Positions 1 through 36,295 of a stretch of 36,295 nucleotides of DNA are shown in pieces. The notes under the pieces were generated by a model. The model saw only the letters and a list, made by a program, of their open reading frames with translations, was not told where the DNA came from and did not search any database. Origin of the DNA: a virus; the IMG/VR virus record IMGVR_UViG_3300029319_000180, positions 1 through 36,295 of that record. The stretch is one strand, 5' to 3'. A program made the translations under genes and the position numbers. Each line of letters begins with the position of its first letter. Within the stretch, counting starts at the first letter, position 1.

Positions 1-276
1 GGGGCGGACCGTGAACCTTTTGGCCGTGATGACCTTTATGAACCGTTAAAGTTTGATGAGCATTACGAGCCGTGTTTTTCAATAGAACAACAATATGGAC
101 CGGACCTACTGTGTCATCAATGCGAACATTGTACGAAAACGGTATGGGTGAATCAGATACCCACTAATGAATGGGCATTAACTCACGATGAATTAGAGGG
201 CGCAATTATCACAAGGTTAATCGGCGCTATCTTTGACCTTTTAACCGACTATCAAGAATGCGAGGAGGATTGGTAA
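1..276 (+). CDS. Hypothetical early protein, 5' end cut off by the window
   Basis: The frame is open from the first base to a TAA whose last base is the A of the next gene's ATG. The visible 91 residues include a Cys cluster (C25, C38, C41, C44 of the visible part, with a CxxCxxC core) that could bind zinc, and an acidic C-terminus. There is no ATG in frame and the first in-frame GTG lies after the Cys cluster, so the true start is almost certainly outside the window. It may be the C-terminal half of the gene interrupted at the right edge (36141-36295). I do not recognise the family. It heads a run of translationally coupled small early genes. Confidence 0.6.
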   Translation, partial: GADREPFGRDDLYEPLKFDEHYEPCFSIEQQYGPDLLCHQCEHCTKTVWVNQIPTNEWALTHDELEGAIITRLIGAIFDLLTDYQECEEDW

Positions 277-623
277 TGAGTACATATACACGACAAAATC
301 ATGATGGTTCAATAACTGTCATGGTAGATACAACTGATGAATATCAGGCTCAACAATGTCCGCACTGTGAAGAGTGGATATACACCGCCGATGGACCTTT
401 TGCAGAAGCAGAACCGGAACACGGTAACTACGGTGATCCGACTAAACCTACGGCGTGCCATGACCACATCGAAGAATGTCACCCCGAAAAGGTAGAACGA
501 AACGGCGCTTCAACTAAGTTGTCTTTTTGTAAATGGAATGAAGACGAAGTAATGGCGATATATCCCGCCGATGCCTTAAATTACCATCAATTAACAATTA
601 TCAATATAAAAGGGGCGTTTTAA
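276..623 (+). CDS. Small putative zinc-binding early protein
   Basis: 115 residues. The ATG at 276 is preceded by a strong Shine-Dalgarno GAGGAGG and overlaps the previous stop as TAATG, so I prefer it to the in-frame start 18 bases upstream. Visible metal-ligand candidates are C28-x2-C31, then C61, H62, H64, C68 and H69, consistent with a small zinc finger. The family is not recognised. Position in the early rightward arm suggests a host-takeover or accessory role, which is inference only. Confidence 0.7.
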   Translation: MSTYTRQNHDGSITVMVDTTDEYQAQQCPHCEEWIYTADGPFAEAEPEHGNYGDPTKPTACHDHIEECHPEKVERNGASTKLSFCKWNEDEVMAIYPADALNYHQLTIINIKGAF

Positions 624-624
624 T

Positions 625-786
625 ATGACTTACACAATATCAATAGAGGGTACTAATTGGTATATATCCGGCATTGATAAAAAGCAATTAAACCGAACTT
701 TAGACGCATTATTTGAAAAAGGTTACTCACCTATCAATGATGCGCCTAACATTATAATCACTAAGCATGAAAGTGGGGAAAAATGA
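625..786 (+). CDS. Small hypothetical protein, 53 aa
   Basis: 53 residues, starting one base after the previous stop (TAATATG) and overlapping the next gene by four bases (ATGA). It has no Cys and no membrane segment. The N-terminus looks like short beta strands followed by a helix (KKQLNRTLDALFEK). Coupling to both neighbours and a codon-like composition are the support for it being real. The function is unknown. Confidence 0.55.
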   Translation: MTYTISIEGTNWYISGIDKKQLNRTLDALFEKGYSPINDAPNIIITKHESGEK

Positions 787-908
787 TTAACTTGTTTAGA
801 CGGTTACAAGACTTAATTAAACGATTCATTAATAGTTGGGCAATGGTCTACCTAATAATGATTGTATACACATTTATATTTTTAATAGCTATGACGGGGG
901 GTCTATAA
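783..908 (+). CDS. Small single-pass membrane protein, 41 aa
   Basis: 41 residues coupled to the upstream gene by an ATGA overlap. A basic amphipathic N-terminus (about residues 1-17, RRLQDLIKR) is followed by one hydrophobic segment (about residues 19-37, starting WAMVYLIM). The topology suggests a tiny inner-membrane protein. Phages often encode such peptides in early operons for exclusion or membrane effects. The family is not recognised, so the role is open. Confidence 0.5.
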   Translation: MINLFRRLQDLIKRFINSWAMVYLIMIVYTFIFLIAMTGGL

Positions 909-910
909 AT

Positions 911-1165
911 ATGGAAACAAAAAAAGACATAATGCACACAGAATCCAAATATGGAGAGGTCATTGAGATGATCTACAGCTATGAGGGTTACCGTGACTTA
1001 TATCGTGCCGAATTAAACCGCAGTATGGGGACCGCAAAAGTTAGCAAGTGGACCGATGCGAACGGGTGGCGTTACTTGTTCGGCGGGGAAAACCCGAAAG
1101 ATACGGGAATTGGATTGTGGCTAACCGCTACAGACAAATTCCATGAGATAATGCACATAAATTAG
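911..1165 (+). CDS. Hypothetical protein, last gene before a strong terminator
   Basis: 84 residues from an ATG two bases after the previous stop. An in-frame start 75 bases earlier exists, but it would overlap the membrane-protein gene almost entirely and lacks coupling. It is rich in aromatic and charged residues (GWRYLFGGENP) with no recognisable motif. The terminator that begins 15 bases after the stop shows it closes this transcription unit. Confidence 0.6.
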   Translation: METKKDIMHTESKYGEVIEMIYSYEGYRDLYRAELNRSMGTAKVSKWTDANGWRYLFGGENPKDTGIGLWLTATDKFHEIMHIN

Positions 1166-1180
1166 CCCCCGCACCCCCTA

Positions 1181-1226
1181 CCCCCTCGCCGGTAACCTCT
1201 CACCGGCGAGGGGGTTCTTTTTTTTT
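1181..1226 (+). terminator. Rho-independent terminator
   Basis: A perfect 13-bp GC-rich stem (CCCCCTCGCCGGT pairing with ACCGGCGAGGGGG), an 8-base loop, then a run of about a dozen bases that is almost all T. It ends the leftmost rightward unit. Confidence 0.95.
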
Positions 1227-1266
1227 GCGTAACCACTGATCGTTCACTATCAACTACATAACTACA
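1227..1266 (+). repeat. Shared intergenic motif, copy 1
   Basis: Directly after the terminator T-run comes GCGTAACCACT, then TTCACTATCAACTAC (1243-1257) continuing as ATAACTACA. Closely similar blocks occur at 2777-2820 and 35998-36012, and the CGTAA-CACTACAAA part also at 34790-34803. All copies lie upstream of rightward gene starts. The role is unknown; operator, upstream promoter element and replication iteron are all possible. Confidence 0.6.
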
Positions 1267-1282
1267 GCTTTAAGCCGTTGGG

Positions 1283-1318
1283 AAACCTGGCCAGGCCAAA
1301 GCCAGGTAAAGGTTTTTT
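1283..1318 (+). repeat. CCTGGCCAGG hairpin repeat, copy 1
   Basis: A 21-base block (1283-1303) is repeated exactly at 2745-2765. It contains the 10-bp palindrome CCTGGCCAGG. Here ACCTGGC (1285-1291) also pairs with GCCAGGT (1301-1307), followed after five bases by T6. It may be a weak terminator or attenuator, or a protein-binding site. Confidence 0.5.
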
Positions 1319-1323
1319 ACAAA

Positions 1324-1380
1324 TTGTCATACATTTTGATGTTTATGGGGGTAGTATGGGGTTGTCTATTAAATGAAAGG
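1324..1380 (+). promoter_or_regulatory. Rightward early promoter and conserved leader
   Basis: TTGTCATACA (1324-1333), an 18-base spacer, TAGTAT (1352-1357), GGGGTT, then the leader TGTCTATTAAATGAAAGG (1363-1380), whose AAAGG serves as Shine-Dalgarno for the ATG at 1387. The same order (TGTCATACA, 17 bases, TATAGT, GGGGTT, GTGTCTATT) recurs at 36074-36120, which supports a functional promoter. The leader alone recurs at 34888 and 2915. Confidence 0.55.
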
Positions 1381-1386
1381 AAAGTT

Positions 1387-1854
1387 ATGACTACAAAACT
1401 TATTGGACACTGTGGGGTGGATAGCGGTCAGATACTGCTAATTGATCCATGCTACGTTTACAGCGATAAATTCTACGATGAGTGTTGCAAGGTGACACTG
1501 TCAGAAGATAAAGCCGGTGAAACTACGTTAGGTGTCGTTACAAGCACATACAGTGGTGATGGTAATTATCCGGTGTATGCCACAACCGATGAACACGGTG
1601 GAATCATGTCCGTTGAAATAGTGTTCAAGAAAAGTGACACACACAAAATAATTATAGAAACTACTGAAGATGCAGTAACTAACAAAGAAGTTGAAATAGC
1701 TTTGAATGATCTTAATGTTGCATTAGGTGATGATCTTATCTCTTGGTCAGAAAGTGAGGAACAAACTACCGATGAGGACATTCAAATTCATATCGAAACT
1801 GATGAGGAATACGGTAGGCGAGTTTCACAAATTTTAGAAAGTGAGGAACAATGA
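1387..1854 (+). CDS. DUF4241-like phage protein
   Basis: 155 residues. The ATG at 1387 follows the conserved leader and its AAAGGAAAG Shine-Dalgarno, and is preferred to an upstream in-frame TTG inside the promoter. The N-terminal part has the pattern seen in a common phage family: CGVDSGQ, then IDPCYV, then a glycine-rich GDGNYPVYATTDEHG, then MSVEIVF. I associate this with DUF4241-like proteins of unknown function. The C-terminal third is very acidic (about residues 100-155). It is coupled to the next gene by ATGA. Confidence 0.65.
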   Translation: MTTKLIGHCGVDSGQILLIDPCYVYSDKFYDECCKVTLSEDKAGETTLGVVTSTYSGDGNYPVYATTDEHGGIMSVEIVFKKSDTHKIIIETTEDAVTNKEVEIALNDLNVALGDDLISWSESEEQTTDEDIQIHIETDEEYGRRVSQILESEEQ

Positions 1855-1991
1855 AAATTAAGAAAAAGGATTGGTTAAAAATTCATGAGGATTTTAGGAA
1901 CAATGACCACCAAAACCCTATGATGCTTAAATATATAGAGGGTAAAGGGACTTGTTCAATTCCGGTAGAGTTTGAAAGTGAGGAACAATGA
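1851..1991 (+). CDS. Small hypothetical protein, 46 aa
   Basis: 46 residues, overlapping the previous stop by ATGA. It has a lysine-rich N-terminus and ends FESEEQ. The upstream gene ends LESEEQ from the near-identical bases GAAAGTGAGGAACAATGA. The GTGAGGA in both places supplies the Shine-Dalgarno for the following gene, so the shared tail probably reflects selection or duplication of a coupling signal. The function is unknown. Confidence 0.55.
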   Translation: MKIKKKDWLKIHEDFRNNDHQNPMMLKYIEGKGTCSIPVEFESEEQ

Positions 1992-2107
1992 ATAAAGAAG
2001 AACGCAAAAAACTAATAGCTTACTTTTCACGCCCAACAGATAAAAATGTACTGGTTGCCGCAAGAAGATTAAGATATTGGGAACGTGTAGCCGGATTAAG
2101 AAAATAA
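1988..2107 (+). CDS. Small basic hypothetical protein, 39 aa
   Basis: 39 residues, coupled on both sides (ATGA upstream, TAATG downstream). It is strongly basic (11 Arg/Lys in the first 34 residues) and predicted mostly helical, with no recognisable motif. Support comes from coupling and from the Shine-Dalgarno GTGAGGA inside the preceding gene. Confidence 0.5.
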   Translation: MNKEERKKLIAYFSRPTDKNVLVAARRLRYWERVAGLRK

Positions 2108-2745
2108 TGAAAGTTCTAAACCTATACGCCGGACTAGGCGGTAACCGCAAACTATGGACAGAATGCGAGGTAACCGCCGTAGAACAAAACGAAAAAATAG
2201 CTAACGTCTACCGGCAACAACACCCTAACGATCACGTTGTTGTCGGTGACGCACACCAATACCTTTTAGACCATTCACACGAATACGACTTTATATGGTC
2301 AAGTCCACCATGCCAAAGTCATACACGAATGCTTAGAGGGGGTCGTAACCGCAAACCACGTTATCCGGTCATGGACCTTTACCAAGAAATAATCTTTCTA
2401 AACAATTCCTATGACGGTAAATGGATAGTCGAAAACGTTGTCCCATATTATGAACCGTTAATAAAGCCCACTAAAAAAGTTGGTAGGCATTTGTTCTGGT
2501 CTAATTTTTTGTTTAACGATACGATTCTGCAAACAGTACCGCAACCTAAAAATTTCATTAACTTAGGAACTGTTGCCGGTTCAGAAATGTTAAAGGATTG
2601 GCTAGGTATCCATTATGAGGGCAATATTTATTATGACGGCAACCATGATCCGTCACAAGCGTTACGGAACTGCGTACATCCGGCACTCTCTTTGCAGATA
2701 TACGAAAAAATGCTAACCCTACCAACGCAAGAACCACTATTCTAA
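2107..2745 (+). CDS. DNA cytosine-5 methyltransferase-like protein
   Basis: 212 residues. The ATG at 2107 overlaps the previous stop (TAATG) and starts directly with the SAM-binding motif LNLYAGLGGN (residues 4-13), so I reject an earlier in-frame TTG. Motif IV SSPPCQ (65-70) carries the candidate catalytic Cys69, and motif VI appears as VENV (108-111). This fits C5-MTases, which transfer a methyl group from SAM to cytosine. It is short for the family, has little room for a target-recognition domain, and has no clear QxRxR motif VIII (GRHLFWSNF near 126-134 may replace it). With no restriction enzyme nearby it would be an orphan enzyme, perhaps protecting phage DNA. Confidence 0.8.
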   Translation: MKVLNLYAGLGGNRKLWTECEVTAVEQNEKIANVYRQQHPNDHVVVGDAHQYLLDHSHEYDFIWSSPPCQSHTRMLRGGRNRKPRYPVMDLYQEIIFLNNSYDGKWIVENVVPYYEPLIKPTKKVGRHLFWSNFLFNDTILQTVPQPKNFINLGTVAGSEMLKDWLGIHYEGNIYYDGNHDPSQALRNCVHPALSLQIYEKMLTLPTQEPLF

Positions 2746-2776
2746 AACCTGGCCAGGCCAAAGCCGGACTCTTTTT
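2745..2776 (+). terminator. Hairpin repeat copy 2, probable weak terminator
   Basis: The second copy of the 21-base block with the palindrome CCTGGCCAGG lies directly after the methyltransferase stop. CTGGC can pair with GCCGG (2763-2767, one G-T pair), followed within a few bases by T5 (2772-2776). The position right after a gene and the T-run favour termination. The stem is short. Confidence 0.45.
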
Positions 2777-2820
2777 GCGTAATCACTACAAAAAATCAAT
2801 ATCAACTATATAACTACATA
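2777..2820 (+). repeat. Shared intergenic motif, copy 2
   Basis: GCGTAATCACTACAAAA followed by TATCAACTATATAACTACA, matching 1227-1266 in sequence and in position after a T-run. Here the second half contains TATAAC and TATATA, which could act as a -10 box. The remaining bases of the 238-base gap before WhiB contain the hairpins at 2877-2940. Confidence 0.55.
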
Positions 2821-2876
2821 CGTTAGCCATCGAAAAATTTAGTAGCTACGTTTGTTGTGTGATCTAAAAACAGAAC

Positions 2877-2940
2877 ACCCCCACCAGGATAGGAAACTGG
2901 TGGGGGTAGTTCAGTGTCTATAGAAAGGAGGAACTTTCTA
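2877..2940 (+). promoter_or_regulatory. Two-hairpin structured leader upstream of WhiB
   Basis: Hairpin 1 has an 11-bp perfect stem (ACCCCCACCAG 2877-2887 with CTGGTGGGGGT 2897-2907, 9-base loop) and no T-run after it. It is followed by the conserved leader TGTCTAT (2915-2921). Hairpin 2 has a 7-bp perfect stem (TAGAAAG 2921-2927 with CTTTCTA 2934-2940) presenting GAGGAA in its loop. The embedded AAAGGAGG would be an excellent Shine-Dalgarno, yet no start codon lies at a usable distance, so it looks like a structured RNA or regulatory leader. Confidence 0.55.
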
Positions 2941-2983
2941 AAAGTAACTATACATTAGTGTCATCTACATAGCAACGGTATTG

Positions 2984-3223
2984 ATGTATTGTTTATGTAT
3001 GGGTTCGGATTGGCGTGAAAAAGCTAACTGTCGTGGCATGACTAAGCTAATGTATTCAGATCAGCATAAGAAAGCTAGGCGTGTTTGTTGGCTGTGTCCG
3101 GTGCAAACTGAGTGTTTGATGGAATCTTTTGAAGAAGAAGATATTAATTATCCGATGTATGGTGTTCGTGCTGGTATGTCTGCTGCGGAGCGTTTTCGCT
3201 ACAGGCGTATGATGTTGCAATAA
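2984..3223 (+). CDS. WhiB-family iron-sulfur transcription regulator
   Basis: 79 residues. It has the diagnostic four-Cys cluster: C16, then C35-x2-C38, then x5-C44 in CPVQTEC. This follows W10 and ANC, and is followed by YGVRAGMSAAER, the family's GVWGG-like turn and ER. WhiB proteins bind a 4Fe-4S cluster and usually act by contacting the primary sigma factor. Phage members such as mycobacteriophage TM4 WhiB are known to interfere with host WhiB2 and septation. The start is uncertain: ATG 2984 or ATG 2999, neither with a good Shine-Dalgarno. The turn residues differ from the consensus (RAG for WGG). The family is the main evidence for an actinobacterial host. Confidence 0.92.
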   Translation: MYCLCMGSDWREKANCRGMTKLMYSDQHKKARRVCWLCPVQTECLMESFEEEDINYPMYGVRAGMSAAERFRYRRMMLQ

Positions 3224-3244
3224 TTTTTGTAAGTATTACACACA

Positions 3245-3272
3245 TTGTCACACATTCTGATACACTAAGTGT
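3245..3272 (+). promoter_or_regulatory. Promoter or operator element before the 51-aa gene
   Basis: TTGTCACACATTCTGAT (3245-3261) matches TTGTCATACATTTTGAT at 1324-1340 in 15 of 17 positions. TACACT (3261-3266) lies six bases before the ATG at 3273, so a transcript could be leaderless, which is common in actinobacteria. TACAC-TAA-GTGTA (3261-3273) is a short inverted repeat over the expected start site. Confidence 0.45.
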
Positions 3273-3428
3273 ATGAATAAATCCCAGACAGATACCCGTA
3301 TCAAAGACAACGGTCATAGGTGGGTGCAGTTGGGCGGTCCCGAAGATGGTGACGTTCGATGTATGCACTGTGATTGTAGACCTGCCGGTAGGTGGGCTAG
3401 ACAGCTATGCGATTCTGTAAAGCTATAG
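3273..3428 (+). CDS. Small Cys-rich protein, 51 aa
   Basis: 51 residues from an ATG directly downstream of the TTGTCACACATT element. It has C30, C33, C35 and C46 (CMHCDC core), so a small zinc site is plausible. There is no Shine-Dalgarno in front of the ATG, which fits leaderless translation. The family is not recognised. It is the second Cys-cluster protein in a row after WhiB. Confidence 0.5.
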   Translation: MNKSQTDTRIKDNGHRWVQLGGPEDGDVRCMHCDCRPAGRWARQLCDSVKL

Positions 3429-3451
3429 TCTTACGGTTTTGTAGTGTGGAT

Positions 3452-3523
3452 ATGCGTTCATTGATCGCTTTCCGAAAGTTTCGGGAAGTTATGAAAAAGT
3501 TACAGGAGGAATTAAGTGACTGA
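3452..3523 (+). CDS. Possible 23-aa leader peptide
   Basis: A short frame (ATG 3452) that ends eight bases inside the next gene and contains that gene's Shine-Dalgarno CAGGAGGA in its codons. The peptide is basic and amphipathic (FRKFREVMKKLQEEL). It could couple translation into the GTG at 3516. Evidence for expression is only positional, and it may be chance. Confidence 0.3.
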   Translation: MRSLIAFRKFREVMKKLQEELSD

Positions 3524-3803
3524 GGAATATAAGTACCGTGAAAAGCCAAGGAGTAGTGTCAATACAACATTGCATACTTGCAGGGTAGAACCAGAGATTA
3601 GAGGCAAGATCTTTAGCTCTTTCGATAGTATTTCTATTGAGGTTCAAGGCTACGAATTTAGCATTACTGTAAGCGCTCCATACATTTCAGATAAAGATGC
3701 AAGTGATCCTTTCGCTGATTGGAAACCAGGTGACGGCATCAAGCTATTCAAAGCTGCTGTTACGAACATGGATGTTAGAGACTACACGGTAGAGGAAGAT
3801 TAA
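3516..3803 (+). CDS. Hypothetical protein, 95 aa
   Basis: 95 residues from a GTG with a strong Shine-Dalgarno (CAGGAGGA, six bases upstream). It looks like an all-beta small domain (alternating hydrophobics in SISIEVQGYEFSITVS) with an acidic C-terminus. It is the first of a tightly packed series leading into the recombination genes, so it may act in DNA metabolism. The family is not recognised. Confidence 0.65.
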   Translation: MTEEYKYREKPRSSVNTTLHTCRVEPEIRGKIFSSFDSISIEVQGYEFSITVSAPYISDKDASDPFADWKPGDGIKLFKAAVTNMDVRDYTVEED

Positions 3804-3805
3804 TC

Positions 3806-4255
3806 GTGCAGAATCCATATCACAATGGTATGCAAATGGTCATTGACCGCTTCGATGCGGTAACGAAGGTGGCAGGTGGGAAATGTCCTACCTGCCATCG
3901 ACCTTTCCGTACCGAAATAAAAGCTAGATCAGGTGACCAGCCAGGTTTAGAAAAAGAAGCGTACAAAGAGCTGAAAGATGCTAGTAATAATTGTAAGCGT
4001 GTGTATGACTTTCTTCGTTGGGAGTTGCACATGGCGCTGACTCGTAGTCACCGTTCTGGGTACACGTTGAATGACGGCTGGTGTTCTGCTAGTGATTTCA
4101 GGGAGAACCTTGGTGAGGGTGATTGGCAACGTCGAGTGCGTCAGCTCAGTGAAGAGTTTGGTGTGAAGATAGATCGGAAGATGGATTATCCGAATGGTGG
4201 CAAGCGTAAGGTTGCCTTTTACAGATTAGGAGAAGAACAATATGCAATACAGTAA
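3806..4255 (+). CDS. Zinc-finger/winged-helix-like DNA-metabolism protein
   Basis: 149 residues from a GTG two bases after the previous stop. It has a CPTCHRPF knuckle (C27, C30, H31), a helical middle, and a C-terminal half whose pattern (a helix ending WQRRVRQLSEEFG followed by a strand pair ending KRKVAFYRL) resembles a winged helix. It overlaps the Cas4-like nuclease gene by 14 bases. A role in DNA binding or origin recognition is inferred. With no recognisable replication initiator elsewhere, it is one candidate. Confidence 0.6.
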   Translation: MQNPYHNGMQMVIDRFDAVTKVAGGKCPTCHRPFRTEIKARSGDQPGLEKEAYKELKDASNNCKRVYDFLRWELHMALTRSHRSGYTLNDGWCSASDFRENLGEGDWQRRVRQLSEEFGVKIDRKMDYPNGGKRKVAFYRLGEEQYAIQ

Positions 4256-5096
4256 TACGGCTAGGGAATCGTTTGAGAAGTTCTTAGCTGATGATAATGA
4301 GGAGAATGGTGCGAAGCCTACTGCGGCTGGGACTTTGATGCGCTGCTCCGACGCTGGTAATTGTCTACGTCAGCGAGGCTTTGCCGCCGCCAAGTTTCCA
4401 GAGGCTCATAGCTTTGATACAAGCACATTAATAGCGTTTAGTTTGGGTACTTCAATGCACGAACTATTGCAGGAATCAATAGGGCATGTGCATGGCGGTG
4501 AATTTGAAAAAGTGGTAGATTTGTCGCCTTTGGGTGTCAGCCTTAGCGGTTCATCAGACGGAGTAGTTGAAGTCAATGGGCAAACCAGGTTGCTTGAGAT
4601 CAAAACAATGAGTTCCTACCCATTCAAAATAGCTAAAGAAACAGGGTTACCCAAGCGACAGCACGTTGCACAAGCAGCCTTGTACGCTATGGGAACACCA
4701 GAAGTAACGCATTTATGGATGGTGTATTTAGCGAAAGAGTCAGGTTTTCGTGGAGCGCATAAGTCGGGAGACATGATCGAATGGGTCATAGAGCTTGACG
4801 AGGAACTGTTTGATGGGTTCACGCCACGACAAATAGCAGAGCAAGAACTAGACAACTTCCGTAGCGTACAACAATCATTGTCAGAAGAAATGCTACCTGA
4901 CGCTGTTGTATTCGATGACAACGGTGTGGATATGCTTGTGGAAAAGCCACCTGCGTATGGTGCTAGCAAAGGACAGCCTTGGAACTGTCGTTACTGCCGA
5001 TACCAGAGTATCTGTGAAGCCTGTGGTCCTACTGAGGTGTCTTTACAGACGGCTAAGGTTCATGCTGGTTGGCTAACTGAGGAGGAAACAGTATGA
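4242..5096 (+). CDS. Cas4/RecB-like PD-(D/E)XK exonuclease
   Basis: 284 residues. The nuclease core is visible: H73 in GTSMHELLQ, D106 in SGSSDG, E119-I-K121 in LLEIKT, and the QxxxY helix at Q144. Cysteines C249, C252, C258 and C261 (CRYCRYQSICEAC), plus C35/C41 near the N-terminus, match the split Cys arrangement of Cas4/AddB-type 4Fe-4S nucleases. Such enzymes resect DNA ends to give single strands for annealing. It lies directly upstream of the Rad52-like gene (ATGA overlap) and SSB, forming a phage recombination set. No cas1, cas2 or repeat array is present, so a CRISPR role is not supported. Confidence 0.85.
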   Translation: MQYSNTARESFEKFLADDNEENGAKPTAAGTLMRCSDAGNCLRQRGFAAAKFPEAHSFDTSTLIAFSLGTSMHELLQESIGHVHGGEFEKVVDLSPLGVSLSGSSDGVVEVNGQTRLLEIKTMSSYPFKIAKETGLPKRQHVAQAALYAMGTPEVTHLWMVYLAKESGFRGAHKSGDMIEWVIELDEELFDGFTPRQIAEQELDNFRSVQQSLSEEMLPDAVVFDDNGVDMLVEKPPAYGASKGQPWNCRYCRYQSICEACGPTEVSLQTAKVHAGWLTEEETV

Positions 5097-5542
5097 ATGA
5101 ACAACTAATACAATTAACTAAACCTGTTAGCCCTGTCTTTATAGAAACTAAACCAAAAGCAGGTCGCAATTTATCTTTTGTTGGACACGCAAATGTTACG
5201 CAGTTATTGTTAGCTGCCGTAGGTCCATACTCTTGGGAGAAAGTACCAAATTCAGATTTGTTTGATGGCGAAGGGAATCTTGAAGCTCAGGTATGGCGTT
5301 TAACTGTAGAGATAGATGGTAAGGAAGTTTCTGTTGAATCAACTGGAGATTATGACAATATGAAAGGGAAGTCGCAAGGCTTTCGAGCGCAGGTGTGCGA
5401 GGGCAATGCTTATCGCCGGGCTGCGTCTAAGATTGGTGTCTTTCTTGAGGGTTGGGTTGATGGAGCTAGTAAATCAGGGATGTATGTTATTCACGAACAT
5501 CTCAAATCACTTAATGGAAAGGATTTAAGGAATGACCCTTAA
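5093..5542 (+). CDS. Rad52/Sak-like single-strand annealing protein
   Basis: 149 residues, coupled to the nuclease gene by ATGA. The layout matches actinophage Rad52-type recombinases: FVGHANVTQLLLAAVGPYSW near 29-48, a beta sheet with an inserted acidic loop (DLFDGEGN), then a helix with RAQVCEGNAYRRAASKIGVF near 98-117, which corresponds to the GDALRNAAMRFGV helix of the family. Such proteins anneal complementary single strands, and the neighbours (exonuclease upstream, SSB downstream) fit this. Remote homology judged by eye, so the exact subfamily is uncertain. Confidence 0.7.
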   Translation: MNEQLIQLTKPVSPVFIETKPKAGRNLSFVGHANVTQLLLAAVGPYSWEKVPNSDLFDGEGNLEAQVWRLTVEIDGKEVSVESTGDYDNMKGKSQGFRAQVCEGNAYRRAASKIGVFLEGWVDGASKSGMYVIHEHLKSLNGKDLRNDP

Positions 5543-5942
5543 TGAAGAAACAATATATTTACACGGAAACCTTTGCCGTGAATGGTCTACCAAGACTATT
5601 GAATCAACTGGCAAGCAAGTAATTGAGAATGCCCTCGCATGGCAGCCGACGAAGGATTCCGAAACGACATTTATAGATTTAACGGTGTGGGAGTCAAGAG
5701 AAGGCAACACAGACCACTTCGATGCCATCATAGACGAAACCAGCAAAGGCAGCAGAGTCATGGTGCAAGGAAGATTCAAATCAAGAGATTACAAAGCTAA
5801 AGACGGCACACCCAAGAAAGGGTGGAACTGTTCTGTATGGAACATCGCTAAGGTCATTAGACCTTCGATGAAGAAAGATCCATATCAGGGGGCAACGGCG
5901 ATAGTAGACGGCAAACCAATGACCGATGAAGATTGGTTCTGA
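5532..5942 (+). CDS. ssb: Single-stranded DNA-binding protein (SSB)
   Basis: 136 residues, overlapping the annealing-protein gene by 11 bases. It has OB-fold SSB features: LTVWESREGNTDHFDAII, then KGSRVMVQGRFKSRDYKAKDG, the classical beta-hairpin region, and an acidic C-terminal tail ending DEDWF, comparable to the DDDIPF-type protein-interaction tail. It would coat single strands made by the nuclease, and the tail suggests it recruits host or phage partners. The N-terminal part carries an insertion relative to typical bacterial SSB. Confidence 0.85.
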   Translation: MTLNEETIYLHGNLCREWSTKTIESTGKQVIENALAWQPTKDSETTFIDLTVWESREGNTDHFDAIIDETSKGSRVMVQGRFKSRDYKAKDGTPKKGWNCSVWNIAKVIRPSMKKDPYQGATAIVDGKPMTDEDWF

Positions 5943-6095
5943 TTGTTTGACGACTTCAATCGCAAGAAAAGTAAACTCCGCAACAAATCCCCTTATCTTG
6001 TGCGATGCGAATGCAACTGGTATATCGGTTCACGCATTGTGCAAGAAAGGGGTCGTTGCCCTAACTGTAACAAAAGGATAAAAGATGAACAATGA
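5943..6095 (+). CDS. Small zinc-ribbon protein, 50 aa
   Basis: 50 residues if read from the TTG directly after the ssb stop. It has a two-knuckle ribbon: C22-x-C24 (RCECN) and C39-x2-C42 (CPNC). The basic N-terminus would suit nucleic-acid binding. It has no ATG in frame, but it fills the gap exactly and overlaps the next gene by 11 bases, as its neighbours do. The start codon is uncertain. Confidence 0.55.
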   Translation: MFDDFNRKKSKLRNKSPYLVRCECNWYIGSRIVQERGRCPNCNKRIKDEQ

Positions 6096-6240
6096 CATAA
6101 TGGTAAGCGTAAGGCTACCGAAAGACTTAGTGAAACGTATTGATGACACAGCGTTGGAGGAGGGTAGGTCTAGGTCTGGCATGATTCGCCGTATCCTGGA
6201 CAGGTATCCTGAAACGTTTGATTCAAATATCCGTGAGTAA
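6085..6240 (+). CDS. Ribbon-helix-helix (CopG/Arc-like) DNA-binding protein
   Basis: 51 residues from ATG 6085, with Shine-Dalgarno AAAAGGA. The RHH pattern is complete: strand MVSVRLP (residues 6-12), helix KDLVKRIDDTALEEG (13-27), then SRSGMIRRILDRY (29-41). These proteins dimerise to insert a two-stranded sheet into the major groove and are usually repressors. It could control the early arm, for example at the repeated intergenic motifs. An internal ATG at 6100 is a possible alternative start. Confidence 0.8.
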   Translation: MNNDIMVSVRLPKDLVKRIDDTALEEGRSRSGMIRRILDRYPETFDSNIRE

Positions 6241-6586
6241 AGCTAGACAAAAGGGTACGATTGGCGAGAACGAGATTGTCGCATTACTGTACGAATACGG
6301 ACTAAAAGATGCGAAACGGACCTCGGCAGGTATGGAAAGCCATGATATCTGGTTGGGGGACATAACTGTCGAGGTCAAGTACCGCAAACGCTGGACACTG
6401 TTCCCTTGGATAACTAAACTCCGCAAAGTCGCAAACGGAAATAAGTGGGTACTATTCGCCATACATGGTGACAGGAGATCAACCGTAGGCAAGACTGTAG
6501 GTAGAGTCGCTGTGTTTGACGCAGATTTCGCAGCAGAATTATTAATGCTGTGGCGGCATTGGCAAGAGAAAGACACATACCTATGA
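6233..6586 (+). CDS. Hjc-like Holliday junction resolvase / PD-(D/E)XK nuclease
   Basis: 117 residues from GTG 6233, which overlaps the RHH stop; an in-frame TTG at 6218 is the alternative. Motifs: an early Glu in KGTIGENEIVALL, D38 in SHDIW, and E47-V-K49 in TVEVKYRKR. The order and spacing match archaeal-type Hjc resolvases, which cut four-way junctions. It fits the recombination-dependent replication set upstream and would also clear branched DNA before packaging. A VRR-NUC-like endonuclease is the alternative reading. Confidence 0.7.
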   Translation: MSKARQKGTIGENEIVALLYEYGLKDAKRTSAGMESHDIWLGDITVEVKYRKRWTLFPWITKLRKVANGNKWVLFAIHGDRRSTVGKTVGRVAVFDADFAAELLMLWRHWQEKDTYL

Positions 6587-7416
6587 AACCTAGATTAAGA
6601 GTCCTTAGCCTAGGCGCAGGAGTCCAATCAACAACAGTAGCGTTAATGGGAGTACACAAAGAAATCCCACACATGGACCACGCCATCTTCAGCGACACCG
6701 GATGGGAACCTCAATCCGTGTACGCTCACTTACAATGGTTGAAACCCATACTTGAAGAAAACGGAACCCAAGTACACATAGTCAGCGCAGGGAACTTACG
6801 CAAAGACGCACTAGGAGAGAACCCGGACATAACCAGAGTTGCTTCAATGCCGATATTCGTTAAGAACCCTGATGGCACGAAAGGTTTGTTGCGTCGGCAA
6901 TGCACACTTGAATACAAAATAAATCCATTGATGAAAAAACAACGAGAGTTGGTCGGTTTGAAACCACGGCAACGATGGAAAGAAGAACAACATTATTACA
7001 TGGATTTAGTAATGGGTATTAGTTGGGATGAAACGCAACGTATGAAAGATCCTAACGTTCCTTGGGTAACCAACCATTACCCGTTAATCGATAACCGCAT
7101 GACAAGGTACGATTGTTTGAAATGGATGGAAGATAAAGGCTATCCAAAGCCACCAAGAAGCGCTTGTCTAGGTTGCCCTTACCACAATGACGTTGAATGG
7201 AGACACATCAAAACGACTGATCCAGACGGCTGGGCAGACGCTGTAGACTTTGACGAAAAACTACGGAAGCAAGCTCTTGTTGTAGGCAAATTAGAAGGCG
7301 AACCTTATCTGCATCGGTCTATGTTGCCGTTATCCGAAGTTGATTTACGGAATGAAGAGGATATGGGGCAGATTAATTTATTTGACCAAGAGTGCGAGGG
7401 TATGTGCGGTATTTAA
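6583..7416 (+). CDS. PAPS-reductase/PP-loop ATPase-like protein
   Basis: 277 residues from ATG 6583 (ATGA overlap). The N-terminus LSLGAGVQSTTVAL (8-21) is a PP-loop of the adenine-nucleotide alpha-hydrolase type, followed by IFSDTGWEP (35-43), the signature seen in PAPS reductase and DndC-like proteins. Two Cys sites follow: RRQCTLEYK near 105 and a CLGCPYHND knuckle in the last third, which may bind a metal or cluster. Phage relatives are common and are annotated as PAPS reductase family, with their substrate mostly untested. A role in nucleic-acid modification is as likely as sulfur assimilation. No other sulfur gene is nearby. Confidence 0.75.
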   Translation: MKPRLRVLSLGAGVQSTTVALMGVHKEIPHMDHAIFSDTGWEPQSVYAHLQWLKPILEENGTQVHIVSAGNLRKDALGENPDITRVASMPIFVKNPDGTKGLLRRQCTLEYKINPLMKKQRELVGLKPRQRWKEEQHYYMDLVMGISWDETQRMKDPNVPWVTNHYPLIDNRMTRYDCLKWMEDKGYPKPPRSACLGCPYHNDVEWRHIKTTDPDGWADAVDFDEKLRKQALVVGKLEGEPYLHRSMLPLSEVDLRNEEDMGQINLFDQECEGMCGI

Positions 7417-7985
7417 TAGCGGTTTTTGCAATGTTGATTCTTCTTGCAACACCAGCTCAAGCCCACATACCGTGGGACAAGGTAGAGCAACACATATTAG
7501 CCACTGAATACGACTGGTTAGAGGACAGTGAACGAGTGTGGCTGTTGCAATACTGGATGGGTATTGACCAGGATGGCGTGTATGGTCGTAACACTCACAA
7601 GTGGCATCGACAATGGGCTATGGAACGAAGTATACCTGTGCGTCTGTATTCAACCGTTTCCCCTGATGCACGATTCTCCCCAGCCGTGGAACAATGGAGA
7701 TCTACTGTCGAGGCAGCTATTGTGGAGATGGGTGGAGACTTGCGTGATACTGCTAGGTTCCTTTCAATCATTTCTTGCGAATCTGGTGGTGATCCTAAAG
7801 CACGATCAAGTGTTAGTACTGCTAGTGGTTTGATGCAACATTTGAGGACATATTGGGATGCTAGGAGTCGTACTGCTTTAGGGTATGTAGGGGACATCTA
7901 TGATGGGCAAGATAATATCAGGGTTTCTGCTTGGCTTATTTACAGGGCTACAGGCGGTGGCTGGCAACACTGGGTATGTAGCTAA
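7404..7985 (+). CDS. Secreted lysozyme-like transglycosylase
   Basis: 193 residues from GTG 7404, which has GCGAGGG upstream; GTG 7392 in frame is possible. A Sec signal peptide covers residues 1-20 (hydrophobic core, cleavage after PAQA). Residues 47-73 (LLQYWMGIDQDGVYG) resemble a peptidoglycan-binding repeat. Residues 113-193 form an SLT/lysozyme-like domain with the catalytic Glu in SCESGGD (E126), ASGLMQ (140-145) and a C-terminal GWQHWVC. It would cut glycan strands from outside the membrane without needing a holin. It is the last gene of the rightward arm and is separate from the second lysis cassette on the other strand. Confidence 0.8.
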   Translation: MRYLIAVFAMLILLATPAQAHIPWDKVEQHILATEYDWLEDSERVWLLQYWMGIDQDGVYGRNTHKWHRQWAMERSIPVRLYSTVSPDARFSPAVEQWRSTVEAAIVEMGGDLRDTARFLSIISCESGGDPKARSSVSTASGLMQHLRTYWDARSRTALGYVGDIYDGQDNIRVSAWLIYRATGGGWQHWVCS

Positions 7986-7986
7986 C

Positions 7987-8169
7987 CTATTCTTCTTTCC
8001 AGTCAATCCATACGCCAATAAAATGGCAGATTGCACTAGCTACCGTAATCCAAATACCGTACTCTCTTGTCTCCCCAGACAACGTAATCAGCACAATACC
8101 TGTTGAACCAGCGGTAAGGCTAAGGATGAACGCTTCTCTTGTTATGCGTTTAAGTTTACGTTTAATCAT
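7987..8169 (-). CDS. Small two-segment membrane protein, candidate second holin
   Basis: 60 residues from an ATG with a good AGGAG Shine-Dalgarno. Two hydrophobic segments (about residues 13-31 and 37-55) are separated by a short charged turn (SGETREY), with a basic N-terminus and acidic C-terminus. This is the topology of small class II holins. It is the last gene of the leftward arm and overlaps the secreted acidic protein gene by eight bases. Its stop lies one base from the stop of the convergent lysozyme-like gene. A holin or antiholin role is inferred; no sequence family is recognised. Confidence 0.6.
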
Positions 8170-9682
8170 TGTTTCTCCTAATTGTTGGACCGCTGGGAGA
8201 AACAGCCGATGGACTGCTAGGTCTTGGGGGGGTTGGAGTTGTAGGTCTTGGTTGCGGTGGTGACGGTCTTGTCGCTACTGCTGTAGTAGCTACTATAGCA
8301 GTCGATGTTACAGCAATGATAGAGCGTCGATCATCAACGTTGATGGTTGAATCCTCTGGCACATAATCCTCAAAGCCACCAGCAAACACGTTTATTTCAG
8401 CTTCAAGTTCTTCTTTAACCTCGTCAGAAGCCTCGTTAAACAGCTCTGGTGCTGACTCAAAGATAACAGTTATCTGCTCATCTGTAGCTTCCTCAAAGAA
8501 GTCCGGGTTGTCCTCTAGGACTTCTTCAAAAAAGACCTCAACATCTGCTTCATCCTGTAGTATTTCAGCAATAATTTCGTCGTCAAGCTCATCAGCGTCT
8601 AACTCCTCAAAGTCTACTTCTTCAATGTCCTCAAATTCCTCAAGAACAAAGTCTAGTTCCACCTCTGATTGTACTTCACCTGGCTGTTCTTGTTCTCCAT
8701 CATCAAGGAAAGTTGTTTCTTCTTCCTTTTCTTCCTCAAATTCTTCCGGTATAAATTCATCAAGTATTTCAATTTCTGGTAACTCATCTAGCTTAAACTC
8801 TTCCCATTCTACATCATCGAAGTCCCACATGATATCATCTTCAAATGGCAGTTCTTCTGATTCCTCTATGTCTATTGTCACTGGTGGCGGTGGGTTTTCT
8901 TCAAATGGTGATGGAAGAATTGGCTCTGGGTCTGGCGATGTATCTTCTATGGGGGGTTCCCACACTGGGGTTGGTTCTGGCTCTTCTTCTGGTTCTGGTG
9001 GGAGGGGAGTGGGATCTTGAATAGGCTCATCTACGGGAGGCTCAACTTCCTCTTCAGGCGTAGGCGTTGGTTCCGGTTCAGGGTCTGGCTCAGGCGTAGG
9101 CTCTACAGGCTCAGGCGTAGGCTCAGGAGTTGGTTCGGGCGTAGGTTCTGGTTCTGGAGTCGGTTCAGGATCAGGCTCAGGCTCACTCGACAACGACCAG
9201 GTTACACCAGAAAACTCTAACGTATACGTTCCAATAGTCGTATCACTGTAAGAAGTAGCTGATAATTCATAGTCTCCTGCATCTAGCGTAAGGTTAAGGT
9301 AACTGTCCCAGCACATGCCGTTAACGTTGTGAGCAGCACCGTCGTCATCCTCACCAATAATTGTCCCATCGCTGTCGTATAGTTTAAGATAGGGGTCTGC
9401 TGCGTAAGTGTCTGTGCCTTCCCCTGTTTCATGGTCATCGCATGTCAATGATGTATAAGTAATTATTTCCACAGCAGTCTGATCTTCCTCCACAGTCATG
9501 TACACAATGGGTGGGTCATCATAGTCATTCACATGCACAGTACATGCAGTATTGTCCTCATCTTCTTGATCTACACACGTTGTTTCAGGCTCGTTCTCTT
9601 GCGCTGAGGCAGGGCTAAGAACAGCCAATACCAGCATTAACGCAAACAAAATGCGTGACAAAGCAAAGAAAAAGCGAGCCAT
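8162..9682 (-). CDS. Large secreted acidic protein with PPC-like domain
   Basis: 506 residues from ATG 9682 (an in-frame TTG at 9697 is less likely). Domains in order: Sec signal peptide 1-27 (cleavage after SPASA or ASA-Q); a Cys-containing beta domain at about 30-165 with the bacterial pre-peptidase C-terminal (PPC) pattern ([33 protein letters not shown]); a Pro-Glu-Thr repeat linker at about 166-265; a very acidic region at 270-450; a short hydrophobic segment 454-470 flanked by RR and R; and a Pro/Ser/Arg-rich tail. Late expression with a signal peptide points to the host envelope rather than the virion. It is unlike standard phage genes and may derive from a host surface protein. The function is unknown; a lysis, exclusion or surface-modification role is possible. 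Confidence 0.75.
9052..9187 (-). repeat. Short tandem repeats encoding the Pro-Glu-Thr linker
   Basis: On the plus strand this stretch is built from near-repeats of GGCTCAGGCGTA and GGTTCTGGTTC-like units, encoding (PEPTPE)n and (DPEPEP)n in the secreted acidic protein. Such repeats tend to vary in length between strains. Confidence 0.7.
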
Positions 9683-9704
9683 AAGCCCACAGTACAACTA
9701 AACG

Positions 9705-10463
9705 TTATGGAACTATAGAGGGCTTTTCCGTTTTCTCAGCCAACCGACTTCTGCTATACGAGCCACAATCGTTACATTTCCACCGCTGATACCTATTCGT
9801 TTGAGTCGTTCTAAAACCTCTACGCTGTAAGTTATGTGAACCGCAAGTAGGACACGCATGTTCCTCCGTAAATATGTTGAGGTTCGGATGGTTCAGCATC
9901 CAAGGTCGCAGCTTCAAATACACTTGACGCAACAAATCAACATCCTGCCGGGCATACTTAATCATTGTTTTCCAGGCTTTCATATCGCCACGCATACACC
10001 CAGCCCACGTTTGAAAACCACCAGTATCTACCTTCTGACCAAGCCCCAAATGCTGCCCTACATGATTCAAACGATTTGAGTTAAACATGAAATATCTGCG
10101 AGCTACCTTCAACGTATCAACAGACTTGACAGGTGCAGGTGGACCTAGGTCATGGTACACGAACCTAGCGTTAGCTTTACGCATATCAAACCTGTCACCG
10201 TTGTGCGCTATAACAATGTCAGCCTCATCAAACAACTCCCACATCTTCTTGACAACATGAAAATCGTTCTCTGGGTCTTTGTCGTAGGCTTCAGGAAAAT
10301 CAACTAGCGAACATACGTGCGTGCGTTTCTGATGCTCCCACCTATACGACACACACATAATGTACCATTCACGCTTATGCTGAATAACGTCTTGCTGGTA
10401 CTGCCCCCACACATAAGACAAGTTGGGTGCTGTTTCAATGTCGTAGTAAAGGATTTTGGTCAT
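9705..10463 (-). CDS. DnaQ-like DEDDy 3'-5' exonuclease with C-terminal zinc ribbon
   Basis: 252 residues from the ATG at 10463, preferred to an upstream in-frame start that would lie inside the tail gene. Exonuclease motifs: D8-I-E10 (YYDIET), HNGDRFD with D93, and Y170-ARQ-D174, the DEDDy form seen in polymerase-B-type proofreading domains. Residues 204-233 add a zinc ribbon (CPTCG and CNDCG). There is no polymerase domain. It sits among tail and lysis genes in the late arm, an unusual place for a replication enzyme. It could degrade host DNA, process ends for packaging, or proofread for a host polymerase. Confidence 0.8.
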   Translation of the reverse strand: MTKILYYDIETAPNLSYVWGQYQQDVIQHKREWYIMCVSYRWEHQKRTHVCSLVDFPEAYDKDPENDFHVVKKMWELFDEADIVIAHNGDRFDMRKANARFVYHDLGPPAPVKSVDTLKVARRYFMFNSNRLNHVGQHLGLGQKVDTGGFQTWAGCMRGDMKAWKTMIKYARQDVDLLRQVYLKLRPWMLNHPNLNIFTEEHACPTCGSHNLQRRGFRTTQTNRYQRWKCNDCGSYSRSRLAEKTEKPSIVP

Positions 10464-10471
10464 ATACCATT

Positions 10472-12379
10472 CTAGGGGACAGTTAGTAGTCGAAGGGTGC
10501 ATACCCCTTCCCACCAGTTGCCATCATCAGATAATTTCTCTGCTGACATAGCAATCTGATCAATTACGCAAGTATCAGTTTGCGAACCTTCCTGATACGT
10601 TATGATCTCCCGATTAGCCATAGCTGTTTTCAACGCATTGTATTCAGCTTTCGTATCGTACCCAATAGCAGAACCTCTACCCCTGGATGTAGCAACTTTT
10701 GTTTTAAGAATAATTGGCACGATTATTTCGTCTACTCTTGTAGGCGCAGGGAACGCTTGGATTCTCCACGACTCAATAATAGGACCAGCAGTTACTACAG
10801 AGTCCCTAGTTAAATTAAGTTGCACTTTGAACGCTTCAGATAGTTCAGGAACAAGCGTCGTAATGTTCGTAGCAACCTTGTTAGTTAAGTTACCTGTTGT
10901 TACGCTAACGTTCTCATCATTTGTAACCGTTGCTGTTATTGAACCACCAGCGCTAGACGCAGCACCAGCATACTGAGTACTGCTACCGCTGTACTCTACG
11001 CCTGACTCACTGTATTGATTGTTTGTGGCTGACAAAGCTGACGGAGCGTAACGGATTTCGATGTTCCTCAACACCTTATCAAACTGGCTATTCCAACTCA
11101 CATCACCAACAGTTAACGTGCCAGAAGCAACTAACTCACCAGTAGACTTTTCACCCTGCACACCATTAGTGGAATCAGTAAAATACGTTCTGCCTAAAGC
11201 CCTAGCAATAAACATAACGTTACCTGGCGAAGCATCAGCACCACCAGACGTTCCATCTTTAACTGACACTACATCTGCTGCCCAAGCAGGAACAAGCGTT
11301 TCAGTAAACCGTGACAAATCAGCTCGATACACTTTGCCAGAACCGCCACCAAACCACACAAAGCGTTCATCAGCAGCCAAACTAAATACTTGCCCCACAT
11401 CATCAATAACAGGACCATACGTTACCGATCCTGACCCTGCATCAATAGCAGCAATCCGCAAACCCTTAGTAGTCGCCAACGCAAGAATGCCAGCATAAGA
11501 AACCATGTCGTTAATTTTTTCGCCTCTGGGCAGTTCAGCTACTTGTTGTGGTTCGTCAAGCAAACCATCAGCAGCAGCTACAGATATAAAGCTAATAAAT
11601 CCTGTATCAGCAGCGTTACCTGCTGCATAGAAACCTACTGGACCTGAACAAACCGTGACCCAGCTACCGCCTGCTTGAGGGATACTTGAATCAAGGCTGC
11701 TAGAAACTTTCGCACCGCTAGAACTAACTTCAGATATGTTAGCGCCATCTAAGAAAAACAATCTGCCACCAACAAGTCGAATAAAGTCAGGGTTTAACGA
11801 TCCAAAACTTGCTGGTTGCGTAGTAGCACCAAGATTGACGCTAGCAGCAGCCCGGTTAGAGCCATACGCAATAAACACTTTTGAACCGTCAGACGCAATA
11901 TCAGTTATAGTTTGCGGACTGGCTAAAGCTGTAACTGTTGACCAGTTAACATCAGCGTCAGCAGAGTTAAACGAGTTAGAGAAATACAAGTTTGTTCCTT
12001 GAGCCACATACATGTACGACCCAAGCATTTTCATCTTTACATCAGTCCACGCAAACGTGTCGTTCTTAGATTCACAAATAGGCAACAAACTAATTTGCCC
12101 TTCAGTCCACACATCAACACCAGACGACTCACTGAATCTTGACCGATTAGAATTAGCATGATCGTAAAACTTTTGCCCAGACCCAAACGACCAATCAGTC
12201 TGCGACCTCAACCAAAACTGAGAATCTATTGACTGCTCACCAGGCTCGTCAGACGTATCTCTTTGCTCACGCAACGTAGGAATAGTCGTTCGACGGTACT
12301 GGTCAACGTCAATGTTGTACGAACGTGCATCAGCATCTATTGTTAATGTAACTGGTAGCCGTTCAGCTCTGTGAACCAT
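10472..12379 (-). CDS. Large tail protein, beta-propeller-like
   Basis: 635 residues, starting one base after the stop of the upstream neck-like gene. The middle (about 100-420) consists of repeated short beta blades with aromatic and Gly-Asp turns (for example ITDIASDGSKVFIAYG, FSLAADERFVWFGGG), suggesting a propeller. This recalls the tail tubular protein B/nozzle class of podoviruses. The last 110 residues (starting EIIVPIILKT) form a separate alpha/beta domain seen in distal tail proteins. Position between neck and lysis genes fits a tail component. The exact subunit is not certain. Confidence 0.6.
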   Translation of the reverse strand: MVHRAERLPVTLTIDADARSYNIDVDQYRRTTIPTLREQRDTSDEPGEQSIDSQFWLRSQTDWSFGSGQKFYDHANSNRSRFSESSGVDVWTEGQISLLPICESKNDTFAWTDVKMKMLGSYMYVAQGTNLYFSNSFNSADADVNWSTVTALASPQTITDIASDGSKVFIAYGSNRAAASVNLGATTQPASFGSLNPDFIRLVGGRLFFLDGANISEVSSSGAKVSSSLDSSIPQAGGSWVTVCSGPVGFYAAGNAADTGFISFISVAAADGLLDEPQQVAELPRGEKINDMVSYAGILALATTKGLRIAAIDAGSGSVTYGPVIDDVGQVFSLAADERFVWFGGGSGKVYRADLSRFTETLVPAWAADVVSVKDGTSGGADASPGNVMFIARALGRTYFTDSTNGVQGEKSTGELVASGTLTVGDVSWNSQFDKVLRNIEIRYAPSALSATNNQYSESGVEYSGSSTQYAGAASSAGGSITATVTNDENVSVTTGNLTNKVATNITTLVPELSEAFKVQLNLTRDSVVTAGPIIESWRIQAFPAPTRVDEIIVPIILKTKVATSRGRGSAIGYDTKAEYNALKTAMANREIITYQEGSQTDTCVIDQIAMSAEKLSDDGNWWEGVCTLRLLTVP

Positions 12380-13309
12380 TTACACCCCTCTATAGAAAGA
12401 GTTTTGTGTTTTAGTCCCTGACCTCATCCAATACGTTGGATACTGCTGATCTAACCTAGCTGCTTCAGCATTTATCCTGGTTTCACGCAAAGCTCGAAGG
12501 TCACGCATAGAAGCAGATATAGCACCGGCAGGAACCTCATCCGCTCTACGACTAGACCCTTGCTCATCTATAAACTCACGGCGAACAGGTCGAGTAGACA
12601 TTAACCGTAGCGCTGCTCCAAGTGACGGTAGATCATACGCTTCAGTATGTAAGCCGACAGTGCTTAACGCTGTTGAGGTAGCAGCTAACGCAGTAAACCC
12701 TGTCTTGTATTGCACTCTTACTGCTTGCCCAGAGTTAGCGTCATCATGCAAAACTAAAGCGTACCCTGACGCAAATGAACCAGTGTTGCGATCTCGTCGT
12801 AAAGTCCACGCAGGTAATACTGGTTCTGTGTTCTCAGATCCATCGTCAGTGTACGTTACTTGGTACACAGCTAAGATGTCATCAGTTACCCCAGTTAGGT
12901 TGTAACCGTCTTGAGATATGTTGTATGTAAACTCAACAGTTTTCATCTGATACAAACCATTTTGAGGCGATGATAAATCAGCTAACTCATCGTTAATAGC
13001 GTTTAGCACAAGTTGTGCAGGGAATTTAGGGTTAACAGTTACTAGATCACCTGTGCTGTGTGAAGCAGCGGTTGTGCCTCGAAAGCCACGCTTAACAGTA
13101 GCGTCATTAGTAGAAGCGTTAACGCTAAACACATACATAAGTTCAGTGCCTACCTCAATAATTGACCCTTCAACAATGCTAGAACTGTCATAGGTAAATG
13201 CTACAGTTGTATCACTTGTACTTAAATCTGCTGACAACTGGTCATGTTCTTCAACATAATCAGTTAACAACAAGTTCTTAGTTTCATCTATCCACGTTTG
13301 AGCAGTCAT
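12380..13309 (-). CDS. Neck / head-tail adaptor-like structural protein
   Basis: 309 residues. The N-terminal part (WIDETKNLLLTDYVEEHDQL) is followed by a beta-rich domain containing ELMYVFSVNASTNDATVKRG and FRGTTAASHSTGD. This strand-turn pattern is common in phage neck and tail-completion proteins. The C-terminal part is helical and Arg-rich. It overlaps the FmdB-like gene by four bases and adjoins the propeller tail gene. The adaptor assignment is inferred from position and fold pattern. Confidence 0.5.
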   Translation of the reverse strand: MTAQTWIDETKNLLLTDYVEEHDQLSADLSTSDTTVAFTYDSSSIVEGSIIEVGTELMYVFSVNASTNDATVKRGFRGTTAASHSTGDLVTVNPKFPAQLVLNAINDELADLSSPQNGLYQMKTVEFTYNISQDGYNLTGVTDDILAVYQVTYTDDGSENTEPVLPAWTLRRDRNTGSFASGYALVLHDDANSGQAVRVQYKTGFTALAATSTALSTVGLHTEAYDLPSLGAALRLMSTRPVRREFIDEQGSSRRADEVPAGAISASMRDLRALRETRINAEAARLDQQYPTYWMRSGTKTQNSFYRGV

Positions 13310-13698
13310 AACGCCTCAATACTATTCATAAGTCTTTCGCTTTCTTTCCTACTCGCATCACTAGAATACAACCGACCTGCCTGAATCTCGCTCTTAGTTT
13401 CAGCATGTTTCTCTAAATGCGCTGAACCATTAATAGATTTAGGTTGCACACCGCTCTGACGCAACCGCTTATACGCAGACATGTCAGCATCTTTAGCCTT
13501 GTCAGCTTTCTTCGTAGCTTCTAAATCAATCACAGAGTTACGAGAAGGCATAGCAGAAGGCGCAATGTTCACACCTGAAATAAGTTTGCTCATTGCCTGT
13601 CCACAGTCAACGCAATGAAACGAATGCTCATCATTAAAGCCATGTATTATTTCTTCAACGTTGTCACATCTGTTGCATTTATAGTCATACCGTGGCAT
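13306..13698 (-). CDS. FmdB-like zinc-ribbon protein
   Basis: 130 residues from ATG 13698 with GAGGG just upstream. The N-terminus MPRYDYKCNRC with C8-x2-C11 and C29-x2-C32 (CVDCGQAM), followed by KLISGVNI, is the FmdB-type putative regulatory ribbon, normally a small stand-alone protein. Here it is extended by about 85 charged, helical residues. It lies in the structural operon between the repeat protein and the neck protein. Phage relatives occur near virion genes; whether it is a virion part or a regulator is unknown. Confidence 0.75.
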   Translation of the reverse strand: MPRYDYKCNRCDNVEEIIHGFNDEHSFHCVDCGQAMSKLISGVNIAPSAMPSRNSVIDLEATKKADKAKDADMSAYKRLRQSGVQPKSINGSAHLEKHAETKSEIQAGRLYSSDASRKESERLMNSIEAL

Positions 13699-14503
13699 AA
13701 CCCTCAACCTCTATTCCGTAGCCAGCATTTTTTAACGAGTTTAGTTCATCTTCTGTAAAATCGGTAGGGGATTCATGCCCACCATATATTGTCCGAGAAA
13801 CTGTACTCATGTCTGCCGGTTGTCGAGTCGTTACCGACCCATCGTTTAATATAAATATATTAACGCCTCTAGCCGTCGGAGGATAGAATCTGCGTAAGTT
13901 CCTAGCAGGACTAATAGTAGGAAACCTGGTAACGTCTAATGTCGGAACCGTATTTTCAAACACAGGCACATACTTTGTATTGAATAATAGTTGATCTACA
14001 GACGTTGTAGCATTAATTGTAGACACACTTATGTTCTGGTCCATACTGACGGTCACAGACGGCGTTGTAGACGTTCCACCTATAACTGATGGTTCTACAT
14101 CAGCGTTGCCTGAAATCGTCGCAGACGGCGTTGTAGCAGCCGTAGAGATGACGCTAGGGGCAACACTCGCTGTGCCAGATATAGTCGCAGATGGCGTAGT
14201 CGTGACACCAGCAATAACGCTAGGTTCAACACTAGCCGTACCCGATATTGTCGCCGACGGCGTAGCAGTAACGCCAGCAATGACACTAGGAGTTACACTA
14301 GCTGTCCCTGATACAGTCGTAGCAGGAACAGTCGTCGTACCTGCAATTACCGCAACGACAGCATTCGCAAAGGCTGTCACGGTTACAGCCGGAACAGTCG
14401 CAGAACACGCTATTGTCGATGCGTTTACTGTCGCATCTGCCTGCGAATAGTTTACGCTTGAACTTGCGTAGGTAACCGCAGATGAACTGTAGTTTATTGT
14501 CAC
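13685..14503 (-). CDS. Repeat-containing virion or fibre-like protein
   Basis: 272 residues from GTG 14503. The first two thirds are Thr/Ser/Ala/Val-rich, with a 22-residue tandem unit (core TISGTASVEPSVIAGVTTTP) present in about four good copies and one degenerate copy. It likely forms a beta-helix or shaft-like fold. The last 100 residues are a non-repetitive domain with YPPTARGVNIFILNDG and a C-terminal FTEDELNSLKNAGYGIEVEG. Tail shaft, fibre or capsid decoration are possible. It lies directly downstream of the holin. Confidence 0.6.
   Translation of the reverse strand: MTINYSSSAVTYASSSVNYSQADATVNASTIACSATVPAVTVTAFANAVVAVIAGTTTVPATTVSGTASVTPSVIAGVTATPSATISGTASVEPSVIAGVTTTPSATISGTASVAPSVISTAATTPSATISGNADVEPSVIGGTSTTPSVTVSMDQNISVSTINATTSVDQLLFNTKYVPVFENTVPTLDVTRFPTISPARNLRRFYPPTARGVNIFILNDGSVTTRQPADMSTVSRTIYGGHESPTDFTEDELNSLKNAGYGIEVEGYATV
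14058..14387 (-). repeat. 66-bp tandem repeat inside the repeat protein
   Basis: Units begin at 14058, 14124, 14190, 14256 and (degenerate) 14322, exactly 66 bases apart. They read GACGGCGTTGTAG or close variants on the plus strand. The units keep the 22-codon frame, and the bases differ mainly at positions that preserve the amino acids. Confidence 0.9.
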
Positions 14504-14515
14504 CTGCTGACCTCA

Positions 14516-14761
14516 CTACTCGTCGCCGTACAGGGACTCCTCAGATGCGGTAGTCTTACCAGCCAAAGAACATGACTTATCGCCAATCTTCGTAGCAGCC
14601 CAGCTCTTAAGAACTGACAACACAGCAGCAAAACCAGAAGCTATAACAAGTTTCCAGTTACTTACACCCATGTCAAGGAAGCTGTTACCACTGATCGTGG
14701 CTACCGCTGCTTGTACAAACGTTGCTGCACATCGCTCAAGTAAATCTAGATATTCTTTCAT
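14516..14761 (-). CDS. Holin, r1t-like
   Basis: 81 residues from ATG 14761 (MKEYLDLLERCAATFVQ), overlapping the endolysin stop by four bases. Two hydrophobic segments (about 13-31 and 38-58) flank a short loop with WKLVIASG, followed by a soluble tail AATKIGDKSCSLAGKT. This matches the actinophage r1t-type holin pattern (ER..KTF.Q.., then W...L..A..AA.LSVL.S). It would form the membrane lesions that release the endolysin encoded just upstream. Confidence 0.85.
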   Translation of the reverse strand: MKEYLDLLERCAATFVQAAVATISGNSFLDMGVSNWKLVIASGFAAVLSVLKSWAATKIGDKSCSLAGKTTASEESLYGDE

Positions 14762-15480
14762 CGTAATAATGCCTTCCAAGTATTTGGTCCAACTACGCCG
14801 TCAACATATAGTAGCCGACGCTTTTGGAACTCCACAACAGCCTTTCGAGTAAGTCTGCCATAATCCGAATCTATTTTGTACCGATACAATCCCTTAGCAG
14901 CCAACAACTGTTGCACCACTTTGACAGCAGCACCCTTAGAACCTTTCTTCAACGGATGAGCAGTAACCAAGGCTTCTATCTCAGCAAACGCAGCAGCAAT
15001 ACCCTTAACATCTTGCTTCGCTGTTTTCTTAGCTTTCGTGCCTTTTAATGCTGGTGCATCAAACCATTTGACTTTGCCGTTTACGACTTTGCAAGGTTGA
15101 TGATGCCACCACTCACCAGGCACATAAGCAACCATGCCATATGACTTTGCTATGGCGTTCACTTGAGAAGTACTGATACCTTTACCAGTAATTCTAAAAT
15201 CAACGGCATAACCCCAGTTATCAAACGCTGGTTGTTGCATGTGATATGACCCTTGGAAACCTGACGCTGTTTTGCGATCAGGGTTAGCAGCTAGGTTAAA
15301 CCCTGGCCTACCGCTTTTGTATCCGTCGTAGAAGTATTTTTGTTGTGCGTAGGTTCGTACTCCTGATACGACTTTGACTTTGTTGCGAATACGGCTGTCT
15401 CTAAAAAACGCTTCTAGTCTGCGTTTGAACTCTGGGTGTAGTAGTTCAATATTAACGTGTTTACTCGTCGTCGGTATCAT
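14758..15480 (-). CDS. Endolysin: VanY-like M15 peptidase plus peptidoglycan-binding domain
   Basis: 240 residues. The N-terminal catalytic domain has SGVRT (39-43), the zinc ligands H80 in GSYHMQQ and D94 in YAVDF, and E123-WWHH (third ligand near H126). This is the D-Ala-D-Ala carboxypeptidase/L-Ala-D-Glu endopeptidase (M15) layout. A Lys-rich linker (about 145-165) leads to a PG_binding_1 domain (about 175-240: LKKGSKGAAVKVVQQLL, DSDYGRLTRKAVVEFQ, DGVVGPNTW). No signal peptide is seen, so export depends on the adjacent holin. Confidence 0.92.
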   Translation of the reverse strand: MIPTTSKHVNIELLHPEFKRRLEAFFRDSRIRNKVKVVSGVRTYAQQKYFYDGYKSGRPGFNLAANPDRKTASGFQGSYHMQQPAFDNWGYAVDFRITGKGISTSQVNAIAKSYGMVAYVPGEWWHHQPCKVVNGKVKWFDAPALKGTKAKKTAKQDVKGIAAAFAEIEALVTAHPLKKGSKGAAVKVVQQLLAAKGLYRYKIDSDYGRLTRKAVVEFQKRRLLYVDGVVGPNTWKALLR

Positions 15481-15589
15481 CTTGTTGTTCTGTTAGCTTT
15501 CTGATTTGTACTGCTTGTACACAAATCATTAATTCTTTTGGGAATTGTCTTTCTACTTCTTGGAGTACTTCTACTGGGGTAAGTTCCAT
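15461..15589 (-). CDS. Small acidic protein between fibre and endolysin, 42 aa
   Basis: 42 residues from ATG 15589, with GAAGGA upstream at good spacing. It overlaps the endolysin start by 20 bases and begins one base after the fibre gene stop. The N-terminal half is helical (TPVEVLQEVERQFPKEL) and the tail is acidic (QQDDTDDE). It could be a chaperone or coupling peptide. The family is not recognised. Confidence 0.6.
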   Translation of the reverse strand: MELTPVEVLQEVERQFPKELMICVQAVQIRKLTEQQDDTDDE

Positions 15590-15590
15590 T

Positions 15591-17141
15591 TTATCCTTCT
15601 AACGCTTCTACTTTATCAGCTAATTTCTGGCACATCTGCAACAACATAGGTATAAGCACTGTTGTTCTTATGCCTTTATACCCATGCTGATCTGTAGTTA
15701 CTAATCCAGGTATATGTTTTTCAACTTCTTGAGCTACAAATCCTAACATTTTTTTACTTGGAGTTTCTAAATCTACAATGTCAACTGTTCCATCTCCATT
15801 GTCTTTAAGATCTTTTGTCATTTGATAATTAATGACTTCTAATTTACGTAGATCTTCATAATAATCACGACATGCTTCTGTTGTCTTTAGTCTATTATCT
15901 GAAGGGAATGCTCCATAAGAGTTTGTTTTGCTAAAAACATCACCGTCTGCTTCAACATAAAAGATAACACCGCCTGTGCTGTTTACGTCGCTTTTAAGGA
16001 CAAATACGTCATGCGAAGCTGTTGAACTGTTTCGATATCCACCTAAAGCCACTGATGTGCTTTGCCCACCAAGCGCAGGGTCAGTTCCGGGATAATCAGC
16101 GCCAGCTAAACCAGCAAGTACTTCTCCTGATTTCATAATTCTTAAAGCTGTTGCAGGAGTTTCCGAACCCCCATCAGGAGTAACCTGAAACAACAATTCC
16201 GTAGGCATATCACCGTCAGCAGGTGCGCCATCAATAAGTGCTTGGATAACAGCACCAGTAGCGTATGAATCGCCGTCATAACCTTGGAACATGACTTTAC
16301 CAAGAACAGCGTTATCATCGACGGCAGCCGGAGAAGCAGCAGAACCATCTGTTTTTCGCAACGTCAATTCAGCAGCAGTCGCCTCAGTATCATGATGAGC
16401 AGTTAAATTAATAATTGCATCAGCAGAATCCTTGGCAACAGAAAAAGAACCAGTTACATCTAAGGCTCCTGCAACTGTCGTATTTTGAGCGATTGCAATT
16501 TTTTCAGAACTATTAGTAGTCGTGAACGTAATATAGGCATTATCAGCTTCTTCAATAATCAAAGCAGAAGCCTGATTATCAGGAATCTTAATAGAGTTCT
16601 CACCAGCATTCGTAAACTGCAACGCACCATCAGCGCCACCAGACAACACTAAATCGCCAGCAATATCAGCAGCCCCATCAATATCTACATCACCAGATAT
16701 ATCCAAAGTAGCTGCATCTAGCTCACCAGTCAGCGTAACATTACGGAAACTAGCAATATCCTTATTACCGTCAACAACAACAGCTTTAGAAGCAGTAACA
16801 GTACCGCCTGTAACACCATCAAGAAGATTAATCTCAGCAGCAGTCGAAGTAACTGCTGTAGAACCAAGAATCAAATCCCCCTCCGGAATTGTCACATCAC
16901 CAACAAACGTAGGTGTCGTATCCCAAGCAGAAGTACCAGTACCAGTACCAATTAGCACAGCACCAGAAGAAGGCGTGGTATCACCAGTACCCAACTTCTC
17001 CTCAATCTGCAACACAGCACCATTCACATTATTATGAATCGTCGCATGGTTAGGCGAATTAAGATTATCAGAATCCGCTATATTATCAGGAAGCTCATCA
17101 GGATCTCTGTCTAACGCACCTGGAAATCTAGTTGCCATCAT
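15591..17141 (-). CDS. Tail fibre/spike with C-terminal S74 auto-processing chaperone
   Basis: 516 residues (or 515 from the second ATG; both sit behind AAGAGGTGA). The N-terminal region is probably virion-binding (DELPDNIADSDNLNSP). The middle consists of repetitive beta-shaft sequence (AEINLLDGVTGGTVT, then GDVDIDGAADIAG). The end is a Peptidase S74 intramolecular chaperone at about 405-516: PSDNRLKTT with the Ser and Lys of the self-cleavage site, then MLGFVAQEVEKHIPGLV, and a terminal coiled segment. S74 domains drive trimerisation and then cut themselves off. It is the likely host-recognition protein. Confidence 0.85.
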   Translation of the reverse strand: MMATRFPGALDRDPDELPDNIADSDNLNSPNHATIHNNVNGAVLQIEEKLGTGDTTPSSGAVLIGTGTGTSAWDTTPTFVGDVTIPEGDLILGSTAVTSTAAEINLLDGVTGGTVTASKAVVVDGNKDIASFRNVTLTGELDAATLDISGDVDIDGAADIAGDLVLSGGADGALQFTNAGENSIKIPDNQASALIIEEADNAYITFTTTNSSEKIAIAQNTTVAGALDVTGSFSVAKDSADAIINLTAHHDTEATAAELTLRKTDGSAASPAAVDDNAVLGKVMFQGYDGDSYATGAVIQALIDGAPADGDMPTELLFQVTPDGGSETPATALRIMKSGEVLAGLAGADYPGTDPALGGQSTSVALGGYRNSSTASHDVFVLKSDVNSTGGVIFYVEADGDVFSKTNSYGAFPSDNRLKTTEACRDYYEDLRKLEVINYQMTKDLKDNGDGTVDIVDLETPSKKMLGFVAQEVEKHIPGLVTTDQHGYKGIRTTVLIPMLLQMCQKLADKVEALEG

Positions 17142-17148
17142 TCACCTC

Positions 17149-17577
17149 TTATGGAGTTAAGTCAATCGTAAAAATACCGCCAGAAGCAAACGTAATCGTA
17201 AACGTTCCGTTACTCGACGAGAAATCAGAACCAAAATCAATGTATGCAATAAGCGGATCATTAGTTAAAGAATCATCATAAATTACAGCGCCCCTAGCGT
17301 TTGTAATTGTTGCGGAGGACCATGATGTGTCGGCAGCATCAAACTTGATTGTGCCACCTGTCTGGGTTAAAGACAAACTGCCTAGCGTGTTACCACCTGA
17401 AGTGTACCCTGTCCCAGAAACCTCGTTAGTTACATCGCTCTTAAAATCATGCGCCCCAAAGTCAGGGGTGTACGACGACGTAACCAACATAATTTTGATC
17501 GTGTCATTGTCTAGGTCTAACGCATGACTGTTATTCAAAGCGTTAAGAAACGTTATTCCATAAAGACCACTAGCCAT
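17149..17577 (-). CDS. Conserved phage structural protein, small beta domain
   Basis: 142 residues. The pattern DNDTIKIMLVTSSYTP, then DVTNEVSGTGYTSGG, then ARGAVIYDDS, LIAYIDFG and NGTFTITFASGG is one I recognise from many tailed phages, where it lies beside tail-fibre genes. Function is usually listed as unknown or tail-associated. It is seven bases upstream of the fibre gene, so an adaptor or fibre-network subunit is plausible. Confidence 0.7.
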   Translation of the reverse strand: MASGLYGITFLNALNNSHALDLDNDTIKIMLVTSSYTPDFGAHDFKSDVTNEVSGTGYTSGGNTLGSLSLTQTGGTIKFDAADTSWSSATITNARGAVIYDDSLTNDPLIAYIDFGSDFSSSNGTFTITFASGGIFTIDLTP

Positions 17578-17656
17578 CAGCGTTCTCCTCGTCAGTTACA
17601 ACGCTGGCTTGTATTGTCTCAGCAGCTATAACTACATCTACTTGTTCATCTTCCAT
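17570..17656 (-). CDS. Possible 28-aa acidic peptide
   Basis: A short frame from ATG 17656 that overlaps the next gene's start by eight bases and contains that gene's GAGGAG Shine-Dalgarno. It is highly acidic. It has no clear Shine-Dalgarno of its own. It may serve translational coupling after the capsid terminator. Confidence 0.4.
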   Translation of the reverse strand: MEDEQVDVVIAAETIQASVVTDEENADG

Positions 17657-17688
17657 GATTCACAATAATAATCTAATCAAATGCAGAA

Positions 17689-17738
17689 AGATAGAGGGTA
17701 GGCTAACCTCCCAGTACAGTCAGCCTACCCTGCTATCT
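17689..17738 (-). terminator. Hairpin terminator after the major capsid gene
   Basis: Reading leftward, AGATAG-C-AGGGTAGGCT pairs with AGCCTACCCT-CTATCT: 16 bp with one bulged base and a 17-base loop, followed by TTTCTG. The T-run is short, so partial termination is likely. It lies 12 bases after the capsid stop. Confidence 0.75.
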
Positions 17739-17750
17739 AATTAGGAGCTA

Positions 17751-18692
17751 TCAGTTAGCGCCTATTGATGATGATGTTTCAATCCTTCGGATACATTCCT
17801 CACGGAATCTTCCGTATCCTACAAGGTGATACCAACCTACTGTGTTGAATCGACGCAAGCTGTCGGTTACAGGACCGAATACGATGCTTGGGTCCGCACC
17901 GAAACCGGCTGCCCGGCTGTGTGCTTTCGCAAGAGCTTGTCTACCAACTATTACAGTTTTGTATTCATCAACATTGGAAGCACCAGCGTCAGCGGTTAGC
18001 GTGATTCTTGGTGTTTCAATGAAGTCAACTCCACCGAATGTACCGATGCTACCAGTGCGGACAGCATTTCCATCTTGGCGGATTTGGTGTTGAATAACGT
18101 CAGTTACGGCTGTAGCTTTACGCAGATCGTAGGAAACGTCAGGGTGGATAAATCCAACGTAAACGTTGCCGTCAAATGCAGGCGCAGAAGCAGTCCGTAG
18201 GTTAGCTACACACTGTCGAACAAGATCAGCGGTGATAATGTCACCTGCTGCTAGTTCTCCTGTAGCGGTTGCATCGCCACCGTATAGAACGTTAGTTCCT
18301 TCAGTTACAATGTCGTGAACAATCTTATCAAGGCTGTCACCCATGTTGTAACCGATAATGTTAGCAGCGTCAGCGTCTATGTTTAAGAAGCTGGTTCCTC
18401 GTGCTTTAGCGGTGGTTTGTATTGTATTACCGTACTCAGCAAGTGTTACTGTAACTTGTGCGTCACCCATTGTTGATGGTGTGAGGTCAGAAGTTTCAGA
18501 AATTGCTGAAGTAGCTTGTGATAAATCGCTGTACTTTGTGAACTTAACGCTTGCTCCAGCGTGCGATTGGTTTGTGGTTTTCACATCGCAAACCATCTCG
18601 AAAAGAGGTTGTGATCGCAACGCAAAGTAAGCGAGCTGTTCAAACGCTGCATTACCAGCGGAGTTCAGCGAACTCATTTGTGTTATTGCCAT
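17751..18692 (-). CDS. Major capsid protein, N4-gp56 family
   Basis: 313 residues. Family features are visible: FTKYSDLSQATSAISETSDL (50-69), DAQVTVTLAEYGNTIQTT (77-94), NMGDSLDKIVHDIVTEGTN (116-134), GFIHPDVSYDLR, and a C-terminal YGRFREECIRRIETS. N4-gp56-type proteins have the HK97 fold and form the icosahedral shell. It lies directly downstream of a scaffold-like gene, behind a leader hairpin, and ahead of a terminator, which fits a highly expressed gene. Confidence 0.92.
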   Translation of the reverse strand: MAITQMSSLNSAGNAAFEQLAYFALRSQPLFEMVCDVKTTNQSHAGASVKFTKYSDLSQATSAISETSDLTPSTMGDAQVTVTLAEYGNTIQTTAKARGTSFLNIDADAANIIGYNMGDSLDKIVHDIVTEGTNVLYGGDATATGELAAGDIITADLVRQCVANLRTASAPAFDGNVYVGFIHPDVSYDLRKATAVTDVIQHQIRQDGNAVRTGSIGTFGGVDFIETPRITLTADAGASNVDEYKTVIVGRQALAKAHSRAAGFGADPSIVFGPVTDSLRRFNTVGWYHLVGYGRFREECIRRIETSSSIGAN

Positions 18693-18722
18693 TAGGCTAT
18701 CTCCAATTAAATTTGGAGCCTA
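18693..18722 (-). promoter_or_regulatory. Leader hairpin at the capsid start
   Basis: On the minus strand CTCCAA pairs with TTGGAG around a six-base loop, and flanking TAGGCT can pair with AGCCTA. The GGAGAT Shine-Dalgarno of the capsid gene is part of the structure and the ATG follows directly. It may tune translation or protect the mRNA 5' side after processing. Confidence 0.45.
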
Positions 18723-18724
18723 CC

Positions 18725-19192
18725 TTACGTCATTGCGTTAAAAGTACCGCCATTGGCTTCCCACAACTGTCGTAATTCATCAGCATTTTTAGTTTGTCTA
18801 ATTAAACTCTCGAATTGAGGATCTGCCACAGGACCAGCATCATCACTAGCCTCAGCGATTCTACGCTCCGCTTCGACTTGCTGTGCAAACTGCGCCTGTT
18901 GCTCTACCATTGACGTATTCGCCTGGTTTACCACATTTGATAAACCTGCGCTTTGAGCCTCAGCCTGTATAGCTTCAACACTTAGCTCGCCTTCGTAGCC
19001 TTTCATGAAATACTCAGTCATCTTATTAGATGGATCTAAGCCAGCATCACGAAACACTTCTTTGCGTTGCATCTGTTGAATCTGAGCTTCAAGCTCATCA
19101 GCCCTCGCAGCTCTCGCTTCAAGTTCTCTACGCCAATTCGGTTTGGATTCGGTACTAGAAACTTCTTCTGTTTCAGTAGACTCTGTTTCCAT
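18725..19192 (-). CDS. Scaffolding-like protein
   Basis: 155 residues from ATG 19192, which has AAGGTGAG upstream; an in-frame start 24 bases earlier is less likely. It is acidic and Ser/Thr-rich at the N-terminus (METESTETEEVSSTES), with a coiled coil at about 25-50 (ARADELEAQIQQMQRKEV), a Gln/Ala/Glu-rich helical middle, and no Cys. The composition and the place just upstream of the capsid gene match phage scaffolds, which guide shell assembly and leave before DNA enters. Confidence 0.8.
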   Translation of the reverse strand: METESTETEEVSSTESKPNWRRELEARAARADELEAQIQQMQRKEVFRDAGLDPSNKMTEYFMKGYEGELSVEAIQAEAQSAGLSNVVNQANTSMVEQQAQFAQQVEAERRIAEASDDAGPVADPQFESLIRQTKNADELRQLWEANGGTFNAMT

Positions 19193-19295
19193 TATGTCAC
19201 TCACCTTCTCATACACGCTAACAACGGTGGAATGCTAGCGGAGTTTAATTTAGTGTGAACGGCTCACCCTCGTAATGGGGCAGATCACATAACTA

Positions 19296-19324
19296 AATAT
19301 AGGCAAATTCAGGGTTTAAGTCTA
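19296..19324 (-). promoter_or_regulatory. Internal late promoter for scaffold and capsid genes
   Basis: TAGACT, 17 bases, TATATT on the minus strand, about 100 bases upstream of the scaffold ATG in the only sizeable gap (139 bases) of the structural arm. A short inverted repeat AGGGT...ACCCT (19311-19330) surrounds the -35 box and could be an operator. Confidence 0.5.
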
Positions 19325-19331
19325 TACCCTA

Positions 19332-20390
19332 CTAATTTTGTGCTGATCCAAGACCAGTAGCGCCCATTCCGGTTACCAAACCACCAGTTCTTTGTTCCGC
19401 TGCTGCTTGTCTACGTTGCCGTAATCTACGCACTTGAGCTGTAGATTCTGAGTCTAAACCAAACGACGCTGCTGCTAATTCGGTTGACGTTACTGCCTGT
19501 TGCTCACCAAATACTTGCTGTGTTAGACCTGCTTGCTGACCTAAACGCTGCGATATTTCACGCTGTTGCACGTTCTGTCCGGCTAGTTGTCGAGCAACAC
19601 CAGTGCCTATTCCCTGACCTGTGGCTTGTACTGCTGCTGCTGATAAGCCAGCGGATTCCATTTGTAAGCGTTGTTCTATGACGTTTACTCCTCTTTCAGG
19701 GTCTAAGAAATAGGCTATAAGTTCTCCGTCGTTTTCTGTTCCTATGCCATACATTTCACGCAACTGGTTTTTAAGTTCTGGGTTGACGTTGGATACGGCT
19801 GTTGTCGCCATTGAGACTCGTTGTGTCATTTCGGCAGGGGACACATCGTTGCCGATAAACTCTGCGAAGTCGTCGGGGCTGTCGTAGAAGCCTTCTGGTA
19901 GTCCTGCTGCTGACATTGTTTGACGGTAGTCTCGTTCTAGTCGTATGTATTCTGCTGGGCTGATAGCTGGCAGTCCTTGTTGCCTGCGTAGTTCCAAGCC
20001 TTTGAAACGTTCTTTGAATTGTTCTGTTTCTTTAAGTTGGATCATTACGCTGTCTGTTGATGCGCCTTCCATTAGGAAACGGTAAGCGTCTGCTGCTAGT
20101 CCTTCTAAGCCGTAGCTGGCTAGTGTGTCTTTGATGATTGTTAGTGCATCTCTGTCGTCTTGGGTTTCTTGCGCTTGCATAACAGCGCTATCGTCTACAA
20201 CAGTTACCGGATCGCTTGCAGGTGGAGTTGGTGTATTCGGTCCAGGCGTTGGCAGTGGCATTGGCACAGCATCTTCTGGAGGAGGGCGATCATTAGGATC
20301 TACCGAAAAACCCGGATCTAAGTCAGTTAAATCAGGAAAATTGTCAGGTATGCTTCCTACTCCTCCACCTCTTGTATCTCCAAAACCCAT
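19332..20390 (-). CDS. Internal virion-like protein, 352 aa
   Basis: 352 residues, sharing TAATG with the upstream gene. It has a Gly/Pro-rich disordered N-terminus (1-70), a helical core (about 80-215) with SYGLEGLAADAYRFL, ISPAEYIRLERDYRQTM and GLPEGFYDSPDDFAEFIGND, and a Gln/Ala/Arg-rich C-terminus with a basic stretch RRLRQRRQ. This helical signature recurs in structural proteins of environmental phages near large internal proteins. It is probably packaged and ejected or part of an inner core. It is not recognised at the family level. Confidence 0.6.
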   Translation of the reverse strand: MGFGDTRGGGVGSIPDNFPDLTDLDPGFSVDPNDRPPPEDAVPMPLPTPGPNTPTPPASDPVTVVDDSAVMQAQETQDDRDALTIIKDTLASYGLEGLAADAYRFLMEGASTDSVMIQLKETEQFKERFKGLELRRQQGLPAISPAEYIRLERDYRQTMSAAGLPEGFYDSPDDFAEFIGNDVSPAEMTQRVSMATTAVSNVNPELKNQLREMYGIGTENDGELIAYFLDPERGVNVIEQRLQMESAGLSAAAVQATGQGIGTGVARQLAGQNVQQREISQRLGQQAGLTQQVFGEQQAVTSTELAAASFGLDSESTAQVRRLRQRRQAAAEQRTGGLVTGMGATGLGSAQN

Positions 20391-22282
20391 TACGCTACCT
20401 CCCCAAACGTTTGACCAATCGAGAACGCCAACGCCCTCGCCTGGTCCTTAGCATCATCAGTCTGTTGCCACTCAGGAAGCGCACGAACAAAATTCCGAAC
20501 CTCAGAAAGAGTCATCGGTCTAGCATTAGCACCAGCATCAGGAATGTACTCAATAACATCAGAGAACTCATCCAACATATCCACCTGCCTACCAAGCATC
20601 TGCTCAATCTGATACTTGTACGGTGAAAAATACTGATCCGGTGTAATACCCATTTGATTAATAACTTTATCTAACGTCGGGAACCTAGATACAGCAGTAG
20701 CTTTCAAATACTGCTCATACTCTGTTTGCGTAGCTTCCCCAGTGTAAATCTTCTCAGCCCAATCCTGAGCTGTTTCTTCTGTCTGTGGCACATAGTATTT
20801 GTACGCTAACTGTTCTAACGCATCTCGACCTGCTGAGAAATCAGAGAACTCATTGGTTATTTCGTAGTTAGCTAACTGTCCGATAATCATTTCACGGATA
20901 GCTTCTGTATCTTCACTATCACCGTTTTGTGCTAGTGTCTGCGCTAACGTAAACGCATCTTCTTCTGTTAAGTCAAATCCTAGGAATTGTGCTTCTTTGG
21001 TTAGTGCGTCTGTTGTTGGCTCTAGGAACTCTTTTCGTTCTGGGTCGCTCATTTCGCCCCACATGACATCGTATGTTCGCCGGGCTACGTCGGTTGTTTG
21101 CCACCATTCTGTTTTTTGTAGGAGTCCTTTGACTCTGGTCATGCTGGTTATGCCGTTGTTGACGATGTAGTCCATTAACCCTATTTGGGATTCGGCTGAT
21201 TCGTCGTCGTAGCTGACGATGGTTCCGTCTGCTGTTACACCAAGCAACATGTTTGTTGCGTGTTCTCTGAAGAAGTAGCTTGCTCCTCCGAATTGTTCTT
21301 GGAGTAGCGAGTATATTTCATCTCGGTCTGCTTCTCGTTCAGCCATTATTTGATCAGCAGTAGGACCAGTAGGAATCTGTGGTTCTTTTTCTGTTTCTGA
21401 CATTGGGGCATCAGGCGCTCCTTCAGCAGCAACACCAAAATCAGCAGCAGTCAAACCACTCAAATCAATGTCATCAGTTTCAGCATCAACAATGCTTTCA
21501 CCACGCCTCGCAGCAGCAAGTTCCTGTAACCCTCGAACAGTTGTTTGATTACGACCTACACGTTGACTTGGAGGTACATCTTCAATTTCATATCCAAATC
21601 GTTTATCTGTCGCTGTTCTCTGCCAAGCCTGGTTAGATGTTGTAGTGTCACCTGCATACGGTGTACCAGATTCAACCACTACCGGATTTGGTTCAAGATT
21701 TTCTACAGCAGTTTTGAAACCTTCAGGATCATACTTAAATAATGCTTCTCTTGCTAAATCAGCATCTTGTCTTTGATTTAGCCCTTCCCAAATTGGTTTT
21801 AAGTCAGCAAATTTAGGTTCAATTTTTTGTTCAAATACGCTAAGAGCTGTTGTAAGATTATCTACAATTTCTTCTGAACTAGGATCGTTAGCAACAAACC
21901 TGTACGGATCTTCTTCTGTATTGCGTTCGCTAAACTTAAGAGCAGGAGTCCATGAAGTATCAGCAAGTTGAGGAATAACATTAGCATAAACTTCTTTAAC
22001 CGCACTGTTGTAATCTGCTTTTGATTCTTTTGTAGGATTCTCTAAAAAAGACGTAATTAAATTATACGTTTCATTAATTTCATCAATGCCACGATCTTTA
22101 AGTTCTTTAAGAACAGCATCATAAGATTCTTCATAGTAGTTACCTACGCTAGAATCATCCCACCAATCCTCATTAGAATCAAAAAATTTGTAAAACCGTT
22201 CATTACCAACAGATAAATTAGCTACGTTTCTTTCAACCGGAGTGTGTCGGCGATTATCCTCAAGATCAATAAACACACTCAT
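20390..22282 (-). CDS. Internal virion-like protein, 630 aa
   Basis: 630 residues, acidic and mostly helical, with many Trp/Tyr/Phe residues and no Cys. A Pro/Thr-rich linker near 290-310 separates two helical halves. The C-terminal half contains repeated helical segments of similar flavour to the 352-residue neighbour (SRFPTLDKVINQMGITPDQYF). It is coupled on both sides by ATGA and TAATG, so the four proteins from 28814 to 19332 are made as a set. An inner-core or ejection role is inferred. Confidence 0.6.
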   Translation of the reverse strand: MSVFIDLEDNRRHTPVERNVANLSVGNERFYKFFDSNEDWWDDSSVGNYYEESYDAVLKELKDRGIDEINETYNLITSFLENPTKESKADYNSAVKEVYANVIPQLADTSWTPALKFSERNTEEDPYRFVANDPSSEEIVDNLTTALSVFEQKIEPKFADLKPIWEGLNQRQDADLAREALFKYDPEGFKTAVENLEPNPVVVESGTPYAGDTTTSNQAWQRTATDKRFGYEIEDVPPSQRVGRNQTTVRGLQELAAARRGESIVDAETDDIDLSGLTAADFGVAAEGAPDAPMSETEKEPQIPTGPTADQIMAEREADRDEIYSLLQEQFGGASYFFREHATNMLLGVTADGTIVSYDDESAESQIGLMDYIVNNGITSMTRVKGLLQKTEWWQTTDVARRTYDVMWGEMSDPERKEFLEPTTDALTKEAQFLGFDLTEEDAFTLAQTLAQNGDSEDTEAIREMIIGQLANYEITNEFSDFSAGRDALEQLAYKYYVPQTEETAQDWAEKIYTGEATQTEYEQYLKATAVSRFPTLDKVINQMGITPDQYFSPYKYQIEQMLGRQVDMLDEFSDVIEYIPDAGANARPMTLSEVRNFVRALPEWQQTDDAKDQARALAFSIGQTFGEVA

Positions 22283-23040
22283 TGACGACCTCCAATACCA
22301 GCAGCCTGCATAATCAACGCAGCAGCATTAGCATGATCCATAGCACCAGCCTCAACCGGAGCAGCTTCCCTAGCGAACTGTTCAGCTTGAGCACCAACAG
22401 AAATACTAGAAATACCAGAAGCCTGCATACCATGGATCTTATTAACAAACTCTTTCATTTCTGGACCTGTCATCTTACGACCAAGCACCGACGCAGACGC
22501 ATCATTCAACGCTGTTTGCAAACCAACAGGGTCCATATAATTAATTACTCTTTTAGGTTTTTTACCTGCTTCTATTTCAGCGACACGATCTTGAAACGCT
22601 TTCGCAAGTTCAGCAGGTGTCATTTCACCAACATCACCTCGTTGAAGAATGTCTAGAAAGTATGGGTTATCATACGCTACTGCATCTTCAGCTAAACCAA
22701 TAACACCCTCAACAGCTACTTGAAAATTAGTCATGTTCAAAGAACCATCATCGTTAAATACTTTTTCGTAATCTCCTCCATACGCACCAGGCACACCAAG
22801 AAAGATCTCATACGCAATAGCTTTTTGTTCTTGATCGTTTAACGCTCCGATAGCTTGACGAACGTTATCAGCAGTTATCGCTACTGTTTCATAAACAGGC
22901 ACATCTACTGGTTGATCTAACGGTAACCCTTCAAACTGTGTAGTCGTTTCATAAGTAGTTCGTGTTTCTGTGCCAAGCACAGGACTTGCCGTCATCTGTG
23001 TCGGTTGCAAACCAGCTATATCTTCTTGATACTGATTCAT
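22279..23040 (-). CDS. Structural protein of the internal-protein block, 253 aa
   Basis: 253 residues, overlapping the downstream gene by four bases and sharing one base with the giant gene's stop. It has a Thr-rich disordered N-terminus (1-55), a helical middle and an Ala-rich C-terminus. There is no recognisable catalytic motif. Its place between the giant protein and the 630-residue protein suggests an internal virion role. Confidence 0.55.
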   Translation of the reverse strand: MNQYQEDIAGLQPTQMTASPVLGTETRTTYETTTQFEGLPLDQPVDVPVYETVAITADNVRQAIGALNDQEQKAIAYEIFLGVPGAYGGDYEKVFNDDGSLNMTNFQVAVEGVIGLAEDAVAYDNPYFLDILQRGDVGEMTPAELAKAFQDRVAEIEAGKKPKRVINYMDPVGLQTALNDASASVLGRKMTGPEMKEFVNKIHGMQASGISSISVGAQAEQFAREAAPVEAGAMDHANAAALIMQAAGIGGRQ

Positions 23041-26000
23041 TACGCAACCGCCCTTGATCTAATAAATTGCAATTCCATAAAGCTATTTTTAGGAATCATG
23101 TCATTCTCCAAATACCTGTCGAAAAAAGCTGAAAACTCAGGTCGCCCACTTAACTCATCTCTTTCCTGTTCCCAATATAATAGTAGATCAGAGTTCGAGT
23201 TCGCTAGAAGGTTTGCTGAACCTCCTAAAGATTCTCTACGCACAAGTTCTTCTTGCACAGACTCACGCAACTCCAAATAATTTACTACGTGCTTCGTTGA
23301 AGGTCGAGCATATAATAAGTCAGCGTATTCTTCGTTACCTAACGAACCGTACAAACCTTTCATAGTTTTGTAAATTGTGTCAGACGTTTGGAAGAACTGG
23401 AAGTTTTGATACCAAAGAGGGAACTCTTCAGCTAATTTTAATGTTTCTTGTTCTTTATATTCTTTTAACCAAATTAAATCATTAGCGTTCAAACTATACG
23501 GCAACCCTGCTGCACGCCGTTCATCCTGCACTTCACGAACAGCGTCATTTAATAACGCATACGCTTTCCAACCTTGTTCTATTTGCGGATCAGCAACGGT
23601 TTCAAATGGTGTTTTGCGTTCACGACGTTTTGTCGGGTCAGCCGGGCTAACTTGTTCTTGTTGTTGTTTACGATACGCAGTTTGACTAAACATAAGTTCT
23701 TCGGTTGTTGAACCGCCAAGACTTTCTGTCAACCAGCCACCAATTTCAGGATAGGCTTGCACTAACGGTTTTAATTTTTCGTATGTTGCTTCAGACGTTG
23801 CTGACGCAAACACGCCATCATTTAACCTAGTCATACGAGCAGTCAACGCAAAAAACTCGTCACCATATTTTTCTAAGAAAATAACGTTACCTTCCGCTGT
23901 GCCATGACGGACTTGCAACCTTCGAGCTTCTTCAATATAAGGCTGGTACGGTGAAGATATAGTTGTTGATGTAGGCACAGCCATACCAGTAAACACTCTA
24001 AATGTAAAGAAATTTTTTGCACGTTGATTAGCTTCATCAATCCACGCATTAACTTCTTCCGTGTTTGTCAAATCTATTGGATCACCACTTAACTCACGTT
24101 CTACATATATTTGTTGAGAAAAATACTGCACTTGTCGTTCTCTCGTAGGCGTTTCAGTAGCTAAATTAATTAAGTTACGTTGATACGCAGGTAAGAACCC
24201 TTCAATCATGCGAGTTACCGTGCCACCTTCAGGATGACCAAACGGAAACATAAACCCAAACGTTTCTTCCAACGAAGGGTCTTTCAAAGCAAACTCACGA
24301 ATAGGCACAGTCACCATAGGGCCAAAACCAGGTGTCGTTGATTGCAACATAGAAGCCAAACCATCTTTGCTAAATCTAATCGGGTTGCTTCGTGCTGTTG
24401 CTCCAAGAATGCCAGGTGTTAGTATTTCCGGCACGTTTTCTAATTTTTCGTTTAACCGCCACACAAGGTAACTTGACCCTGTTTCAAATTGTTCCATTTC
24501 TTCTGGAGTAGCTATCCGACCTTTTTCTTTTTCAAACTCTGCCAATGCTCGCTGATCGTAGGCAGGTATTTCTTCAATGCCTAATCCTTCAGCGTTCCAC
24601 GGTTTTGTATACAAGTTCATTAGCTTGCCAACGTATTGAGGATTTTCTAACGCTATGCTTGACCATCTTCCAATAACTTCTTGCCACGCATTGTAGAACG
24701 GCATAATGTTTGTCACCATTTCGCTAATTCGTGTTTCCTCAGCTAAGTCATACAACAAATCTCTTGTTTTGCCTAATGCTTTTTGTCGTGCTTGTACTTC
24801 TATTTTTTGTAACTGGGCTTGCGATAGCGTTATGTTTCCTGCTTCATCCATAAATGGTGCTATTCTTCGCATTACTTCAGCATCATATTTAGCTCTAAAG
24901 TATGGGTTACGAGAAAGTATGTCTGCTGGCAATGAACCTAAATTGTCAAAAATGTTTTCTATAGTCCTGCCTAATGCGCCTTCAAATCCACGGGTATTTG
25001 AGTTAAACGATGAAGGGTTTTCTGCAACAGATCGAGCAAAGCCCATTCTGCCTAAACCTTTGCCATCATCTGACATTCGTATATACCGTGACACATCTTC
25101 TACAAGCGCCCTAGTATCTTCAACTGTTATTTCTTCACCTTTTTTAGTTGTTCTAGTTTTTTTATAGTCACTAACTTTTTTGCCAACAACTGTTTCAAAG
25201 TTTTGTTTATTTTCAGGTTTTTTAACCCAACGAATCATCTCTTGTTGCACATCAGCCCAAGCAATTATTTGTCCAGCAGCAGCTTTAGAACGTAACCCTT
25301 CAAACACTTCAGGGGGCAACACATCGTTGTATTCATCAACGATGTTTCTTGCAGCATCAACAGCAACTTCTTTTCGGCTTAACACCTCAGCAGGCAATCC
25401 AAGCCCATCAACAATTTCGTTATTACGCATAAACAAGTTAGCTAACTGGTCTATTCTGGTGGCTTCATCAGCGCTACCATACACAAGTTGATAAAACTCA
25501 GGATAATCATTTGCGTTTATTGGTGTATACCGTTGCATTTGCCGGTTCCACCCACGCACAGCAACACTACGTTCACGGCTATCTAAAATATCCCAACGTT
25601 GCCAATCAACGCCTAAAGAATCTTGTATTTGTTTCTGCGAATCAGCACGAACACCTCTAAAAATACGGTCTTGTGATTTAGTAGCAGAAACACGTTTGCT
25701 AATCATCTCCCAATGACGAGGATCATCACCAAACGCACCACGAATTACAGCGTTACCAATTAACAAATTAGGTTGCCCTGCTTTTTCAAGAAACATGTGC
25801 GCTCTTGTAAAACCATCAACAATGTCAGTCATTTGCTCAGGCGGTCTGTCATCAGGAAACCCTATGCTACGCACAGCATCTTCAATGCCTTCAGCTCTAG
25901 CCAACATATTATTAGCTAACGCTACTTTTGCTTTGTAATTAGGGTCTGTAGGGTCTACTGCTTCTGCTAGTATTTTGCGTGCTTCTGTTTGTAGAAGCGA

Positions 26001-28814
26001 AGCCCATTGACCTGATGATTGCCTGATAGCTTCGTTGTTTATGCGACGGCTTCTACGCCATGTGTAATACCCTGCGTAGGCTGCTCCTGCAACTGGTCCT
26101 GCTAAAAGAGAACCTGCTAACCCTCGTACTATTGTTGGGGTTGCTCCTGGTCGTTTTTCTGCGTTGCTGTCTTTGACTATTTCTTTAACAATTTGATCTA
26201 CGGTTACGTTGTTTTCTTTAAGAAATCTATCTAGTTGCACATAATTGTCTACGTCAACTCCTTTTTTTACAGCTCCTAATTCTTCTGCTTTAGTCCGCAT
26301 ACGCAAAACAAACTCATCAGTTAAACCACCAGCACCATCAAAATGCTTATACGCATAATGCGTATGCAATTCCTGAACACCTCGCATCAAGCCACCCAGC
26401 GTAGCGACAGCACCTAAATCACCTGCACGACGCAACGCCTCATCTAACTGCACACGCATAGTCCACTTAGGAGTTAACAACACCGCAGGTCGCCAATACT
26501 GCATAGTCTTATCAGCAGATTTTGTAACACCTCGACGAAGCGCCCTAGCAGTATCATACAACGCTTTTGCTTTCTGATATTTGTCAGAACTTTTAATTCT
26601 ACGAATATCATCATCAATCAAATCCCAACGTGGAATAACTTTCGATTCTTGTATTTGCGAAGGAGTCATACGAATTGAAGTAGCTTGACCATCAACCAAC
26701 AATGTTGTTCTATCCAAACCTGTTTTCTCAGCATCATCTACAGATAATTGTTGTTTTTGTTTACGTTTAGATTTGCCCTCAACATAATTCGTGGCATCTT
26801 TCATATACCTATTAGATTCAGCCAACTCTTTCGCTAACAAACCTTTTTCATGACCAGGTAAATTTGCTTCTAACATTAATTCGTCAGCTTTAGGAACAAG
26901 CCTGTCATCAACTACGTTTTTCCAAAGATCTTGCAATTCAGTTACTTTTGTAGGACTACCTGATGAACTAATCCGATACCACGCCCCAACATATTGCTGT
27001 ATTTGCTCTTGCGTTATTATTTGTTTACCGTTAATTCGTATTTTGCCTGCTTGCTCTAACATTCGTTCCCACTGGGTGTTGCCCTGTATAGTGTCAAAAA
27101 AATCAATCATTGTTTGTGGAACACGTTGCACTGTCATCCGTATTGTTCTACCTAGTCTGGTATTAGCGTTACCAAATGATGAAGGTATCGTGTAGTTTAT
27201 TGCGTCTACTTCTTTACCTGTTTTTTCCATACGTTTTATTCGAGCGTCAGTTACTATGTCTAAACCACGGTAAAAACGTTCAACACTTCCAAATGGGATT
27301 TCTGTGCCACCTAACAAACTTGTAGCTAACGCATCTTGCCCAGTGACTTGCCTTAACGCCATCGTAAAGAAATCGTTGTGGGCTTCGTCAGTTACACGAA
27401 CAAACGGATTGCCTTTATGATCTAGTAAACCAGATGCGTTGTGAGTTGTTGTTACGCTTTGTGCTTCTTTTAACGCTAAATCAAAATCGTAAACACTTCC
27501 CCAATCAACGCTTGTCAAAGTTGTTTGTTGTTCACTAATTTCCGCTGTAAGCCGATTTAATTCAGCTTGACGTTCACTAATCCGCACATTAGCGTTTTGC
27601 GTAGCCTCTCTACCTTTAGTTGTTGTAGCATCAAGTTTTTTAAGATTTGTTTGATCTCTTGCAATTTGTTTACTTAAATTGTTAATTGTTTCTATTTTTG
27701 TAAAAAAATCGTTGTCGTTTAGTATTTGAACAGCGTCAGAAGCAGCAAATTTAGCTTCTTTTAACGCATTCATGTCGCCTAACGCTATACGAAAATTAAG
27801 TTTTCTTGCTGCGTCTGTATTGCCTCTTGCAATAAACGCTATAGCTTCAGCAGGCATTTCTAACGATCCACGCCGTGACATGTTTTCACGCAACACACCA
27901 GCACGCCGATCAATCGCAGCAAAATCGTCTGCTGTTGACGGAACACCAGTTAATTGCATCCGGTTACTTGTTGACTCTAAATCAACATCATTCATCAACC
28001 TAAACAAGTTTTCAATTCGTTTATTAGCAGGAATACCCTTTTCTATGTTCCCAACTAACCTATCAACACGTTCTGTAACAACCCTGCTTCTTAACTGCTC
28101 TTTAGAAGCAGTCTTGCCAAACGTTACAACTTTGCTTGGCTCAATAACACTACGACCAAGCACCCCACCTTTGCCAATAATTGTGTCACCAAAACCATAC
28201 ACAGTTGACCCTCTAGCCAACTTAGTTCCAGCACCAATCGTCAACGCAAGCGGATCAGCGAACTCTTGCACAAAGTCAAACGCACCAGAAATAACATTAA
28301 ACATGTCGCTCTGGCGAACCTCGTTAAATTCTTCCTCATCAAACGGATCAATGTTATACGCTAACAACGCAATAGCTTGACCAAACGTTCGACTGTCATT
28401 AATCTCATACGATTGTTTCCAAGTATCAAAATTGACAAGATGATGCACGCCACCTTGAGTAGCAGCATCAATAACGGTAAAAAATGTACCTAAAGGTCTG
28501 TCAACTAATTCTTGGATACTCCAATCCCATGCTTCCATAGCAGGGTTAACAATGGCACGACCCGGTTTACGAACAAACTCAGGCAAACCACCAATAATAG
28601 AACCAACAGCGCCTTCAGGACCAAAAGCGCCACCAATAACACTTCCCATTAAGTCATCTTGAACTGACCTATAGAAAGTATTAAAAGCGCCGTCTACATC
28701 ACCAGTTAATAACTTGCCTCCTGATTCAGCAGTATCAAGAAGAAACCCAACACTACCTTTACCAACATCAAGCAGACCACCGGCTACACCGCCTACACGA
28801 TCCCAAAAACCCAT
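23040..28814 (-). CDS. Giant internal virion protein, 1924 aa
   Basis: 1924 residues, about 16 percent of the window. The N-terminus (1-100) is rich in Gly and hydrophobics (GGVAGGLLDVGKGSVGFLL) and could insert into membrane. A coiled coil lies at about 375-430 (IARDQTNLKKLD...RISERQAELNRL). A hydrophobic segment near 898-918 (GSLLAGPVAGAAYAGYY) is followed by WRRSRR. The rest is helical with many Arg/Lys/Glu. I see no RNA-polymerase, lysozyme or kinase motif. Position after the portal and before other helical proteins fits an ejected core protein that helps DNA cross the envelope; a tape measure is the alternative. Confidence 0.65.
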   Translation of the reverse strand: MGFWDRVGGVAGGLLDVGKGSVGFLLDTAESGGKLLTGDVDGAFNTFYRSVQDDLMGSVIGGAFGPEGAVGSIIGGLPEFVRKPGRAIVNPAMEAWDWSIQELVDRPLGTFFTVIDAATQGGVHHLVNFDTWKQSYEINDSRTFGQAIALLAYNIDPFDEEEFNEVRQSDMFNVISGAFDFVQEFADPLALTIGAGTKLARGSTVYGFGDTIIGKGGVLGRSVIEPSKVVTFGKTASKEQLRSRVVTERVDRLVGNIEKGIPANKRIENLFRLMNDVDLESTSNRMQLTGVPSTADDFAAIDRRAGVLRENMSRRGSLEMPAEAIAFIARGNTDAARKLNFRIALGDMNALKEAKFAASDAVQILNDNDFFTKIETINNLSKQIARDQTNLKKLDATTTKGREATQNANVRISERQAELNRLTAEISEQQTTLTSVDWGSVYDFDLALKEAQSVTTTHNASGLLDHKGNPFVRVTDEAHNDFFTMALRQVTGQDALATSLLGGTEIPFGSVERFYRGLDIVTDARIKRMEKTGKEVDAINYTIPSSFGNANTRLGRTIRMTVQRVPQTMIDFFDTIQGNTQWERMLEQAGKIRINGKQIITQEQIQQYVGAWYRISSSGSPTKVTELQDLWKNVVDDRLVPKADELMLEANLPGHEKGLLAKELAESNRYMKDATNYVEGKSKRKQKQQLSVDDAEKTGLDRTTLLVDGQATSIRMTPSQIQESKVIPRWDLIDDDIRRIKSSDKYQKAKALYDTARALRRGVTKSADKTMQYWRPAVLLTPKWTMRVQLDEALRRAGDLGAVATLGGLMRGVQELHTHYAYKHFDGAGGLTDEFVLRMRTKAEELGAVKKGVDVDNYVQLDRFLKENNVTVDQIVKEIVKDSNAEKRPGATPTIVRGLAGSLLAGPVAGAAYAGYYTWRRSRRINNEAIRQSSGQWASLLQTEARKILAEAVDPTDPNYKAKVALANNMLARAEGIEDAVRSIGFPDDRPPEQMTDIVDGFTRAHMFLEKAGQPNLLIGNAVIRGAFGDDPRHWEMISKRVSATKSQDRIFRGVRADSQKQIQDSLGVDWQRWDILDSRERSVAVRGWNRQMQRYTPINANDYPEFYQLVYGSADEATRIDQLANLFMRNNEIVDGLGLPAEVLSRKEVAVDAARNIVDEYNDVLPPEVFEGLRSKAAAGQIIAWADVQQEMIRWVKKPENKQNFETVVGKKVSDYKKTRTTKKGEEITVEDTRALVEDVSRYIRMSDDGKGLGRMGFARSVAENPSSFNSNTRGFEGALGRTIENIFDNLGSLPADILSRNPYFRAKYDAEVMRRIAPFMDEAGNITLSQAQLQKIEVQARQKALGKTRDLLYDLAEETRISEMVTNIMPFYNAWQEVIGRWSSIALENPQYVGKLMNLYTKPWNAEGLGIEEIPAYDQRALAEFEKEKGRIATPEEMEQFETGSSYLVWRLNEKLENVPEILTPGILGATARSNPIRFSKDGLASMLQSTTPGFGPMVTVPIREFALKDPSLEETFGFMFPFGHPEGGTVTRMIEGFLPAYQRNLINLATETPTRERQVQYFSQQIYVERELSGDPIDLTNTEEVNAWIDEANQRAKNFFTFRVFTGMAVPTSTTISSPYQPYIEEARRLQVRHGTAEGNVIFLEKYGDEFFALTARMTRLNDGVFASATSEATYEKLKPLVQAYPEIGGWLTESLGGSTTEELMFSQTAYRKQQQEQVSPADPTKRRERKTPFETVADPQIEQGWKAYALLNDAVREVQDERRAAGLPYSLNANDLIWLKEYKEQETLKLAEEFPLWYQNFQFFQTSDTIYKTMKGLYGSLGNEEYADLLYARPSTKHVVNYLELRESVQEELVRRESLGGSANLLANSNSDLLLYWEQERDELSGRPEFSAFFDRYLENDMIPKNSFMELQFIRSRAVA

Positions 28815-29194
28815 TATATTCTCTTATCTTGAAAATCTTCAACAGGACCAATCATCAATTTCATACGACGGACAAGGTTACGCAAACCAGGCGACGCATG
28901 AGGTTCAGAAGCAGAAGCCTCCAACAACGGCAACATAGCCACCATCTTCATACGGCGTTCCATCGTAATCTCAGGAGATGGCGTATCTATCGCAGCGCCA
29001 GCAGTCCCAATAGGTTCAGCAGGTCTTTCCGTAGGTCGAGTAAACGCTGACTCGCCAGGTCGCATCGTAGGCATCTGCGGTTCTTCCATTTCAGGCAACG
29101 CAACAACACCTTGCGATTCTTCCTGCATCTTCGCTTGACCGTACTGTTGACCAGTAGCAGTCTGCACTTTCTGACCTTTACCTTTTCGTGGCAT
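28814..29194 (-). CDS. Small basic, Pro/Met-rich protein between portal and giant protein
   Basis: 126 residues from ATG 29194, overlapping the portal stop (TGATG); a GTG three bases upstream is possible. It has a basic N-terminus (MPRKGKGQKVQ), a disordered Pro/Glu/Met-rich middle, and a C-terminal helical part (MERRMKMVAMLPLLEASASE). It could be a portal cofactor or a plug/adaptor. The family is not recognised. Confidence 0.6.
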   Translation of the reverse strand: MPRKGKGQKVQTATGQQYGQAKMQEESQGVVALPEMEEPQMPTMRPGESAFTRPTERPAEPIGTAGAAIDTPSPEITMERRMKMVAMLPLLEASASEPHASPGLRNLVRRMKLMIGPVEDFQDKRI

Positions 29195-30960
29195 CACAAC
29201 GCTCCAAGAAGTTCACGCAAACCGGCTGCCCCTCCCTCGGCAGGAGGTGGAGCCACCATAGCTTCTGCTCCTGCTCCGGGCTGGGCTATGCCAGGTTGTG
29301 CTTCAGGGGATGTGGGAGATACCATTTCGGCTTGACGTTCCTGCGCTTCACGCTGTACTTTCTCAACAGCTTCAGGCAATTCCATTCTGTCAGACTTAAC
29401 AAGTTCAATAATGCGAGCAACATCAGACGGCGGTATAGCCCCCGACGCTGCTTGCTGCTGAATGCCAGCCAACAAACTTTGCTCTAATTGTTCAGACGTA
29501 ACAGCGTCACGTTCAGATTCAACATCCTCAACAAGAGGATCTATTTTCATAAAGGATTCTTTCGACATCGTTCCCATTGCCAGCCTTTGACCGCCAGCGA
29601 TAACAAGATTATTAATGTCAGCCCCAGCGTGACTATAACTGACCACATTGTCATCTGTCGTAAAGTGCTTGTTCGGAACATAATCTACCTTGCCTTTCAC
29701 TTTGCCCATCGAAACATAGAAAGATTTAGATTTATTACCTGCATGAGCTTTCGCCATAGTAATAGCTATCTTGTTTTCTGTTTCTAACGAGCGAGCAAGG
29801 ATACGTTGCGATTCTTGAACAGCGAAATCAACAACAGCGGAAAGCACAGCGTCACCACGGCGACCAGTACGAATGTTACTTGTAGATTCTCCACCGAACT
29901 CGGCAGGGACACCAGCAGTTAAACGTTGCGCTCTTTCCAAACGATCTATAGCAGGGTTCGTCATAAAGCCTGGTTGTAGTTGCATGTCTCGCAAATCACC
30001 GCCACGGAGAACACCAACCTCACCTGTCAACCCATTTGCAGGGTTAATGATAGTTGGTTGTTCACCAGCACGACCTACTAACCATGTATCAGGGAAAATA
30101 CCTTTTTGCACAGCTATAACTTCTAACGCCATGAGCTTTGCTTGTTGCTGATACATTCCTAGTATGCCGTCAAACTGTCCGTTCGGTTCATCCAACGATA
30201 TTCGCTGCGACATGATAACCGGACAAACACCTGTCAAGTTAGGTGTGCGTTCCAGTTCTGCAATGATAGGTTCGTGATTGTCGTTCATTGTATGCACGCC
30301 AACACTGTGAGCAGGGTTATGTATTGCTACTAACACATATTCTTCACGGTCAACGTATTCAATAAGTTCAACAGGTCTGTCATTGTCGTATGGTGCTTCG
30401 TTAACGCCAGCGAATCGTAACGCAGCGTCAGGATAATGTCTACGAATCCAACCTTGTGAACGTTCATACCCAAACACGCAATCAACAGGACTCATTTCGT
30501 CAGGTCCACGCAAGTTAGACGGATACGCTGTCAAAGGGTCACGCACATGCCATGTAGGGCAACCCTTCTCATGGTCAAACCGTATCTGCACAATACTGCT
30601 TGCATATCCGATAAGATGCCTTGCACGTTTCGCAAGTTGCATATCAATGCGGGAGTTCTGCCACCAACCAAACAATGCTTTGCGACGAATCGCAGCAAAC
30701 TTCTGCGCTTGCTTAGATGACTCATCTTCAGGTGGGCAAACAATATCAGGAGTAACAGACGCTATACGCATAGCAGTCTGATCCAAACCCTGCGCCAACA
30801 AATTAGCAACAGACGAAGCCTCAGTAGAATCTATTTCTGGTAAAGGTACAATAACGTCACCGTTGTAATGGTCACGGATAAGACGCATCCGTTCTTTCAC
30901 ACCAGCATGATTAGATGACCTGGTATAGTACAGGTCTACAATTTCTTCAGCGCTTTTCAT
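29194..30960 (-). CDS. Portal protein
   Basis: 588 residues. It starts three bases after the terminase stop. Supporting features are length, position directly after terminase, an N-terminal helix/strand part with WHVRDPLTAYPSNLRGPDE, a central clip/stem region with TAGVPAEFGGESTSNIRTGRRG, long helices after it (SAVVDFAVQESQRILARSLE), and a Gln/Ala/Pro-rich disordered tail of about 60 residues. Portal dodecamers form the DNA channel at one capsid vertex and dock terminase. Confidence 0.85.
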   Translation of the reverse strand: MKSAEEIVDLYYTRSSNHAGVKERMRLIRDHYNGDVIVPLPEIDSTEASSVANLLAQGLDQTAMRIASVTPDIVCPPEDESSKQAQKFAAIRRKALFGWWQNSRIDMQLAKRARHLIGYASSIVQIRFDHEKGCPTWHVRDPLTAYPSNLRGPDEMSPVDCVFGYERSQGWIRRHYPDAALRFAGVNEAPYDNDRPVELIEYVDREEYVLVAIHNPAHSVGVHTMNDNHEPIIAELERTPNLTGVCPVIMSQRISLDEPNGQFDGILGMYQQQAKLMALEVIAVQKGIFPDTWLVGRAGEQPTIINPANGLTGEVGVLRGGDLRDMQLQPGFMTNPAIDRLERAQRLTAGVPAEFGGESTSNIRTGRRGDAVLSAVVDFAVQESQRILARSLETENKIAITMAKAHAGNKSKSFYVSMGKVKGKVDYVPNKHFTTDDNVVSYSHAGADINNLVIAGGQRLAMGTMSKESFMKIDPLVEDVESERDAVTSEQLEQSLLAGIQQQAASGAIPPSDVARIIELVKSDRMELPEAVEKVQREAQERQAEMVSPTSPEAQPGIAQPGAGAEAMVAPPPAEGGAAGLRELLGAL

Positions 30961-30963
30961 GTA

Positions 30964-32868
30964 TTAGCTTTCTGTCACCCACGAAGGTCGCCATTGCTTC
31001 ACTGGTTCAAGCATAGGCGTATACAATTTTTCAAGGTTATGTTCTACGAACCATTGTGCCATCACACAGTCATCAGTTCTAGACCCTGTGCCTTCTGGGT
31101 TCCATTTTGTTACCTCATTGACCAAAAGCAAAGAATGAGGTCTAGCATCAGTTCGTTGCTTGCCAGGCAATCGAATACGCCCCAACCTGTACAACGGAGC
31201 CAACATTTGCACACCATACTTAGGGTCACCCTTGTTACGAGAGTGCGTGTAGTGCGGTACTAGCTCTACACCTCGCAGAGCTGACCACCGTCGGAAATGA
31301 TCGTACTGCAAAATAAACTTTTGCGCTGCGTTAGCCTCAACTATCCAATGCGTAATAGGGTGACCTATCTCATTGCTTATTTGCCACCATTCTTCAGCTA
31401 TGCCAGTAAACTTTTGTGTGTCATGGTTCCAGTCAAGAAAAGACGGTGCATCCATTTTGCGACGATACGATTCCAACAAGTACCTGTATTCGCTGTCAGG
31501 ACAGTAAGCCCAGCATTGTAACGCCCAAAAATTAGATGGTGACGGGTCAGCAGACGCTACAACCATTACATCGCCAGGTAAATAGCGTGGCACTTCCCAT
31601 AAATCACGGTCTTTATCCCAGCACCCAATGTATTCAACGCCGTTTTTGCCTTGACCCCCAGTAATCCATAAAGGATCTACAAGCACTGACGCAGGGTCAG
31701 AGTCCTCTTGCTGGTACAAAATTTCATATCTGTCAGGGGTTTGTGCTTTCACATGCCGTATTTTTCGCCACGGCAACCGTCGAGGATACAACAAACACCC
31801 TTCAGGGTATGGAGGAGCGTCTAAACCATGTAACTGTTCACATTTATCCTCATAATGAGCTTTATATTTAAGGTGGCTGTACTTTCGTTCACCCTCCCCA
31901 TCTACTTTGTCCTCATCAACTTCGTCGTAATCTTCATCAACAGGAGCGAATTTATCTAACGCATAGCGGTAAATATCATCAGAAGCCATACGTTGCCCTT
32001 GCAACACAAGCAAACCACCAGGCTCTAATCGTGTTTCGGCTACTTCATCCCACCACCGATACATGTCAGTTCGTGATTCACTGTTACGCATCTTGCGTGG
32101 GTCCCACACGTCATCCCAAATAATAAGATCAAAACGACCACCTAGGAAACCAGAGTCCATACCGAACGCTGACCATGACGGTTCTTTCTGTGATAGGGCT
32201 ACGTCACCTGGTTGCACAATCGTGAATGCTTCAGCACGCCAGATTTCTTTAGCGTCAGGCTTAAACTGACCGAAGTCTTGTTGTAGTGTGCGTTCAGCGT
32301 CAACCGCTAATCCTAATTTGATGTCGTTTATTTCGGCACGGGCAACATGCTCACGTTCAAACTCCGCACGCAAACGTCGTGTATACCATTCTGCTAACCG
32401 TTGCGTCGAGGAACCGAGCATTCCCCTAATACCCCTATTACGGACTGTCGCCCATGCCGGAAGCACCTTAGCAAAAAACGTTGACTTACCGCTGCCCGGC
32501 GGTGCATTTATAACAACGTATTCCTCTATAGGTGTTTCAAAAAGCGAAAAAATTTTCTCAGTGGCTTCTATTTGCCACGGTTGCAGGATAATGCCGAAAT
32601 AGCGTAACGCAAATTTCTCTATGTTATCCCAACATTCCTGTATTTCAGGTGGTAGTTCTTCGTAGCTGGGTATGTCTGATACGCCTAGCTTGCCGACTTG
32701 TTCTTTAGCGATCACATAGTTGCGAGTAGATGCAGCGCCTGATTCGTTATCTCTAGCTGAGTGGTAGTTTACACCGGATTTTTGTGATGCTTTCCAAATG
32801 CTGTTGCTACGTCTAAGAATAAGGTATTCAACCCATTTTTCTACTGGTGTAGCTTTACCAGAAGCCAT
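30964..32868 (-). CDS. terL: Terminase large subunit
   Basis: 634 residues. Walker A is APPGSGKST (122-130), Walker B LIIWDD (248-253), and a coupling motif GQRM follows. The RNase-H-like nuclease domain starts with ASADPS near 425, with later acidic residues in WIVEAN and RTDDCVMAQW. The first 60 residues look like a helix-turn-helix (NSIWKASQKSGVNYHSARD), unusual for a large subunit and perhaps a fused DNA-recognition element. It packages DNA into the prohead through the portal encoded just downstream. Confidence 0.95.
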   Translation of the reverse strand: MASGKATPVEKWVEYLILRRSNSIWKASQKSGVNYHSARDNESGAASTRNYVIAKEQVGKLGVSDIPSYEELPPEIQECWDNIEKFALRYFGIILQPWQIEATEKIFSLFETPIEEYVVINAPPGSGKSTFFAKVLPAWATVRNRGIRGMLGSSTQRLAEWYTRRLRAEFEREHVARAEINDIKLGLAVDAERTLQQDFGQFKPDAKEIWRAEAFTIVQPGDVALSQKEPSWSAFGMDSGFLGGRFDLIIWDDVWDPRKMRNSESRTDMYRWWDEVAETRLEPGGLLVLQGQRMASDDIYRYALDKFAPVDEDYDEVDEDKVDGEGERKYSHLKYKAHYEDKCEQLHGLDAPPYPEGCLLYPRRLPWRKIRHVKAQTPDRYEILYQQEDSDPASVLVDPLWITGGQGKNGVEYIGCWDKDRDLWEVPRYLPGDVMVVASADPSPSNFWALQCWAYCPDSEYRYLLESYRRKMDAPSFLDWNHDTQKFTGIAEEWWQISNEIGHPITHWIVEANAAQKFILQYDHFRRWSALRGVELVPHYTHSRNKGDPKYGVQMLAPLYRLGRIRLPGKQRTDARPHSLLLVNEVTKWNPEGTGSRTDDCVMAQWFVEHNLEKLYTPMLEPVKQWRPSWVTES

Positions 32869-33132
32869 TTACTTCCTGCCTCTGTTCCTAGCCCTATTTT
32901 TAGAAGGGCTTTCTAACGTGTACCCACCACCTCTCTTATGTGACACATCTTTGCCGCCTTTACCAGCAATACCACGACGGCGACGCTCCTGATTCAGCTC
33001 AGAACGATACTTTCGACGTTTCGCAGACTTATGATACTTTGTATCATACGCTTTTTTCTTAGCCCTAGCTTTAGGATTCTTACGATAATACGCAGCCGTA
33101 GCTTTAGGCTTTGCTACTTTGCGAGGAGCCAT
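32869..33132 (-). CDS. Very basic phage protein with DVSH motif, 87 aa
   Basis: 87 residues, starting directly upstream of terminase with abutting stop and start. About a third of the residues are Lys/Arg. The segment KYHKSAKRRKYRSELNQERRRRGIAGKGG followed by DVSHKRGG and NRARNRGRK is a pattern I have seen in many phages beside terminase genes, usually without assigned function. Possible roles are DNA binding during packaging, a small-terminase substitute, or a packaged DNA-condensing protein. Confidence 0.7.
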   Translation of the reverse strand: MAPRKVAKPKATAAYYRKNPKARAKKKAYDTKYHKSAKRRKYRSELNQERRRRGIAGKGGKDVSHKRGGGYTLESPSKNRARNRGRK

Positions 33133-33417
33133 TTACCACTTCACTTTATTAGCCCAATACGCAGCCGACATCTTACCCTTAGCAATGTTCTTAGCATGAC
33201 GAGCCTTAAACGACTTACGTCTGGCTTTACCCTTAGCAGTCTTAGGGTTCTTACCAGCACCAGACACACCCTGCTGACCAAAACGAATAGTCTTAATCTT
33301 ATTACCCTCTTTAGCCACAACAACATGCGACTTCGTAGGATGCTTAGGAGTACGCTTAGGTTTGTTATACCCAGACACACCAGCCCTAGCCAATCGAGGA
33401 TCTTTCTTCTTAGGCAT
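33133..33417 (-). CDS. Very basic phage protein with SAAYWANKVKW tail, 94 aa
   Basis: 94 residues with a Lys/Arg-rich sequence, a central IKTIRFGQQGVSGAG and the C-terminal signature RRKSFKARHAKNIAKG followed by MSAAYWANKVKW. This belongs to a widespread small phage family found in marine and freshwater phages. The function is not established. It abuts the next basic gene with no gap, so both are likely made together. Confidence 0.75.
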   Translation of the reverse strand: MPKKKDPRLARAGVSGYNKPKRTPKHPTKSHVVVAKEGNKIKTIRFGQQGVSGAGKNPKTAKGKARRKSFKARHAKNIAKGKMSAAYWANKVKW

Positions 33418-33590
33418 CAGCGTTTCTTCTTAGCAGGTTTTCTTTTCTTAGCTGTCTTAGCAGCCTGCTTAAACGCTTTAGCAGTAGGCGCACCTTTAGA
33501 ACCAGGTTTACGCATACGCTCACCAGAACCAGCCTTAATTCTGCGACGCTTCGCATGAATGTTTGCATATAATCCTTTTTTCTTAGGCAT
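33417..33590 (-). CDS. Very basic small protein, 57 aa
   Basis: 57 residues, with about 25 Lys/Arg and almost no acidic residues. ATG 33590 shares its A with the TAA of the upstream 22-residue gene, and its stop overlaps the next start (TGATG). The sequence (KKGLYANIHAKRRRIKAG, then KPGSKGAP) resembles histone-tail-like or protamine-like peptides. It is probably a nucleic-acid-binding virion or packaging peptide (inference). Confidence 0.6.
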   Translation of the reverse strand: MPKKKGLYANIHAKRRRIKAGSGERMRKPGSKGAPTAKAFKQAAKTAKKRKPAKKKR

Positions 33591-33658
33591 TACTTTTTCC
33601 TTTTCTTAGGCTTACGCTTTTTCTTAGCTTTCATAGGTTTACCATAACCATACGCCAT
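33590..33658 (-). CDS. Tiny basic peptide, 22 aa
   Basis: 22 residues, MAYGYGKPMKAKKKRKPKKR then KK. It starts at ATG 33658, behind GAGGTG about seven bases upstream within the end of the methyltransferase gene, and is coupled to the next gene by TAATG. Similar short MxYGxGK-Lys peptides are frequent in phage structural operons. Coupling and the strong Shine-Dalgarno support it as a gene despite its size. Confidence 0.6.
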   Translation of the reverse strand: MAYGYGKPMKAKKKRKPKKRKK

Positions 33659-33659
33659 A

Positions 33660-34175
33660 TTACACCTCATTTCCCCAACAATCCCAGCCTAACACACGTT
33701 TCCTCGCAAATAACTCTATTCGTGACACGTCACCAGAAATTTCAACAATTAAATCACGCATCTCAGCAGGCTTCTCACTATGCTTACCTGTATTAGCAAA
33801 CAATATATTCTTCGTCGTTTTATTTAACGTTTTGCGTTTGCCCTTTACACCAAAAATAATGTGCTCGGTACACCCTCTAAAATAGTAACCCATTCCCATA
33901 ACTGGCGTTCCATCTTTGTAAGTCTTTACCCATGTAAGCAAAGTCTTATACTCGAAACCCCACGCATCACAAACTTCCAAACCCTCAGAAATAAACGGAT
34001 TAGTTACCCAAAGAAACAAATGGGCTTGCTCATCTGCAATTTCAGAAACTGGCAACGCTTTAATATCTTCCAAACTCATTACAGAGTATTGACTTTCCGC
34101 AGAATAATTACCGTTTCGTTTATACTGCCAAGGAGGGTCAGCATAAATTATTTCATATTTTTTATCTGGGAACAA
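33660..34175 (-). CDS. MT-A70 family adenine-N6 methyltransferase
   Basis: 171 residues from TTG 34175; no earlier in-frame ATG is present. The catalytic motif DPPW is at 13-16 (YADPPWQY). Other family marks are LFLWVTNPFI, TLLTWVKTYKDG, MGYYFRGCTEHIIFGVKG and KPAEMRDLIVE. MT-A70 enzymes methylate adenine N6 in DNA or RNA. With no nuclease partner it is an orphan enzyme that could hide phage DNA from host restriction or mark DNA for packaging. It is an early member of the late arm. Confidence 0.9.
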   Translation of the reverse strand: MFPDKKYEIIYADPPWQYKRNGNYSAESQYSVMSLEDIKALPVSEIADEQAHLFLWVTNPFISEGLEVCDAWGFEYKTLLTWVKTYKDGTPVMGMGYYFRGCTEHIIFGVKGKRKTLNKTTKNILFANTGKHSEKPAEMRDLIVEISGDVSRIELFARKRVLGWDCWGNEV

Positions 34176-34178
34176 AAC

Positions 34179-34277
34179 CTATTGACAACTTTCACAATAA
34201 TCGGGATTTTCTAACCCACACTGTAACACCTCGTCATTATCATCATCAATTATTTCATCAAAATCTTCAGAAAACAC
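34179..34277 (-). CDS. Tiny acidic Cys-containing peptide, first gene of the late arm
   Basis: 32 residues from GTG 34277 with Shine-Dalgarno GAAAGGGG. It is acidic (10 Asp/Glu in the first 16 residues), with C20, C28 and C31 near the C-terminus (CGLENPDYCESC). It ends three bases before the methyltransferase TTG, so it may provide translational coupling for that weak start. Unrecognised. Confidence 0.5.
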   Translation of the reverse strand: MFSEDFDEIIDDDNDEVLQCGLENPDYCESCQ

Positions 34278-34311
34278 AAAAAAGCCCCTTTCAAAAACTA
34301 TCGGCTCAGAT

Positions 34312-34339
34312 ATACTAACACAAGACCAGAAACACACAA
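34312..34339 (-). promoter_or_regulatory. Candidate leftward late promoter
   Basis: On the minus strand TTGTGT, 16 bases, TAGTAT, about 35 bases upstream of the first late gene. It fits a sigma70/SigA-type promoter moderately (TAGTAT is also the -10 form at 1352). Confidence 0.45.
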
Positions 34340-34550
34340 CAGGGAACTGTGATCCCTCGACCCATCACAGCAACGCTCGAACGAAGCGCCCCACTAACTC
34401 TGGGTGAGTCAGCCGTCAAAGGGCTATCGGACCGCTATGAGAACACAAACAAGGGAATGCGTGCATAGCGGCGTAGCGCAAAAGACAAAGCGACTACAAG
34501 GTCAAAGCAACCTCAATGCTTGGGAGGAACCCAGGGAAACCCACGCCCCA
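34340..34550 (+). promoter_or_regulatory. Structured non-coding segment of the control region
   Basis: No convincing gene on either strand. Several inverted repeats are present: CTGTGAT (34347-34353) with ATCACAG (34364-34370); CCGCTATG (34432-34439) with CATAGCGG (34464-34471); and AGCC (34411-34414) with GGCT (34422-34425). It may encode a structured RNA or form part of an origin or packaging site. No tRNA or tmRNA pattern could be made. Confidence 0.4.
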
Positions 34551-34677
34551 GCACAAACAAACAAAACACCCACCAACCAAACACCAAACACAACCGATCA
34601 AAACAAAACCAAAAAACAACAACCTACACCCCACAAAACACGCACGAACAACAAAACCAAAACCCCCAAAACACCAA
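34551..34677. other. Extreme A+C tract (almost free of G and T)
   Basis: Between 34561 and 34677 I count only three G and two T on the plus strand. The complementary strand is therefore G/T-rich, with runs such as GGGGGTTTTGG. The composition is unlike any coding stretch nearby. Candidate roles are a replication origin or R-loop site, a Rho-utilisation site on a rightward RNA, or a packaging signal near terminase. Confidence 0.8.
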
Positions 34678-34720
34678 TAGCATTGTGTAGTGTCGTGGGT
34701 GGCAAGGCACATCGGTAGGG

Positions 34721-34734
34721 CGAACATATGTTCG
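34721..34734. promoter_or_regulatory. Perfect LexA (SOS) box palindrome
   Basis: CGAACATATGTTCG is a perfect 14-bp palindrome matching the CGAAC-N4-GTTCG core of Gram-positive and mycobacterial SOS boxes. It lies in the divergent control region about 100 bases upstream of the rightward promoter. Control by host LexA is inferred. Confidence 0.65.
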
Positions 34735-34789
34735 GTTAAAGATCATGGTAAGCGCCCCCCCTACTCCGTAAAAACAAAACAAACACCCC

Positions 34790-34803
34790 CGTAACACTAC
34801 AAA
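34790..34803 (+). repeat. Shared intergenic motif, partial copy
   Basis: CGTAACACTACAAA, close to CGTAATCACTACAAA at 2778-2792 and CGTAACCACT at 1228-1237. As at those sites it precedes a rightward transcription unit. Confidence 0.4.
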
Positions 34804-34833
34804 CAAGCGAGACTTAAGTTTTCGGTGGTTGTT

Positions 34834-34907
34834 GTGTTGTTGGGTTCAATACCTGTTATGCTGTAAGTGTCCGTTTGTTTCGGACTTGTCTATTAAATGA
34901 GAGGATT
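34834..34907 (+). promoter_or_regulatory. Rightward early promoter with hairpin leader
   Basis: GTGTTG (34834-34839), 17 bases, and TATGCT (34857-34862) with an extended-type TG at -1 turn. The 5' leader has a small hairpin (GTCCG 34869-34873 with CGGAC 34881-34885), then TTGTCTATTAAATGAGAGG, the leader shared with 1363 and 36116. GAGAGG is the Shine-Dalgarno for ATG 34913. Confidence 0.5.
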
Positions 34908-34912
34908 ACATT

Positions 34913-35395
34913 ATGGCTAGTAAGTATATTAGCGCCGATGATGTGCCTATGTTTGGGGAGCGTGTCAAATTGCACGCTAACTTGAACGAAGCGTGTTTAT
35001 CGGTTCAATGGAAGGGTGAGGGGGTGCGGTGGTTGCGAGATGTCACGATAGAAATTAATGAACCTCGTTTTCATGTACAGCCCGCCGGTCATAAACGCAT
35101 TTTAGAAAGGGGTGTGCGGTCCGTTGTCGCACGTGTGAGCGGTGTTCCTGTAGAGGTCACTAAGACGCTTAAAACGTTTCATAATGACCGTTTGACATTT
35201 ACAACACCTTTACAGCGTTTCGGGTGGTATGAAATAACGTACAACCCTATTGAGCGTGGGGACTTAGGACCACACTTTACAACCCGTCATGATATGCGAC
35301 CCGTTGCCGATGGTGACTGTACAGCGCTTATCGTGTCCCATAATTGGAGAAACAACAACAAAACCGGCGTTCGCATGTGGGGGTGTTTTGAATGA
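34913..35395 (+). CDS. Hypothetical early protein, 160 aa, first gene of the rightward arm
   Basis: 160 residues with a good GAGAGG Shine-Dalgarno. The sequence looks like an alpha/beta or beta-rich soluble protein (VRWLRDVTIEINEPRFHV; RFGWYEITYNP) with no Cys cluster and no membrane segment. It is not recognised. As the first gene from the divergent control region it is probably made earliest and strongest, so a host-takeover or regulatory role is a reasonable guess only. Confidence 0.7.
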   Translation: MASKYISADDVPMFGERVKLHANLNEACLSVQWKGEGVRWLRDVTIEINEPRFHVQPAGHKRILERGVRSVVARVSGVPVEVTKTLKTFHNDRLTFTTPLQRFGWYEITYNPIERGDLGPHFTTRHDMRPVADGDCTALIVSHNWRNNNKTGVRMWGCFE

Positions 35396-35550
35396 TATAT
35401 ATCCCGACTGTATTTATTGTCTTATATTCGATTTGCCTAGTGATGTCGTTGGGTTTATTCCTCATATGGGAGGACTCTAAAGGCGTTACGAGGTGGGCAA
35501 AAATTACCAGGTTTTTCACAAAAAAAATTTTTAGAGAGGGGGTTAAATAA
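35392..35550 (+). CDS. Small membrane protein, 52 aa
   Basis: 52 residues, ATGA overlap with the upstream gene and TAATG with the next. One hydrophobic segment (about 2-26, TVFIVLYSICLVMSLGLFLI) is followed by a basic cytoplasm-type tail (RWAKITRFFTKKIFREG). The layout suggests a membrane-anchored early peptide. The family is not recognised. Confidence 0.6.
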   Translation: MIYIPTVFIVLYSICLVMSLGLFLIWEDSKGVTRWAKITRFFTKKIFREGVK

Positions 35551-35855
35551 TGAATATCTTTGATTACAGAGTTGCTATGGAGTCCAAATGGCAAGACTTA
35601 ACTGACTTTGATTGTTTAGAGGTGCGAGTATTTAAGGAATTAACCGATAATATCAACGGCGGTTATATTGCAGAATTTCTATTAACGTATGGCGGTCCTA
35701 CGGTGAGGCTTACCATAGATAGCCGGTGGAATTGTGGAGAGTTGTTTCACAGTTGGGGTGAGGATAGCGCCGGAAATAAGAAAGACACTATTAACATTAC
35801 AAAAGCGGTAACCGATAATTTCAAACAATTAATAGAAAGTTGCTATATACAATGA
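35550..35855 (+). CDS. Hypothetical protein, 101 aa
   Basis: 101 residues with Shine-Dalgarno GAGAGGGGG. The pattern suggests an alpha+beta fold with a central sheet (GGYIAEFLLTYGGPTVRLTI) and a closing helix (VTDNFKQLIESC). There is no catalytic motif. It is coupled to both neighbours. Confidence 0.65.
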   Translation: MNIFDYRVAMESKWQDLTDFDCLEVRVFKELTDNINGGYIAEFLLTYGGPTVRLTIDSRWNCGELFHSWGEDSAGNKKDTINITKAVTDNFKQLIESCYIQ

Positions 35856-35905
35856 TTACGTTAATAATTATTATTTGTGTGATTATTTTGCACTTATCAC
35901 GCTAA
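35852..35905 (+). CDS. Possible 17-aa hydrophobic peptide
   Basis: MITLIIIICVIILHLSR: ATGA coupling to the upstream gene, a single hydrophobic run, and termination 14 bases before a strong terminator. It could be a membrane peptide of the kind phages and toxin systems use. It may also be a chance frame. Confidence 0.35.
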   Translation: MITLIIIICVIILHLSR

Positions 35906-35919
35906 ACATTTAACGGATT

Positions 35920-35944
35920 AGCCCCCCGCAAGGGGGGCTTTTCT
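35920..35944 (+). terminator. Rho-independent terminator with GCAA tetraloop
   Basis: AGCCCCCC pairs with GGGGGGCT around a GCAA loop, followed by TTTTCT. It closes the 34913-35905 unit. The following 195 bases hold a T9 run after a weak hairpin (TCATG/CATGA), the shared motif and the next promoter. Confidence 0.9.
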
Positions 35945-35997
35945 CATGCCCTTTTTCATATGTGCATGACTTTTTTTTTATACTAAAAAGATCGATG

Positions 35998-36012
35998 TTC
36001 ACTATCAACTAC
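35998..36012 (+). repeat. Shared intergenic motif, copy 3
   Basis: TTCACTATCAACTAC, identical to 1243-1257 and preceded in both places by GATCG. It again lies between a terminator and a rightward promoter. Confidence 0.6.
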
Positions 36013-36073
36013 AACTGTTCCGGATTGAGTGATCGTTTTATTATGTTTTGACGATCTCTTTAATCATCAATAA

Positions 36074-36127
36074 ATGTCATACAAAATACAAAATGGGTGA
36101 TATAGTGGGGTTAGTGTCTATTCAAGA
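36074..36127 (+). promoter_or_regulatory. Rightward early promoter and leader, copy 2
   Basis: ATGTCATACA (36074-36083), 17 bases, TATAGT (36101-36106), GGGGTTA and GTGTCTATT. The order and sequence match 1324-1370. The GAGAGG Shine-Dalgarno begins in the next bases and serves ATG 36141. Confidence 0.6.
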
Positions 36128-36140
36128 GAGGATTAAACTT

Positions 36141-36295
36141 ATGCACACTAAAGCTATGGTTAGCCCTAAGCGTTCATATAAAACGGTTAGTGAGTTAATC
36201 GCAATTATTGATAACAGTATTAAACAATCGGCGTTGCCCGATAAAGAAACTATCACCGTTAGTTTCGATCACACCGGCGGGGGTTGTTGGGCTTT
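36141..36295 (+). CDS. Hypothetical early protein, 3' end cut off by the window
   Basis: 51 complete codons from an ATG with Shine-Dalgarno GAGAGG, open to the window edge. The sequence begins MHTKAMVSPKRSYKTVSELI and ends in a Gly-rich turn HTGGGCWA. It is not recognised. If the genome is circular or permuted, it would continue into the open frame at 1-276, but a direct join is one base out of phase. Confidence 0.6.
   Translation, partial: MHTKAMVSPKRSYKTVSELIAIIDNSIKQSALPDKETITVSFDHTGGGCWA

Follow-up and report, generated by a model that had tools for sequence, protein, structure and literature searches.

A stalked secreted protein and its fixed hairpin partner: a putative lysis-stage envelope system of aquatic actinophages

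The DNA analysed here (the window) is a viral record of 36,295 bases with capsid, terminase, tail, replication and lysis genes. It encodes a secreted, stalked protein of 506 residues and, overlapping it, a small hairpin protein with two transmembrane (TM) segments. The two proteins are kept together in related viruses, mostly beside lysis genes, and the pair therefore probably acts at the cell surface during lysis. The best explanation is a virus-specific two-part envelope system of aquatic actinophages that serves at the lysis stage; on sequence comparison, a function in lysis or release is the most likely one (probability of roughly 0.55). The features referred to below are listed in Table 1.

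Table 1. Features of the window, with positions, strand and basis of assignment (residue numbers refer to the 506-residue protein).
Feature	Position	Strand	Basis
WhiB regulator	2981..3223	+	PF02467, E 5.8e-11
Phosphoadenosine phosphosulfate reductase-like gene, adjoining the lysis region	6550-7416	+	PHROG 424, E 6e-46
Secreted SLT-domain (transglycosylase) protein, candidate muralytic enzyme	7392..7985	+	PF01464 above cutoff
Two-TM hairpin partner, 60 aa, PHROG 29041	7987..8169	-	ORF, PHROG match, linkage in all testable loci
Stalked surface protein gene, 506 aa	8162..9682	-	ORF/translation, 30 close homologues, purifying selection
Weak hydrophobic segment (454-472), Pro/Arg tail, stop codon	8162..8323	-	Hydropathy; single helix in both models
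Conserved C-terminal module, residues 386-453	8324..8527	-	Alignments, viral relatives, lowest dN/dS
Strongly acidic, partly helical region, residues 271-385	8528..8872	-	Composition; low-confidence model
Pro/Glu/Thr linker (stalk), residues 166-270	8873..9187	-	Composition; mostly near-neutral evolution
N-terminal PPC-like beta domain, residues 29-165, NF038127 / DVUA0089 family	9188..9598	-	NCBIfam; AlphaFold2 + Foldseek
Sec signal peptide, residues 1-28	9599..9682	-	Hydropathy; homologue versus control comparison
DNA polymerase exonuclease subunit gene, between tail genes and pair, late direction	9705-10514	-	PHROG 403
r1t-type holin	14516..14779	-	PF16945 above cutoff
Endolysin, VanY-like + PG_binding_1	14758..15480	-	PHROG lysis + domain matches
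Tail fibre	15591-17141		Gene annotation

The large gene starts with ATG; a TTG 15 nt upstream is possible, although less likely. Values of dN/dS were low in the C-terminal module (∼0.04–0.15) and in the beta domain (∼0.03–0.18), so that 8162–9682 is a real coding gene; in the linker they were ∼1 in most comparisons. Substitution patterns against eleven homologues placed strong constraint on the module, the beta domain and the signal peptide, the linker being mostly near-neutral. One near-identical copy (L004:9986–11433) is split by a frameshift into 319 and 181 residues, which is either a sequencing error or real. An earlier note on this DNA had described a secreted acidic protein with a PPC-like domain, a PE/PT linker, an acidic region, a C-terminal hydrophobic segment and a Pro/Arg tail, and all of these parts are present. 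The signal peptide reads [27 protein letters not shown]^Q. The same note had named homologues lacking any signal peptide as evidence that would speak against its description; a simple signal-peptide rule was satisfied by 92 of 95 distinct full-length homologues, compared with 7% of 674 other long proteins from the same loci; of the three that failed it, L065 and L152 have what looks by eye like a signal peptide.

Residues 51–153 matched NCBIfam model NF038127 with E = 1.5e-11 and 44.9 bits against a cutoff of 29, an assignment that holds for the domain only. The AlphaFold2 model of this region is a beta sandwich that resembles pre-peptidase C-terminal domains in the PDB when compared by Foldseek; the full-length model is of low overall confidence (mean pLDDT 54.7) and its usable part is the beta domain. 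Profile search and structure prediction thus bear out the PPC-like assignment, while Pfam PPC (PF04151) gave no match for the 506-residue protein and reached 24.6 against a gathering cutoff of 25.9 in one homologue. The N-terminal domain is a member of the NF038127 (FDP_fam / DVUA0089) family, which covers neither the remaining regions nor the phage context of this protein. The linker consists of 41% Pro and 31% Asp/Glu and could, with its ∼105 residues, form a stalk of up to roughly 30 nm when fully extended, and Asp/Glu account for 48% of residues 271–385. Alignments of the C-terminal module gave the motif E-x-E-[IV]-N-V-[FY] ... YVPxxSxIxVxxRR; searches for solved relatives by sequence and by fold found none that was convincing. 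No lipobox was seen in the sequences of the 506-residue protein or the hairpin.

The hairpin has two hydrophobic segments in 60 residues and fits the description of a small two-TM (class II type) holin, with a C-terminus that is acidic rather than basic. It matched no known holin family: its only match was PHROG 29041, of unassigned function, and there was none in Pfam. In the libraries searched, no family with an assigned function matched the module or the hairpin. The overlap of the two genes amounts to 8 nt, with an AGGAG motif ahead of the hairpin ATG, and separate pairs in other loci mostly overlap by 1–14 nt. In the closest deposited relative, that of Actinomycetia phage DSL-LC01, the C-terminus of the large protein runs on into a homologue of the separate hairpin protein, and the linkage of module and hairpin was therefore surveyed. 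Each of the 97 loci recovered through the C-terminal module contains the hairpin, either fused to the module protein (16 loci) or encoded just downstream, with a start within tens of bases of the stop codon (81 loci). Conversely, 77 further loci were fetched with the hairpin, two of which were cut at contig ends; a module protein lay upstream in each of the 75 with enough sequence. In one of these loci (L130) an extra small membrane ORF, and in another (L137) an LPXTG protein, stands between module protein and hairpin. Replacement of the module by the LPXTG protein was considered for L137 and rejected: the locus has the module protein immediately upstream, so that the LPXTG protein is additional. 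The small membrane protein, which the earlier note had seen as an overlapping neighbour, is an obligate partner of the large one. As a side observation, five close relatives (L020, L027, L026, L006 and L011) carry a small ferredoxin-like gene that has been inserted directly behind the pair, ∼120–145 nt past the large gene.

In every fused gene examined (13 of 13) an in-frame ATG with a Shine–Dalgarno sequence stands at the start of the hairpin, 57–65 codons from the end and with the Shine–Dalgarno core 4–10 nt upstream; these genes include near-duplicates and represent at least five sequence types (L074-like, L083/L093, L097, L101 and L033). Only five of 65 other in-frame internal ATGs in the same genes are so equipped. 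Free hairpin is thus probably produced in every case, beside the tethered form, even from fused genes. The long and short hairpin forms predicted from the fused genes, the two-TM topology and the joining of a large extracellular domain to a holin-like part would all suit a holin regulator, in which the ectodomain-bearing form acts as an antiholin or sensor that times lysis from outside signals and the hole is formed by the free hairpin. This reading, a more specific form of the best explanation, is given rather little weight here, since another holin is usually present and both hole formation and control of timing are proposals read from the sequences.

The evidence for a role at lysis comes from the gene neighbourhood. 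When the loci were grouped at 70% module identity into 17 lineages, a holin or endolysin gene lay within 2 kb of the pair in 14. Within 1.5 kb, such genes were found in 54 of 97 loci (not thinned for redundancy); randomly chosen genes of these loci gave 22 ± 4. They were identified by PF16945, by VanY and PG_binding domains and by PHROG lysis families, and their arrangement varies: pair, r1t holin and endolysin in L058, L066, L090 and L102; fused protein, VanY/PG-binding endolysin and TM-coiled-coil protein in L057, L059, L103 and L104; endolysin, holin and pair in L028 and L031; and holin, pair and endolysin in L099. The largest exception is the lineage of the window itself, in which the endolysin and r1t holin (14516–15480) are ∼5 kb upstream of the pair. 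Here a small TM-coiled-coil gene or, in the window, the secreted SLT protein stands beside the pair; of the 37 loci in this lineage, about 20 have an SLT-type gene within 2 kb. As the earlier note had stated, the large gene overlaps that of the small membrane protein and the pair converges on a secreted lysozyme-like (SLT) gene; the stop codons nearly abut, and no terminator was found between the pair and the SLT gene. The SLT transglycosylase near the pair in L081 and L078 (cluster 9) has a lipobox-like signal (LTAC) and may be a lipoprotein. Gene order of this kind suggests co-timing rather than a mechanism.

The large gene also lies in the terminal part of the late operon, beyond the tail genes, where a virion structural or receptor-binding protein could be encoded. 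A signal peptide in nearly all homologues, a membrane partner and a genuine tail fibre elsewhere in the window argue against such a protein and make it very improbable.

The WhiB gene of the window points to an actinobacterial host, WhiB being a marker of actinobacteriophages (PMC10202952). DSL-LC01 is a metagenome-assembled genome with a predicted, uncultured actinobacterial host (PMC10611076), and a tblastn search for cultured relatives with four queries against 50,697 deposited phage records returned only this genome. Profile searches of viral contigs brought up 271 relatives of the C-terminal module and, for the hairpin, at least 589 contigs; in 84,980 cellular species the module gave a single match. 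That match (L104, JAURLY010000091.1) is on a contig binned as a gammaproteobacterium, on which the fused gene is followed by endolysin and holin-like genes; with these genes the contig is most likely phage, and it is probably a mis-binned actinophage. The pair of module and hairpin is thus found almost only in viruses. These counts tell strongly against the suggestion of the earlier note that the large protein was captured from the surface proteins of a host, which is now highly improbable: the family of the beta domain was named from cellular proteins, but only this small N-terminal domain belongs to it.

A possible mechanism can be outlined. The large protein would be exported by way of its signal peptide and tethered to the cytoplasmic membrane by its C-terminal module together with the hairpin; its acidic region and Pro-rich stalk would span the wall, so that the beta domain is displayed at the cell surface. 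The hairpin, a small holin-like protein with a predicted N-in, C-in topology, would always be made free, either from the overlapping gene or from the internal start of a fused gene. The ectodomain-bearing protein, presumably expressed late and in a physical complex with the hairpin, would most likely work with it or control it late in infection, and the pair would help to open or loosen the envelope for virion exit, adding to the ordinary holin and endolysin. The hairpin need not itself be a holin, as most lineages already have a better candidate. The weak hydrophobic segment of the large protein and a module with no known structural relative count against the lysis function. The earlier note had proposed an envelope-spanning lysis factor for a Gram-positive cell; gene order in 14 of the 17 lineages and linkage or fusion to a holin-like hairpin have since strengthened this proposal, the function itself still being a prediction from sequence.

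The exposed part of the protein is variable. Homologues range from 364 to 1496 residues; the ectodomain is NF038127/PPC-like in the window and several lineages and PA14 in L093 (Pfam), and in the forms of 1300–1500 residues there are regions that resemble FN3 or beta-helices, judged from weak matches or by eye. Between the window and L019:10001–11533, the beta domain is 53% identical, compared with 87% for the module and 98% for the exonuclease and tail protein; the exposed domain has recombined, one beta domain being swapped for another. Exchangeable ectodomains and a stalk-and-head architecture are what would be expected of a surface blocker, in which the beta domain occupies or hides surface glycans against superinfection, or against re-adsorption of progeny to debris, and the hairpin is an anchor only. 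The joining of secreted LPXTG proteins to the same cassette in some phages and the presence of a related ectodomain on an outer-membrane-barrel-like protein beside cyanophage endolysins are also in its favour. Masking of the phage's own receptor predicted that the beta domain would co-vary with the tail fibre, and this was not found (r = 0.08, Mantel p = 0.21); in the same small sample of 13 distinct contigs the similarity of the beta domain tracked that of the endolysin (r = 0.61; partial 0.42 given the exonuclease). The result argues mildly against own-receptor masking. A mere anchor would, moreover, make a free hairpin with its own start unnecessary, and a PADLOC search for anti-phage or exclusion systems gave no match at E 0.1. 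Blocking of phages at the surface, which the earlier note had raised as a block to superinfection, is ranked second, as a distinctly less probable function than lysis or release.

Parts of the proposed lysis-stage system resemble known ones. The spanins of phages of Gram-negative hosts are envelope-spanning accessory lysis proteins from overlapping genes. The pair would share with them the overlapping genes and the proposed role, but it has neither an outer-membrane lipoprotein nor a coiled-coil i-spanin and is that of a phage with an actinobacterial host. In phage T4, T is controlled through its extracellular domain by RI, and lambda (S107/S105) and phage 21 (S71/S68) make long and short holin forms from one gene. 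The dual-start holin pair of lambda has been described in PMC9671378. Long and short forms are likewise predicted from the fused hairpin genes, but here the long form includes an entire secreted surface protein, hundreds of residues in length. LysF1a and LysF1b, a holin-like pair of F1 mycobacteriophages, are encoded by adjacent, overlapping membrane-protein genes in the lysis cassette, and LysF1b has 124 residues with an extracellular part of 22 residues and a cytoplasmic helical tail (PMC13056207). Overlapping membrane-protein genes, one of them for a two-TM N-in/C-in protein, are common to both pairs, but the LysF1 pair has no signal peptide or surface domain. LysZ of phages CL31 and Cog of Corynebacterium glutamicum is an extra lysis protein of 177 residues, with one TM segment in a proposed N-in/C-out topology and an extracellular part for which an action on surface glycans has been proposed (as described in PMC13056207). 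That text mentions no signal peptide, modular surface head or hairpin partner of the present kind for LysZ or for LysF1a/b. The window protein would likewise be an accessory actinophage lysis protein with an extracellular part, but its family (364–1496 residues) differs in its signal peptide, modular head and stalk and obligate two-TM partner. Against the single TM segment, N-in/C-out topology and lack of a signal peptide given for LysZ in that text, the window protein has an N-terminal signal peptide and a weak C-terminal hydrophobic segment.

Few bacteria of lakes and seas are commoner than actinobacteria. To our knowledge, the exit of aquatic actinobacterial phages is almost unstudied and the discovery of accessory lysis proteins of Gram-positive phages has only begun. 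The pair occurs in hundreds of viral contigs and is nearly absent from deposited phage and cellular genomes, and the constancy of the pairing, the fusions that occur naturally and the internal starts within them lead to testable predictions on how an extracellular domain could be tied to a holin-like protein. A wider and doubtful generalization is that phages with widely differing hosts have supplemented their lysis genes with a protein displayed at the surface, its anchor fitted to the envelope: the module and hairpin or LPXTG in actinophages and an outer-membrane beta-barrel in cyanophages. The membrane part in actinophages would then be a dual-start holin that couples lysis to sensing or action at the outer surface. 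If this is true, such lysis-stage surface proteins would constitute a new functional class. The LPXTG and cyanophage proteins differ from those of the window and therefore bear on surface display only indirectly. Secreted proteins with an LPXTG signal lie in or near the lysis cassette of freshwater actinophages (L137:4818–5999, L183:3917–5260, L186:3962–5284 and L195:3959–5242). In putative cyanophages (L192:3938–6220, L208:3935–6232 and L224:3959–6082) a related ectodomain is joined to a C-terminal barrel-like region ending in Phe; the genes directly follow a C39-peptidase-like gene and a lysozyme gene, and in L208 a DUF6450 gene comes next. The C-terminal part of the barrel protein is shared by proteins of DSL-LC03 and DSL-LC02, which adjoin annotated endolysin or lysozyme genes; the records sharing it are OR003938 (L262:4413–6062) and OR032571 (L263:2996–4855). 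The annotation of DSL-LC03 gives its protein as an outer-membrane beta-barrel.
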